Part shown: positions 1 to 64,000 of the stretch, piece by piece
How positions within the stretch are numbered: the stretch's first letter is position 1
Layout: every line of letters begins with the position of its first letter
Assembly: GCF_026210795.1 (NCBI RefSeq)
Contig: NC_089452.1
Location: 2,108,001 to 2,172,000 of the forward strand
Direction: 5' to 3'
DNA from: Rhizophagus irregularis
Lineage: Eukaryota; Glomeromycota; Glomeromycetes; Glomerales; Glomeraceae
DNA: 64,000 nt
Translations under genes and position numbers: made by a program
The notes under the pieces: generated by a model
What the model saw: only the letters and a program-made list of their open reading frames with translations
The model's database searches: none
Told to the model about the DNA's origin: nothing

Positions 1-651
1 AATTGTCCAGAAATTGTCCGGAAAATTTGTCTAAATAATTGTCCAGAAAATGTCCAGAAAATGCCAGGTACCATGTCCGGAAATTGTTCCGAAAACACAC
101 TCGTTTCTGGACACTCATTTTGTCCAGAATTTGTCGGAAATTGACCTGAAATATTTTTTCATAAAATTTGGCACAAAAAGATGATCAACAGGTGACCATC
201 ATTATAATTGCTTTAACCTAAAGTTTTATATCATAGATATATAGTATTTTTGCCTGCTCAGCAAATTTAATTAGTATGACAAAGAAGGTTATGAATGTCA
301 GTCTTGTACTTTTTGCAATTTTTTACAAAATTAATTTATCCTTTTTTGGAAGTAGCGTCCAGAATTTGTCCAGAATTTTTTCATGTCCAGAATTTGTCCA
401 GTTCAAATTATCTGAATTTTTACTATGTCCAGAATTTGTCCAGGTTTATCTGTCCAGAATTTGTCCAAAATTTTATACTGGACAAATTCTGGATATATTC
501 TGGACAAAGTCCGGATATGTCAAAATTTTAGGTATCAAATTTGTAGCAAAAAATAGACATTTTCCGGACAATTTCTGGACATGCCAGATTTATTCTGGAT
601 AATTTCCGGACATTTTCGTAGACATTTTCCGGACATTTATTTTTTATAGGG
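1..651. repeat. Foldback transposon end, TGTCCAGA motif family (left end outside window)
   Basis: Dozens of copies of TGTCCAGAA/TGTCCGGAA run in one orientation up to about 475. After that the complement TTCTGGACA/TTTCCGGACA takes over, so the block can fold on itself. The right end finishes with a T/A-rich run and AGGG at 648-651, which matches the end of the complete small element at 38119-38381. The left boundary is cut off by the window. Open frames here are by-products of the repeat. Confidence 0.6.
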
Positions 652-890
652 AACTTGAACTTCATTCAACTACCTTTCGTTCTGCTACAAATGCTCCACT
701 ATTTATAATTATTTTACTCTAATTAATTAATGTTAAATATATCTAACATATTGCATATATTAAACATATTTAATATGTTGCATATGTTAAATATGTTAAA
801 CATATCAAACATTTGTAACATTTGTAACATTCGTAACATTTGAAACATAGATTGACAATCCCGTGATTAAATTGAATTCTGGTCATGTGA

Positions 891-1094
891 TCGATCGTTC
901 GCTACAATACAATTGTCACAAATCTTGGTGCATTTGTTCGTCAAGCTGTCAAAAATGTTCTTATTGCTCAAAATAAAAATGAAGACACTCAAGCTATTAT
1001 TAAGAAATGTAATGAATACACAATTGACTTAAAAATTCCAACAAAACTTGGAATAGTAAAATCATTACCGGTGCGTAAACTATTAATGTGTTAA
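891..1094 (+). CDS. Possible exon fragment, unidentified
   Basis: A 67-codon frame without a start codon lies between an in-frame TGA and a TAA. Codon use looks protein-like, with a segment rich in Val, Lys, Asn and Ile. A possible GT donor sits at 1071 (GTGCGT). I do not recognise the product and no other exon was found nearby. It may be a relic. Confidence is low. Confidence 0.2.
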   Translation, partial: SIVRYNTIVTNLGAFVRQAVKNVLIAQNKNEDTQAIIKKCNEYTIDLKIPTKLGIVKSLPVRKLLMC

Positions 1095-2144
1095 GGTATG
1101 AAAAATTTATACCAAGTTTGGAGATGGGAAAATTATTTGTATTAGTTGTATGAGCTGATCACCAGCAGATAAGTGAATGAATCATCATTATTTCACAATG
1201 ATGGACCTTAAAAGGAACCAACTTTTAAGGTTAAGTAATTCATTATCTTAATTGTGCATGGCTATTCAGTTCATAAAAATATTTAAATTTAATATACAGA
1301 CAAAAAAATTTTTCCAGACCCCATCTTAAGCTTTTTCTTTTTTTTTTTATCATTTTTTTTAATTTTACTTTTTTTGATTTTACTATTATTTACTATCATT
1401 ATTATACTATCTTTTCAGATAGACAGATGGTTTTTTTTGTCATCTCCCATAGTAATCCATATAGTGATAAATAGGATTAGTTATAGTAAAATATTATGAA
1501 GTTGCATCTATCAAATCATTGATATAGAAGATTATAGCGTTATTTTCATAAGAGCGTCAACATATTAAAAACACATTTCTGAAATAGTTGTTATTTTTTT
1601 TATTTTTTTCAATTATTGCATTATTTTATTTAAAGTTGTAAATTTAAACGCATATGCAAAGAATATTATTAATATGTTTTAAATATGTTTTAAACATCTT
1701 ATATTTTCATTGCATACATTAAAATACTTTGACTACATGTTGAGTATACAACTGCTATCTATTTGTTATGGTTTTCTCATTTTTCAAATTTGACATGTTT
1801 CAGTAAAGTTGATTACATCAAGCAATAAATTAATATATATATTCATTTTAGCATGTACATTTGCACTTGTACATCAAAATAGAATAAGGTTAGAGGACTT
1901 TGATTTATCAAGAAATAAAAAATAACTAATGCATTAAATTATAATCCAGCAGATATCCTTGGTGTAGAGTGTAGACGTGTAGTTTCTTATCAAAATATTT
2001 AAATAATATTGAAAATAAAAGCCAACAAATATAAATTAAGCACAATCAGCTATTGAAATAAGTGTAAAAAACTTTACATTATCATTGGAAATGGTTTTAT
2101 ATTGTTATTTTGAAAATTTATCTCATAATTGGAAAAGTTATAAA

Positions 2145-2350
2145 AAAAAGATTTAAATTACAAACTAAGAAACTTGTAAAATATTTACTACTCTAGTCTT
2201 AGTGTTTAAATAATTCTAAGTATAATAAAAAAAAGAGAATATAAATACATAAGCTAAAAAAAAAGAATTACTTAAATTATAAACTAAGAATTTTGTAAAA
2301 TATTTTACTACTCCAGTCTTAGTGTTTAAATAAATCAAAAAGAATAAAAT
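2145..2350. repeat. Local tandem duplication downstream of the kinase gene
   Basis: Two similar copies of about 120 bp, near 2155-2220 and 2275-2340, share the order ACTAAGAA, TTGTAAAATATTT, ACTACTC, AGTCTTAGTGTTTAAAT. A reverse-complement single copy lies near 34880-34970, downstream of the plus-strand kinase paralogue. The segment therefore belongs to the duplicated block. Confidence 0.55.
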
Positions 2351-2523
2351 AAAGAACAATTTCTGTTGAATGCATGTTATCAAATATCACTTAAAAAGAC
2401 AAAAATTCTTTTAAAATACAATTGATTAGCTAATTTCATCTGTTTAAATATCTAAGCAATAAATAGATAAAATTAATTTAATATAAATAATTTGCAACAT
2501 TAATTTTTTCAGTATATACTGTA

Positions 2524-5500
2524 TTACATACCTAATGGCTTCATATCTTCAATTATACAATCATTCAAATCTTCACTTAGTGGCATTTCATTTGCTTTTA
2601 CACTAGCTTGTGAATCTTCATTTTCAAGTATTTCATTCAACTTTTTACTAGTATTTTCATCTATAATTAAGTAAATAAATTAATTTCACATATACAATTT
2701 GCAAGATTAATTTTTTATATATTATAGTACATACCAAATGACCTTGGATCTCTAATTATGAAGTTATTCAAATCTTCACTTTCAAGAATTTCATTCAATT
2801 CTTTACTATTAAAATCAAGTAAACGACTCGCATAACATGCTTTAGGATGAGATTTAGTAACAAGATTGTTATGCCGCCTAATTGGTGCATTTATAAATTC
2901 CATAATGTTGCTTTTTAATTCTTCACTGACACTATAAGGACGGAAAATCCATTTTTTAATAATTTTTAATACTTCTATAGAAACTGGTCTTTTTAATGGA
3001 TCTTCATTCCAACATTTTTTCATTAAATCTACATAACATTGTGGAGTATTTTCAATAATTTCAGGTCGTTCACCTTTAGAGATACTTAAACTAAGTTGAA
3101 AATCATGCGCTCTATTATTAAATGGTGGTATTCCAGATGTAAACTCCCACATAATCATAGAAAAACTATATATATCACTAGCTGGAGTATAAGGTTTGCC
3201 TCTTAAAACTTCAGGAGCCATAAATGGTATAACACCATAAATATCATACTTTTTCAAAAACGATTTTACAGGTTGACATAATCCTAAATCACTAATATAA
3301 ATTTTATCACTATCCCCATCATAAACATGATTTAAAATATTACCATCATGAAAATCACAATGAATAAGTTTTTCTCCATGTATCTTACTAAGTCCAGAAA
3401 TAATTTCGTACAACATATGTAACTTTTGATTCCAATTATTTTTGACTATTCTTGTTAAATTTTCTCTTAAATTACCTTTATTTGCATAATCCATTACTAC
3501 CATATATTTTGATGTATTTGGATCTTCTGTGAATCCATAAAATAATATAATATTATTTGAACTTAAACACTTTTCATGATATTTCCACTATAAAAAATAA
3601 TAATAATTATTAATATAAATAAATTTTAATTTAAATTAAAAATAGAAAATAATATATTATCATACTTCTTCTAAAAATTTATTCAAATTTTCATCTAAAT
3701 TCTTGTGACATTTAAGAATTACTTCTTTATCTCTATTATTCTTTAACCAAATAGCTTTGTATATAGTACCAAATCCTCCTTCATTAAGATACTCAACATT
3801 TTTAAATTTGTTATAAGGAATCCATTTTAATCTATTTTTAAGAATAAAATCATCTATAATGGCATTTCCACTTTTTCCAAATCTATAAATTTAAATAATT
3901 AAAATTATATAATAGATTGTATTATAATTTATATATACAAAATAAATTATTACTTACTCTAAAATTTAAATAGGAATTTAATGCAATATGAGTCTTGATT
4001 TTTAGATAAATACATATAATAACCTATGATTTACAACTTACCAACTAAGTAACAGATATTTTTTAAATGAAAGAATTTGGTTAACAAATAAATATTATAA
4101 AATATATAACAATAGAGATACTTACAAGCTAGATCATAAATAATTTTTTAAAATAAAAAAATTAGTTAGTTTAAATTATATGTAAATATTATAATAGAAT
4201 TAAATAAATAACTTACAAGCTATATTATTTAATAATTTTTTAAATAAAGAAATTAGTTAAATTATATGTAAATATTATAACAATAAGTAATAATAGAATT
4301 AAATAAACAACTTATAACTTACGATCTATTAAATAAAAAAATTAGTTAGTTTAAATTATATGTAAATATTATAAAAATAAGTAATAATAGAATTAAATAA
4401 ATAACTTACCTATGAAATAATTTTTTAAATAAAGAAATTAGGTTAGTTTAGTTTAAATTATATGTAAATATTATAACAATAAGTAATAATAGAATTAAAT
4501 AAATAACTTACCCCCTATATTATTTAATAATTTTTTAAGTAAAGAAATTAGTTAGTTTAAATTATATGTAAATATTATAACAATAAGTAATAATAGAATT
4601 AAATAAATAACTTACACCCTAGTTAGTTTAAATTATATGTAAATATTATAAAAATAAGTAATAATAGAATTAAATAAATAACTTACGAGCTATATTATTT
4701 AATAATTTTTAAATAAAGAAATTAGTTAGTTTAAATTATATGTAAATATTATAACAATAAGTAATAATAGAATTAAATAAATAACTTACGAGCTATATTA
4801 TTTAATAATTTTTTAAATAAAGAAATTGGTTAGTTTAAATTATGTAAATATTATAACAATAAGTAAAATAATAGAATTAAATAAATAACTTACACACTTT
4901 ATTATTTATTAATTTTTTAAATAAAGAAATTAGTTAGTTTAAATTATATGTAAATATTATAACAATAAGTAATAATAGAATTAAATAAATAACTTACTCC
5001 CTATATTATTTAATAATTTTTTAAATAATGAAATTAGTTAGTTTAAATTACTATATGTAAATATTATAACAATAAGTAATAATGAATTAAATAAATAACT
5101 TACCATCTATGAAATAATTTTTTAAATAAAGAAATTAGTTAGTTTAAATTATATGTAAATATAATTAAATAAATAACTTATGGCTTACCAACTAAAATAA
5201 ATTACAAAATAATTTTTTAAATAAAGAAATTAGTTAGTTTAAATTATATGTAAATATTATAACAATTAGTAATAATAAAATTAAATAAATAACTTACGAG
5301 CTATATTATTTAATAATTTTTTAAATAAAGAAATTAGTTAGTTTAAATTATATGTAAATATTATAACAATAACAGATAAGTAATAATAGAATTAAATAAA
5401 AAACTTACCATCTATGAAATAATTTTTAAATGAAGAAATTAGTTAGTTTAAATTATATGTAAATATTATAACAATATGTAATAATAAAATTTAATAATTA

Positions 5501-8500
5501 ACTAATGACTTACCAACTAAAATAAATTACAAAATAATTTTTTAAATAAAGAAATTAGTTAGTTTAAATTATATGTAAATATTATAAAAATAAGTAATAA
5601 TAGAATTAAATAAATAACTTACATTCTATATTATTTAATAATTTTTTAAATAAAGAAATTAGTTAGTTTAAATTATATATAAATATTATAACAATAAGAA
5701 ATAATAGAATTATATAACTTACGATCTATTAAATAAAATTATTAGTTAGTTTAAATTATATGTAAATATTATAACAATAAGTAATAATAGAATTAAATAA
5801 ATAACTTACACCCTATATTATTTAATAATTTTTAAATAAAACAATTAGTTATTTTAAATTAGGAATATGTTTTTTTTCACAACTGCGATATGTCGCGTCT
5901 CCCTTTTTTGGTAATTTTTTATATTAATTGTCAATCATTCTTATCACATGACTTCGTCAAGATTTCCCATTTTTAAAAAATCCTGGCGTGAGACCAGTGT
6001 TAATTTTTCGATAAAAAGTTACTGTGCGGATGGCGCACAATTTGTTGTGCGTCAAAGTGGTATGGCTATACTACTATAATAGGTACTGTAATACATATGC
6101 GCCCAATCACATAAGGATATTTCAAAATTTTTTGTGCGCATGCCGCACATCCTTTCTAAAAAAGGTGTGCGCAAAATTCTGATCATGTGCGCTGCGAACA
6201 TGCCGCACAGTGAAAAATAAACACTGCGTGAGACCTTATGCACTTACTATGTACTATAAGAAACCTTATACTATGCGTATTTTTGACCTCTCTACAAGTT
6301 TTCTTAATATATCAAAAAGGATTAAGAATGTCATTTTTGATATTTATATGTAACATATTATAGGGGTGCGACATAACGCAGGTGCAATAAAAAGCAAAAC
6401 CCTTTAAATATTATAACAATAAGTAATAATAGAATTAAATAAATAACTTACGAGCTATATTATTTAATAATTTAAATAAAGAAATTAGTTAGTTCAAATT
6501 ATATGTAAATATTATGACAATAAGTAATAATAGAATTAAATAAATAACTATAACTTACAATCTATTAAATAAAGAAATTAGTTAGTTCAAATTATACGTA
6601 AATATTATAACAATAATTAATAATAAAATTGAATAAATAACTTACGAGCTATATTATTTAATAATTTTTAATGAAATTAGTTAGTTTAAATTATATGTAA
6701 ATATTATAACAATAATAATAGAATTAAATAAAAAACTTACCATCTATGAAGTAATTTTTGAATGAAGAAATTAGTTATTTAAATTATATGTAAATATTAT
6801 AACAATAAGTAATAATAAAATTAAATAAATAACAAATGACTTACTAACTAAAATAAATCACAAAATAATTTATTAAATAAAGAAATTAGTTGGTTTAAAT
6901 TATATGTAAATATTATAACAATAAGTAAAATAATAGAATTAAATAAATAACTTACATCCTATATTATTTATTAATTTTTTAAATAAAGAATTGGTTAGTT
7001 TAAATTATATGTAAATATTATAATAATAAGTAATAATAGAATTAAATAAATACTTACCCCCTTATTTAATAATTTTTTAAATAAAGAAATTAGTTAGTTT
7101 AATTATATGTAAAGATTATAACAATAAGTAATAATAGAATTAAATAAATAACTTACACGCTATATTATTTATTAATTTTTTAAATAAACAAATTAGTTAG
7201 TTTAAATTATATGTAAATATTATAACAATAAGTAATAATAGAATTAAATAAATAACTTACTCCCTATATTATTCAATAATTTTTAAATAAAGTGATTAGT
7301 TAGTTTAAATTATATAATAATAAGTAATAATAGAATTAAATAAATAACTTATAACTTACAATCTATTAAATAAATAAAGAAATTAGATAGTTAAATTAAA
7401 TGTAAATATTATAACAATAAGTAATAATAGAATTGAATAAATAACTTACCAACTATTAAATAAATAAAGAAATTAGATAGTTTAAATTATATGTAAATAT
7501 TATAACAATAAGTAATAATAGAATTAAATAAATAACTTACCATCTATAATATTTAATAATTTTTTAAATAAACAAATTAGTTAGTTTAAATTATATGTAA
7601 ATATTATAACAATAAGTAATAATAGAATTAAATAAATAACTTACTCCCTATATTATTTATTAATTTTTTAAATAAAGAAATTAGTTAGTTTAAAATATAT
7701 GTGAATATTATAACATGAGTAATATATAATAGAATTAAATAATTACTTACCATCTATGAAATAATTTTTTAATAAAGAAATTAGTTAGTTTACATTATAA
7801 TAACAATAAGTAATAATAGAATTAAATAAATAATTTACCATCTATGAAATAATTTTTATAAATAAAGAAATTAGTTAGTTTAAATTATATGTAAATATTA
7901 TAACAATAAGTAATAATAGAATTAAATAAATAACTTACTCCCTATATTATTTAATAACTTATTAAATAAAGAAATTATATAAGTAATATAAATATAGATA
8001 TCATAATAACTTACACCCTGTAGTATTATTTAATTATTAATTAGTTAGATATAAAGATAATATAAAGTATTTACTGTAAATTATATATATTACTTACAAT
8101 CTAGTTATTTAAATTAAGAATATGATTAGTTGAATTATGTAAATATTAAATAAATAAATATATACATATTGTAACTTACCATCTGTAATATAATTTTTAT
8201 TAAATAGTTATTTAAATAAAGAATTTAGTTATTTGAATTTTATATAAAATAAATAAAATAAAAAACTAAAGATTTCAATAACTGATAACTTACCAACTAC
8301 AGTATTATTAATCATTAAATAAATTATTTAGTTATATGGAATACAATAAAAATAATAAGTATTTGAATAGATAGTATTTGAATTGTTTATAAATAAAAGT
8401 TTAATATTTCAGCCTTTTTTATATACCTTTAGATTCCTCAGTGTCACTTCCCTCAAATTCTCCTCCACTTTCTTCAAATTCTTCTATATTACTGGAAACT

Positions 8501-9321
8501 TGTTTTGTTATATTGCAAATTTGGTTTAATTATATTTGATTATTTACAATCAAATTTTTTTAATAAATAAAAATCTTAATATTTCAACTTTGTTTTGTAT
8601 ATTATATTTACCTTCAGGTTTTTTGATATCACACAAAACTAGTATTATTATATTGCAAGTTTATTTGTTTTAAAAATTTTGAATAATTCTAATTTATATT
8701 ATTATTCATGTTATATGCTTTACCTTTACCCTTGGTATCATTTCCTTCAAATTCCTCAATACTACTTCTTTTAAATTCTTCAGTGCCACTTCCCTCAAAT
8801 TCTCCAATTCCACTTTCTTCAAATTCTTCTATATTACTGGAAACTAGTTTTGTTATATTGCAAATTTGGTTTAATTATACTATTTGATTATTTACAATCA
8901 AATTTTTTTAATAAATAAAAATCTTAATATTTCAACTTTGTTTTGTATATTATATGTACCTTCAGGTTTTTTGATATCACACAAAACTAGTTTTATTATA
9001 TTGCAAGTTTATTTGTTTTAAAAATTTTGAATAATTCTAATTTATATTATTATTCATGTTATATGCTTTACCTTTACCCTTGGTATCATTTCCTTCAAAT
9101 TCCTCAATACTACTTCTTTTAAATTCTTCAGTGCCACTTCCCTCAAATTCTCCAATTCCACTTTCTTCAAATTCTTCTATATTACTGGAAACTAGTTTTG
9201 TTATATTGCAAATTTGGTTTAATTATTTACAATTAAATTTTTTTAATAAATAAAAATTTTAATATTTCAACTTTGTTTTGTATGTTATATTTACCTTCAG
9301 GTTTTTTGACATCACGCAAAA
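2524..9321 (-). CDS. Protein kinase gene with a single-codon exon array (minus-strand copy)
   Basis: The kinase domain comes from exons 3882-3666 and 3587-2735, followed by 2660-2524. Landmarks: Gly-rich loop NEGGFGTIYKA, Lys in EVILK, catalytic loop HCDFHDGN (HxD..N kept), DLG in place of DFG, and APE. All key residues for activity are present. The family resembles the large tyrosine-kinase-like set of Glomeromycotina. Upstream, six phase-1 exons (9321-9295, 9191-9072, 8986-8960, 8843-8724, 8638-8612, 8498-8427) encode an acidic Glu/Ser/Phe-rich repeat. Between them and the kinase lie 38 three-base exons, one zero-base junction and a one-base exon at 3958. The phases add up: phase-1 end, 3n, plus 1, then the phase-2 start of the kinase exon. 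The true start codon was not found; it is upstream of 9321 or unseen. The last codon may be TAA at 2524, or a further intron may begin at 2531 (GTATGT). Kinase assignment is firm; the 5' model is inference. Confidence 0.75.
5862..6402. mobile_element. MITE with CGCACCTGCGAT-type inverted ends, inside one array intron
   Basis: The left end (AACTGCGATATGTCGCG near 5881) and the right end (GCGACATAACGCAGGTGCAA near 6367) are inverted copies. They match the ends of the element at 9836-10068. The flanks TTTAAATTA and TTTAAATA look like a target duplication in the intron body. The insertion lies between triplets 6452 and 5810 and does not touch a splice site. It contains a second element at 5995-6226. 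Confidence 0.65.
5995..6226. mobile_element. hAT-type MITE nested in another MITE
   Basis: It starts CAGTGTT and ends AACACTG, the classic hAT terminal motif. It is flanked by an exact 8-bp duplication CGTGAGAC (5987-5994 and 6227-6234). Inside the ends, GTGCGG...CGCACA blocks are again inverted. At 232 bp it has no coding capacity; the open frame at 6052-6243 is incidental. Confidence 0.85.
8427..9321 (-). repeat. Tandem duplication of an exon pair (27 nt + 120 nt)
   Basis: A unit of about 340 bp occurs in close to three copies. Each has a 27-nt exon (9321-9295, 8986-8960, 8638-8612; reading LCDIKKPE or LRDVKKPE) and a Glu/Phe/Ser-rich exon (9191-9072, 8843-8724, 8498-8427, the last shortened to 72 nt). 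All six exons start and end in phase 1, so copies can be added without breaking the frame. Copies two and three are nearly identical, which points to recent duplication. Confidence 0.75.
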
Positions 9322-9835
9322 CTAGTTTTATTATATTGCAAGTTTGTTTTAAAATTTTGAATAATTCTAATTTATATTATTATTCATATTATATGCTTTA
9401 CCTTTTACAATTAGGGAGAATTTTGATATAGTAATGGGCCAATGTATTGGTAAAGATAAAGCAAATATCTTTTTTTCTTTTTATTTATTATTATTAAACG
9501 CTTTTATTAGTATGAATAAATGTGATAACAATATTAATGCAAAATGCATTAATGTGCAAAGGCGTTGATCACAAGTACATGCATTTTAATAAATAAATAA
9601 ATTTAGAGCTCCGAACGGGTCAGGTCAGGTCGGGTAATTGACTTGACCCGACAGAGGTGGGACATAAATTGATGACCCGACCCGAATATCACGGATTGTG
9701 TCAGCCTATTTTTTTACATTTATAATTTTGTATAATTTTTTTTCATTTATTAGATTATTCTAATGATGGCGTGAGTGGCGTGAGTTATATTTCAAGCATC
9801 GTAAAAATGTAAATAAAAAAATAAACCAAAAAAAA
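9322..9835. other. Kinase upstream region with GC-rich repeat islet
   Basis: A minus-strand frame near 9470-9410 ends in AAAAG followed by GTAAAGC at 9403, the same donor as in the duplicated exons, so an additional upstream exon is possible. At 9605-9710 a GC-rich islet carries CGGGTCAGGTCGGGT and its complement GACCCGACCCGAA. It starts with AGAGCTCCG, as does the islet at 27225, and is probably a short transposon remnant. Confidence 0.4.
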
Positions 9836-10068
9836 GGTTTTGTTTTTTATCGCACCTGCGATACATCGCACCCTGGGCAAAATTACGTAATGCCGGGCAA
9901 AATTAAAATATGCTAAAACATGTGACATTTAACTAATGTGAAAAATAAATTTTTACAACTGAAAAATTTAAGTTCCTAGAATACATATAAAAAATGAAAA
10001 GGGGAAGGTGTGATACAGATGACAAAAAAGGGCGCGATGCATCGCAGGCGCGATAAATTATAAAATCC
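9836..10068. mobile_element. MITE with CGCACCTGCGAT-type inverted ends
   Basis: The left end GGTTTTG...ATCGCACCTGCGATACATCGC and the right end GCGATGCATCGCAGGCGCGAT...AAAATCC are inverted copies about 38 bp long. The element is 233 bp and non-coding. The same ends occur on the element at 5862-6402, so this is a dispersed family. No clear target duplication was seen in the A-rich flanks. Confidence 0.65.
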
Positions 10069-13000
10069 ATAAATAAAAAAATACGTCAACAAAAGACCAT
10101 TAATTAAATCAAATAAAATATGCTGCGTTATAAATATACTGCTGACAAATAAGAAAATACCATCGGTTCAGCTGTTCTTTTATATCTATTTTTCATTTTT
10201 TTTGAAGGAATAGCCTGATTTCCCTTTTATCACGTGTAGGAACCACTTCGGCTGAATCTGATACGTGAAATAAAGTTAAGACCGAAATAATAAGATCATA
10301 GTGAACATAGTGAACTTCCTATGTGTACATCACTATTAACAACTCTAAGGCACTGGGATTATGTAGGGAATTTTTCTGCGTTACAATAATTTTTAAAATT
10401 ATGTGGAATGTTCTTATTTCATCAAAGGTAAGAAGCTATATTGAACAAAATTTACCCCGGTACCATAATGATCATAATCCAAGGTGAACGTCCACAATAA
10501 CTACCATAGATACCTGAGACAAATGAAAATGAATTTGATTTAATTGACAAATAATATAATATTTCTACTCATTTAACAAACTATTGGATTTATATTCAGG
10601 CAAAATTATATTAATCATAATTAAGTCCTAAATTAGATAGATGAGTACATCACATATTTAATTAAAAAATTTAACATTATAGTTATACTATAGGTTAAAT
10701 ATTTTACTATTCTAGTTGGAGACTTGAGATTTATTATTTTCTGAGTATGGCTAGCCTGAATTTTTTTTCTTTTTCTTTGTAAATTTGAAAATTTTCTCTT
10801 CCGGTTTTTCCTTCAATTTTAGCTTATTTATATTAAAATGTGTAAAATTATGCGGAAGAAATTGCATGACGTGACATAATTTTATATTTTATGCATCTCG
10901 ACTATCTCGTATTTATAATCTATTGTCACACTACCTTTACACCATTACACTATTTTATTGAATATGCTTGAATTGAATACGAGTATAAATATAATATGCA
11001 TCTTGTGTTACCTCCAAGCATAATATTCTCTATATTTATAATTAAGAAAATATGATTGATATTTATAATACGGTATTATTTATTTTGAGTGGACATTTAT
11101 TATTATTATTATTATTATTACTTTATTGAATAAGTAGAGAAAAGGCGTTTTTTTTTTATTAGAAAATAAAATAAATATTTTTAACAAAATTATTTTTCAT
11201 TTTTTTCATATATACTGTATAATATGATATGTTAGACAAATTAACTTTGTATCGAGTATACAATTATTTCAGTATTTTCTATACAAAGTAATATCAAACT
11301 TATCAATGATGATGCAAGTCATGCAACTTCTTTCATATTTCTTTTTTTTTTAACTAAATTTGGAAACAACTCTTTGTCGTGTGGTATATTAAAAATAATT
11401 TTACTAATTCATTTGTTAACATGAAACATTTTTTTAAAAAAATATTGGTCGTTTAAATTATAAAATTAGGTAGAAAATCTAACTGCGAATCACCAATGCA
11501 CCTGCGAACATTTTGTTCTTGAATCTCTTTATTTGCCGTTGTGATAAGTTGAAACTGGGTAACATACGCAAATTCTACAATAATTATCAACTTTAGAGGG
11601 TGTCGTGAATACCTAGTAGGCGAAGGAACTACTAAAAGGACGACATTAAAGAAAAATTAACTTTCCTTTCATAGACACAATAATTGAAAACAAATTTGTA
11701 CGTTCCTTATGATACTATGAAGACCTGTTCTTTTCTTTATAATCTCTCCTCTTTCAAAAATTTGTAAAAGTTCCAAGATTTATTATACATTCTTGCAAAT
11801 AAAGCATAAACTTTGTTCATAAGTTGTTAATACAAAAAGGCTTTTTTATAATATTTTTTTTTTTAATTATTGTAAAATGATTAAAATGTTTATAATATCT
11901 GTAATACCGAAATCTAAAATATTAATATTAAAATGTCACGAAATTAGTTCAAGTTCTGCACGACCTTCATATGAAAGAACCATAATAGTATCATAATTGT
12001 TTAAATAAATTATTTACTTTAATAATAAATAATTTATTTGCTACAAATATTAAGCTTTTGGTAACGTAGTAAAATTGGCAAGAACAATTATAGATAAAAA
12101 AAATCCTCATTGAATGAGAACAAACAAGCAAAAAAAAATATCGTAAGAATATGAATAAAAATAAATTAAATGGAATTGTTTATAAAGCTGTTTTTATTAT
12201 TTGTGAACGTTTATTAAGTATGCTCACGTGTAACTAAATTTCTAGCGCAAACGGGAACTCGAAACTAAATATAAGAAAGCAAATTTACATTAGCATAAAT
12301 TTCAATCAACTCTCGCTTAAATTTACTTTAATGTAATCATGTTATATAGTGTTCCACAATCCGTCAAACGTAGTATGCACGTGACTGTGTTCAACGTTTC
12401 AAACTGATTTCAAGTAAATACATTTCAGGGGAAATAACGTAATAACGGGAGATAAATCTCCGTATTTTTCAGCAGAGCGGAATATTAGATAAATTCTATC
12501 ACAAAAGTTGATTGGCTGAGTTAAAATATAGAATTGGCGCACCGTGCACCGTGCACCGACATTTTACAGTACCAGTTACGCAAACGGGTAACGTAAAGAT
12601 ACTATCAGTTATTATATGATACAATTTTTCTTTATGATATCATTTGTGCAACTGCGAGTCAATAAAATTAATTTTTTTTTTTCAATATTTTAGTTAGGCC
12701 ATGATAGTTAATAGACATTATAGATTATGCATAATGAATAGCGAATACTTGAATAGTTGTTCTATCAATATCCATAAAAAGAAAAAAATTTCTATAATAT
12801 AAAAAAAAAAAATTTTTTTCTATACTTTTTATTTTTGATCTTTGTGTAATGTTTAAGGATCAAATATGCTGCAATGCTGCAATGCTGCAATCTATACAGC
12901 ACCAATAATGTACTGCATAGGATAACTGCATCTGTCGGATCATCAGATCGTCAGATCGGATTCCATGGTTTATTTCGAATCATCTGTAGGAACATTAGAA

Positions 13001-14640
13001 AATAATCTAAATAATCTTCAACCATAAGATCATTTCATATTCATTCATATTAAAATTTTTTTTTTCTTTAAGGAGAAATCTTTATAATATAAAGATTGTA
13101 GTATAAGAAGGATAATCAAACGGGTGTAACGAACCAGTTATTCGGATAGCCGGATTATCCCTGAACCGGAAAAATGGGTATATTCTTCCGGGATGACGAA
13201 TTACAGATGATCCGCGGATTGAAACACTGAAAATTACGCGTTAATCCAATTAAAATAAAGTATTTAAGGTTACCGTCATGAACGCCTCCACATTTTTAAC
13301 GCCCATGTAAATAATTACATATGATAATCCAAACCTCCTTTTTTTATAGAAACGAAAATTCTATGATAGAATTGGTTGAAACACAAAAAAAAAAATAAAT
13401 AAAAAAATAAAAAATTATTATATGTACATATTTTTTTTTAATAAAGGAAAAATTTATGAAACATCAAAATTTTATTTCATGTCAAAAAAAAAATTAATAA
13501 TAATAATAATACATAATATTAATAATAATAATAAAAAAAAACAAAAATAAAACAAAACTTTTTATCACATATTCAAGGAGGTTTGTTACACGGTTCGAAG
13601 AATGAAATAGAGTTACCCTTAAATCCGGATGAGGATGTACCAATTAAATTAAAAATAATCGACTTTTTTGTTACAATAATTTAATACTAATTCGAAAAAT
13701 TATTAAAATAAGTAATATTTATACATAAAAGGATATGAATTAACTAAAAAAAAAAAGATGATCCCGCTTTAAATAATGTAGCGCAAAAACTAACCAAATA
13801 TTTATTAAATTCAAAATCCAAATTACTAAAATAATCAGGAAAAATCAGGAAAAAAATATATATATATATTTTTTTTTATCGGCCGGAATATTTGTGAAAT
13901 TATTTACATTATTGATAAAAAAAAATTTGTCAGCATTATAAAAAATTTTCACGCGTACAATCTCAAAATAATCGGATAGATATTTTGAATTACAAAAGTT
14001 ATAAAAACATATAAAATGGACAAAATGGACACATTATATGTGATGATTTCATGTGATGAAGGGGGAGTTTATGGCGCAGTAAAACTGCATCAAATAACAC
14101 AAAGAATCACAAAAATTACCACGGGGGATATTCTCCGGATTTTTATTAAATCTTTGATAACATAATAATATTTACAGTGAAATGCAGGTACAATATTTTT
14201 GTGCGTACGGTAAGACATTAAGAAAGAAATTTGTTTGTAATACAAAGTAGTTTCGTTTACCATTTAGGCTAATAATCATTGTAAGGAATATCAATCAATT
14301 TTACAAAGAAATCGAAATAAATAAATAAAATAAAATAATATATTTGGTCCTTTTTTATTTATGGTAAACAATGAATCCATTTATAGCCTCATTCACCTTA
14401 CATTTTTTTTTTGTTTTTTATTTTACCCATGTATAAAGAAGTTTTTCTTTAAACACCAATAATAATTAAATATCTTTTTTTTACCGTACTGTACGTATGT
14501 ATTTTATGTATGTACATGGTTAATCATTTCAAAGAGAAATATAAAGTCAATCATACAAAAAAAAGAAAATCCCTTTTACTAGACAATCCTTGTTTATATA
14601 TTAAAAAAAAAAATAAATAAATATTTAATTTTGATTTGTA
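10069..14640. other. Long AT-rich intergenic stretch
   Basis: No convincing coding frame on either strand. It contains poly-A/T tracts, ATT and ATA microsatellites (about 11099-11121 and 13491-13530) and a short CACCGTG tandem near 12540-12557. The last few hundred bases are upstream of the methyltransferase gene. Confidence 0.5.
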
Positions 14641-14657
14641 TATAAAAAGTATAAAAG
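14641..14657 (+). promoter_or_regulatory. Probable TATA boxes of the methyltransferase gene
   Basis: TATAAAA at 14641 and TATAAAAG at 14650 lie 112-128 bp before the start codon at 14769, followed by a pyrimidine-rich leader. Position and sequence suit a core promoter; no direct evidence. Confidence 0.4.
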
Positions 14658-14768
14658 TAGCTCCTGAAAAATGTTCTCAGAAAAGTAAACATTCTTTTTT
14701 TTCCTCCTCAAAAAATTTTTTTTTTCATTTAGATATTAATCATCTAACGTCATTACCTTAATTTTACC

Positions 14769-15957
14769 ATGGGTAAACAACAATCGAAACCCTCCAAACC
14801 CTCCAAAAACAATAATTCCGCACCTTCCACACCATCAACAATAGAACATCAAAAAGTTTATAAGCCACATAATTATTACGATCCTTTGCCACCACCAAAT
14901 TCTAAGATATTTTATTATAAAGAAAACCGCAGATATCCAAATTTAAATAATGTAAATTATTTATACCCTGTTGATGACAATGAAAGTGATAGAATACAAG
15001 ATCATCATTATATTTATCGTTATATTTGGGATAATAATTTCTCTGCTCCCGTACATGATTTATTAAATTCACATGGTTCACAAATACTTGATATCGGGTA
15101 AGTTTTTAATTTTGATTTTTGGAATTTTTGGAATAATTTAACAAAAAATTAAAAAATACTTACGCTTTTTTTTTTAAAACAGATGCGGACCCGCAACTTG
15201 GACATTAGAGGTAGCTACAGAATACCAAAGATCAAGATTTACGGGTATTGATATTGCACCTACGTATCCGATTCATACGAAGCCACATAATGTTGAATTT
15301 CTTCAAGCAAATATATTAAATGGCTTACCATATGCAGATAACACATTTGATTACGTTTTCTGCAGATTTATGATTTTTGCCTTCACATTAAAAGATTGGG
15401 AATTTGTAATTAAAGAAATCACTAGAGTTTGTAAAGTTGGCGGTTATATAGAATTTATGGAAAAAGATATTCAATTTTGGAATGAAGGAAACTTTACAAA
15501 GAAGGCAAGATCATGGTGTAAGTAATTCAAGTTTATATTTATATGCATTTTATATCTTTATATTTATTTATTTATAATAATTTTTTTTCTTTTAATAGTC
15601 GCAGAAGAATTAAGAACGAAAAAGAATGTTGAAACAATAATTTCACCAAAAATTCAACAATTTATTTCTGAAACGAAACATTTTTCAGAAATTAATCACG
15701 CAGAAAGATGTGTTCCAATTGGTGAATGGGGTGGTAATATAGGCAAATTTTATGAATTTATTTATAAATGGGGAGCAAAGAATTTAAAAAAGGCGATAAA
15801 AGACTGCGGTAATTCTGAAACCGATTGGGATTTAATTGTTGATAAATGTGTTAAAGAATTAAGTGAGAATAATGGTTATGATAAAGTTCATAGAATTTGG
15901 GCCAAAAAAGAAGAATTTCAACCTGATATGGAAAGTAAAGTAATTGAAGAAAAATAA
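14769..15957 (+). CDS. Class I SAM-dependent methyltransferase, three exons
   Basis: The model joins 14769-15097, 15183-15517 and 15599-15957 (1,023 nt, 340 residues), with GTAAGT donors, CAG/TAG acceptors and phases that fit. The first intron splits motif I, which reads ILDIG then CGPATWTLEVA, the SAM-binding glycine loop. A following acidic residue (GIDIAP) and the VFCRFMIFAF region fit a Rossmann-type methyltransferase of the UbiE/Methyltransf_25 kind. The N-terminal 25 residues are Lys/Ser/Pro-rich and probably disordered. The substrate cannot be told; related fungal proteins are usually called TAM domain methyltransferases. ATG 14769 is the first in frame, behind a TATA-like promoter. 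Confidence 0.88.
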
Positions 15958-18570
15958 AATTTTTCTTTCTTTTCTTTACTTTTTCTTTCTTTTCTTCTTT
16001 CTCTTTTTTTATTAAGGAAAAATAATTTCTTTTTTTTAAGTTTATTATTACTGCACATAATAATTGTGTGGGTAATTAATTAATTATGCTTTAAATAATA
16101 AGATGAAATTTTTTATGAATATTCCTTTAGCAGAAAGGTAAAAAAAAAATAATACAAGTACATCAAAGTACTTACATAATTAAATTAAAAAAGTTCAAAT
16201 GTCTTTGTTTATGCAAGTTTATTAAGTGCATAAAGATCAATGTTACGAAAATACAAGAATTTGTAATATAGTATGTATTGTATTATTGTATGTACTTTAT
16301 GTAAGCGTACATTTTATAAGTTACAGATTTACAAATATATAAAACCCGAATTTTAATAAATAAAGTAAATTGAATTATTTTAATTAATTTAAAATTATAT
16401 TGCGAAACAATTAAAAATTGACATTTTACCAATTTTTCCCATTCGAATAATTTATCTTAAAGTAGTAACTCAAATATATATATGTATATATGTATATATA
16501 TGGAAGTTCCGAAGTTTTAATTAATTAATTTATAATTTATTCATTGTTCGAAGTTTTAAGCGGAGAACTTAATTTATACGCCGTACCAAAAATTATTGCT
16601 GATTCTTACTTAAAAATAAATATATTTCTACTGCGGTTAATTTTCTTTAAACAGGGGATACACGTACCGCAGTAAAATATTATTTATTACATTATTTTGA
16701 ATTTAATCGCTTTTTTACGTTAAAAACATTCATTAAATAGATATATTAAGTAATGACCGGAAGAAATTAATTTAAAAAAATAATTATTATGAATTGAAAT
16801 GTTTGATTTACTTTATTATTTATTTATTTTTTTTTATTATTATTTTCGTTCGTTTTTTTTTAAATTACCAATGTTAAAATTAATCTATATATATTTGTTT
16901 GTAATCTATTTTTAATTTCAATCCAATTATTAATACCATTTATTTTATAATTATATAATAATTAATATTAAAAAAAATAAATGTGATCAAAATTTCCATA
17001 TTCGGTTCAATTTGTCGATATTTTGAATTTTTATATTACAATTGTTATACAAATAAAACAACACATGCAACATAATGTGATCTTGATATGACCAATGCTT
17101 TTAACGATCTAAAGTTTTTTATTATTATCTATTGGCACAAGTTAATGTCGCCATAGTTACAGGATTATTATTATATATAAAGTTTTTGTACTGCACCTCG
17201 GAATAAATTCAAGATCTCAATAAAATCCGCGGTTTTTTTTTTTGAAAAAAATTTTTAAAAAAAAATTTTTCCTTTTTTTAAAAAAAATGTGACACATCAA
17301 AATTAATCGTAACATTTCTTACTTTTCATATTTGTCTAATTTTATCCAGATTTTCCAATATATATCTGATATTGTTAATAATAATATATTTAAATTATTT
17401 ACCGTTTTCTACCCGGTATTTATGATACTGTATGCGAAAAACAATGGGGTACAAAAACAAATATTATCTGGCAACGGATATAGATATAAATTCTCAATCC
17501 GTATGTACAAATTTTTCCATAGGACCAATTATATAATATGTTTATCGTTACATTTGTTATTAAATATATTGTAAACAAGATTTTTTTTTAAAGTGTGACA
17601 AACTTTAAATTTTATTCCATGTAAACATAAGTTATTTTTTTTTTTTTGAAACCTAAAAAAAAAAAAAAAAAATATTCAAATATTATTAATTGCGTAAAAT
17701 TTTTTTTAAATTTTATTGGTTTGAGTTAACATTTTTAGTGATAGTATAGTCCAATAATTATGCATTATTAAGCCAGGTTTTAGGATTGATTCCATGATTT
17801 TTTCGGACTTGGTTACACTGCTAAGACAGATTCTCACCCAACTGACAAATGAAAAAAAAAAACTTTATTCAACTATCTAAGTTTGTACACAAACATTTTT
17901 TTTCTTTCTTCTGTATATGAACTCAAAAGTGATTGGTTGTTTTTTTTATAAAGAAATAAAAAAAAAGACTTTCCAACCAATAAATATAATATATATAATC
18001 ACGCCCAATTCATTCACATCTTATAAGTTATAACCATATCTTCGTAGTTATCGAGTGATTGTAAATAATATGATTATATATTTGTTAAACGTCACTCCGT
18101 AACGTTAACCAACGTAAATTATCGCATGATTAATGCAGATTATGCTTTACATAAAATTTTATGTAATAATTAACTTTTCTTAATATATATATAAATATAT
18201 ATTTAATTAATTTTTAACTTAGAAATTACTATAAATACTAATCATTCATTGAGTTGATTTGAAATTTTATAACAGACTAACTTGAAATTCAATATTGAAA
18301 CGAACGAATGAAAATCCTATAATAAATATTTATTTTTAACCAATTGATATTCAATATTTGTATTTATTTAATATTTAATTTAAACAAAGTTTCAAAATAT
18401 TTCGATGCATTTAAGCTAAATATATAATAAAGAAAAGTAAAAAGAACGTTAAAAAGGTTATGTATAAAATATATATGAATGTTAAAAAAAAATGGTTATA
18501 TGGTTATAATAAAGAAACGCGTGCTTTACGAAAAAGAATATTAGAAGTATGTTACAAAATAATTAACAAC
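15958..18570. other. AT-rich intergenic stretch
   Basis: Contains the 3' flank of the methyltransferase gene, TA microsatellites near 16476-16502, and many homopolymer runs. The frame at 17332-17574 lacks an ATG start and has biased, hydrophobic content; I do not call it a gene. Nothing else seen. Confidence 0.5.
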
Positions 18571-19514
18571 TTAGATTGAGAAATATTCACTACGTAATTC
18601 TGGTAGATGTCGACAAGTTGCTCCATGTTGACATTTTGCACATAATTTTCTTATATGAGGCTTTTCGCTGTCCGATAATTCAAGAGGTTTGTAATTAGAG
18701 ATGGTGCAGTTATCATTATTATTTTTCTTACATTTCTTACAATTTTGCATAAAAAAATCGCCTTGAACCAAATGCTTTTGTTCTATAAACTTTTGAAGTG
18801 AAACCCAAGTATAAGCGCTACTCCATCTATTTTGACAATTCAAGCATTTCCAATTGCCGAAAACTCTATAATGATTATTCCATTCCAAGTGACGGGTTAT
18901 TTCGATGGTGGGATCTTTCTATAAAAGTTTTAATTTTTTTAGTATAGTACAATACAAAAAATTTTCGCACCGTATTTAAAAAAAGGTAAACTCCCTTTCG
19001 AATTGTATGATGGACATTGCAGCCGAAAACTCGTGATTAAATTCATTTTTCTCGTTCCGTCATCTTTATTACATTTCTCACAGCGCTTCCAAAAAAAAAC
19101 TGTACATAATTTTCGGAATTTCCAGATACTTTCTGAGTATATCGTTTGTATATTGAATTTTCCATTCATGTTTCTTTTCACATAACCAATACCCATGTAC
19201 TATATAATTATTGTTATTTACTAAGTGACGGATGATTTCGATAATCTAGGGGGAAAAAATTAGAAATTTTTTTATTTCACTAAAAACTTTTACATTATTT
19301 GTTCTGTGTAATATGTGAACGATATCATGAATTCATAATTAATTTAACTACTTACTTGTTGTTGTTCCTCTCGTTCTCGTTCTTCGGACCTCTTACGTAT
19401 TCTCATAATCGGAATCTGTAAAAATAATTCTTTTTCAGCATTTTCATTTCCTCTTTTACCACAATTTTCATCCCATTTAACGCTAACTTCTTTATTATTA
19501 AAGATATTCTCCAT
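18571..19514 (-). CDS. 3CxxC-type zinc-finger protein, possibly damaged copy
   Basis: Exon 19514-19356 (ATG, Arg/Glu-rich end, donor GTAAGT) and exon 18918-18571 are clear. The latter encodes a zf-3CxxC-like segment: FGNWKC..C, W.SAYTW.SLQKF, CKKCKK, CAKCQ and C..L. It closely resembles the intact neighbour ending at 21189. The middle part, starting at 19245 (IIEI.RHLV), runs into stop codons near 19085. Either it is decayed, or it is skipped early using a GTACAT donor near 19202, which would keep phase 0. The family binds zinc through CxxC pairs; in animals related RTP proteins help receptor transport, but no such role is implied here. The C-terminal exon is well supported; the whole gene is uncertain. 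Confidence 0.6.
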
Positions 19515-21188
19515 GATTTAACATATTTCTGCAATTACGAAATACGAATGTATTTTTCTTTTTTTTCAAAAAAGAGTTGGTGCTTTGGTGGGAAAGTGAC
19601 TAAAATAGGGAATAACATTAAATATTAGTTTATTCTCTATTTAGTTAAATCTAATTCGATTAATTTTATTGATTCGTAGTCACGTGAATTACGTTTTTTA
19701 TTTGAGGATTTTAAACTTTTTTAAACAATTAAGGAAAAATGACGCACCGCTCAGTCGAAAGACCTTTTTTAAAATATTAAATCTTTATAACTTTACACGT
19801 ACGCCACAATTCTTAGTAACCATTTTAAAGCGCTGTAACACAAAAATAAGTATAAGCGGATAAAACAAAATACCGTATTTTTGATTTAGTGTATTGAAAC
19901 CTAAAATCAATTAATATGTGTTAATCTTTGCATAAAATAAAATAAAACGGTCGTCTTCTCGTTCTGTTAACAAAAAATATATAGCAACGAAAAGAAATTA
20001 AGCTTCCACTCACACTAATTAACTGTAATTTTCACGATCATTTCTCAACATTTACATTTATTATCCTGACGGTCGATCTTTTTCGTCTTAAATAGCAACT
20101 TTCCAATGTACAAAGAGAACGTGTTATTGTTCGTGGTCATTTTGAAGCCTTTCTTCGCAAACTTGAGAAAAAATTTATGATACTAGAGCAGCAGGTTACA
20201 ATTATAATACATTGATATAAGAGTTCCTATGAACTGGAAGATCAACTTGTAAAACCTCTTACAACGAACGTACTAATCGATCGTTAGTTGAAACTATTCG
20301 GTGTTGAAGTTGATAATAAATCTCATAATTGGAGATAGTTCCAACTAGAAACAAACAAGTATTGAAAGGATTTTATATTACTTGGAAATCTAACTGGTAT
20401 ATACAGTACATTACTCAGTGTATAATTTTTATATATATTTATTTATTTATTGCTTTTTATAAAGAGAACGTAATATTTAATTATAAGTATACCCAAAAGT
20501 CAACATAAAACAAAATTGATTTTGAATCCGAGATATTTCATTATGGTATTCCATTCATGATAATGTACAATGGAATAAGGATATCGATAAATAGGTCATA
20601 GTTTTAAAATATTACCATAATCCATTTCTTATTTGATATGAGCTTCAACGGTAATTTGACAGAAGCGTTTTCGAAAATACTAGTCTAAATAGCCTGAATA
20701 TATTAAATGAAAGTTCGTCTTGTTTAAATGATGAATTTAAAAATTTTGGTTAAACAATTATTTGAAGTAAGCGCACATTCATATCGTCGTACGACTTTTT
20801 ATAATGTAAAAAAATTGTTGTAAGTACTAAATTTAATTTTTTCGTCACAATCAGCAATTCACCTTTCTCAAGTGTCAACCCATATAAAAAAACAATCATG
20901 AAACGTATTATATTTAGAATAAAGAAATAAGAAGATTTTATTTAAAAGAATAATAATTGAAAAAAAAATTTCATTAACAGAACACAACATTCGGTTGAAC
21001 TCGTCAGCCGAGCATGGACTCAAGCCAATTGAACAATGATAGTGTTATATATAGTATTAGTAAATAAAGAAAGCAAAACAACCCTTGCCAATTTTACCAA
21101 AAATACAATGAGCAAAAAAATATTTGATAAAAAAAATCATAAATTCTTTCCTGACTAGCTTGTACTGTATTATTACTATAATTTGGCA
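19515..21188. other. Intergenic between two zinc-finger copies
   Basis: AT-rich. A 39-codon Glu/Arg/Lys-rich frame at 20096-20215 has no start and no partner exons. No other coding or repeat structure that I can support. Confidence 0.4.
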
Positions 21189-22786
21189 TCATATGTACTG
21201 ATATCCAAAGTAGGTGCCGCTTTCAAAACACTCATAGCCACGCTTACATTTTTCACATAAATGCCTTTTGTGCTCTCCACTCTCCGATCGTACTAAAGGT
21301 TTGTAACTCGAGATAATGCCATCGTTACCGCACGTTCGTTCCTTGCACTTCTGCATAACATAATCACCCTTTAAACATTGTTTTCCTGTAGCTTTCGTTA
21401 TAAACTTTTGAAGCGATATCCAAGTATAGGCGCTCCTCCATTTCTTTTGACAACGCGAACACTTCCAATTACCGAATACTCTGTAATAGTGATTCCATAC
21501 TAGGTGGCGGATTATCTCTAGATCGGGCTTCTATTGAGTGACAAATTTTAGTAGAATTTTTTTTGCATTTCAAAAACAAAAATATTTGCAATCACAACTT
21601 GACCTACATTTGAATTTTCTGACGTGTACAATAAGAAACTCGAAATCAGGTTTTCATGATTATTTTCGCAAGCCTGAAAAAATTCTAACCATCCTGTCCG
21701 CCTTTCCGAAATTACTTCTAGACTCTTTTTAAGTAATTCTTGATCATACCGTTTTCGCCATTCGAGTTTGCAATTGTTTTCAGTTTGCCATTTCCTTTTA
21801 AATTTATTTCGACACTCCATTACACTTTGGCATTGTGATTTGTGTTTACATTTACCACTATATAATAATTGCAAATCATCTAACTTATTTCTGTATTCGC
21901 ATTTTTCTCTTGATATACATTGCAGCGGCTTTTTGTGTTCGCATTTCCATTGATGACAAAACCAATAGCCATGAACTATATAACTCTTATTATGGACTAG
22001 GTTACGGACAATTTCGATAATCTATGAGATAAATATTAACAGAATGTAAAGATAATTCTCTGAAATGAAATTCACTACACATATATGTATATATATTTGC
22101 ACAAATTAACCTACTTGTTCTTTTTCTAATTCGTACATTTTTTTGATTCTTTCGATTTTTAATCTGCCGAATTTTTTTTCAATCAGTTCGTATTTTCTTT
22201 CAACCTGTAATTTTTCTAGTTCGTATGTACTTTCAGCCTGTTCTTTTTCTAGTTCATAATTTTTTTCAACCCGTTCTTTTTCTAGTTCATATTTTCTTTC
22301 AATTCTCTCGTTTTTCAATCTGTTGTATTTTCTTTTAACTTTTTCTTTTTCTAGTTCATATTTTCTCTCGACCTGCTCTTTTTCTAGTTCGTATATTCTT
22401 TCAATCTGTTCTTTTTCTAGTTCATATTTTTTTTCGATTTCCTCGATTTCAAATCTGAAACTTTCGGTAACATTCAATAGTGAGGCATAACATTCTTCCC
22501 AATTAAATGGAGTGTCCCAATTACTTTCTTCCAGATCATTCATTGGAAAATCCCAACCACCTATTGTAACTGGAGTATCACTTTCTTCCAAATAACTAAC
22601 TGGGAAATTCCATCCACCTAATGTGAATGACGTATCATTTTCTTCCAAACTATTCACTGGGCTACTTATTGTGACTAGGGCAATATTTTCCTCCAAGTTG
22701 GACACTACACATTCATTAATTAAAGTATTACTTTTATCACATTCTGTGGTATCTTGACAATTTTCTTTTTCCGACATTTGTTTCAA
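21189..22786 (-). CDS. Coiled-coil protein with C-terminal 3CxxC-type zinc finger
   Basis: The model joins 22786-22115, 22021-21608 and 21530-21189: 1,428 nt, 475 residues, introns GTAGGT...AG, phases consistent. Residues about 20-95 hold three copies of a LEE.(N/D)..(V/I/F)T.GGW.FP-type repeat. Residues about 110-224 form a charged coiled coil built on YELEKEQ(V/I)ER repeats. Exon 2 opens IIEIVRNLV..HGYWFCHQWKC and has several Cys. Exon 3 opens EIIRHLVW..YRVFGNWKCSRC and has the CxxC pairs of the zf-3CxxC family (NWKCSRCQKKW, CLKGDYVMQKC, CEKCKRG). The two Cys-rich exons look like an internal duplication. The coiled coil suggests self-association; function unknown. It is the intact member of a three-copy cluster. 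Confidence 0.82.
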
Positions 22787-24389
22787 TTAATAATTTGGAA
22801 AAAAAGAACGATCATGAGAATCATGTAAAAAATTAGTCTAAACAAATATATATAATTAATGTCATGTGAATATCGTTTTCAGTTGTTTCGGTTAAATAAA
22901 GGGCCGGACATAAAATTATATTACAGGTAGTACAAAATATACAAAATATACAAATTTTTTTTTAAAATTTTTTTTTTTTGGTAAATATATATATCGTTTC
23001 CATAATCGTATTTTGTAAAATCATGAAAGAAATATAACATAATTTTAATTATGAATTATTATGTTGTACTGTATACAGTAATTTAATTTGTTCAACATTA
23101 TTATTAACTAAAAATAGTAATTATTCGTGAAATTATGATTATTATTATTGATGATCAATCTTTGGTTATTTTTTTTCAACTGTAGCATTTGTATATTAAA
23201 TTATTATAATTTATTTTTATCGATATAATCGACTTATTTTCTCTCTTATATTACCATTTTAATGTTGCTCGATCAAATTTATGAATATGAAGCCGAAAAG
23301 GCTTAATTTTAATGTATTTTTTTCACGTTTATTCTTTTTATTTATATCGTTAAATAAGAGTTTTATAAATGGTGCCATGGCGAGGGTATAGTCAGGATTG
23401 CCAGATTATTTTTATGCTAAGGACAACTAAATTACGACATACCAATCTCATGTTAGCGTCAAATTTGCCACAGTGAACTTATGATGCTCACGTGGCAATA
23501 ATTTTTTAACTCAAACTCTTAAAAGTTAAAAGTAACGTTATGATTAGGACAATTAAAAAGAATTTTATTTCACCTTATTTTAGCTCGTGTGTTTTGTTGT
23601 CTATAGTATATAAATAAATACACTCAGCTATACTTAACCAATAATCATCATGAAAAAATGGCAATCGAAGATATCTCCATATAAGTATAACGACCCAATC
23701 CGAGTTTTTTATTAAATTTTTTGTAACTGTAAATTCTTACATTCTGCATTTATGAGAAAAACATGGGATTAGATCATGAAATTAATTTTTTAAAATAAAA
23801 AAAAGTTATTATATTTCTATTTTCATTCTAAACTGCCTACAGTATATCTTATTATTACAAAATTCTTTTTTGTTCATTTCATCATTTTCTTTTTTTTCTT
23901 GAATAACTTTGAATAAAATATTATAATAAATAATTTTCTTTGATTTATCACTTAATAATTTGTCTTCATCACATGAGATGACTACTGAATTTGGAAGTAT
24001 GATGTATTTTGTATTAATGATAGCTTCCATGAAAGTAAAAGATAATTACTGCAAAAAAAATTATTTTGTGATTTAAGTACAGTACTTGATAATATTTTCT
24101 TTCAATTTAGTTTAATGTTCTCTCGCTAAGATGAACTTACCTTTGCGCAACGCTGAGGTTTATGTAATAACATTCTTTATCGAAAGATCTTTTCGAAAAA
24201 GAAAATAAATCAAGAATTTTAGGTCATATTTCCTATCTTAACTTGATGTACGATGATTTTTACTATTATTGCATCATTATTTTTACAAAACTATCGTTAG
24301 AAAACGACTATTTGCAATTAATCTCACTATCTGAACAATTTGCATGTTTGCATATTATTGTTTTTTATATTCTATACAATCTTCTTATT
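22787..24389. other. Intergenic with one small open frame
   Basis: Mostly AT-rich. A 73-codon minus-strand frame (24030-23809, ATG start) encodes a Lys/Ile-rich product with an IILPNSVVISCDEDKL segment. It could be a small gene or an exon relic, and I do not recognise it. No other signal. Confidence 0.3.
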
Positions 24390-24880
24390 GTGCTAGAAGA
24401 GGATCCGAAATACATATGATATATAAAATAAGGTCAAAAAAGTTTTTATATTAGCTGTACGCAATTTTTCAGGGCCGGAATTATGATAGTTTCGGTCAGC
24501 ATACAATAAAGGCAATAGCTTTCTGCCAGGAATTATATAAAAAGGAAAGATTTTCATGATAATTTTTTTGGTTAGCTGCACGTTATGTATATTTTGGGTC
24601 AAACTAGGTAGAGAATGACATCGTTGCCACATTCCTGTTTCAAATACTCATACTTTGATATCGCTTCAATAATTAATAAAGAAAACACCAAGAAAGTATA
24701 TAAGTGCTTTTCTCTCCAATTGTCGAATACTCTATAATTATCACTTTCTCCTCAACTTTATTAGAATATTTTTTGTAATTCGAAAGTGAGAATATTTGAA
24801 GTCACAATTTGACGTACATTTGAATTTTCCCTCCAATTATTGAACCTATATGATCTCGATAATCTACAAAAGAGAGAACT
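24390..24880 (-). pseudogene. Relic of the 3CxxC zinc-finger gene
   Basis: Stretches near 24713-24740 (CCAATTGTCGAATACTCTATAA) and 24795-24830 (AATATTTGAAGTCACAATTTGACGTACATTTGAATTT) match the intact gene's exon 3 and the exon 2/intron 2 region in the same order. The frame is broken and the CxxC codons are mostly lost. It is the third, most decayed member of the cluster. Confidence 0.6.
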
Positions 24881-25056
24881 TTAATTATATATGGATACTA
24901 AATTGTTAAATGTCTTTGAAAAAGAAAAAATTGGCAAAAATTATATTAAATGATCAATAAGAATAAAGAGCGAATATTCTAGGATCTTTTTTTTTAAAAG
25001 ATCGATCACCACTCAGCAGGATAAAATCGTTCTATAATTAAATTTACGGGCTTTGC

Positions 25057-25720
25057 ATTAATTGGTGATCCGCGAGTCAAGTAGCGAAAATGATAATAAA
25101 ATTTGACGGAATTTATTAATTAAAAGCCACATTTCTGAATGTGGAGTTGTTCGTGAATTTCACTAGCCAAATGTTTAAATAACGCCATTTTGCTTTAATG
25201 AAATGGTTTTCCACAGTTTTCCCACCAATCTCATGCAAAAAAACCATAATGTAACGTTGGAAAAAGTCCAATTTCTAAGAGATCTGAGATTTGAAAGACA
25301 AAAACTAGCTTTATCATACCATATCACTTGTATAATGAGTGTGAAAAAAATTTGAATTTGTCAGGTTAAAAGTTATTGCAGCATAGTTTACTTATAAAAT
25401 ATATCAAAAATAAAGCAAATATGCATGAAATTTTAGTGAAATATAAAAAAATTTCCATAATTTGTACTTTTAAACCTTAGTTTACCTAATAACATAGTAA
25501 ATGCCGCGTGCTTCCAAGGTAAACTTCGTCAAAAAAAGGTTTTACGCTTGGTGGCTTTGAAAAATAAAAGTGTGACATTTACTTTATTGTTTGTGTTATC
25601 AGTTATAGTTTTTGTTACATCAGAAATCATTAAAGTCAGCGTATTGCGACAAATTAGTATATGATCTGCGTCAAATTTTATATATAATTTCTCTAGTTGA
25701 CTCGCGGATCGTCAATTAAT
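25057..25720. repeat. Inverted-repeat element with GATCCGCGAGTCAA ends
   Basis: The left end ATTAATTGGTGATCCGCGAGTCAAGTAG and the complement of the right end (TTGACTCGCGGATCGTCAATTAAT) are inverted copies of about 28 bp. The inside has no transposase frame. It is probably a non-autonomous DNA transposon of about 660 bp. Exact ends and target duplication are unclear because the outer bases are palindromic. Confidence 0.6.
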
Positions 25721-26879
25721 AAAAAAACCGTTTGGAATGCCGCGTTCTTTATTATAAGTTTTTTTCAATAAACCAAAAAAAGACAGTATAAAATAATTTT
25801 CTGGCCGAGAGGGATATTTACAAGATCAATATTATGGTATATGTACATAAATACAGTAGAAACCATTTAATTTTTTAAAAAACACTATTTTTTACATAAT
25901 TTATAAAGAAAAGGACCGAAACCTAAAACTGAGATCTACTGAAAAAAAAACAAATATGTTAGTAACTAAAAATTTTATTAACAGCCTTAAAAAAATCTAT
26001 TCGTATAGTTACTTTAAAGTAATCCGAAATTTAAGACGTATAGTAACGAAATCTACATAAAAAACAAAAGGAATATTAGTAACTAATAATAATTTACACT
26101 AAAAAAAGTATGTTTACTTACTTTTCCAAGAATTCCAAAGCACTCAAGTCCAAAAAAAATGAAACCTACAAAAAAAAAATAAAAGGAATATGATTATTAA
26201 AGCCATACTAAGACTACTAAGACTCCTAATTATAAGCCTAAATAACTAAAATAAATGGAAAAGATAAATATATTTTCACTATTAAGAAACAAGAAAATTA
26301 CCAATAAATAACTAATTAAACTAAAGTTTATAAATTAAACAAAACTAAATAAAAATAAAATACAGGTCAAAATATTTTATTTAATGTACAAACTTATTAA
26401 ACTTATTAAATTTACAGCTGGAATGCCACGTTCTTCCAAAGTAAAGTCAAAGAATTTGAACTTTGACAACGCTAAACTTCGTGAGTGGCTTGGCTAGGAT
26501 TGACATTATCTGTTACCGCATTCAGCATTTTTAATTAATAATCATTTGAGAAGACGTCACCTTAACGAGAGAAATTTAATAATGCCGATTTATGCAAATT
26601 ATTACCAAAAATGGCTAGTACGCAGTTTTTGTTAAGTGCCGATTTCTCCGTTAAAAAAAACAAAAAATTCTTGTTAATATTTAAACATTCAACTATTCCT
26701 TCAGCAATGTATTTACGAACAATTTAGTATTTCTTTTATAATAAATATTAAAACTAAGTAGTTTTAGTCCTCTATAACTTTCAAGAAATCTTTCAAGAAC
26801 ATCAATTGAATAATTTCGATTTACAGTAAGGTCTATGATTTTGGTGAAAATTTAGTTAAAATATCTAATAATTCATTTA
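25721..26879. other. AT-rich region with short MPRxSK-like 5' gene fragments
   Basis: At 26423 an ATG opens a 24-codon frame starting MPRSSKVKSK. At 25503, inside the neighbouring element, a similar start MPRASKVNF runs 19 codons, and ATGCCGCGTTCT recurs at 25737. These look like copies of the 5' end of one gene. No full gene is present. Confidence 0.3.
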
Positions 26880-27600
26880 TTATTCTCATTCAAAATCATG
26901 AGACTTAAATATGTTAAATTACTACAATTCAATGATAATAATAGTTTGCATAAATCAAAACTTTAGATACACAATATGTATCTAAATTCTCAATCTTTGG
27001 ACAATTATCAGCAATATTCTAACATAGACACTCAAGATATTTCCTTTGGTTTTCTCGATTAACATTGCAAGGTTTTTAAATTTCGAATATGGTAAATTGT
27101 CGAAACTAAGGGTCCGAAGATCTGGAAATTCTGAAATTGTTAAATATTAATGAAATTTAATCATGATAAATCTGTAATTCTTTTAGATTGGTAAGTGACG
27201 TTAATATGAATGTGTAATAATTAAAGCTCCGCACGAGCCGGCTCGGGCCGAGCCAAGCCAAAATTCGAGCCGGATTTCTTTGTTCGTCGATTAAATAAAT
27301 CAATCCAGGAATATTTTGAGAACAATTATCAACAATTAATTCATTCAAATTTTGCAAATTTGTGCCATTTCGTAAAGATCATTGGAATTTACAGAATTAA
27401 AATCAATATTTAGACTATAAAGATGAGAGAAGCATGTTAAAGCACCTGGAAATGATGGTAAAGGTTGAGAAGTTTTCCATATCAAATTTTAATATGTTTA
27501 CTTTGGCCAATAAATAACTTGTAAATTTCTTTTTCTAAAAGATCTTCTTTTGAGCAATAATGATTATTACAGTCCTTAAAAAAGAGGATATGAGATCGGA
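26880..27600 (-). pseudogene. Relic of an F-box/LRR-type protein gene
   Basis: Minus-strand frames contain leucine-rich-repeat-like words: NLNELIVDNC near 27345, SLTNLKELQIYHD near 27195, CFSHLYSLNIDFNSV near 27400. They are joined by frameshifts, for example near 27362, and interrupted by a GC-rich insertion at 27222-27290. Such words are typical of the large fungal F-box/LRR family. No intact frame longer than about 50 codons of true LRR remains, so it is decayed. Confidence 0.6.
27222..27290. repeat. Short GC-rich insertion in the LRR relic
   Basis: Opens AAAGCTCCGCACGAGCCGG and contains CGGGCCGAGCC and GAGCCGG. Composition is sharply different from the host sequence. It shares the GAGCTCCG/AGCTCCG opening with the islet at 9605. 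It is probably a tiny transposon remnant. Confidence 0.45.
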
Positions 27601-29455
27601 ATTTTCCTATTTAAATTAAAACTTGTAATGCCCAATGGATTTTTAGGATACTATTTTAAAAAGCAATAAAAAAAATGAAATTTATTATTGTTTTTACGCC
27701 TATTTTACCTTCTAAAAAACCAAGAAGTTATAGATTTAATAGAAATTAGAGCATAATAATTTGCTCTAATTTTTTTTAAAATGCCCAAAATCCTACATAA
27801 TAATAAATTCCAATTTTTTTTTATTTTTAACTGCCAAATATTATAATTGCATTTTGTTATATTACATTATCACAGAAAAATACAACTAATAATTTTTTCA
27901 TTAAAATTGAATTTGGTATGAAAGTTTGAAATAAAAAGTTTAAACTTCATTTTTTCATCAACCAAAGCTTGTATTGAAACAAAATTACAACTATTAGATT
28001 CCTTGCAATTACGAGATTTAAGTAATTGTCTTTTATTATATTATTGAGCTTTTATATTGCTTTTGGAAATGATTGTCTTTATGCAACATAAATATTCATC
28101 ATACTCACTATTATACTTGAACTATCACATTATATAGATGCTACACAGGAATTTTAAGACCATCATTCAAACAACATAGTCAAGAGGAATCCAATGGTGG
28201 TAATTTTGTCTCAATCTGACATCTGGATGGCGAGAAAGTTAAGAATATTTTGATCATTATTGCTTTAGAATGACAATTTTTTTTTATTAATAATCAAGAA
28301 GGTAAAATTCAGTATCAATTGATTCAATTCAGTATGCCTATATGTAGATTTCCAATTGGATCTAAGAAGAAAAAGTTTAATTGCTTTCTTTTATAAAAAA
28401 ATAAATATATTAGCATTAGTAATCAAAAATCAGGGATTCACAGTCTCTAGCATTATTTCTTATCCCATAATTTTTGACAAAAAAAAACATAAATATAAGT
28501 ATATAAGTACTAGTTGATATACGGGTGGATTATGTCCTCCAGTATTACCCAAAAATTTTCACCTATATAACTTAGTTTTAGCCTGAATTGCCAAGCATTT
28601 ATTAATTAAACTTTAGTTTGAAAAAATTTTTAATTCATGATTTTACCAAAAGATCAAAAATTAGTACTATTACGAACAATGACAATTGTGTCATGAGTAT
28701 TAATCAAAAATTTATAAAATTTAAAGTACAAATATTTTCGACATTGCTGAACATTTTTTACATAATTTACAAAGTCGATTTACTTAAAGCCAAAGTGCCG
28801 AATTACACTCTGAAGTTTCAGATCAGGTGTATAAAACATAAACACTAATTATGCCATAAGCATTAATCAAAAATTCATGACTGTATATTATTTCAATTAA
28901 TAATAAATAATAAAATAATAAAAGCTTATTTTACACAATAATAAATAAACAATAACAAAATAAATAAATAGTTATTTCTATATTACTTATTTTATTACAT
29001 ACTTAAAATTATATTATTATTTTGTCGGTAAAATGATTGTTGGTAATATGATTGTCAGTAAAATGTACCCTGTCGGTAAAGTGAGTGTCGGTAAAATGAT
29101 TGTCGGTAATGTGAACCAGACCCCTAAATAAACTTGCAAAGTAGCCAAACATAACTGATAATCTTAATGACTTAAAAAATTTAAATATTTAATATGTATT
29201 AAGAAAATTTTCTCTATTTTGTGATTTTTGATACGTAACGTCGTAACAATAAGATGATTGACATGCATTCCGGACTTGCAAATAAAATTTGTTTGTCATA
29301 CATGCAATACTTGTGATTGTGATCAACATTTTGCGTACAATGCGTTTTGCATAAATATTATTACCATATTTATATCTGTACTAATAAGGCGTTTAAGATA
29401 AATAATAAAAAAAAGAAAAAAAGATATTTACTTTATCATATTTACTTTATCTTAG
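27601..29455. other. AT-rich region before the plus-strand kinase gene
   Basis: No supported gene. Frames such as 28618-28848 have no domain and repeat the words AATCAAAAATTTAT/AATCAAAAATTCAT found nearby, so they are probably transposon debris. The block at 29023-29112 is listed separately. Confidence 0.4.
29023..29112. repeat. TGTCGGTAAAATGAT short tandem repeat
   Basis: Five to six variants of a 17-18 bp word (TGTCGGTAAAATGAT) in a row, ending GTGAACCAGACCCC. The style resembles the repeat-built end of a non-autonomous transposon. A looser relative with TTCGCCGAA/TTCACCGAA lies near 59282-59330. Confidence 0.5.
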
Positions 29456-32400
29456 GAAGAATTTGATATATTAATGGATCATAAAGGTAATCATACAACA
29501 TAAATATATAATATAGAATTACATCAAAATTTTTAAACCATTTTGCAAATATAAACTAACTATATTATATATAAAAATTATATTAAATATTTTAGCCCGT
29601 AAGTTAATAGGTTATCTTATAATTAAATAAAATTAAATAATACTAGTAAAATTAATTATTATTTTCATTATATTCTGTGTAATTAAATAATTTATTTAAT
29701 GATTAATAATACTATAGTTTGTAAGTTATCAGTTATTTAAATTTTTAGGTTTTTACTATTTATTTTACGTAATATTCAAATATCTAAATTCTTTGTTTAA
29801 ATAACTAATTAATTATATTACAGCTGGTAAGTTATAATACTTAAGAATGTTATATTTAATATTATACTTATTTATTAATATTTTAATATAATTTAACTAA
29901 TTATATTCTTAATTTAAATAAATAGATTGTAAGTAATCTATTCAATTTATAGTGAATATCTTTCTATTATATTTATATTTAACTAATTAAAAATTAATAA
30001 TAATTCAGGGTGTAAGTTATATGATGTCTATATTTCTATTGTTATACAATTTAAGCTAACTAAGTTTCTTTATTTAAAAAATTATTTTATAGATGGTACG
30101 TTATTTATTTAATTCTATTATTACTTATCGTTATAATATTTACATATAATTTAAACTAACTAATTTCTTTATTTAAAAAATTATTTAAATAATATAGGGA
30201 GTAAGTTATTTATTTAATTCTATTATTACTTATTGTTATAATATTTATATATAATTTAAATTAATTAAATTTCTTTATTTAAAAAATTATTTAAATAATA
30301 TAGTTCGTAAGTTATTTATTTAATTCTATTATTACTTAGTGTTCATATAATTTAAACTAACTAAATTTCTTTATTTAAAAAATTATTTAAATAATATAGT
30401 TCGTAAGTTATTTATTTAATTCTATTATTACTTAGTGTTCATATAATTTAAACTAACTAAATTTCTTTATTTAAAAAATTATTAAATAATATAGGGAGTA
30501 AGTTATTTATTTAGTTCTATTATTACTTATTGTTATAATAATTTAAATTAACTAAATTTCTTTATTAAAAAAATTATTTAAATAATATAGGGAGTAAGTT
30601 ATTTATTTAATTCTATTATTACTTATTGCTATAATATTTACATATAATTTAAACTAACTAAATTTCTTTATTTAAAAATTATTTAAATAATATAGGAAGT
30701 AAGTTATTTAATTCTATTATTACTTATTGTTATATATTTACATATAATTTAAACTAACTAAATTTCTTTATTTAAAAATTATTTTGTAATTTCTTTTAGT
30801 TGGTAAGTTATAAGTATTTATTTAATTCTATTATTACTTTATTTACATATAATTTAAACTACTAACTAAATTTCTTTATTTAAAAAATTATTTAAATAAT
30901 ATAGGGAGTAAGTTATTTATTTAATTCTATTATAACTTATAGTCATAATATTTATATATAATTTAATTTAACTAAATTTCTTTATTTAAAAAATTATTTT
31001 ATAGGTGGTATGTTATTTATTTAATTCTATTATTACTTATTGTTATAATATTTACATATAATTTAAACTAACTATTTAAAAAATTATTTAAATAATATAG
31101 GGAGTAAGTTATTTACTTAATTATATTATTACTTATTGTTATAATATTTATATATAATTTAAATTAACTAAATTTCTTTATTTAATAGATTGTAAGTCAT
31201 AAGTTATTTATTTAATTCTATTATTACTTATTGTTATAATATTTACATATAATTTAAATTAACTAAATTTCTTTATTTAAAAAATTATTTAAATAATATA
31301 GGGAGTAAGTTATTTATTTAATTTTATTATTACTTATTGTTATAATATTTACATATAATTTAAACTAACTAAATTTCTTTATTTAAAAAATTATTTAAAT
31401 AATATAGTTCGTAAGTATTTATTTAATTCTACTATTACTTATTGTTACAATATTTACATATAATTTAAACTAACTAAATTTCTTTATTTAAAATATTATT
31501 TAAATAATATAGGGAGTAAGTTATTTATTTAATTCTATTATTACTTATTGTTTTACATTTAATTTAAACTAGTAACTAAATTTCTTTATTCAAAAAATTA
31601 TTTTGTAATTTCTTTTAGTTGGTAAGTCATAAGTTATTTATTATTACTTATTGTTATAATATTTACATATAATTTAAACTAACTAAATTTTTTTATTTAA
31701 AAATTTATTTTATAGATGGTATGTTATTTATTTAATTCTATTATTACTTATTGTTATAATATTTACATATAATTTAAATTAACTAAATTTCTTTATTTGA
31801 AAAATTATAGATGGTACGTTATTTATTTAATTCTATTATTACTTATTGTTATAATATATTTACATATAATTTAAACTAACTAAATTTCTTTATTTAAAAA
31901 ATTATTTAAATAATATAGGGAGTAAGTTACTTATTTAATTCTATTATTACTTATTGTTATAATATTTACATATAATTTAAACTAACTAAATTTCTTTATT
32001 TAAAATATTATTTAAATAATATAGGGAGTAAGTTATTTATTTAATTCTATTATTACTTATTGTTATAATATTTACATATAATTTAAACTAACTAAATTTA
32101 TTTAAAAAATTATTTTATAGATGGTACGTTATTTATTTAATTCTATTATTAGTACTTATTGTTATAATATTAACATATAATTAAACTAACTAACTTTCTT
32201 TATTTAAAAAATTATTTTATAGATGGTACGTTATTTATTTAATTCTATTATTACTTATCTGTTATTGTTATAATATATAATTTAATTTAACTAAATTTCT
32301 TTATTTAAAAAATTATTTTATAGATAGTACATTATTTATTTAATTCTATTATTACTTATTGTTATAATATTTACATATAATTTAAATTAACTAAATTTCT

Positions 32401-34719
32401 TTATTTAAAAAATTATTTAAATAATATAGGAAGTAAGTTATTTATTTAATTCTATTATTATTTATTGTTATAATATTACATATAATTTAAACTAACTAAA
32501 TTTCTTTATTTAAAATAATATAGGGAGTAAGTTATTTATTTAATTCTATTATTACTTACTGTTACAATATTTACATATAATTTAAACTAACTAAATTTCT
32601 TTATTTAAAAAATTATTTAAATAATATAGGGAGTAAGTTATTTATTTAATTCTATTATAACTTATTGTTCATATAATTTAAACTAACTAAATTTCTTTAA
32701 TTAAAAAATTATTTAAATAATATAGGAAGTAAGTTATTTATTTAATTCTATTATTACTTATTGTTATAATATTACATATAATTTAAACTAACTACATTTC
32801 TTTATTTAAAAATTATTTTATAGATAGTACGTTATTTATTTAATTTATTATGGATAAATCTAATTGTAACAGCCTGTTACGCGTCTTATTTGTAACAACC
32901 CTCAATTTTATCCAATTAAAATTTAAGATCAGGCGTAATGTAAACAAAAGATCAGTCGTGTAACTAAGACAAAAGAATTTTTTAAAAAATTTCAAGAAAT
33001 TGCTTATAACTTAAAATTTTGTCTATGAAACTTTCTTAAGTACATTAAGTAAAAGTTTTCCAAATTAAATTTTGCATATAAAAACTTTATTTGTAAAACA
33101 CATACTAAATTTATTATTAAAAAAAAAATAAAAAAAGGATGTTACAAATAAGATATGTAACAGGCTGTTACAAATACATTTATTCTTTTATTATTACTTA
33201 TTGTTATAATATTTACATATAATTTAAACTAACTAAAATCTTTATTTAAAAAATTATTTAAATAATATAGCTTGTAAGTTATTTATTATTTCTATTGTTA
33301 TATATTTATTAAATATTTATTTGCTAACTGTATTCTTTTATTCTAAAATTTCTATTACTTTAGTTGGTAAGTTATGAAATATAGCTTATTAGCATTATAT
33401 ATATTTATACAAAAACTAAGACATATATTATCTTAAATTCCTATTTAAATTTAAGAGTAAGTGTTAATTTTTTAGTGTAAATTTTATTATAAACTTTTAT
33501 ATAATTTTAATTATTTAAATTTATAGATTTGGACAAAGTGGAAACAAAATCATAGATGAATTTATTCTCGAAAAAGAGTTAAAATGGATTCCTTATGATA
33601 AATTTAAAAATGTTGAATATCTTAATAAAGGAGGATGTGGTACTATATACAAAGCTATTTGGCCAAATAATGATGGAGATAGAGAAGTAATTCTTAAATG
33701 TCATAATAATTTAAATGAAAATTTAAATGAATTTTTAAATGAAGTATGATAGTATATTATTATTTTTTTAATTTAAATTATAATTTACTTATATTAATAT
33801 ATTAATATTTTTTTAGTGGAAATATCATGAAAGTTGTTTAGGTTCATATGAAATTATTTATTTTTATGGATTTACAAAAAATCCAGATACTTTGAAATAT
33901 ATGGCAGTAATGGATTATGCAAACAAAGGTAATTTAAGAGGAAACTTAACAAGAATAATCAAAAGTGGTTGGAGTCAAAAATTATGCATGTTGTATGAAA
34001 TTATTTCTGGACTTAAAAATATACATAATCAAAATCTTATTCATCATGATTTTCATGATGGCAATATTTTAAATCATGGTGAGAATAAGATTTATATTAG
34101 TGATTTAGGATTATGTCAACCTGTAAAATCATTATTGAAAGAACATAATATTTATGGTGTTGTACCATTTATGGCACCTGAAGTATTGAGAGGCAAACCT
34201 TATACTCCAGCTAGTGATATATATAGTTTTTCTATGATTATGTGGGAATTTACATCTGGAATACCACCATTTAATGATAGAGCACATGATATTCAACTTA
34301 GTTTAAGTATTTGTGAAGGTGAACGTCCTGAAATTATTGAGACTACTCCACAATGCTATGTTGATTTGATGAAAAAATGTTGGGATGAAGATCCATTAAA
34401 AAGGCCATCTTCTAAGGAAGTTTCAAAAATTTTTAATGAATGGATTTCTCTTCCTTATGATAAAAAAATTGAAGACATTAATGAAGAATTAAAATGCAAT
34501 ATTATGGAATTTATAAATTCACCAATTGGGCATAACAATCTTACTACTGAATCTCACTCACAGGCTTACTGTACAAGTCGCTTACTTAATTTTACTAGTA
34601 AACAATTGAATGAAATTCTTGAAAGTAAAAATTCACAAACTAGTGTACAAGTAAGTGAAATGTTAGTAAGCAAAAATTTGAATGAATGTATGCTTGATTT
34701 GAAGAAATTAGGTATGTAA
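29456..34719 (+). CDS. Protein kinase gene with a single-codon exon array (plus-strand paralogue)
   Basis: Exon 29456-29486 (31 nt, reading EEFDILMDHK and ending in phase 1) is followed by 35 three-base exons, a one-base exon A at 33456, then 33527-33743 and 33817-34719. The kinase domain shows NKGGCGTIYKA, Lys in EVILK, HHDFHDGN, DLG and APE, so catalytic residues are kept. The loop has Cys for the usual Phe. The C-terminal tail repeats LNEILESKN/LNECMLD-like words. The stop is TAA 34717, or splicing continues from GTATGT at 34712. It is about 80% similar by eye to the minus-strand copy and shares its intron positions and phases. The start codon is upstream and not identified. Role: probably a serine/threonine or dual-specificity kinase; partners unknown. 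Confidence 0.75.
29596..33457 (+). repeat. Tandem intron array with 3-nt exons (plus strand)
   Basis: Triplets between AG and GT, by start: CCC 29596, TTT 29718, CTG 29824, ATT 29926, GGT 30009, ATG 30093, GGA 30198, TTC 30304, TTC 30400, GGA 30495, GGA 30591, GAA 30696, TTG 30800, GGA 30905, GTG 31005, GGA 31101, ATT 31189, GGA 31302, TTC 31408, GGA 31513, TTG 31619, ATG 31716, ATG 31811, GGA 31919, GGA 32025, ATG 32121, ATG 32223, ATA 32324, GAA 32430, GGA 32524, GGA 32630, GAA 32726, ATA 32824, CTT 33271, TTG 33364, then single A 33456. Introns carry GTAAGT (or GTACGT, GTATGT, GTACAT), ACTAAC, TTTCTTT and TATAG. The first units are well diverged in body but keep the splice signals and the spacing. 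Confidence 0.85.
32852..33186. mobile_element. MITE inserted in an array intron, TGTAACAGCCTGTTAC ends
   Basis: ATAAATNTANTTGTAACAGCCTGTTAC at the left and its complement at the right form inverted ends of about 45 bp. TTTATTAT flanks both sides (32844-32851 and 33187-33194), an 8-bp duplication, though low in complexity. It sits in the intron between triplets 32824 and 33271 and leaves splice signals intact. Confidence 0.7.
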
Positions 34720-35924
34720 AGTGTATATAATATAGCTGTATAATATAAAATAAATTAATTTATTTATTAATATTTAGATATTAAAACAAATGAAAATTAA
34801 CTAATTATTTGTGTTTTAAAAAAGATATAGTTTTTTTTGTAATATTTGATATCATGCATTTAACAAAAAATTGTTCTTCATTTTATTCTTTATAGATTTA
34901 TTTAAAACACTAAGGCTAGAGTAGTAAAATATTTTAAAGATTCTTAGTTTGTAATTTAAATAATTCCTTTTTTTATATTTATCAAATATTAAATGTATGT
35001 ATTCTCTCCTTAGAATTAAATTATCAAATAATAAGTATATAAACCCATTTCTAATACATAAATTAAAATTAATAATGTAAAATTTGTTATACTTATTTCA
35101 ATAGCTGATTGTATTTAGTTTGTATTGTAGGTTTGCTTCTAAAGAATGGAAAACCAAGATTCGTAGGTATATTAACTTTATTTTAATCTTATTTAAATAT
35201 TTTGGTCAATATGGGAATTACACCTATATCAAGCCAAGTTATCATCAAACAAGAACGCGAACTGGACAACTGATCAATAATACATAATACTAGACAGTTT
35301 ATTTTTTAAAATTTGTAATAAATTCAAAATGATATTTCCAGAAGTTAAATCATCAACTAAACCTTTTCTTTTATTTTTTTAAAGAGATTATGCTCTCTCT
35401 CACTTGTAATTGCAATTCTTATTTATACTTATAATGAAAATCATTTTTCAAAATTTTCTATTTCGACTACTAAACCAAACCTAATTTTCAATATAAAACA
35501 TATAAATTACGGCAATATTGCTATCAGAATTTGTAGTATAATTCCTATAAATTGTAATTATTCTTCTAATATTTTTTTCGTTGATTATGTTGATTTTAAT
35601 TCTGTATACTGTATATATATACAGTATATATACCATGACTTGAGAAATACAATTAAATCATCAAAAGTTATTATGATTATGATATTGATATTTTTATTTA
35701 CTAGTTAATACAATTATATGAAAATAGGTGGCAGTATTATAACAAATAATAAAATTGATTTGATTTTATCAACCGCAGTATCAAAAAGATCACATGTTCC
35801 AAGCATTATCATCAAAAATATATTGGGAGCATGTTCCATCTGTATGCGGTTTGAAAAAAAATTTTTAGTCATTAGTTTTTGTGGAATCTTTGATGGAATT
35901 TCTTTGAGTAATTTTTTTTACTAG
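34720..35924. other. 3' flank of the plus-strand kinase gene
   Basis: 34790-35160 is homologous, in inverted orientation, to 1970-2400 downstream of the other kinase copy (shared words ATGCATTTAACA, TTTAAAACACTAAG, AGAGTAGTAAAATATT). A possible acceptor TTGTAG at 35126-35131 could start a short terminal exon. The frame at 35718-35924 has no support. Confidence 0.4.
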
Positions 35925-36150
35925 AAAAGATTTTTTTTTGATAAAAAATTTCGTTAGATTTTATTGATAGGGGAATTTCCTTTATTTAATAGAAGAGTTT
36001 TTTTTTGATAGATAATTTCGTTAAAGAATTTTTTAATTGGGTTGACAGATAATTTCGTTGGAAAATTTTTTTTTAACAGGAGAGATTATTTTTGATAGAG
36101 AATTTCATTGAGAATTTTTTAATAGGGAAGATTGTCCTTTCCCCCTCTAT
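35925..36150. repeat. Degenerate GATAATTTCGTT/GAATTTTTTAATAGG repeat
   Basis: Four to five irregular copies of a word near TTTTTGATAGATAATTTCGTT followed by AATTTTTTTAATAGG. The reverse complement (AACGAAATTCTTTATCAAAA, CTCCTATTAAAAAA) occurs at 52490-52690 and 54680-54905. It is a dispersed family of unknown type. Confidence 0.5.
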
Positions 36151-37343
36151 TTTGAAAATTTTTAAAATAATTTAAACACGTTGTAGTATGCAAAACTTGA
36201 TAGAAAATTAATTAATAATTAGGCGTAGGTATCTTAGTATTTTAGACGTATAGGAATAAGTGAAATGATAAGTCACGTGATCGACCCAGACGATCGACCC
36301 AAATGATTGACACTAATGATAGGCAATTTGTTTATTTATTTGTCTACAATGAAATTTATTTGTCTACAATGAGAATAACTCCTAAACACGAGTATAAACT
36401 GTATCTAGTATGAAAAGATTGAAGAGATATTCCAAAGAGGAAATATTAGATGAGATATTCCAAAAAGGAAATATAAACTCCAGGACATGAGTATAAACTG
36501 TACCAATTAAATTAGAGAAGTCATAGAATTCAAGGGTAACCGATATATTATTTAAAGAACATTTATTTGATCTGAATAAACTAACAAATTTTTGAACAGA
36601 TAATTTTGAGAAAGTGAAAGGATAGAATTTTTACCCTTATTATTTTGAATTTATATATTGAATTTTATTTTTAACAAAATATGAATCAACCTTATTTTCT
36701 TTATTGAAAGTTGTGAAAGGCATGAATCTTTTAGATTCTATTAGTCCAAAAGAACAACATTTTGTTTTATTTTATTTGATATTTAAAAAATGAACCACTA
36801 AACCAAGCGAGATTAATATTTTTATATGAAGTTCTGACCCTATACATGAGTTTTCATGTATAATGAGGTATGCATGTGGCAGGTGCATCCTTCAACGTGT
36901 TCACATGTTTAAAGCACCCTCTCTCTTTTCTTCCTCAAATTTTTCAGCAAGAAAGGACGTTAAACTAATTGTTAGTTTGGAATGGCATTATTCATTTGAA
37001 TTGTTTAAAATGGGATGTCTATCTTTAATTAATTAATTTATTTATTTATTTATTTTAAGGGTAGCCAGGAGAGTACATTGATAAGGATTAATTTTAGCAA
37101 AGCAAAAAATTAAAAAAAATACAATGTAAAGTCATCGCCCAATAAATCAGGCTCTGACTAGAATTTTAAAAGAAAAAAGTTACCCTGTGATCTAACCAAA
37201 ATAGAATAACAGTGTGCGGTGATGTAGGCGAACAGAAAAAAACAAAAAAGGAATTCAAACAGATCACCCGTATTTTTCTTTTAGTTATAACTAACTACTA
37301 TGCGTAAATACTGTTAGGCATAGAATGATATATCTTATATAGG
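36151..37343. other. Intergenic, no gene seen
   Basis: AT-rich. It contains a short pair of related words (CGTGATCGACCCAGACGATCGACCC near 36276) and TTTA microsatellite sequence near 37030. The target duplication of the next element is at 37336-37343. Confidence 0.4.
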
Positions 37344-37657
37344 TAAGGATGGTCATCAGTTCTACCGGTCCTACTCAGTCCTGGACCGGTTGGTCCCAGG
37401 ACTTGTAAGACCAGACCATGGTCTTGCATTTTTTCGTGGTGCAGTAGGATCGGTCCCAAGGACCGACCAGTCCTTATATCGGTTTTCATATAATAAATGA
37501 TTTTTATATTGAATAAATCTATTAATCTGATAAAGGTCTTTATAAAATAATATAAAGACTGACCAATTCTAAACCAATAAACAATGACAATCACTTCTTC
37601 CCACTTGTAGAGTTGCCTGTCAAAACGCCAACTCCAAAAAAGCGTTTAAGCGGAATA

Positions 37658-37916
37658 TCTCGTCATCCAGTGATCATAAAATGATGAACCACTACCATTC
37701 GAATCATCTCAATGAGACGATTCGAATGGTGGCCAAATCATATTTTCAGGATTGATAGATAGCCGGCAATTATTGAATTTGTTATCAAATAGTTTTGCTG
37801 ATGTAATTTTTTTTCTATCGATTATAAAATAATGATTTTGATACCATTCGATGCATCTCATTGAGACGATTCGAATGGTGGTAGTTTCATATTTTTATAA
37901 TCACTGGATGGTGAGA
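37658..37916. mobile_element. Nested MITE with CATCCAGTGAT ends
   Basis: The left end TCTCGTCATCCAGTGATCATAAAA and the right end (complement TCTCACCATCCAGTGATTATAAAA) are inverted copies. Next inside is a second inverted pair, CCATTCGAATCATCTCAATGAGAC, which appears on both halves. 259 bp, non-coding. Confidence 0.7.
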
Positions 37917-38118
37917 CATCATGATTATTATCACTAATACAATAATTGTAAGTGTATGACGCATTTGTAAAAAAAAATTTTGTATATTTAAAAACATCCC
38001 GATTAGTGTTTATATTTATAAAACAAGGCTATTCCTAATAAAGTTAAGGAAAAAATTTTTTATTTGTAAAAAAAAAAAAGACTGATCGGTCTTAAAAAAA
38101 CTGTGGTACTTAAAAAGA

Positions 38119-38381
38119 CCCTATAAAAAAAGAATGTCCGGAAATTGTAGCTGAAAATGTCCAGAAAATGTTTATTTGTCTGGAATATGTCCAGAATATT
38201 GCAATATTCTGGATGTTGGAAAATTTCCATTTTCCAGAAAATGTCCAGAAAATGTCTAGAAGGGTTCAGACCCAGCGTCCAGAAAGTGTCCGGAATATTG
38301 CAATTTTCTGGACGTTTTCTGAACACACGGACATTTTCCGGATGTTTTTAGCTACAATTTCCAGACATTTTTTTTACAGGG
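38119..38381. mobile_element. Nested foldback element, TGTCCAGA family
   Basis: Ends CCCTATAAAAAAA and TTTTTTTTACAGGG frame GTCCGGAAATTGTAGCT and its inverted copy AGCTACAATTTCCAGAC. The interior is built from TGTCCAGAAAATG words and their complements. It is 263 bp and the same family as the partial copy at 1-651. Confidence 0.75.
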
Positions 38382-38510
38382 AGACCGACAGTCTTATTAT
38401 ATGTGATACAGGACTGAAAGATTGCGGTCTTACACTAAGACGGACTGGTCCATCTTTTTATGGTATAGAACTGTAGGACCACAGTCTTTTAGGACCGATG
38501 ACCATCTTTA

Positions 38511-38821
38511 TATATAGGTCCGTAATTGTCTTTTTAATATAAAGAAGTAAAATAGATACAAAAAAAAAGAAACCTATCCTATAATAAGGAAAATTAAACA
38601 ACCCCAAAAAACCCATGAAGCGGTATATAGAATAACAATCTATAAAAGATCCATATTTTTCCTGTCATGGTTGGAATGATTCACACTATTCTAAATTGTT
38701 TTTAAGAAAAAAAATAAGAGAAACCCAATAGCAAAAGCTATATAAAAATAAGAAAAAGAAATCTATATATGAAGTAAAAATAATTTGACTCTTAAAAGAA
38801 AAACTATCTATAAAAGTTAGA
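38511..38821. other. AT-rich spacer
   Basis: No gene or repeat supported between the composite element and the 3' end of the decayed gene. Confidence 0.4.
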
Positions 38822-39772
38822 TATCTATGGAGTAACATGAAGGATCTGCTTCTGAAGAGTCATCAGCTAAGGCAGGAATTTGTCACCTTCATTTAAATTG
38901 GTCATCGTAACCATCTGTAGGTAAAAAGTTAATATGTAACATAAGGTTATGTTTGTTAGGTCGAGGTCGTCTTTTGATTTCTTTGGTATCATCTGATGTG
39001 TTGATCATGGTTCCCAATGGTTCAGGTATTACAGTGTAAACTTTGTTCATTTTGAAGGAAGTGATTGCATTATAACTTTAGAAGCCAAACTTTTCATTAA
39101 ATTCTACCATTTCACAGCAGAGTTGTTTTTGATGTTCAATTTTGCTTGATTTGTGATATTTTTTGTAAGATCTGTCATCTCCTCATAATGTGAATTTAAT
39201 TGTAGAGTAAGCCAATTTTTTGTGTTAGCGTGATGATGATATCGTTTGGCAGATGTACCATGTAAAATAGCTCCTTCTTCAGCATCTTTTATGCGTTGAT
39301 TTGTTTCTTCAAGTAGTCTTTGAGCATGATGCTCAGCATAGGATAGACGTTAAGGTGGTGGTGGTCACGGTTGACATTCTAAATTATACATATAAGTAAA
39401 CCATTCATGGGACCCAGGAATTATATATTCTCCTAATTCAGTATAAAGAGGTTCTTTAGGGATAATCCTCCTATATTTTACAGGAATAAACATATCTGAA
39501 ATAGGGTTATAACTTATAAGGTTCTACTATGTATATTATATCATCAGCAAAAATGGGCTGGACTTGTACTGGAATAATACCATTATTTTGGTTAACATAA
39601 GGAATTTTAAAACCATAGTTAGGATAATCAAGACCATGGGTGTATTGAAGATGTTTAATCAGCTTGTAAATGTACTGTGACTTTAGAAATAAAAACTGAT
39701 AGCATTATGCTGTAATAAATCTATGGCACATTAAATCTAGTGTTAACAGCTTGGCTCAGTTCAGCTTGAGGT

Positions 39773-40183
39773 TAGGGATGGCAATGGTCAGTCACGGTCG
39801 GTTATTGGTAGTCATAACCAGTTAAGGACCTTTGACTAACTGACTGTTTTGGCTGACCATTTTTCTGACCGTTTAACCGACCGTTTAACCATTTTTTTTA
39901 ATGAATTTAATTAAGAAAAAATGTTAAAGTGTTTTTTTTTTGATTAAATTCACTAAAGAAATGTTATAACAACTTTTATTTTTTATTGATTAAGTTCGTA
40001 AAAAAAGTGTTAACTAATTAAATGGTTAGTTAACAGATGGTTAAACGGACGGTTAAATGGTCGGTCAAATGGTCGGTCAAACTGGTCAGTTAAATGGTCG
40101 GTCAGAAGCCTTTGACCAACCGATATTGGTCATGGTCATAACCAATCATAATCGGTTAATAATTGTGACCATTGCCATCCCTA
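39773..40183. mobile_element. MITE TAGGGATGGCAATGG nested in the hAT left end
   Basis: Begins TAGGGATGGCAATGGTCA and ends TGACCATTGCCATCCCTA-like. The arms carry GGTCGGTTA/TAACCGACC words. The flanks CTTGAGGT (39765) and CTTAAGGC (40184) agree at 6 of 8 positions, so this is an older insertion of hAT type. 411 bp, non-coding. It separates the hAT end from its subterminal repeats. Confidence 0.75.
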
Positions 40184-40574
40184 CTTAAGGCCAAAGTTAA
40201 GCCAAGCTGATCAAAAGTCAAGTCAAACTAAGCCAAACCCTATCGGTTTGAAGGTTCAAGCTGAACCAAGCTGAACTAAGCCAAATTAAGCTGCGAAGCT
40301 GATGGGACTAATGGAACCAAGTGAGCTGATGGTGATAAAACCGATGGAACTAATGGAACTGATGGAGCTAATAGTTTGATTCAAGCCGTAAAGGCAATAG
40401 AAATAGAAGTAATAGAACCAATGAACTAAATGAAGTCAATGAAATTCAATTTAATCAATTGTTAATTTATTTTATTATATATGAATTTATAATTTAATGG
40501 TTTTCAAAAAAATTATTTATTTATTATAATGTAACTAGTTATAATGTAATTACAAATGAATTAAAAACAAAAAA

Positions 40575-42559
40575 TTAATTATTTAATAATTTTATCCAAG
40601 AATTTAAACACATACATGCTTCAATTGCACTATCCCCCAGTCTATTTCTTTTTTTACTAATTAATTCTCCAGATTTAGAAAATGCTTGCTCACTAGGAAC
40701 AGAAGTAGAAGGTATACAAATATAATCACACGCAATTTTGACCAATATTGGATATTGTGATTTGTGAGTTTTCCACCATTCATAAGGATTTATATTTTTG
40801 GATTCTACAAGGATTATCAAATATTCATCAATTTCATTCCGTTGCAAGTTACCTTTTAACTTTTTTTGAAGCATGAGTTCCATAATTCCTAATGCTTTTC
40901 TTTTTTTACCTGATGATGCATCTTCGTTAATTTCATTCTCAGGATGCCAGATTCTTATAACTATTAAATTTGTCTACAAGTATTTGTTTTATCATATCTT
41001 CACTTATACTGTTAGGAAGAATTTGTGTTTTATATCAAGGATCTAATATTAAAGCTAAATAAGCACTTGAATTATAAAGATTCTCTTGTATAGAATCAAA
41101 TTTATTTTTCATTTCTTTAGCAATTTCTTTTATCCATAATATTCCAGATTTTTTTATAGTTGTTGTTATATGATCTAGTAAATGGTCCAAAAAAAGAAGT
41201 AAAGTTCCAAGAGTAGGGTAGTTAGAACCTGACATTACTTCAGTAAATTCGAAGAATGGTTTTAAATAATCACAAAAAAGGCTAATTTCTTTCCACTAAA
41301 TTCAGATTCCCAAAATTATTATGTAAAGAAATTGCTGAAGTAATTATTACTTTATTTGCAAGAAAAGATTCTAGTATAGAATATGTATTATTCCACCTAG
41401 TTTTGTCATTCCATATTAATTTCCTGTATTTAACTTGTAACTTTTATGCTAAAGAAAATAATACTTCTTCTTTTTTTGGTGACCTACGTACTTCCATAAC
41501 AAAAGCTCATACTTTATCAATAACTTTTTGAAAACTTTTTAAACCAGAATTTACCACAAGAGCAATTGTGTGTGCACCACATCTAATTACATTAAAATCC
41601 ATTTGTAAATTAGTTTTAAGTGCAGTTGAAAGTAATCTCATTGCAGCAACTTGATTAGCACCATTATCAATTGTAATTGTTAAAGCTTTTGTTGCAATAG
41701 AAAAATCTTCAAATATTTTAAGTGTGACTTCTTGAATTTGTTGTTCAGTATAAGGATAAGGAAATCTTTGAAAGGCAATTATCACATGTTTTAACTTCCA
41801 CTCATTGTCAATCCAGTGTACTGTAAGTACCATATATAGTGCACCAGTATCCAAAGTCCACATATCTGAAGTGAAAGAAATTCTTAAATCATTTTCCTAA
41901 ATAATAAAAGATTCAGTTTAACTTTTAAGTAATAATTAAAAATCAATACAATTTATAAATTAAAATAAATTTACCTGAAACATTTTTATAATGATCTTTT
42001 TGTTTTGCGCATATTTATTATCAATTTTTTTACAAACAGTTTATTGTGAAGGAACTTGAAATTCAGGATTGAGACTAGCGATCAATTCTTTAAAAGAAGG
42101 ACTATCCACAACTCTAAATGCTTGACATTTCATAATTACCCAATTAATAAGATTATCTAAAATATCTAAATGATTTTTTCCTTGCAATGTTGTACGTGTT
42201 TGAGAATTATTGAATGCTGCTTCTATGGAACCTGCTCCTTTAGGTTGAATCTTAGAATGTTTTCTTTTGAAATGATCATTAAAAGTTCCTGTAGAAGTCT
42301 TTGCACTATATTTCTGATCACAAAAATTGCATTTTACATATAATACAACACCTTTATCATCAATTACCTTTTTATAATACTGCCAAACAAGACTTGGTGC
42401 ACGAACTGGAAGTAAGTTTGGACTGTTTGATTTTTTTTCTGAATTTAATGATACTTCTTCATCAGTTTTCTGTATATCAGTAATACTAATATCACCTAAT
42501 TCTGGAGTTAAAATGATTAGATTCATTTTAACTTCACAAGAACCTTCTAAATTACTCAT
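40575..42559 (-). pseudogene. hAT transposase with BED zinc finger, broken
   Basis: 42559-42041 encodes an N-terminal part with a BED-type finger (C77, C80, H96, H101 in KCNFC...FNDHFKRKH). 41863-41507 carries the DMWT-type and TIDNGANQ segments of the catalytic core. 41235-41035 continues it. 40883-40575 is the C-terminal hAT dimerisation domain (YPILVKIACDYICIPSTSVPSEQAFS). Several stops and frameshifts, for example at 42041 and 40940-41040, separate the parts. It is not functional as it stands, unless an intron removes some of them. BED-hAT transposases bind the subterminal repeats and cut at the TIRs. Confidence 0.85.
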
Positions 42560-43323
42560 AGTAGAAAAAAGTTTTCTTATTTTTATGAAGAATTATAAAT
42601 GAATGTGCAACGCAAAAAAGATTAAAGATAATTTAAAAAAAAAGATAATCTTGATTTTGATCATTTGATAATCTGATCAAGTGATCATTTTTTGCTAGAC
42701 CACCTAGATGCTCAGCAAAATCACCTACTATCTAATAAAAACTCTTTGGCCACTTAATAATATAATTCTTATTTATTATTAACTTATACAATTATTATTA
42801 CTGCATTGAAAAAAAAATTCTAAATCTGAGATTATAGGTATTAGTTATTAAGTTTTTTTCTTTTTCTTTTTTTTTCGTTTCTTTTTGCTAATTACGAAGT
42901 ACGAACTTCTTCTTCAGACATTTCAGTTCTTGGACTTGGAGATGACAAAGACAAAGAGATAGAAGGTTTTTCTTTATTATTTCCTTTTCTTTTCATTTCC
43001 TTTCATTAATTACAAACTTTGCTTTAAAACATTTTGGTTCTTGAGTTTAGAGACAATAGAATAGACAGGTATTAAAGTTTTTTTTTCTTTTTTGCAGAAT
43101 AAAGAGATTTATTTTATTTTTTATTGATACAATGATGAATTTAAATTTAAGTTTTAACGCTAAACTTGTAAAATCTAAATCAGATGATCAGCTCCATCGG
43201 TTCCCTCAACTTAAACTGGCTTAAGCTGAACCAAACTGTGGTTTAATTTTCCTCAAACTAAGCTAAACCAAATCAGCTTCTAATCTGAGCTGAGCCAAAT
43301 TGGCTCCATTGGCTTTAGAGATT

Positions 43324-43701
43324 CCAGGCAAAACTGAAATATTTAGTCATTTGACTAAACTGAAATAGTTTAGACATTTAAAATTAAAAGACGAAATGCT
43401 GAAATTCAATATTTCATAGTATTTCCATGGATTTTTTATAGATTTTCATGGATTTTTAATTATTAATAATTACTTATAAAAAAAAATAATAATAAATTTA
43501 TATTAAAATATAATATTTTTTAAAGGAATTTATAAAACTATTATATATATAATATAATTTCATATATTTTTATAATAAAACTATAATTTTATATAATTAA
43601 AATTTAAACTTAAAAATTATTACTATATAGTTTAGTCAATGACGAAACCAAAACTGGTTGATGATGAAACTGAAATTTTTGGTAAAAAGAGTTTAGCCAG
43701 G
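43324..43701. repeat. Possible nested element in the hAT right end
   Basis: CAGGCAAAACTGAAAT at 43325 and the complement of AGTTTAGCCAGG at 43690-43701 are roughly inverted, and TTTAGTCATTTGACTAAACT recurs inverted inside. It interrupts the subterminal AAGCTGAACC repeats. No clean target duplication, so boundaries are approximate. Confidence 0.4.
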
Positions 43702-43816
43702 TATCACTAATTGGCTTAGTTCAGCTTGGTTCAGCGTGACTTAGACTTAACAACACTAATTAAATCTCTAGGATTGTGTTCTTTAGCATGAAAAATACGT
43801 CAACATGCTCTATAAT

Positions 43817-44186
43817 CAGGGTTGGAAAATGTACTGTACTGTACCAGTACAGTTAGTACAGTACGTACAATACTGTACTGCACTGAGTTTTTTTAGTACA
43901 AGTACATTTTTTTATATAAATTACAGAGGTATTTTTAATCATATATACCCTGGTTTTAAGTGGTCCAGTGATTAGATTTCAATAAAATTAAGCTCATTAG
44001 ATTCATCTCAATGAAAGGAATTTGATAGTATTTATTTTATCATAAATGAATCAATATTGACAGAATTAGCATTTGAAGTAACTTTATTAAATATATGGTA
44101 TTTAAAATTTTAAGTACAATGTACTAACTGTACTGTACTGTACTGTACTGAAATTTTACCTCATACACCATATTTTCCCAATCCTG
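43817..44186. mobile_element. hAT-type MITE with TACTGTACTG ends
   Basis: Starts CAGGGTTGG and ends CCAATCCTG. Exact 8-bp duplication TCTATAAT on both sides (43809-43816 and 44187-44194). The inside of each end is rich in GTACTGTACTG. 370 bp, non-coding. It splits the decayed host gene in frame. Confidence 0.88.
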
Positions 44187-44600
44187 TCTATAATGGTGTT
44201 TTTCCTGAGCCTTTGCTGTTTTGGCATTGGTATTTCATACTAATGAAAAATTATCTAACCATTTTCTGTACATATGTTTATTAGTGTGTTGCATTACTGA
44301 GTGTTTCATTCAGGCTAAATATGTTTCTCTATAACTGATTCCTAATCGTTGAGAGACAATTTTTTTATTCCAATGATGGTTCTATCTATCGTGTAATAGA
44401 TTAGCATGCGAAGATTTGTCATTAACTAATAATGGAGGGTTAAATTTTAAGATGAATATCATTGGTGTTCTTAGGTAAATCATTTAACTCGAAAAAGTAA
44501 CTTCGTGATCGCCTGTATTCATAGATCCTGTTGTATCCAGCCTGATTAGGACGGGTTACATGAAATTTTGAAAAAGAGATTCTCAATGGAAATTTTCCCA

Positions 44601-45673
44601 CCGAAGAAGAAGAGGAAGAAATTTTTTTACGTTTTTGGTTGTGTAAAGAGTGAACAATAGTCTGAGAAACAGAAGATATTATATCTTTATGTGAACTGAG
44701 GTTGTATGAAACTTCTGTATTAGAGTGTTGGCTAAGGTTTGTAAAGCCACTTTTTTTGTAGTATTCATACTGGAAAAGAGCTCATATTCCCTTGGGTTTG
44801 GTATAACGAAAAAAAACCTTGTAAACTACCAAGGCACCCTCACAGGGCCTCGTTCCCCTTTGAGTTTCCTAAGAAACTATAAAGAAAATAACCGGGTGCA
44901 ATTTACTGCGGAAAACTAACAAAATAAAAAAAAGGGGAAAGAGTTTTTTTTTTGGATGTCTACCTTTAAGAAAATTCTATCCATTTAATATGCAGTACAT
45001 ATTGATTATCACATGCTATCAATATAATATTTAACGTGTTCGAATATTCAAATATTTAAATTAACTTTGAAAATTTGTTAAAAATTTTTAGATAGAAATT
45101 TCGTTTCCAATTTTTTTTTAAAAATATAATAATAATAATTACAAAAGGATAGAGGAAAAATTTGAAAATTTATAAATTTATTTATTTTTCGTAATATTAA
45201 TGTTACTATTTTATATTGACAAAAGTGATTGATTATTAAAAATCTATTTTCCAGAGCAAATAACTTATATTAATTGTGATACTACCTCTTGATTGAACTG
45301 AATCTTGTATATAAAGTAATATTTAGAGTCATTTGTTTCATAAATCATCACAAAGCTTATAAACAAGATGAGTTTTGCAAGTAAAAAATTTATCAAACCA
45401 AACCAAAAGTTTTATAAGTTTCAAATTTTATAGTGGCACAGCAACAGATTTTATAAAGAATTTGAAATAATAAATTAAAGTTATTCGATTGAATATTATT
45501 TAAAAAATCGATTGTACGTGATCAATCAATCAATCAAATTAATCGATTTTCTACATGATGAAAATATGGAATGCATACATGATCTAAAGTCGATTCTATG
45601 GAATAGATATATAATATTTTTTTTTTCAAGTCATGAATGATAGGTGAAAAACTATACAGTATAAGCCGGATAT
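44601..45673. other. Intergenic between the decayed gene and the Gly-rich gene
   Basis: AT-rich. Near 45507-45552 AAAATCGATT and AATCGATTTT form a small inverted pair around a TCAA repeat. The frame at 44725-44919 has no support. Confidence 0.4.
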
Positions 45674-48600
45674 TCATATAGTATCCTTTATCATTCTATT
45701 TTGGAAATCAAGGAACTTGGAAATCATTTGTTCCATATTTCTATTCCTATTTGTCTCCTTTGCTCTTTGTTGTGAATAATCCGAGTCCGTGACAACTATA
45801 TTCTTCACACCTCCAACCTGCCCGTCTCTTTTCTTCTCAAAGTTGCGACCATACAATGTATTGTCGACCAATGATTCGAAAGGTCCAAAAATGGTTTCCA
45901 TAGCATTCCGGCGTAAGTCTTTTCTTGATGGATCAAAAACGCCTCCGAAATTGTAATTTGCATCTTGAAAAATATAAGATGGGTAAATTAGTAATACCTT
46001 TCTGTCGAAAATCATAACAAGAACGTCTACGAACCTTTCTTCCACTGCTTGTAATGCTTCTGAATCATGCTTTGAAGTTGCAACTTCACTCCTTTTTTAA
46101 ATGATTTGATGGTTTGTCGGCGTTTTGGGTCTAGTTTTTTATACAAGATGCGAGAACGAGAAGCCGACGTGCCACTGGAAGAAAAACTAGATGAAGACAT
46201 CCTTGTTGCACTCGTCATGGCTGATGCAAATGAAAGACCAGAAGCAACAGACAGTGGCGACGGAATAATAGAAGTTCCATTGGATTGATTTGAAATAGGA
46301 AATGTAGAAATCGGTGAAGACGAGGATGTTGAATCATCATCAAAGATGTGATCTTGAGATTCGTCTTGAGATGAACGGGTAATTTTCATAGACTTGGATC
46401 TTTCTAATCTCTCATTCCCAATAATGGAAGGTTTTGAAGATAGCCTCGATACCATAGACTTGGATCGTTTTAATTTCTCATCACCGATGATGGGAAGTTC
46501 TGATGAGTTAGGCAACTCCTCCTTGTCCATCGATGTCTGGTTTGACTGTTCTTGATGTATAGATTTTAACTTTGCCGAAGATCTTGGATCAACAAAGTCA
46601 ATAATCGTGGCGTCTCCTATACGATGGAGAAGGTCCATAGATTGCTGTTGCACCTTTGCAGTTCTTCGATTAGGTAAAATAGATTGATTGATTCCTGCTC
46701 TAAGACATTTAATGAAGGCATAAAGCTGAGCTAGTGCATCTATAAAACAAAAAATAAAATAAGATATAAAACAATCAAAAGCTGATATAACACTCCGCAA
46801 TATAACAAAACTTACCCATCATCCACTCGCCGAGGGGTGTGTCGTGTCTGACGGGAAATATGTAATAAATAGTTTCCGCCACTTCACCAAGATCACCAGC
46901 AGCAGTTGTATCTGGTACGTTGCGTGTGGTCAAATCATTGTAAATTCGAGGAGTTTCTCCTACTGCATCACTATATTCATCGAATTGCACTTGACTCGAT
47001 TCTCTTGAATGATACGATGAAACATCATCATTTTCTTCAGGAATTGCTGGTAATGGTTTTTCTTCTTTTATTGCTTTCGATCGGAGATTTGTTATTCCGC
47101 TTAATGATTCTACTTTCCAGACCAAGCGTCGCAAGTTTTCCAACATTTCCAGAATCTAAATGATTTCAAAGTTAGATTTCGTCATGATTCTGGTTAACAA
47201 TCTAAAAACATACAAGAATAGAATAGGTACTGAACCTGCGCGTCTCCAAGAGAAGAATTGTCATTATTCCCATCACATATAATTGATAACTCAACAGCAA
47301 CATCATAAATGATCTGCCGCTTGAGTACTTCCGCCAACTGTAGCTCATTCTCATTAAGTATTCGGTGACCACCAGTGAGGAATAAACCAACGTCATCGGT
47401 TTCGTTATCTTCATTGATGGGTCCGGTAACAAAAATCCTTTCCAAAAGACGAAAGTGATCATCAATTCCCAAACCTGCAATAACGCCTCTTATATTCATC
47501 GACATTAAAATAAATTCCGCAGGACTTTCATTCCAAGCATATGCTGCAAAGATTATCTTTAGAGGAGAAAAAAAGAGGTAAATTGACGTAACGAAATTGA
47601 CGTTTAGACATTCTCAAACTTTTAAAAGCATACCCTTCGTTTTGTAGTCGTTAGGTATGGTAAAATCGTTATACAACCACCATCCATTTTGTTTATTTTA
47701 TCACGATTTTTAAAAGTTTGAATTATGGATCGTTTTTCCATCTCATGCCATTGGTAGTGTACAAGATGCTGGATATGAGGACGAAACTTTTTCAACTTTT
47801 TATCAACTTTTGTTGCCTTACTGAACATTCGTTTCTTTATGTTGCGGAAAATCTTGGCTTTAATCTGTACTGTAATAACTTCATCAATCAATATCGCAGG
47901 ATCAATGGTAAATTTCTCACCATCAACAGAGGCATCATCAGGGAGTTCTACGTTACTTTTTCGTGTTAGAGTGTTCTCGTTTAGATTCATTGGAATAAAT
48001 ATATGTCTATATCTTACCTGTATCTTTCGAAGAATCATCCGTTTTTACCACAAGATGTTGTTGCGTAAAATTGCGAACGCGTTCAAACGTAAACCTTTTC
48101 TGTCTCAATGCATCAAAAGGCGTACTTATCAATTCGTCCAATGCGACTACACAAGCATTTTTGTCAGCTTTAGGATTAACCACATAAAATCTATTGATAG
48201 AAAAGACTGTATAAGTAATAAAAACAATATTGTTATCTGGGAGAATAAATGGTAATGAGAAACAAACTTGTTGTCATTTTTATGTATTGCCTGCAGCCAC
48301 TAAATAATAATTAATAACTTCAATTAGCTTTTATAAGTCTCATTTTTGCATCATATTAGTTACGCCATATTAACGCAGCACATACTTCATGTTTCAGCAC
48401 AAAATCTCGTGCCGTAACTTTTATAGCATAATCTCCATAATTAAATTGATTATCCAGTATAATCATTGTCTTTCCAGAAAGATCCTTTATTAACGTGGTA
48501 GGTTCAGTCGAATATAGTGTTGGTATTGGCCTTGTCAAGTGAAAATGGCCCATTTGTGATATATCCCATACAAAGAACCGGAGGCCGAACTGCTGCTTGA

Positions 48601-51600
48601 GCAAGTTGTCCCATGCCAAAAACTCATTGCGTGTTCTTTTTTGAAACAACATATATTAGCGATTCATTCCTTCGTGCTCCGCAAAAATAAAGTTAACAAG
48701 GGTAGATAACACTGCTCTTACGTTCTATGATTCGCGACCAGTAGTACATCTGGGTAGAAACCGGCAGGGAAACCGCGGTAGATCGTCGATACTCTGACAT
48801 CAAAGGATTCAATGTGAACGACTTTTGGTATGGAAGGATTGTTAATCTGAGATTAAAACAAAAAAGTATTTATATTTCTTTTGTCAATTTGAATTTCTAT
48901 CATTGTCATCAAACGATAATTCTAACACATTTTTGTGATGAAAAAAAATCTCTTATTATAACTAGATATTGGTGAAGAGATTAAGAATCATCATTTCAAA
49001 AATTTAAACATCTCAGTCAATATTGTTACCACTTCAAGCGGTAAGCTATGAAGGAGTAGATTTAGATTATATAGTTTATATCAACAATGTAAACCACTAA
49101 ATCTCATTCTTCATAAACCTCGATTTCTCGGTTTTCTTGTCCCTGCAATAGGGATTGGAATCGAAACTTGAAAATTGCCAAAATCGGAAATCGATACTAA
49201 AAACGTTTAATTAATACGATTTTTAAATTTACCGGTTAATTGGTAAAAAAAATGTCTAAAAAGATCAACTGTTACCGATTATTCATTCTATCGAAACTGA
49301 TAAAAAAAGATCATTCGATTTTAAAAATCGATTTTTACCGAATCGATTTTCGATTTCAAGTATTGAATCGATTCCGATCCCTACTCGGCAATATAATTAA
49401 AAGGTTATATCTATACCTTTCCAAGTTCTAGATAAATCCAAAATTCTGCACATTCAAAAACCTCTGCTTCACCCAACGTTAAAGTGGCCTCCAGCTGTAG
49501 CGTTTGACCAGCCTTTAGCAAAGGAATCTCAAAAATATATTCCTTTTCCAAAGTCTGCTCTGGAGGGATAGTAGCGACTCCTTCCTGTTCGGGTTGTAAG
49601 CCAAACCGCAAGGCAGAAGATGAAACCTCTCCGCTCGTTTTTCTTAATCTGACACGAATGCAACGCCTATTTTTGGAAAGGCTACCAAAATCCACCTCAG
49701 TTGTGTTTTCCACACCCCAGATTACTTTTGCCACATGACCAACAACCTGAAATTATATATGGAGCGTAAGGAAAGGTTTAGTAGGATACACATTAGTAGT
49801 ACAATACACGAAGAATACAAAGAACAACATTACCATAGAGTTCATGTGTGAAATATGGGTAAGCTCGATAGGATATTTAATGTTGATATTAAGGCCATTG
49901 ATATCGAAAACTGGAAGCTCCCTTTTAAGCCCTGTCATTGTTGCAGTCAAGTGCAACGTATCAGTATCTCGAAGAGGTGGACCTGGTATATTTGGTGGAA
50001 AATATCAAACTCACTGAAATTGAAATGACAATTGAAATAAGATAAGGTTTTTTAAATATGTACCTGGCTTGTTCACCCTATGTTTCTTGAGAAAAAACGT
50101 GAATGGTTGATTACAGTCAACTTTTTTGGTGGTGTGTGGATTGATAAGTTGTGGCAAGATGATATGCTCCTTCTCCTCCTGATTGCGAATCCATATGCTA
50201 TTATTAATTGTAACACGGATATCTCCTATCAGGTTTGAATTAAAAGTGTAAGTACCACTACATAATGATAACCTTATCTGGGTTAAAATTTACTGTATGC
50301 ATAACATTTGCAAGCCAGATAACGTACGTCTTGGTGTAGGCATCTCAGACAAATTGAGGATCGACAAAGTGTCTATGTGAATTTGAGCTTCGGGTTCAAA
50401 AACCCCCGTTATGGAGTGAATAACGACCTGTTGTATACGTATATCAAAAATTTCGTGATATTCTGTAATGTCATTCGTAACGCTGGATAAAAACATAAAA
50501 AATGACTGTCAAGATTGGTTGTTTGGGTTGTGGGACTGAAAAGTATTTTACCAACAAATCGCAGGAAATTCTCTCTTTTACTCTTCTTTTTTCTCAAAAA
50601 AAGAAATGTAGAAAGTTGAATAATGTAAATTTTACCTGTCTTCAATCAAGAACCGGAAATTTCCGTCAATTCCTGAAATACCGTTATATAGAGGAATTGT
50701 TGGACTTCGTCCAGGACTACCACTAGGACCTGAAAAGCCACCTAATATGAAAAGAAATGAATTGAATATGACAGCAAGTTCTGAATCAAGAACGCTTTGC
50801 GAACTCGTACCTGGATTAAAATGGTATGTAGTATTGTATTGTGTATATCCCCGGGAGTCGGTGTAGGAATGTGTTTCTGTCCATGAATAACTTGAACCAC
50901 CTCTACCACCATATCCTCCTCTACCTGTGGATATTATAACCATATAACCATAGTAAGTAATGCGCTAGATCAGAATAATAACCACACAAGAAGTACCCGG
51001 TGTTCCATGTTGTCCAGCTCTGCCTGCATTACGATAATTAATGAGATAGTGCCGAAAATGTTTGTCTAAACAGATTGAAACGTAGAGAATAACAACGATT
51101 ACCTCCTTGTCCTCCATTGATGTTCAGACTGTAGGAAATTGTTGGAATCCATGCCTTCACAAACATCAATAGCAATCCCGAGTCAGTATCACGCATGTGC
51201 AAGGTGATTGCACCACCTTTTCCACCATCGGCACCGCTTTAAGATGAAGATTTTGTCAGGAAAAGAAAAAAAATTCACAGCAGCTAAAGAAAGCATCGTG
51301 AATTGAATGAAGAATACCGACCTGGTTCCTGCGCCTATAAAGTTATTTTATACCAAATATGTCAGCAATTTACCAGAAAAATTTCATCGTAAGCAATAGT
51401 GTTCTTACCTGCATCACCACCATCACCTCCTCTTCCTCCATTGGTTCCATTAGAGTATCTTTATTATTGACAAAAATTAGACGATTGTTTTGATATTGAA
51501 GAATATCTCTTGAACACCAAGAGTAAGAGACTTACTGAGTGGCGTCCATTCCGGGATGACCAGTGGCACCATACCCTAAATAAATGTTTGTTTTATATTT

Positions 51601-52232
51601 GTGCTGGATCACTCACACTTAGTATTCGTAAAACGCTTGAATGAATACTTACCCCCATCTCCACCGTTACCACCGTGTCCCCCGCTTCCTCCGTAAGCTG
51701 AAAGTTTGCAACAAATAATATTGGAATTGTTCATTTTATTGATTACCACTAAACCTCGATAAACTAAAATTTGAAAATTTTACCATCCAGAACAAAAAAA
51801 TCAACCGTTTCACATGAATAAGTTTCTTGAAAATTTTCATAGACCAATTGCTCTGATTTACGATACTGGCCTGAAAATTCAATAGAGGCACCAGTAGTAT
51901 TATCCCTATTCAAAGGTACTGTAAGTCAAATCATGTAGAAAATCATTGCAATTTAAATTAAGGAAATCAAACCTCTCGGTGAGAAACAGGTCGATATCTA
52001 TTATAAAGTAGATGAATTTTAAATTATCACAATTTAACTTGAAATAATTACAATTTCAATTGAATAAAGATGATGAATATATCTGACCGCCGGCATCCTT
52101 TCCCCTGGTTGGATTAGTCGCATCTTCTCCATCATCTCCGTCCATATATGATCCACTAGATATTGCTGCAGAGCGCCCATTCTGTCCATTAACGCCATTA
52201 GGCCCGGATACTGAGAGAACGATAAATGGCAT
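45674..52232 (-). CDS. Large glycine-rich protein, 23 exons, unidentified
   Basis: Exons: 52232-52088, 51997-51973, 51905-51784, 51697-51653, 51575-51536, 51458-51409, 51334-51322, 51236-51103, 51023-50997, 50924-50811, 50741-50636, 50482-50328, 50225-50064, 49982-49834, 49746-49417, 48846-48722, 48635-48364, 48206-48018, 47947-47634, 47556-47236, 47155-46816, 46739-46035, 45963-45674. All phases fit, giving 4,173 nt and about 1,390 residues. Residues 1-270 are collagen-like but irregular Gly-rich segments (GPNGVNGQNG, GGSGGHGGNGGDGG, GRGGYGGRGG). The middle has beta-rich segments (DLGSLSKNRRCIRVRLRKTSG-like). The C-terminal part is Ser-rich with a repeated RSKSM word and basic ends. No known domain recognised and no clear signal peptide. 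The start at 52232 is the first ATG, but TCTCTCAG at 52216-52223 would also serve as an acceptor, so the gene may begin further upstream. Confidence 0.8.
49149..49383. mobile_element. MITE in intron 15 of the Gly-rich gene
   Basis: Begins TAGGGATTGGAATCGA and ends TCGATTCCGATCCCTA. The arms are full of AATCGATTTT/AAATCGAT words. The flanks CCCTGCAA and CTCGGCAA agree at 6 of 8 bases. 235 bp. It lies in the intron between exons 49746-49417 and 48846-48722, so coding is untouched. The TAGGGAT-type end is shared with the MITE at 39773. Confidence 0.75.
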
Positions 52233-53485
52233 TTTTATTGTTTTTTTGTTGTTAGGAAGAAAAACATCATTTTGAGAGAGAAAGCGGAATAAACAAAATT
52301 AAAAACATTTCATTTGTAACGTGACACATCCATTTGGGACCACTAAAGTACCAATAGAAGCAAAAATCGCAAGTTGTATCACATTTCATAATGGATACAC
52401 AAAATGCATGGCGAGCCGTGCTTGACAAAAGTGTGCTGAAGAATAATTTTATAAATTTATTATAATTGTAAAATTTAATAAAAAATTCTCTAATAATAAA
52501 TTTCAAGCTAAAATTCTCAATACTCCTATTAAAAAAAATTATTTCAATAATTTTTTATTAAAAGACTTCTAAACGAAATTCTTTATCAAAAAAAAAGACT
52601 CACCTATAAAAAAACCTTTTGACCGAACAAAAATTCTTTATCAAAAAGAATATAAGAAATTTCTAACGGAAAAATCTTCCAACAAACACATTTTTCCTGT
52701 TATATTATAGCTGTTTTCAAAAAAGGTGTAGTTTGGTGATATTCATTGTGCATGTGAATCAGGAGATCACCAATCAGACATATACCTTTTTACTTGTTTA
52801 TATAATTTACCGAAAAATATATTGCTTTATTGTTAATAACAAGCTAGCAAATAAAAAATTTTAAAAACTTTTGTGCAACCATCTTCGACAATATCCATAG
52901 CAATAACTAGCTTGCGTTGCTATTTTTGTTTTATAATTAGATAAATTATGATTTTATAATATTAATATACTTATTCTAACTAAAAAAATCAAAAGTATAT
53001 TTATTCAATAATTAGTAAAATAATAAGAAAAATAATTATTAAAATAAATGAGCACCTAGGTTGAGTTTAGTGAAATTTATTGTTTTTATGTATTCTAGAA
53101 AATAAAAAATAATTGTAAATCTAGATCTAAAAAACGAAATAAATAAAATAAAGAATAACGATAATATCTATACATAAAAAAAAATGGTAAAAATAAATAA
53201 AAAATTACATAAAAACATATTTGCATAGATTATTATTAAAATTATTAAAATCTCGGTTTTAAAAAAATCCGGTCTAACAAAAAGAAACCAAAAAAATCCA
53301 CATTCGGTAATGGAGGGTGGAATGACCAAAAATGAAACATGATTGAAATATGATTCCTCCTATTGTTATTGATTAAAAAAAATATAATTTCAGCACATTG
53401 CGAAAGATGGGAAAGTTTGGCTGCTATTATGGTTTCTTTCGTCTATCCAAAATTTAGCACCACAATGAATGCTGCCCATCTTTAC
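52233..53485. other. Upstream region or long first intron of the Gly-rich gene
   Basis: Holds the degenerate CTCCTATTAAAAAAA/AACGAAATTCTTTATCAAAA repeat at 52490-52690 and otherwise AT-rich sequence. The minus-strand frame at 52506-52267 includes a Cys-rich stretch (CDTTCDFCFYW) of unknown meaning. Confidence 0.35.
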
Positions 53486-53517
53486 CTGCAGCACCGATCC
53501 GATCACCCGATCCAAAC
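53486..53517 (-). CDS. Candidate upstream exon of the Gly-rich gene
   Basis: A 32-nt segment between TTTAG (acceptor) and GTAAAG (donor) would read FGSGDRIGAAG. It ends in phase 1, which is what an acceptor at 52216 (AG before TATCCGGG) needs. The Gly-rich content matches the protein. This is inference only; no start codon is linked to it. Confidence 0.3.
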
Positions 53518-53524
53518 CTAAATG

Positions 53525-53960
53525 GTGAAAAATTAGGTTTGAAAAAAAAAGCCAAACTGAAAAAAGAAAAGGTGAAAAAATGTTTTTTTGTATTGGAAGA
53601 AAAGCCAAAGCCAACCCGAAAAAAGAAAAAGGTTCGAAAAAAACCGAAAGAAAAATTTGGGAAGAGAGACAAAGAGAAAAATCGGTTGAAAAAAGAAACC
53701 GAAAGGGAAAAAGAAAGAAAAAATAAAAAAAAAATTGAAAGATAAAGAAAAAAAAATTAATTGAGGGAATTAAGAAGGATAAAGAAAGAAATCGGTTAGA
53801 AAAAAGGGAGATTTCTGAAAAAAAAAGGAATCCAAAAAAAAATAAGTATTGAAAAAAATTCTGAAAAAAAAAGGACAATAATTCGGTCCAAAAAGATCGA
53901 AACAAAATAAAAAAATTTTTCAGTTTGGAAAAAAAATTAAACCTACTGTAAATGGAGAAA
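53525..53960 (+). repeat. Long purine-rich tract
   Basis: For about 430 bases the plus strand is almost only A and G (words GAAAAAAG, AAACCGAAAG, GAAAGAAA), with few pyrimidines, mostly in CGAAA/CCGA/ATTGA. Both frame products (Lys/Glu/Arg-rich on plus, Phe/Ser-rich on minus) follow from this composition and are not called as genes. Confidence 0.7.
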
Positions 53961-54138
53961 AACAAATTTTTCGGGTTTAAAAAACAAACCAAACCAAAAG
54001 AAGAAAATTATATGGAAGTTACACAATTCAAATTATTTATCCAAACGTCAGACAAATTTTTTTTAGTTATAAAAGCTAAACCAAAAGAAGAAAAGGGAGA
54101 AAAAAAAATCGGACAAAAAAAATTAATAAAAATTCCGA

Positions 54139-54330
54139 TTAAGGTAAAATTTCATTAACTGAAATTAGATTAGTTGATTGGAAATTGGATTGATCAGGCG
54201 GAGACATGTCACCTAATCCAAACGTCAGATAGATGCCATCAAAAGAAATGGTCAGTAAAAATGTGTAACGTTTGCCACGAACAAACCCTACTTTTTTTAA
54301 TAGCTCTCGTGTTAACATGAAATTATTCAT
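54139..54330 (-). CDS. Possible exon, unidentified
   Basis: A 63-codon minus-strand frame with balanced composition (GFVRGKRYTFLLTISFDGIY, then FGLGDMSPPDQ) stands out from the low-complexity surroundings. It could be a 5' exon of the Gly-rich gene or a relic. No domain recognised. Confidence 0.25.
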   Translation of the reverse strand: MNNFMLTRELLKKVGFVRGKRYTFLLTISFDGIYLTFGLGDMSPPDQSNFQSTNLISVNEILP

Positions 54331-55662
54331 CTAAGAAAATCGGCTGTTCACATTAATATTGTACAATTCCACTGGTGAGTAGCCACTTCGAACTTCCATT
54401 CCTAAACAATTTCATCGAGATTCAAGTCCACATTCTCCTGAATAATATTTTTAAAAAACTTGTTATAAATAATACTTACGTTCATATCATTTTGATCAAA
54501 ACCTGCTCTTTATAATAACCATCATAATGAAAATATATTATGTGCCATTTTAACTTGATATAGTCTTTCTAATAGAGTCATGGTAACTAACTGAGAGAAT
54601 CTAAGTACAATCAGAGCAGGGTTTTGAAAATGGGGAAAATCAGAGAATCGTGATTTCTCACGATACAGTGATTAAACGGCTATTCTTTATTTATCTCTCA
54701 ATTAAAGAAAAATTCTTTAACGAAATTCTCTATTAAAAACAAATCCCCCTATTAAAAAAATTCTCTACCACAAAAAATATTTTTGCCTATTAAAATTCTC
54801 AAAAGAAATTCTTTACCAAGAGAAGCTCCTTCCTATTAAAAAAAAAAATTCTTTAACGAAATTCTTAAAAAAGTTCTCCCTGTTAAAAAATTTTTTATCA
54901 AAGTGTGATATGTTTAAAACCCAGATAATCGGTATTACAATCGAGACATGTTTTATAACAAATCACTTGTTGTGTAATTATACGGTACGCCATACATTCA
55001 TTCCAAAACGTGACATGTAATTGGCTAATTAATAGAATACAGGTCGTAGATGGATCATGGATGTATGGTAATCCGATTTACTTTCCTGGATTAAATGAAA
55101 TCACAGCTTAGAGTTTTTTCAGGGGTAACTGATATAGTATAATCTTATAGCTTAAATATCAATTAGATTAAATTTTAATATTATCCATCACGATATAGGC
55201 AAATCCGTCAATTTATACTAGAATATTAATTAGGGTTTTTAAATCTCTATTTAGCTAAATTTTTTCATATATGTATACAACCTTTATTATTATCTCCTAA
55301 AGTGTTTTTATTGTATTATGTGACAAATTTCCCCGGATTTTTGCAAATAATGACCTTTTATATTATAATAAAATCTATCGCAACTTGTTTTTTCTAAAAT
55401 AGGCAATTAATTAATGAATTTCTATATTACTATGAACTAATTAATGAATTTATATTACTATGAACTAATTAATGAATTTTATATTACCATGAGAACTAAC
55501 TGAAAGGTTAATAAAAATGAATTCGTGACAACTATAAAAATATGTACATACAGTATATTCAAAAAAAAAAATGATCAGCGGTCAAACATTAATAAATTGA
55601 TCAACAAAAAAAAAAAATTTTTTTTTCTAAACTTTTTCAACTTTTTCATTCGATTTCAGAAT
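54331..55662. other. Intergenic with dispersed repeat
   Basis: 54680-54905 carries another copy of the AACGAAATTCT/CCTATTAAAAAAATTCTC degenerate repeat. 55400-55490 has three close copies of AATTAATGAATTT.ATATTAC.ATGA. No gene seen. Confidence 0.45.
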
Positions 55663-58016
55663 ATGCCAGATATAATTTATACTCTTAATTATGTACCAGG
55701 ACAATTTGATGATACACCTGAAAATGAACAAGATGAACAACGAATAAGTAATGAATTAAATAAAAATATTAAGAATTTGATGAGTTGAATGATAATGAAA
55801 GAATGGGATAACGCAACAGGAGGTAAAACAAAAGTATAATTAAGTATTTGAGATTTTGTTTTTATATCAAAAGATAATACAAAGTTAATCGATTGTACTG
55901 TTTAGTAAAATCTTTTAATAAAATGACAATTAAGACAAAAATTACAAGCTTGCGGTACATTATCCGGATCAATAAAATATCAACAAGGTCCTTCTGAAGG
56001 AAGTTCATTATCAGCTGGTAGAGGTGTATCTGATGAAGCTAAAAAAAAAAGTTATTGAAACTAAATTAGTATAACAAATGAAAATTTTGAGTAAATATGC
56101 AAATAGGATTCATCTTGGTATGTATTTACAGGAAAAAAAGATTTCGTTATTGAATTTATGTTCTTTTTATTAATCCAAAAATTTTCTTTCTTAAAGATGA
56201 AGTTTCAGATGGTAAATTATCCGTTTTTTGTCAAGATGGGCAACAAAAAAAAACTCTTGGTGATAAGTATGTAATACTTATTTAAAATAATAGTTATTTT
56301 AATTTGATGAATTATTGTTAACGTAAAAATATATTTTTTTTTGAAGACAAAAAAATAGTGATAAATCAGATCGTGCTACTGTAGAGCAAGTGTTAGATCC
56401 TCGAACGAGGATAATTCTTTTTAAGATGATTAATCGCAACGTAATCTATGAAATAAATGGGTGTGTAAGCACTGGTAAAGAGGTATGGTGTTGCCTTTTT
56501 TTTTTAAAAAAAAAAAAGAAATAAGGATCAGTACCTAAATTAATATTTAATACAAATGATTTAGGCAAATGTTTATCATGCAATAACAGAAGATGGAAAT
56601 CATAGGGCTATAAAAGTTTATGAAACTTCAATTTTAGTGTTTAAAGATAGAGATCGTTACGTTACGGGAGAATTTGGATTTAGACATGGTTATAGTAAAC
56701 ATAATCCAAGAAAAATGGTCAAATTATGGGCGGAAAAAGAAATGAGAAATTTAAAGAGATTATGGCAAGCTGGTATTCCATGTCCCGAACCTCTTGTTTT
56801 AGGGCTACATGCTCTAGTAATGATTTTCCTTGGAGATAAAAATGGATGGTACGTACTAATTTAAAATTTGAATATTCTTTTTTTTTTAAGGAAAAAAAAA
56901 AAATTTTTTTAATTTCTTATTTTTAAGGGCATATATTATCAGCTTATAAAGAATATGATAATAATGTATCATAAATGTCATGCCGATTTGAACGAATATA
57001 ATCTTTTGTAAGTCAAAGAAATTTGTTTTCGTTAATAGTTTAAAAATTTCTTGATTTAACGTTATTTTTTTTTTTAATTATCATAGATATCGTTCGCGTA
57101 TTTTATATCTTATCGATCAGTAGAACATGATCATCCACATGCTCTTGAATTTTTAAGGAGATCTTTCAAATGTCACAGAATATTTCAAAAGAAAAGGTGT
57201 AAGAGTTATTGGAGAATTATTTGATTTTATTACTGATATTAACATTGGATTAGATGATGAGCAAGTTGAGGCCGAGCTCGATAAGGTAAATTATTCATAT
57301 AATTATGTTAATGTGAGCTGCTAATTAATAAATTTAAAAATTATATATATATTTTTTTTAGATTCAAGAAAGATTAGCTTCCCAACAGGAATTATCAATT
57401 ACGTTAAATGAGGATATTGATAAAATGTCTAAAGATTTGGTTGATGAAGAGGTTTTCAAGAAAGCCTTTATTCCGAGAACCTTGAATGATGTATTTTATG
57501 TTGAAAGAGATACTTTGAAAGTTTCAAAAGACGAAGGTGAGGATGTGAGTAAAGCAAAAAATTGAATTAACTTTGTAATTATTTTGTTACTTTTATTAAT
57601 TTCCCTCGTTTGTTTAGTTGATTTATCGACAACTTACTGGACTTTCTGTTGATGATAAAGCTGAAAAAAATACCAAATGAAAATGAAGTAATGGTAAAGT
57701 CAGAAAACGTTTCATCTATTTCTACTAAAGATGATGAAGATGATGAAAGTGAAGAGGATGATTAAGATGAAGAAAAAGAAAGTGAGGGAGATGAAGAAAA
57801 TGAATATGACGATGTGTCAAGAAACAATCTAGAGGAAAACAAAATGAAGACAAAGAATCTAAAAAAGTACGGATTTGTTTATTATATTCGAGTACCATAT
57901 CATATTTGATGATTAACGTTACATTTGTACTTGTTTTAGGAGCGGAAGAAAGCTGCGAAAGAAGTGGCGGAAGAAAAAAGAAAGAATCCAAAGCTGTCAA
58001 AATGCGTAAAATAAAA
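55663..58016 (+). pseudogene. RIO1: RIO1 atypical kinase pseudogene
   Basis: Exon-by-exon similarity to RIO1, the atypical kinase needed for late 40S ribosome maturation. The ATP loop GCVSTGKE then [11 protein letters not shown] spans an intron. Next come [57 protein letters not shown].., and HADLNEYNLL with the catalytic Asp and Asn. An acidic C-terminal tail follows near 57700-57800. Damage: frameshift near 55775-55800, A-run frameshift near 56040, loss after NGW (no PAPRLKDA-like segment), frameshifts near 57110-57160 through the metal-binding IDxxQ region, and another near 57665. Introns are kept, so it arose by DNA duplication rather than retrocopy. An intact copy must exist elsewhere if this is a normal genome. 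Confidence 0.85.
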
Positions 58017-59587
58017 CTACTACCGGGAAAAAGTCCAAATAATTTATTACATTATTTGTTTTTTATTAAATTATTTTTTCCGTAATTAATGTAAACTATT
58101 GTCTTTTGTAGTTAACAACATTGAACCATTCCGAAACTACGGTATTATTATTAAAAATGACAAATCATTTATATCATTTGAACAATATTCCGAGATTTTT
58201 TTAGAATATTTTTGCATCACATGCTTTTTTACACCCTTTTAATACTACTTTTTCAACAACTTATGAAAATTAATGGATGGGCCTCTTATTTACATTATGC
58301 TTCTTATGTAGATTTTTATTATTCCAATAGATTATTTTTTTCTTTTTTTCTTTCTTCTTATTTTGGTCTCGATTCTTTCTCTTCTTCTATCAGGCAATGC
58401 TTAGTGTTGATTTATAAATAATAAGCAGTGCGATCTTTGCGAAGGTTGGGTTTATACTTGTAGCGTGTGCGTAGTAGTCACTTTTGTAAAGGCTCAGCTC
58501 CCAGGCTCCCGTCATTGTCCTAATTTTTAATATATAAAATAAAAATATATGAAAATTAAAATATTTAGTCTATCTAGTCAAACAACAAAGTATCAGGTGA
58601 ATCGATCATTAAAAGATGATGTTGTTTCATCGTATATAGACGAGTTGTGGTTTTGTGCTTCTATAATTGATAATAAAAATTTTTATTCCATCCCTTGATA
58701 CTATGGAAAAAAAATATAACATTGTCCAATAAGGTCTCCCCAATTTAAAAGTTCGTTTAACATGACCCTAAAGAAAACAGAATGTTTGAATAGTCTATAT
58801 GTAAGACACCCTTCAGGAAAAGCATAAATGGCCGCATTTCATCTCAACTCTCGCAACATTTAATGGTGAATAATATACCTTAATATTATTTTTCATAATT
58901 TCTTCATTATACCGGCAGTGCTTTAATCATGAGATCTGTTGAAAAAGAAGAAAGGAGTATTTTATTAGAGGTAGAACAAAACTAGTTATTTTCATATCAA
59001 AGTTTTCATAAACCACACGAAGAAAAAGGACATAACAGATAAATTGACGGGAAAAGAAAGAGAAAGTAATTTACCACTTGAAGCCCATTGAAGCCCATTG
59101 CCATTATTGAGACTAATAAGGCAACAGAGAAACAGCCAAGGGGGAATAACACCACGGATTAGAGGGAGACAGAATTAACCAAGAAAGAAACTTCAATGAA
59201 ATATGATCTGTTTGTTTGAATTAAATGTGTAAAACGTTCATCATTTTCAAATCGCTCAACAAAAATGGGTTATCCGAACTTTTCGCCGAAGTTCATTTCA
59301 CCGAAACCCATTTTCTCGAAGTCAAATAAAACACCACATTTGGGTTTGATATACATACAAAGACTACCATTCTAAATGTGGCATTTAAAATTATATGAAA
59401 ATCTTATGTAAGTTATCACGAGAGATTTTCAAGTAGTAATCCATTTCGGCTCGGATTTTGATCTGTTTTAGTTGATATTTCCGTACTAAAAATAAAAGGT
59501 AATAAGTAGTATGGTTAAATAATTATTAATCGATCATAAATGAACAGGGGGTGAATTCAATGAACAGGTGGTGAATTCTTGTTTTAT
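58017..59587. other. Intergenic, no gene seen
   Basis: Contains the RIO1 3' flank, a short duplicated word (TTGAAGCCCATTGAAGCCCATTG near 59078-59101), a TTCGCCGAA/TTCACCGAA repeat near 59282-59330 and a GAACAGGTGGTGAATTC duplication just before the secreted-protein gene (59543-59580). Confidence 0.4.
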
Positions 59588-59594
59588 TATAAAA
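59588..59594 (+). promoter_or_regulatory. Probable TATA box of the secreted-protein gene
   Basis: TATAAAA starting 97 bp before ATG 59685, a typical distance for a short leader. Supported by position only. Confidence 0.45.
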
Positions 59595-59684
59595 GGCGAC
59601 GGTTTCGATTTTATTCTGAATTCAAAATTATTGATAATTACATTTTAACCAGATATTTACCAAGTTTATCCTCACAAAGAAATC

Positions 59685-60134
59685 ATGAACCGAAATTTTA
59701 TTTTTGTATTCATTTTATTAGCTTCGCTTTCAATAGTCAATGCTATTCCTATTCCACATAAACTTCTTAAACGAACAACCGAATTTACAGAATGTAGACA
59801 GTCACCAACGCCGCCCCTACTCTCTGTAGTGATTTCACCTGATCCTGTCGTATCCGGTAACACCGTGACTTTTACTGCTACCGGATCATTGAACCAAGAT
59901 GTTCCTGATGGATCTGACCTTATTGCTTTCTTTGGAGATTCTAGTAGTAGCAAGATTATAGGGGATATCAAGAGGGCGCCTATGTGCGATGGTGGATGTC
60001 CAAGAGCTGGAGCTCAATTCACTAAAACACTGGATTATTCGGATGTACCTGGATTACCTAACCCATATGATATTGTAGTTGGCGTTGTGAAAAACACTGA
60101 TGTATTGGCCTGTGCAGTTGCTATTAATGTTTAG
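59685..60134 (+). CDS. Small secreted ML-domain-like protein
   Basis: Single exon, 149 residues. Residues 1-20 form a signal peptide (Lys/Arg-poor start, FVFILLASLSIVNA core), followed by LLKRTT, a possible Kex2-like dibasic site. The mature part (LLSVVISPDPVVSGNTVTFT, PDGSDLIAFFGD, AGAQFTKTLDYSDVPG, YDIVVGVV, ACAVAINV) has the strand pattern and Cys placement (Cys37, MCDGGC, ACA) of ML/MD-2-related lipid-binding proteins, such as fungal phosphatidylglycerol/phosphatidylinositol transfer proteins. It is shorter than many, consistent with the Glomeromycotina forms. Probably binds lipid or sterol outside the cell or in the secretory route; the ligand is unknown. Confidence 0.82.
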   Translation: MNRNFIFVFILLASLSIVNAIPIPHKLLKRTTEFTECRQSPTPPLLSVVISPDPVVSGNTVTFTATGSLNQDVPDGSDLIAFFGDSSSSKIIGDIKRAPMCDGGCPRAGAQFTKTLDYSDVPGLPNPYDIVVGVVKNTDVLACAVAINV

Positions 60135-61017
60135 TTTCCCTTACTTCTATAGCTTTTTACAAGTCTTCTTGATAAATTAATTTTTCATGTTATTACATTT
60201 ATTTTATTTAAAAAGAAATTTATTTAATTTATTTTGTTATTGGTTAAATTCATCTTTATAATCTAATTCATTATACATTATCATCGATTAAATTCTTCAG
60301 ATTTCTCGAGATTTTCTGAAAGAAAAAATGCCCACTGAGAAGTTACCCTTTTAGACTAACCTGTGACTTCATGATCATATACTTTTTTGAATTCCACATT
60401 TTCAAAGAAAATAATTTTACTTTTGTCGTTTAAAGAAAAGCAATAATATAAAATAAAAGAACGTTCTTTTATAATTATTGATCAAAGAAATGTTCTATTT
60501 CATAATAAAGATAATAAGATAATTTGGTTTGTACTAATATACTTAGTGGTCAATTTTTTTTTTAACGAATTAGCTGGGATAAGTGGCGAATACATCGATC
60601 ATACTGGCGCTATGTGCTTGTTTTTAGTGCGAAAAAGTCCTGTAATCAATTGTCGAACTGGGCGGATACTATACGTGAATACTGTACGTCCTGATGAGCT
60701 TTCTAATAGAAAAAAAATTTCGCTTTGGCGCAAATAAGTTGAAATCTAATTCAGACCTAACATAATTTTTTTAAGTAAATAAAGCATATCATATAACAGT
60801 CTTCCAGTCTGCATGCTATACTATACAGTATTGATAGCATTTGCTGAGAGAAAAAGATATAAGCAGGAACATGAGCCCTTTAGGACGAATTTGGATGCTT
60901 GTATTTTTTCGACCCATATGCATATGCTACCCGTCTTTATTTTTGCCAAATCAACCACGAGTTTCGCATTCTATGCAAGCTGATGACCCGGTATACAGTA
61001 TATAAATTACGGAGATC
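60135..61017. other. Intergenic, no gene seen
   Basis: 3' flank of the secreted-protein gene, then AT-rich. The 63-codon frame at 60546-60737 starts with GTG-like context and has no partner; not called. Confidence 0.4.
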
Positions 61018-61329
61018 TGTACAAAATACCGAAACTCGAAAACCTGACAGTACAATATCCCGAACTCTAAATCTCGAAATGGCAAAATCTCGAAATGCCA
61101 TAATACCGAATTGTCAAAATCCTGAATTGTCATAATCCCAAATTTTATAATCCCGACACCCAATAATATTGATTTTCTTTCTTTTATTAATAAATTTCTT
61201 GAATTTCGGGATTATGAAGTGTCGGGCTTATGAAATGTCAGGATTATGGCATTTCGAGATTTTGCCATTTCGAGATTTAGAGTTCGGGATATTGTACTGT
61301 CAGGTTTTCGAGCTTCGGGATTTCGTACC
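61018..61329. mobile_element. Foldback element with CTCGAAAACCTGACAG arms
   Basis: The left arm (61018-61150) and right arm (61205-61329) are near-perfect inverted copies over about 120 bp around a short AT-rich loop. Each arm is itself made of TCTCGAAATGCC/ATCCCGAACTC words. Open frames on both strands of this block are mirror images, as expected. No target duplication was fixed. Confidence 0.75.
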
Positions 61330-61404
61330 AAACCCGATTTTACACCACTGTTGTAAGACAATAGAAAATATATTACATAATTATAAAAAGGAATCACTCA
61401 GAGA

Positions 61405-61487
61405 CAAATCTTATATATATATGTATAGTATACAGTATATATATTATGGGCATATATAATATATATAATATATATATATATACATTT
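61405..61487. repeat. TA microsatellite
   Basis: Runs of ATATAT with interruptions (GTATAGTATACAG, GGGCATATAT). Confidence 0.7.
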
Positions 61488-61783
61488 CGTACAAGTACTA
61501 CTTAGCCTGTTGATCCACCCTACCACCCGCCGAGCAAGATGCGTCCATATAGTATTCTTTTTTGTAAAAATTGGGGGATAGTGATTTTAAACTATCTTTA
61601 ATAAGTTAGTTAAAAGAAGTAACTGGTCATAAAATTAAGCTAAAATGACTATCCATTATACCAAAAATAATCATGGGAATTTTTTTTTCAATACACATAT
61701 TCTTTATTAACTAATTAAATAAAAGTAATACTATTCTTTAAAATTACAATTTAACTAAACCAAAAAAAGATAATATGACTCAG

Positions 61784-61828
61784 TAGGGTTTCGATCCGTT
61801 ATCCGAATTAAAAAGGATCGAAACCCTA
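61784..61828. repeat. Perfect 14-bp inverted repeat
   Basis: TAGGGTTTCGATCC (61784-61797) and GGATCGAAACCCTA (61815-61828) pair perfectly around a 17-base loop. It may be a minimal foldback relic or a bidirectional terminator-like hairpin. It is not a tRNA, since no acceptor or anticodon arms are present. Confidence 0.6.
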
Positions 61829-62742
61829 AATAAAAAAAATTTGTAATCCGATGCTTATTAATATTATAGAAAAATGATCAGCATAATCATGTATTTTATA
61901 CGATTAAATATAAATAAATCCTTATTGCCATACAATAAGGATCAAATTAATTTTTTCATAAAAGAAAATTAAAAATAAAATATTATTAAAAAATTTATGA
62001 TGTTTGAAAATATATGATTTTTTTTATAGTCTTGTATGGTGATCAAGATTTGTTATGAATAATTAAAGAGTACAATAGGAGAGATTTTTTTTTATTAAAT
62101 ATAATGCAAAATTAATGAATTATTTATTTAAATAAAACAAAAGTCATAATTATAATTGTATGATCATACTAAAATGATCAACATTAGTTACGAAAGATTT
62201 TTATTTCTTTATTATTTTTTGAATTAAAATTAATAATGAATAATTATCTAAGATCTTTAAGATTTTTTTTTCGTCAGAAGTCACATGATCAACATACAGT
62301 TTTTTCCCAAATAATCTAAATTAAAGAAAGTACAATAAAACAAATTATTATTTTATTTGTATATGAGAATTTTTTTCTCAAAATTAATAATAAATAATTA
62401 TCAAAGATTTTTTTATTAAATAAAAAACAAAAGACATAATTATAATTGTTCAAGACCTTTTTTTCGTTTGGAGTCATACTAAAGAAAAAATTTTTAATAA
62501 ACTATTAAAAAAAAACACAATAAATTTAGAACACCCTGTCAGGGAAGTTATTTTGCGGCTCAATACAAAACTTCAGTGTGATGCTATAGAATTTTTTATA
62601 CGGGATAAATTACAAATAAATTATTTATAACAAAAATAGATAAGATCAAGTTGGCTGTGCAGTTTTACCTCGAACTACAGTATATAGCTAAATTAAATTT
62701 AGTTAATGTAAGATGGTTTTATTAATACCAAATGAGTTGTGA
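61829..62742. other. AT-rich upstream region of the AIG1-like gene
   Basis: Contains a loosely repeated pattern of about 150-250 bp with ATAAATAATTATC.AAGA, AAAACAAAAG.CATAATTATAATTG and TCATACTAAA (61940-62480, two to three weak copies). No gene seen. Confidence 0.4.
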
Positions 62743-63838
62743 ATGACTTCTGAAATGAGTTTTGAAATGGATTCCGAAAAGGACGTTCAACATCCAGTTA
62801 TCCTCTTAATGGGAAAAACAGGCAAGTCTTCTTTCTTTTTTGCTTTTCGTTATTTAGTCGATAATTATTAACTAAAAGAAGAGCTATCTTTGTAGGGGCA
62901 GGGAAAAGCGCTCTCGGTAACCTGCTTCTTGGGCATACTGAATTTGAAGTTTCAGACGGATTTGTAAGTGATTATCCTTTGTATTTACTTGGAATTCATT
63001 TTTTTCTCAGTACTAAGGAAGGAATTGATAAAAATATATAGAATTCGAAAACGAAAAAATGTTGCGTAAAAACGTTGTCAATTAAAGGCAATACGTATGA
63101 TATTGTTGACACACCTGGAGTTTTTGACACTAGTCAAGATGACTCTCTTAAAGAAATTGCAAAATTCGTCCATAAATGCGCTTATGGGATCAAGGCAATC
63201 CTTTTTGTTTTAAGTATATAATATCTTTGGTTAATAGCTGTACTTTTATTTAATTTTATTCGCATTTCAAATTCACTTAACCTTGAATTGACTTTGTAGA
63301 GAAGGAAAGGTTCACTGATGAACAAAGGAATACTTTGAAAGAAATAGGAACGTTTCTTGGAAAAGATGCAACAAATAATATCATTGTTGTATTTTCTCAC
63401 GCAAGTCCAGATCAGATTAAGTGTAAAGACAAAATGAGAATGGCTTGGAGTGATGTACCACTTTTTAGTTCTTTTATTCAAGATATTGAATTCCGGTGGA
63501 GTGTCTCTCCAGATCCCCATCATCTTGATGATGACAGACAAATCAGTGAAGAACGATTAATGGAGATCAAGACTTTTATTAGCAATATACGGGAAATTTA
63601 CACCACTCGACAACTTGAAGAAAATTTGGAAAGACAAAAGGAAGCGAAGCGCCTAAAAGAAGAGGAAGAAAGAAGAAGGAGAGAAGAAGAGCGGAGAGAA
63701 AAGGAACTAACAATTTTTGAAATGGTAGCGGTTGGAGCGTCAATCGGAACAGAAGCTCAGCCAGGACTAGGAACAGTAGTGGGTGGCGTTATCGGTCTTT
63801 CGTTTGGCCTTGGGCGTGCAATTAAGAGAAAATTGTAG
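62743..63838 (+). CDS. AIG1/GIMAP-like GTPase
   Basis: The model joins 62743-62821, 62896-62963, 63042-63213 and 63300-63838 (858 nt, 285 residues). G1/P-loop LLMGKTGAGKS is split by intron 1. G3 is DTPGVFD. Beyond it come GIKAILFVL and a G4-like VVFSHAS with no clear TKxD. This is the AIG1-type guanine nucleotide-binding fold seen in GIMAP/IAN proteins, which form membrane-linked GTPase scaffolds. Residues about 210-240 are a Lys/Glu/Arg coiled coil. The last 35 residues are Gly/Ala/Val-rich (VAVGASIGTEAQPGLG, VVGGVIGLSFGLG) and end basic, suggesting membrane contact. Intron 1 uses a GC donor (GCAAGT at 62822). The start is the second ATG of the leader; the first, at 62732, stops at once. 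Confidence 0.88.
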
Positions 63839-64000
63839 CATTGTCCGTTGTTATTAGTTATTATTATCAATATAATAAATTTAAAATTTACTGGTTCAAT
63901 ATAAAATAAAACGACCCATATCGAGTATAATGACGTGAAATTTATTTAGATATACATTATTGCTGATGAAGATCATGATGAAATTATCAATCCGTAATAG
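63839..64000. other. 3' flank of the AIG1-like gene
   Basis: AT-rich tail with an AATAAA-like word near 63870-63875; nothing else. Confidence 0.4.

Follow-up and report, generated by a model that had tools for sequence, protein, structure and literature searches.

Arrays of tandem introns parted by exons of exactly three nucleotides in Rhizophagus irregularis are best explained as chains of one-codon exons that would be spliced in order into a kinase mRNA, where they would encode a diversifying tail. Working from genomic sequence, we put the probability of this reading at about 0.88. The window, by which we mean the whole 64,000-nucleotide stretch of DNA that was analysed (contig NC_089452.1, positions 2,108,001 to 2,172,000), contains two such genes: gene 1 (W1), whose array had been flagged in a first-pass annotation, and gene 2 (W2), whose array (29474-33456, plus strand) lies ahead of a kinase paralogous to that of gene 1. 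Their parts are as follows.

Gene 1:
9434..9455, plus strand: start exon, inverted: it reads ATGGGCCAATGTATTGGTAAAG along the plus strand, the gene itself being on the minus strand
8427..9321, minus strand: upstream exons, three copies of a 348-bp repeat, acidic (EEFEGSGTEEF)
9321-9295, 8986-8960 and 8638-8612, minus strand: upstream 27-nt exons, alternating with longer exons
9191-9072, 8843-8724 and 8498-8427, minus strand: upstream exons of 120, 120 and 72 nt
4042..8296, minus strand: array of 38 three-nt exons, from TTG (8296-8294) to TTG (4044-4042), with AG-NNN-GT joints
about 5860..6400, no strand assigned: MITE-like insert of ~540 bp with terminal inverted similarity within one intron of the array (by eye, ends approximate)
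4409/4410, minus strand: zero-nt joint within the array, ATAG directly followed by GTAAGT
3958..3958, minus strand: one-nucleotide exon (A), of the form AG-A-GTAAGT
3666..3882, minus strand: first kinase exon (FGKSGNAIIDDF...), ends by eye
2715..3587, minus strand: main kinase ORF, PF07714 E 1.4e-32

Gene 2:
29474..29486, plus strand: exon 1, ATGGATCATAAAG, phase 1 at its end; similar start exons in 16 other loci
29596..33366, plus strand: array of 34 called 3-nt exons (CCC TTT CTG ATT GGT ... CTT TTG)
32324-32326, plus strand: likely 35th triplet ATA, weak donor GTACAT (by eye)
33456..33456, plus strand: one-nucleotide exon (A), taking phase 1 to phase 2
33527..33743, plus strand: first kinase exon (FGQSGNKIIDEF...), phase 2 reading, with a GTATGA donor marking its end (by eye)
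33817..34719, plus strand: main kinase ORF to its stop, PF07714 E 6.3e-33

The 38 joints of exactly three bases announced by the first-pass annotation are indeed present in gene 1, on the minus strand from 8296 to 4042. The row is less perfect in its spacing and signals than had been claimed: all 38 gaps of three stand, but there is also the zero-gap joint at 4409/4410, a weak donor (GTAAAT after 7841-7839) and an atypical acceptor (TAAG before 7060). A gap of one base, said never to occur inside the array, is present at position 3958, its 3′ limit, and the frame requires it there. The 38 triplets do form a row but not a strictly consecutive one, as the ~540-bp insert, unrelated to the repeat units, breaks it. 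The upstream exons (27, 120, 120 and 72 nt) are every one a multiple of three in length, and gene 1 is stop-free across the six of them, the 38 triplets, the single A and a 160-nt part of the kinase exon when a single phase base (G) is supplied at the front. Because its start exon, which matches exon 1 of locus L022 base for base, has been inverted in place, this copy may no longer be able to make a full protein. Gene 2 (29474-34719) has an open frame from its own ATG to the first kinase exon.

Both window kinases score far above the PF07714 cut-off of 23.1 bits (114.6 and 113.5 bits), and the best 60 of 923 PDB sequences matched include the EGFR, RIPK1, MLT, Kit and TAK1 kinases. Judged by these Pfam and PDB matches, the array-bearing genes encode a putative protein kinase that is tyrosine-kinase-like. 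Inspection by eye located the motifs VILK, HHDFHDGN or HCDFHDGN, SDLG and MAPE, which we take to be the predicted lysine of beta-3, the HxD, the DFG-like and the APE motifs, respectively.

The arrays form a genome-wide family. One unit motif has 1,516 exact copies in the genome (32 contigs, 146.7 Mb), and its reversed control none; the one-base-exon signature occurs at 84 sites and the first-kinase-exon pattern at 87. For 80 of the 84 one-base-exon sites, a listed kinase match follows at a distance of no more than 1 kb, in the same orientation (at least 151 kinase matches, a lower bound, of which the 150 listed were used; the query was partly composite). AG-to-GT places with a gap of 0-12 bases number 1,110, and among 100 listed the gap is three in 99 and four in one. 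The loci analysed in detail number 29: both window genes and 27 others, obtained by taking one in three of the 84 one-base-exon sites (28 rows, of which one is a window gene). Four of five further arrays without the exact signature, chosen from unit-motif matches, run into a kinase ORF; the fifth reached the end of the fetched piece, with a kinase match ~0.8 kb beyond (C2:647511-647738). As many as 70 exons, each exactly 3 nt long, were parsed in a single locus; the short members L010 and L011 have 9 and 8. Rough extrapolation gives ~4,800 three-nt exons in the genome. Assembly error as the source of the arrays was rejected, the pattern being found on many contigs. Introner elements, by way of background, are similar introns scattered among unrelated genes.

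Exon length was computed across the 29 loci with a splice-site parser that has no bias towards length 3 and leaves exon bases unscored. The 852 joints used to train its matrix all had a gap of three, and the parser carries a mild length penalty, log2(L+1), that does not favour 3 over 0, 1 or 2; the penalty was added because unpenalised parses absorbed true acceptors into long exons, most of which it removed (seven, of 23-121 nt, are left). Exactly 3 nt was the length of 872 of the 892 exons parsed, with five of 6 nt and two of 0 nt. This parse merged the last three exons of gene 1 and omitted two weak exons there, the last TTG of L017 and the likely ATA of gene 2. The antisense strands of the same loci yielded 22 exons, two of them of 3 nt, and a shuffled control (one shuffle, 2-base blocks, 29 loci) gave 24 exons and none of 3 nt. 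The introns have a median length of 99 nt (95th percentile 162) and fall into 304, 254 and 305 by length modulo 3. Of 830 introns, 83% contain a branch-site-like CTAAC, TTAAC or CTAAT, compared with 21% after shuffling; for the looser YTAAY the figures are 92% and 68%.

Each array would consist of ordinary GT-AG introns of ~100 nt parted by three-base exons, all joined in order. Exon 1 (e.g. MGQCIGK, MDQCIK) is predicted to stop one base into a codon, so that each 3-nt exon would complete one codon with two bases and open the following one with its third; the one-residue exons proposed at first pass would hold in the sense of one codon per exon, but the codon is split over the junction and does not lie inside each exon. 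The final one-base exon would shift the phase and bring the kinase exon into frame. We infer that the arrays are transcribed and spliced, probably via intron definition and step by step: every round would add three bases and lay open the donor that follows, in what would resemble recursive splicing that leaves one codon behind. The unit of intron plus triplet may multiply via tandem duplication and add whole codons each time, which would allow the tail to grow, shrink and reshuffle with its frame intact. Selection would purge neighbours in which T is followed by AA, AG or GA, and would favour unlike triplets in adjacent units.

The predicted phase leaves a strong mark on the triplets. When they were joined in order, in the single frame fixed by exon 1 and the kinase exon, stop codons occurred at 1 of 849 consecutive junctions against 24.2 expected (sd 3.9), junctions being non-independent as units are duplicated in blocks, and none of 10,000 shuffles went as low as one (minimum 9). 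The input comprised 884 triplets in 35 segments: 6-nt exons were halved, exons of neither 3 nor 6 nt were dropped and break segments, L016 and L020 contribute no junctions, and gene 1 was treated as one run across its zero-nt joint and insert, with the exon at 7060 added by hand. The other two phases gave 4 and 145 stops. After a triplet ending in T, AA, AG or GA came next in 1 of 230 cases, compared with 36/211 after A, 26/177 after C and 36/231 after G (Fisher p 1.8e-13). The deficit persists without the two window genes (1/779 against 23.1 expected) and with each pair counted once per array (1/683 against 23.2; minimum of 2,000 shuffles 11; one gene 1 triplet 3 bases off). Chance alone would give 18 of the arrays 0.5 stops or more; among these, L014 contains a single stop and the other 17 are free of them. 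The claim that selection keeps these units as real introns is therefore upheld, since the frame test is independent of the splice signals and stops are nearly absent in the linking frame, between unskipped consecutive exons only.

Among the 17 loci with a recognised exon 1 (start exons chosen by eye, all of length 1 modulo 3), 14 have a stop-free frame that starts at the ATG, crosses the array and covers the 160 nt appended from the kinase exon; in L003 it spans 63 one-codon exons. The three models that are not open are L005 (two 2-nt exons), L007 (one 2-nt exon) and L014 (one stop), in the last of which the script missed the kinase exon, an insert lying at that place. No usable start exon was found in the other 12 of the 29: L002, L018 and L021 extend to the limit of the sequence retrieved, in L017 the ATG is replaced by ATA, the start exon of gene 1 is inverted, L016 and L020 lack an array and have broken kinase frames, and in L004, L008, L023, L024 and L027 none was recognised on inspection by eye. 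No intron-less TTG-A-kinase join turned up in a genome search, hence no spliced retrocopy to confirm the joins. A changed genetic code or frameshifting was considered and is unnecessary, as the standard code reads through.

The triplets are hypervariable. Between identical 15-nt flanks in the same array they differ in 634 of 935 pairs, and control 3-mers inside introns differ in 2-21% under the same condition. In most loci the predicted chain begins with residues of an A-F/L-D-D-W type and ends in F-E, and the tail between these ends, of 1 to about 65 residues (that of L015 is predicted to be DWYDDVDHHHHLVAFEFGK), is distinct in each of the 14 open models. The end triplets ATT GGT recur in 23 of 29 loci (inside the chain in L024) and a final TTG in 21 of 29 parses, as well as in gene 1 and L017, where that parse missed it. 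The N-termini MGQCIGK, MDQCIK and MALNNDK show no hydrophobic stretch by eye. It is tentatively conceivable that one-residue-at-a-time diversification, built on duplicable intron units, split codons and some 80+ paralogues with unlike tails, provides this arbuscular mycorrhizal fungus with a repertoire of recognition kinases (self/non-self, nuclear or host); because codons are split across junctions, reshuffled units would make new residues. A role of the tail as a diversifying segment for recognition or docking, which would give every kinase paralogue a partner or input of its own, is somewhat less probable still, and the hypervariability could be partly mutational rather than selective.

Of the competing readings, the one that survives best, though we consider it unlikely, is that the exons are translated and the triplets varied by local mutation or recombination, the tail being a tolerated spacer with no recognition role. 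This proposal is compatible with the exon part of our explanation and contests only its selection and recognition part. All three bases are changed in 394 of 1,522 differing pairs (flanks of 10), and no common motif was seen by eye among the predicted tails, as a spacer would allow; the end codons, which belong to the same kind of exon, are nevertheless mostly conserved, and single-base differences are fewest at the third codon position (23, against 42 at the second and 75 at the first), though splicing may hold that base.

A decidedly improbable variant accepts the one-codon exons as real but has each gene produce many isoforms through exon skipping. Nearly all exons are 0 modulo 3 and in one phase, making skips frame-neutral, and among exons known by 2015 to be alternatively spliced, the smallest had 3 nt (PMC4674806). 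Junctions that skip one, two, three or four exons, which share the block structure of consecutive ones, however show no stop avoidance (24/814, 26/779, 19/745 and 19/714 stops), and selection thus acts mainly on the full chain. Some skipping of triplets may still happen.

Less credible still is a spliceable minisatellite, in which the array would form a single long intron or else a leader, with splice signals that arise incidentally from the repeat unit and triplets that are never translated. Neutral expansion is typical of tandem repeats, and the gap-0 joint and insert in the gene 1 row suit such an origin. Neighbouring triplets ~100 bases apart should then be unrelated, yet stops are absent only for consecutive exons in one frame; the near-invariant gap of three despite drifting intron lengths, and the open frames in most models, are likewise left unpredicted. 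Zero-residue recursive splicing, with the joints as ratchet points for removing a long intron, can practically be dismissed: gap-0 joints (gene 1, 4409/4410; one in L005) match the form described in the available part of PMC13149111, but they make up only two of the 892 parsed, and the window arrays span ~4 kb whereas typical host introns there exceed 10 kb.

Should transcripts confirm the one-codon-exon chain, the spliceosome joins dozens of consecutive three-base exons faithfully, which would bear on exon versus intron definition and on the lower limit of exon size, and duplicated, frame-safe one-residue units between introns would be a new route to protein diversification. We know of no precedent for the splicing of 60-odd introns with 3-nt exons. 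Among the literature matches listed (subscription papers and preprints outside their scope), no report describes arrays of 3-nt exons, or micro-exons in Rhizophagus. R. irregularis is a major plant symbiont with a large kinase repertoire: strain DAOM197198, with 32 chromosomes, has 2,533 kinase members, and its expression map used long-read mapping that capped intron length at 3,000 (PMC10234402). The available part of that account of the repertoire does not mention one-codon exons. Plant microexons are widely misannotated, according to the portion available of PMC8831610. Exons of the present kind may well escape standard gene finders and long-read aligners, and, if transcripts confirm the chain, annotated N-termini may be wrong for part of the R. 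irregularis kinase repertoire.

Known systems, compared here from the accessible parts of their descriptions, share single features with the arrays. The isolated 3-bp exon of Drosophila homothorax, alternative and conserved (PMC7392893), has the same size but is a single exon. Lone one-base exons needed for frame are found in Arabidopsis APC11, plant VPS55 and Fusarium CYP621A (PMC4674806, PMC8831610, PMC12940212); there the exon is solitary in a conserved gene, whereas the rows of 3-nt exons described here end in one, and the signature occurs at 84 sites. Recursive splicing (PMC13149111) likewise uses AG-GT joints stepwise, the likely order here, but at our joints, rarely of zero length, a codon would be left each time. 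The micro-exon genes (MEG) of Schistosoma mansoni are likewise a variable family with rows of tiny exons, mostly of 3n: they have 10-20 exons of 6-81 bp (3-81 in the abstract), mostly 15 bp, introns to ~5 kb and secreted products, with variants mainly via alternative splicing (PMC10526429). In such genes short 3n exons make up most of the coding sequence, which here is true of the N-terminal tail only, the kinase being in long exons, and the long introns of 0.1-5 kb are replaced by tandem introns with a median of 99 nt. Unlike these genes, the R. irregularis arrays place as many as 70 exons per locus, all precisely 3 nt long, ahead of a kinase, and carry no sign of selection for skipping.

Two arrays of three-base exons, each associated with a kinase, were located on opposite strands of the window:

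8296 to 4042, minus strand: gene 1 array, 38 consecutive AG-NNN-GT joints (joint listing)
3958, minus strand: gene 1 one-base exon (AG-A-GTAAGT), after the 38 joints (joint listing)
from 3882, minus strand: gene 1 kinase exon, after the one-base exon
29474-33456, plus strand: second array (gene 2), of similar construction, ahead of a kinase

The two kinases are paralogues with near-identical exons. The row of 38 three-base gaps described in the first-pass annotation was borne out by the 38 minus-strand joints, but the spacing is not perfect: a single gap-0 joint was listed in the gene 1 array at 4409/4410, and an insert lies in one of its introns at approximately 5860-6400. This insert is MITE-like, with terminal inverted similarity. 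An unrelated insert is found in an intron of the gene 2 array (about 32850-33180), and the intron ahead of the kinase exon in L008, an array sampled elsewhere in the genome, seems to hold one with a similar beginning. The window also contains a threefold 348-bp repeat (8427-9405) with acidic exons of 27 nt and 120/72 nt, all multiples of 3, and, on the minus strand, several successive ORFs of similar make (RHLxWNxxYRVFGNWKC; 18571-22021); the minus-strand ORF at 18571-18918 has a Pfam match to Zn_ribbon_3CxxC.

The genome searched comprised 146.7 Mb in 32 contigs; the published assembly of R. irregularis DAOM197198 is described with 32 chromosomes and 2,533 kinase members (PMC10234402). Motif AGNNNGTAAGTTATTTATTTAATT occurred 1,516 times (reversed control, 0) and the 3' signature TTTAAATTTNAG-A-GTAAGT 84 times (control, 0). 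At 80 of the 84 sites, one of the 150 family kinase matches listed follows on that strand at a distance of at most 1 kb. Every third signature site (27 loci) and both window genes were taken as a systematic sample, and these 29 loci represent loci with the exact 3' signature rather than the whole family. Five further arrays were chosen among AGNNNGTAAGTTATTTATTTAATT matches for being without the exact signature. Four reached a kinase ORF, three of these with a one-base exon; for the fifth, the fetched piece ended inside the array and a kinase match lay about 0.8 kb beyond. L016 and L020 look like remnants, since they carry the signature without an array and their kinase frames are broken. Triplet arrays with the one-base exon were also seen in a second kinase subfamily (RFGTSGSKIVDQF type; L028, L029 and L030), and L028 has an additional 228-codon ORF that looks coiled-coil.

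Exons were called by dynamic programming in which only intron bases (8 donor, 16 acceptor) were scored, exon bases being left unscored, with a mild penalty increasing with exon length. Across the 29 loci, 872 of 892 exons were of 3 nt; the others measured 6 nt (five), 0 nt (two), 1 nt (one), 2 nt (four) and 8 nt (one), and seven were longer (23-121 nt), some being merged units. Without the length penalty the count was 870 of 899. The same parser called 22 exons, 2 of them of 3 nt, on the antisense strand, and 24, none of 3 nt, in one shuffle. Intron lengths were spread modulo 3 (304/254/305), and CTAAC, TTAAC or CTAAT stood at branch-site distance in 83% of 830 introns (55-200 nt) versus 21% when shuffled. 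As the 872 exons correspond to 273 exact motif matches, scaling the 1,516 occurrences by this ratio suggests, as a rough extrapolation, about 4,800 three-base exons in the genome.

The proposal that the triplets encode a chain was upheld by a stop-codon test, in which triplets were joined in order in phase 1, each codon comprising the last base of one exon and the first two of the next. One stop was found at 849 consecutive junctions, compared with 24.2 expected from within-array triplet shuffles (sd 3.9; minimum 9 in 10,000). The two other phases gave 4 and 145 stops (shuffles: 3.9 and 116.5), and junctions that pass over one to four exons gave, in that order, 24/814, 26/779, 19/745 and 19/714. 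After a triplet with a final A, C or G, the next one opened with AA, AG or GA in 36/211, 26/177 and 36/231 cases, compared with 1/230 after a final T (p 1.8e-13). Bases separated by roughly 100 nt of DNA therefore act like adjacent members of a single codon, most simply explained if they are adjacent in a translated mRNA that includes the exons in order.

Exon 1, identified by eye in 17 loci, measured 13, 19, 22 or 25 nt, all 1 mod 3. The triplets hold phase 1 and the one-base exon shifts it to phase 2; the codon preceding FGKSGN then takes its last base from the start of the kinase exon. Fourteen of the 17 loci were open from ATG across the array into the 160 nt of kinase exon added, among them L003 with 63 triplets, gene 2 with 34 and L011 with 8; the exceptions were L014, which has a stop, and L005 and L007, which have 2-nt exons. 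Exon 1 of L001, L019, L022 and L025 predicts the N-termini MGQCIS, MGQCIG and MGQYIG, which resemble acylation signals; others start MDQ or MAL. Gene 1 was open across six upstream exons, 38 triplets and the 160 nt taken from the kinase exon. The start exon of gene 1 matches that of L022 exactly but is inverted at 9434-9455, so that this gene may now be without its start; the inverted exon reads ATGGGCCAATGTATTGGTAAAG on the plus strand, with short inverted similarity flanks (9403-9455).

Of 935 within-array pairs of joints whose 15-nt flanks matched exactly to the left and right, 634 differed in their triplets, versus 2-21% for control 3-mers inside introns under an equivalent flank condition, and 11 distinct triplets lay between identical 10-nt flanks in L023. 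Single-base differences numbered 75, 42 and 23 at codon positions 1, 2 and 3, the third base changing least. The chain start ATT GGT (D-W) was present in 23 of 29 loci (inside the chain in L024) and TTG (F-E) was final in 21 of 29 parses, gene 1 and L017 also ending TTG. The last intron is itself subject to change (83% identity on average among 26 loci), so the mostly kept chain-end triplets argue that hypervariability is not inherent to 3-nt exons. A local mutation process could still lie behind the interior variation; from these sequence patterns, we read the interior triplets as being under diversifying selection. Hypervariability, conserved ends and kinase linkage together lead us to infer that the variable tail may be a recognition or docking segment.

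Duplication of an intron-plus-triplet unit would add one codon and keep the frame, and since codons straddle junctions, reshuffling of units would create new residues. The two bases with which triplets commonly open are AT, TT, GG, CT and AG; all save AG correspond to the end exons CTT, TTG, ATG, ATT and GGT, which suggests that arrays grew out of end exons. The middle base was mostly T or G in all sampled arrays, for which the only account we offer is descent from few founder exons; donor position -2 is usually A.

Short introns favour intron definition. Among the papers listed in our literature searches, some deal with 1-nt exons, with isolated 3-nt exons or with the micro-exon genes of Schistosoma, but none with consecutive one-codon exons. 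According to a 2024 abstract, filamentous fungi had no earlier description of functional microexons (PMC11121469). In the triplet arrays, simultaneous splicing of neighbouring introns with only three bases between them is hardly feasible, so stepwise removal is likely, a mode put forward for APC11 and its one-base exon (PMC4674806).

Follow-up and report, generated by a model that had tools for sequence, protein, structure and literature searches.

Ordered single-codon exons as the probable N-terminal coding sequence of a kinase gene family in Rhizophagus irregularis

Organisation of the array

The window analysed here, a stretch of 64,000 nucleotides from the 146.7 Mb genome of Rhizophagus irregularis, raises the question of whether three bases standing between a splice acceptor and the next splice donor, repeated in tandem ahead of a kinase, are translated and, if so, in which frame. 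A first-pass annotation had described 35 such triplets on the plus strand, and all were recovered as AG-NNN-GT units between positions 29596 and 33366, with a start exon on one side and an intact kinase on the other (Table 1). The 34 introns separating the triplets have a median length of 99 nt (range 80-444 nt). Between 29500 and 33600 an AG lies exactly 3 nt upstream of 34 of 35 donors (GTAAGT, GTACGT or GTATGT), a count from which one unit with a GTACAT donor was left out; the sole donor lacking this AG is the one behind the 1-nt exon. The same exact spacing was found for 36 of 39 donors in the first array of the window and for 0 of the 26 GTAAGT motifs elsewhere in the window on both strands, upholding the strict splice signals and spacing originally noted.

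As also noted, the order of triplets in the middle of this array is unrelated to that in the first. To call the two arrays independent was too strong, since ATT GGT near the start and CTT ... TTG at the end are common to both, indicating paralogous members of one gene family. Start exons resembling that of the window gene are present in several paralogues, and here the start exon together with the 5' framework exons yields ...A L S D W. The start exon, the 1-nt exon, the phase and the 330-bp element had previously gone unreported.

Table 1. Positions of array and kinase features within the window
Feature	Position	Strand	Detail
Start exon ATGGATCATAAAG	29474..29486	+	13 nt; MDHK + base 1 of next codon; phase-1 donor GTAATC
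5' framework single-codon exons	29596..30011	+	CCC 29596, TTT 29718, CTG 29824, ATT 29926, GGT 30009
Hypervariable single-codon exons 1-14 (n=28 in all)	30093..32826	+	30093, 30198, 30304, 30400, 30495, 30591, 30696, 30800, 30905, 31005, 31101, 31189, 31302, 31408
Hypervariable single-codon exons 15-28 (n=28 in all)	30093..32826	+	31513, 31619, 31716, 31811, 31919, 32025, 32121, 32223, 32324, 32430, 32524, 32630, 32726, 32824
Inserted 330-bp element in array intron	32854..33183	.	47-nt inverted arms, 87% complementary
3' framework single-codon exons	33271..33366	+	CTT 33271, TTG 33364
1-nt exon A (AAG|A|GTAAGT)	33456..33456	+	moves phase 1 to phase 2 for kinase exon
Kinase exon 1 (contains FGQSGNKIIDEFILEKELKWIPYDKFKNVEYLNKGGCGTIYKAIW)	33527..33743	+	
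Kinase exon 2, through stop codon	33817..34719	+	
Sister array, first kinase paralogue	3958..8296	-	37 units; 1-nt exon at 3958

Distribution across the genome

The annotation had suggested looking for the pattern in further kinase genes of this species, where it proved to be present across a large gene family. The signature of the 1-nt exon occurs 109 times genome-wide, compared with 2 occurrences of the reversed pattern used as a control. Statistics were compiled from 836 units in 28 array genes, a non-random set comprising both window arrays, 8 loci hand-picked from the signature list and 18 genes derived from 20 chosen stretches that were among the best DNA matches to the plus-strand array, two neighbouring pairs having been joined. 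In these 28 genes an AG lies exactly 3 nt upstream of 803 of 813 GTAAGT donors, and at 0, 2, 4, 6 or 7 nt for the other 10.

Such units were also found at 21 of 21 further gene loci examined (L029, L031-L033, L035-L045 and L047-L052), with only the 3' part of the array seen at L031-L033 and L051 and only the 5' part at L043-L045. Units at L029, L031-L033, L043-L045, L047-L051 and L052 were read outside the 28-gene statistics, and L001-L008, L030, L034 and L046 overlap genes in that set or lie next to them. The genes examined contain between 8 and 72 single-codon exons each. Not every unit is three bases long: L044 has a call of 2 nt, L045 and L052 each contain GGAGTA, L048 has five 6-nt exons, one of which (ATAGCA) can alternatively be read as 2 nt, and WINm has one zero-length exon (AG|GT); multiples of three are broken in L039 (2, 2 and 4 nt) and L024L025 (two of 2 nt). 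Assembly error is an unlikely source of the arrays, the same design appearing in every array locus read.

Reading frame and junction codons

The array introns are in phase 1, the last base of one exon and the first two of the next forming a codon, so that every codon is split between adjacent 3-nt exons. The phase is set upstream by the start exon in the window gene and by exons of 22, 27 and 123 nt in another array gene, L016; downstream, the two bases required by the kinase exon are the last array base and the 1-nt exon. In phase 1, neighbours at most 150 nt apart form 741 junction codons across the 28 genes, and none of these is a stop. Shuffling the triplets 5000 times, with the first five kept, gave a mean of 15.05 stops (sd 3.09, minimum 4). 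Junction triplets are not statistically independent, because blocks of units have been duplicated; among distinct ordered neighbour pairs there were 0 stops in 290. A chance origin, already thought improbable in the annotation, is rejected by these shuffles and by the GTAAGT control.

When exons farther apart are joined, stops reappear at 19 of 659 pairs at distance 2 and 23 of 590 at distance 3, and pairs 2-8 apart show the background frequency of about 3-4%. The absence of stops between neighbours and their ordinary frequency at greater distance indicate that selection sees the peptide made from all exons joined in order. These values also bear on the proposal, made for schistosome micro-exon genes (MEGs), that the exons are real and used combinatorially, variable skipping giving many peptides per gene. 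The frame survives the skipping of 3-nt exons, and the rarity of stops after a random skip makes skipping cheap; freedom from stops is, however, confined to neighbours, which marks full inclusion as the isoform most seen by selection. Combinatorial use is considered unlikely.

Phase 2, the other split frame, gives 118 stops in 741 and is ruled out. Read as whole codons (phase 0), the triplets give only 3 of 741, so stop scarcity alone cannot single out phase 1. Phase 0 misfits the flanking exons and permits no neighbour test, and phase 1 is singled out by the neighbour effect together with the flanking exons. Single-codon exons in a kinase paralogue, as annotated, are thus favoured by the junction counts in the predicted phase, whereas the triplet as written is not itself a codon. 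The addition of 40 units with weaker donors contributed 77 junctions and no stop (0 of 818 in total). Across gaps exceeding 150 nt, 1 of 30 junctions is a stop (L024L025, gap 183), and the strict unit set with gaps included has 2 of 808 (WINm and L024L025). The initial count had given 1 of 611, and the unit chains of L009 and L024L025 each read with a stop. We attribute these stops to missed or lost units.

Framework and hypervariable triplets

The first and last units of the arrays form a conserved framework around hypervariable middle triplets. ATT GGT was found near the array start in 26 of 28 genes, and the final two units are CTT in 21 and TTG in 24. In alignments between genes, middle triplets diverge by 0.65 and their flanks by 0.078 (600 sampled pairs), while framework triplets diverge by 0-0.37 and their flanks by 0.10-0.13 (at most 150 sampled pairs per position), the zero value for ATT GGT being partly circular because this motif was used to locate the framework. 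Among 300 units of one class, divergence per site was 0.62 for the triplet against 0.23 upstream and 0.16 downstream in the intron, the intron figures referring to bases outside the class definition (the last 10 bases in the case of class A) and the splice sites; the invariance of AG and GT is built in, since unit finding required AG-N3-GT and a donor pattern. Of 599 pairs of units whose flanks are identical, 457 have different triplets, and where introns diverge by 0-1% the triplet divergence per site ranges from 0.41 within a gene to 0.60 between genes. For 280 of 637 units the closest match belongs to the unit's own gene, compared with 4.3% by chance.

Such diversity could arise without diversifying selection if tiny exons need special intron signals, constraining the intron and leaving the triplet free to be nearly any codon. 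The strong conservation of the intron flanks accords with this. Framework units, on the other hand, function with other intron sequences, which diverge more between genes (0.10-0.13) than the middle introns (0.05-0.08), and triplet divergence of 0.41-0.60 beside introns that differ by 0-1% is more than neutrality alone would readily explain. This account seems possible but somewhat doubtful; it bears on why the triplets are diverse and is compatible with single-codon exons.

Spliced gene models

Modelled in full, the window gene has a single open frame from end to end (412 aa), and L016 is likewise open throughout (468 aa, 39 exons). The ordered codons predicted for the window gene include ..GCC CTT TCT GAT TGG TAT GGG ATT CTT CGG.., and the array accounts for about 36 of 412 residues, the remainder being kinase and C-terminal tail. 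The spliced 412-aa protein matches PF07714 (E 5.5e-39) and PF00069 (E 3.5e-35), and the catalytic motifs VILK, HHDFHDGN, DLG and APE were read by eye. The kinase appears to be of the Tyr/Ser-Thr type, its TKL-like placement resting on resemblance. Proteins of R. clarus and R. diaphanus share this N-terminus of the kinase. The N-termini of the window gene (MDHK..) and L016 (MGQCIGK..) are, by eye, unlike signal peptides.

The public protein for the window gene (P0001) omits the array, with a start codon at about 32850, at the edge of the inserted element, and P0026 and P0027 read as 5' exons joined to the kinase region beyond the array. If those junctions are real, an array-less isoform would exist. 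No array peptide was present in the 22 proteins read among the 24 matches of one search or in any of the 5 matches of another. When one array peptide was used to look for a copy lacking introns, only its exon-3 part was matched, and no match extended beyond residue 41 of the 89 residues in the query.

That the public models read skip the array would be expected if it were one large intron of satellite-like units, with the AG-NNN-GT sites acting as decoys or ratchet points and the triplets left untranslated; the tandem repetition of the units and the zero-length exon of WINm point the same way. Against this stand the confinement of stop depletion to neighbours, in the phase predicted by the flanking exons, and the conservation of framework triplets while the middle ones are hypervariable. 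The frame is a weaker argument: skipping the array with the 1-nt exon kept maintains it, and it is lost only if the start exon is spliced straight onto the kinase exon. An untranslated satellite intron is judged very improbable, and the array is with considerable confidence the coding N-terminal part of the kinase gene, spelled by ordered single-codon exons.

Proposed mechanism

Each repeat of about 100 bp would constitute one intron plus one 3-nt exon, the intron having a GTAAGT donor, a TAG acceptor and in many cases a CTAAC-type branch point. From the sequence, the start exon, 35 single-codon exons, the 1-nt exon and both kinase exons are predicted to be joined in order, which would place 106 nt (35 x 3 + 1) between the start exon and the first kinase exon. 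An acceptor and the next donor stand only 3 nt apart, so both introns could hardly be handled at once; removal would most likely proceed one intron at a time, with a codon gained and a donor restored at every step, in a form of recursive splicing with a 3-nt payload. Comparison of paralogues shows the introns to be a homologous scaffold for duplication and shuffling of units, with the triplets kept diverse; the paralogues consequently encode different peptides, bounded on one side by a fixed ..DW and on the other by a fixed F-E-F..SGN. The variable peptide would most plausibly be a recognition or tag segment giving each kinase its own specificity, a conjecture and the weakest step of the scheme. 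More speculatively, the arrays may be a dedicated diversity system in which scaffold introns recombine while rewriting, by selection or by a targeted process, affects just the three exonic bases. Perhaps 100 or more kinases of the fungus would then each bear a private peptide, put together by the spliceosome one codon at a time and serving as a code for recognition of self and non-self or of partners.

Comparison with known systems

The exons of schistosome MEGs measure about 6-36 nt. The array resembles MEGs in that very small symmetric exons occur in a variable family, and by its sequence it is a run of such exons, in phase 1, within coding sequence; its micro-exons make up a minor part of the coding region rather than most of it. 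Three-base exons, near-identical repeat introns, a variable part heading a kinase and the favouring of full inclusion further distinguish it from MEGs, described in PMC4350168 as a fast-evolving variable protein family. Aphid bicycle and megacycle genes also evolve rapidly and have many tiny exons in one common phase, more than 100 microexons in megacycle, according to the accessible portion of PMC9168663; they encode putative effectors and no kinase, and that portion describes neither single-codon exons nor an intronic repeat scaffold.

Exons of 1 and 3 nt are reported to be processed by the spliceosome in Arabidopsis APC11, Fusarium CYP621A and Drosophila homothorax (available sections of PMC4674806, PMC12940212 and PMC7392893), with one such exon per gene in those sections, in contrast to the runs of 8-72 in R. 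irregularis. The proposed array splicing would resemble recursive splicing, in which acceptor and donor are juxtaposed and introns are mostly removed in steps from 5' to 3' (PMC6110457). The AGGT ratchet points of recursive splicing contribute no coding bases, whereas each array step would leave three; the acceptor-donor spacing in the arrays is 3 nt and rarely 0 nt. TAL effectors combine homogeneous repeats with hypervariable positions that confer specificity, but there the repeat is translated, whereas in the array it is the intron and is removed. No description of equivalent arrays was found in the literature among the matches listed, most subscription journals lying outside the coverage; the sole match of one search was a Rhizoctonia paper.

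If the reading as single-codon exons is correct, the arrays would encode a hypervariable region of protein from a DNA repeat that is wholly intronic, with a payload of one codon per exon, on a scale of 836 units in 28 genes and a signature in 109 places, missed by the gene models read. This would extend what spliceosomes routinely do and constitute a new route to protein diversity. It would also point to a candidate system for recognition in arbuscular mycorrhizal fungi, which have a kinase expansion.

Structure of the array

Rhizophagus irregularis is an arbuscular mycorrhizal fungus, and its genome was covered here as 146,748,485 bases in 32 contigs. Each of the 35 triplets ahead of the plus-strand kinase exons has AG directly before it and GTAAGT, or a near match to it, directly after, bearing out the common architecture described for them in the first-pass annotation. 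The strict 3-nt spacing claimed there also held: 34 of 35 strong donors in the array stretch lie exactly 3 nt downstream of an AG (the remaining one is the donor of a 1-nt exon), against 0 of 26 GTAAGT sites elsewhere in the window. Over 28 array genes, a non-random set comprising both window arrays, 18 genes from the best DNA matches and 8 signature loci, the same spacing was found for 803 of 813 GTAAGT donors. The motif CTAAC occurs in 21 of the 34 introns separating the triplets, 28-42 nt ahead of the acceptor. The first exon of public protein P0001 derives from the edge of a 330-bp element situated within an array intron.

Features of the array genes in the window
Feature	Position	Strand	Sequence or remark
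Start exon	29474-29486	+	ATGGATCATAAAG, then GT; last base is the first base of a split codon
Array	29596-33366	+	35 single-codon exons
Array triplets 1-18		+	CCC TTT CTG ATT GGT ATG GGA TTC TTC GGA GGA GAA TTG GGA GTG GGA ATT GGA
Array triplets 19-35		+	TTC GGA TTG ATG ATG GGA GGA ATG ATG ATA GAA GGA GGA GAA ATA CTT TTG
330-bp element	32854-33183		47-nt inverted arms
1-nt exon A	33456	+	AAG, A, GTAAGT; downstream of array
Kinase exon	starts 33527	+	open only with two bases ahead
Zero-length exon	about 4409	-	AG directly before GTAAGT, in the sister array of the first kinase gene
Usual-first-exon segment	9408-9451		..ATGGGCCAATGTATTGG..; inverted relative to the first kinase gene (-)

Reading frame and gene models

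The kinase exon is open because the start-exon base, the 35 triplets and the single A supply exactly two bases. As modelled from the sequence, the joined gene would encode an intact protein of 412 aa that opens with MDHK-ALSDWYGILRRRIGSGNWIRIDDGRNDDRRRRNTFE-FGQSGN.. and continues into a protein kinase (PF07714, E 5.5e-39). A full model of a second locus, L016, has three initial exons (22, 27 and 123 nt) followed by 33 single-codon exons, the A and two kinase exons, and is open end to end over 468 aa; its N-terminus, MGQCIGK, resembles a myristoylation and palmitoylation site. The public R. irregularis proteins P0026 and P0027 begin with three exon products matching those of L016 (in order, MDQCIGK or MDGK; VLGDTKEPE or VLCDTREPE; VSSN..KESK), which supports the boundaries of its first three exons independently of the model.

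The array is absent from the public gene models examined, and the portion of a long-read annotation of R. irregularis consulted (PMC10234402) makes no mention of it; isoforms without the array are possible. The public R. irregularis proteins P0025 (named as a MULE transposase domain protein), P0028 and P0029 join 5' exons of array genes to unrelated upstream sequence, and their C-terminal residues are consistent with the frame running on into the first array intron. These fusions are likely to be annotation errors. In the first kinase gene the inversion of the usual first-exon segment leaves its start codon facing the wrong way; relatives L016 and L020 carry this segment in the forward sense.

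Coding test at exon junctions

With phase-1 introns, a junction codon takes its first base from the end of one exon and its other two from the start of the following exon. Were the triplets not translated, or joined in a different order or frame, stops between neighbours would be as frequent as in any pair. No stop was found at 741 junctions of neighbours no more than 150 nt apart in the 28 genes nor, counted because block duplication lowers the effective sample number, among 290 distinct ordered neighbour pairs. Shuffling of triplets within genes (first five kept, 5000 runs) gave a mean of 15.05 stops (sd 3.09, minimum 4), pairs at distances 2, 3 and 4 gave 19/659, 23/590 and 19/525, and the other split frame gave stops in 118 of 741. 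Relaxing the definition of a unit brought in 77 more junctions, again with no stop; junctions across longer gaps yielded 1 in 30, and the strict unit set including gaps 2 in 808. The neighbour-stop test, the strongest evidence here, argues at the sequence level for in-order joining of the exons and for their translation.

Framework and variable units

The first units ATT GGT, which also served to locate the framework position, are present in 26 of 28 genes, and the last units are conserved as TTG in 24 and CTT in 21. These framework units encode ..DW at the start and ..F-E-F..SGN at the end. The middle part varies from 1 unit (locus L012) to about 65 (L024L025). Middle triplets diverge between genes by 0.65 per site and their flanks by 0.078; the corresponding values are 0-0.37 for framework triplets and 0.10-0.13 for their flanks. 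Among unit pairs with identical flanks, splice sites excluded, triplets differ in 457 of 599. In one unit class (n=300) triplet diversity is 0.62, and unconditioned intron bases, unaligned and hence inflated by indels, give 0.23 upstream and 0.16 downstream. Of 633 triplets (22 loci), 600 carry T or G at their central base, which falls at the third codon position, an NNK-like bias. Selection or targeted mutation may underlie the triplet diversity within the one genome compared. The best-matching unit lies in the same gene for 280 of 637 units, against 4.3% by chance, and at locus L052 the run CTG CAT ATG ATC ATC occurs twice, back to back; units have thus been duplicated and shuffled.

Departures from the 3-nt exon length are few: locus L039 has 2- and 4-nt exons, and L024L025 two 2-nt exons. 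A divergent array at L048 (1068-2490 of that locus) contains five 6-nt exons, one also readable as 2 nt. For 45 gaps 150-260 nt long, the best remnant retains AG-N3-GT, though its donor is weaker, in 23 cases and has a broken or absent site in the other 22. Loss of one unit removes one residue and keeps the frame.

Scale in the genome

The 1-nt-exon signature (no more than 3 mismatches) occurs 109 times in the genome (53 + 56), against 2 for the reversed control, and at least 151 matches to the kinase exon were counted. The pattern, proposed for search in other kinase genes of the species, was found there: array units are present in 21 of 21 gene loci examined outside the first listed genome matches (8 signature loci, 5 further loci, L052, L029, L031-L033 and L043-L045). 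The 28 genes hold 836 units, about 30 per gene, which by extrapolation would amount to some 3000 such exons genome-wide.

Proposed mechanism and role

A 3-nt exon would leave scant room for two splicing complexes simultaneously. In this constraint the array is like a 1-nt exon for which the same space argument is made and intron definition with recursive, sequential removal favoured (PMC4674806). Splicing probably proceeds unit by unit, so that with every step one codon is gained and GTAAGT is re-formed. At the DNA level, units would be duplicated and exchanged through the homology that the introns provide; since a codon is split between two exons, a new neighbour would create a new residue, each such pairing carrying a stop cost of about 3-4%. 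The variable segment heads a kinase family in a fungus described as having expanded tyrosine kinase-like genes (PMC4219462), which suggests a putative recognition or tagging role for the array peptide.
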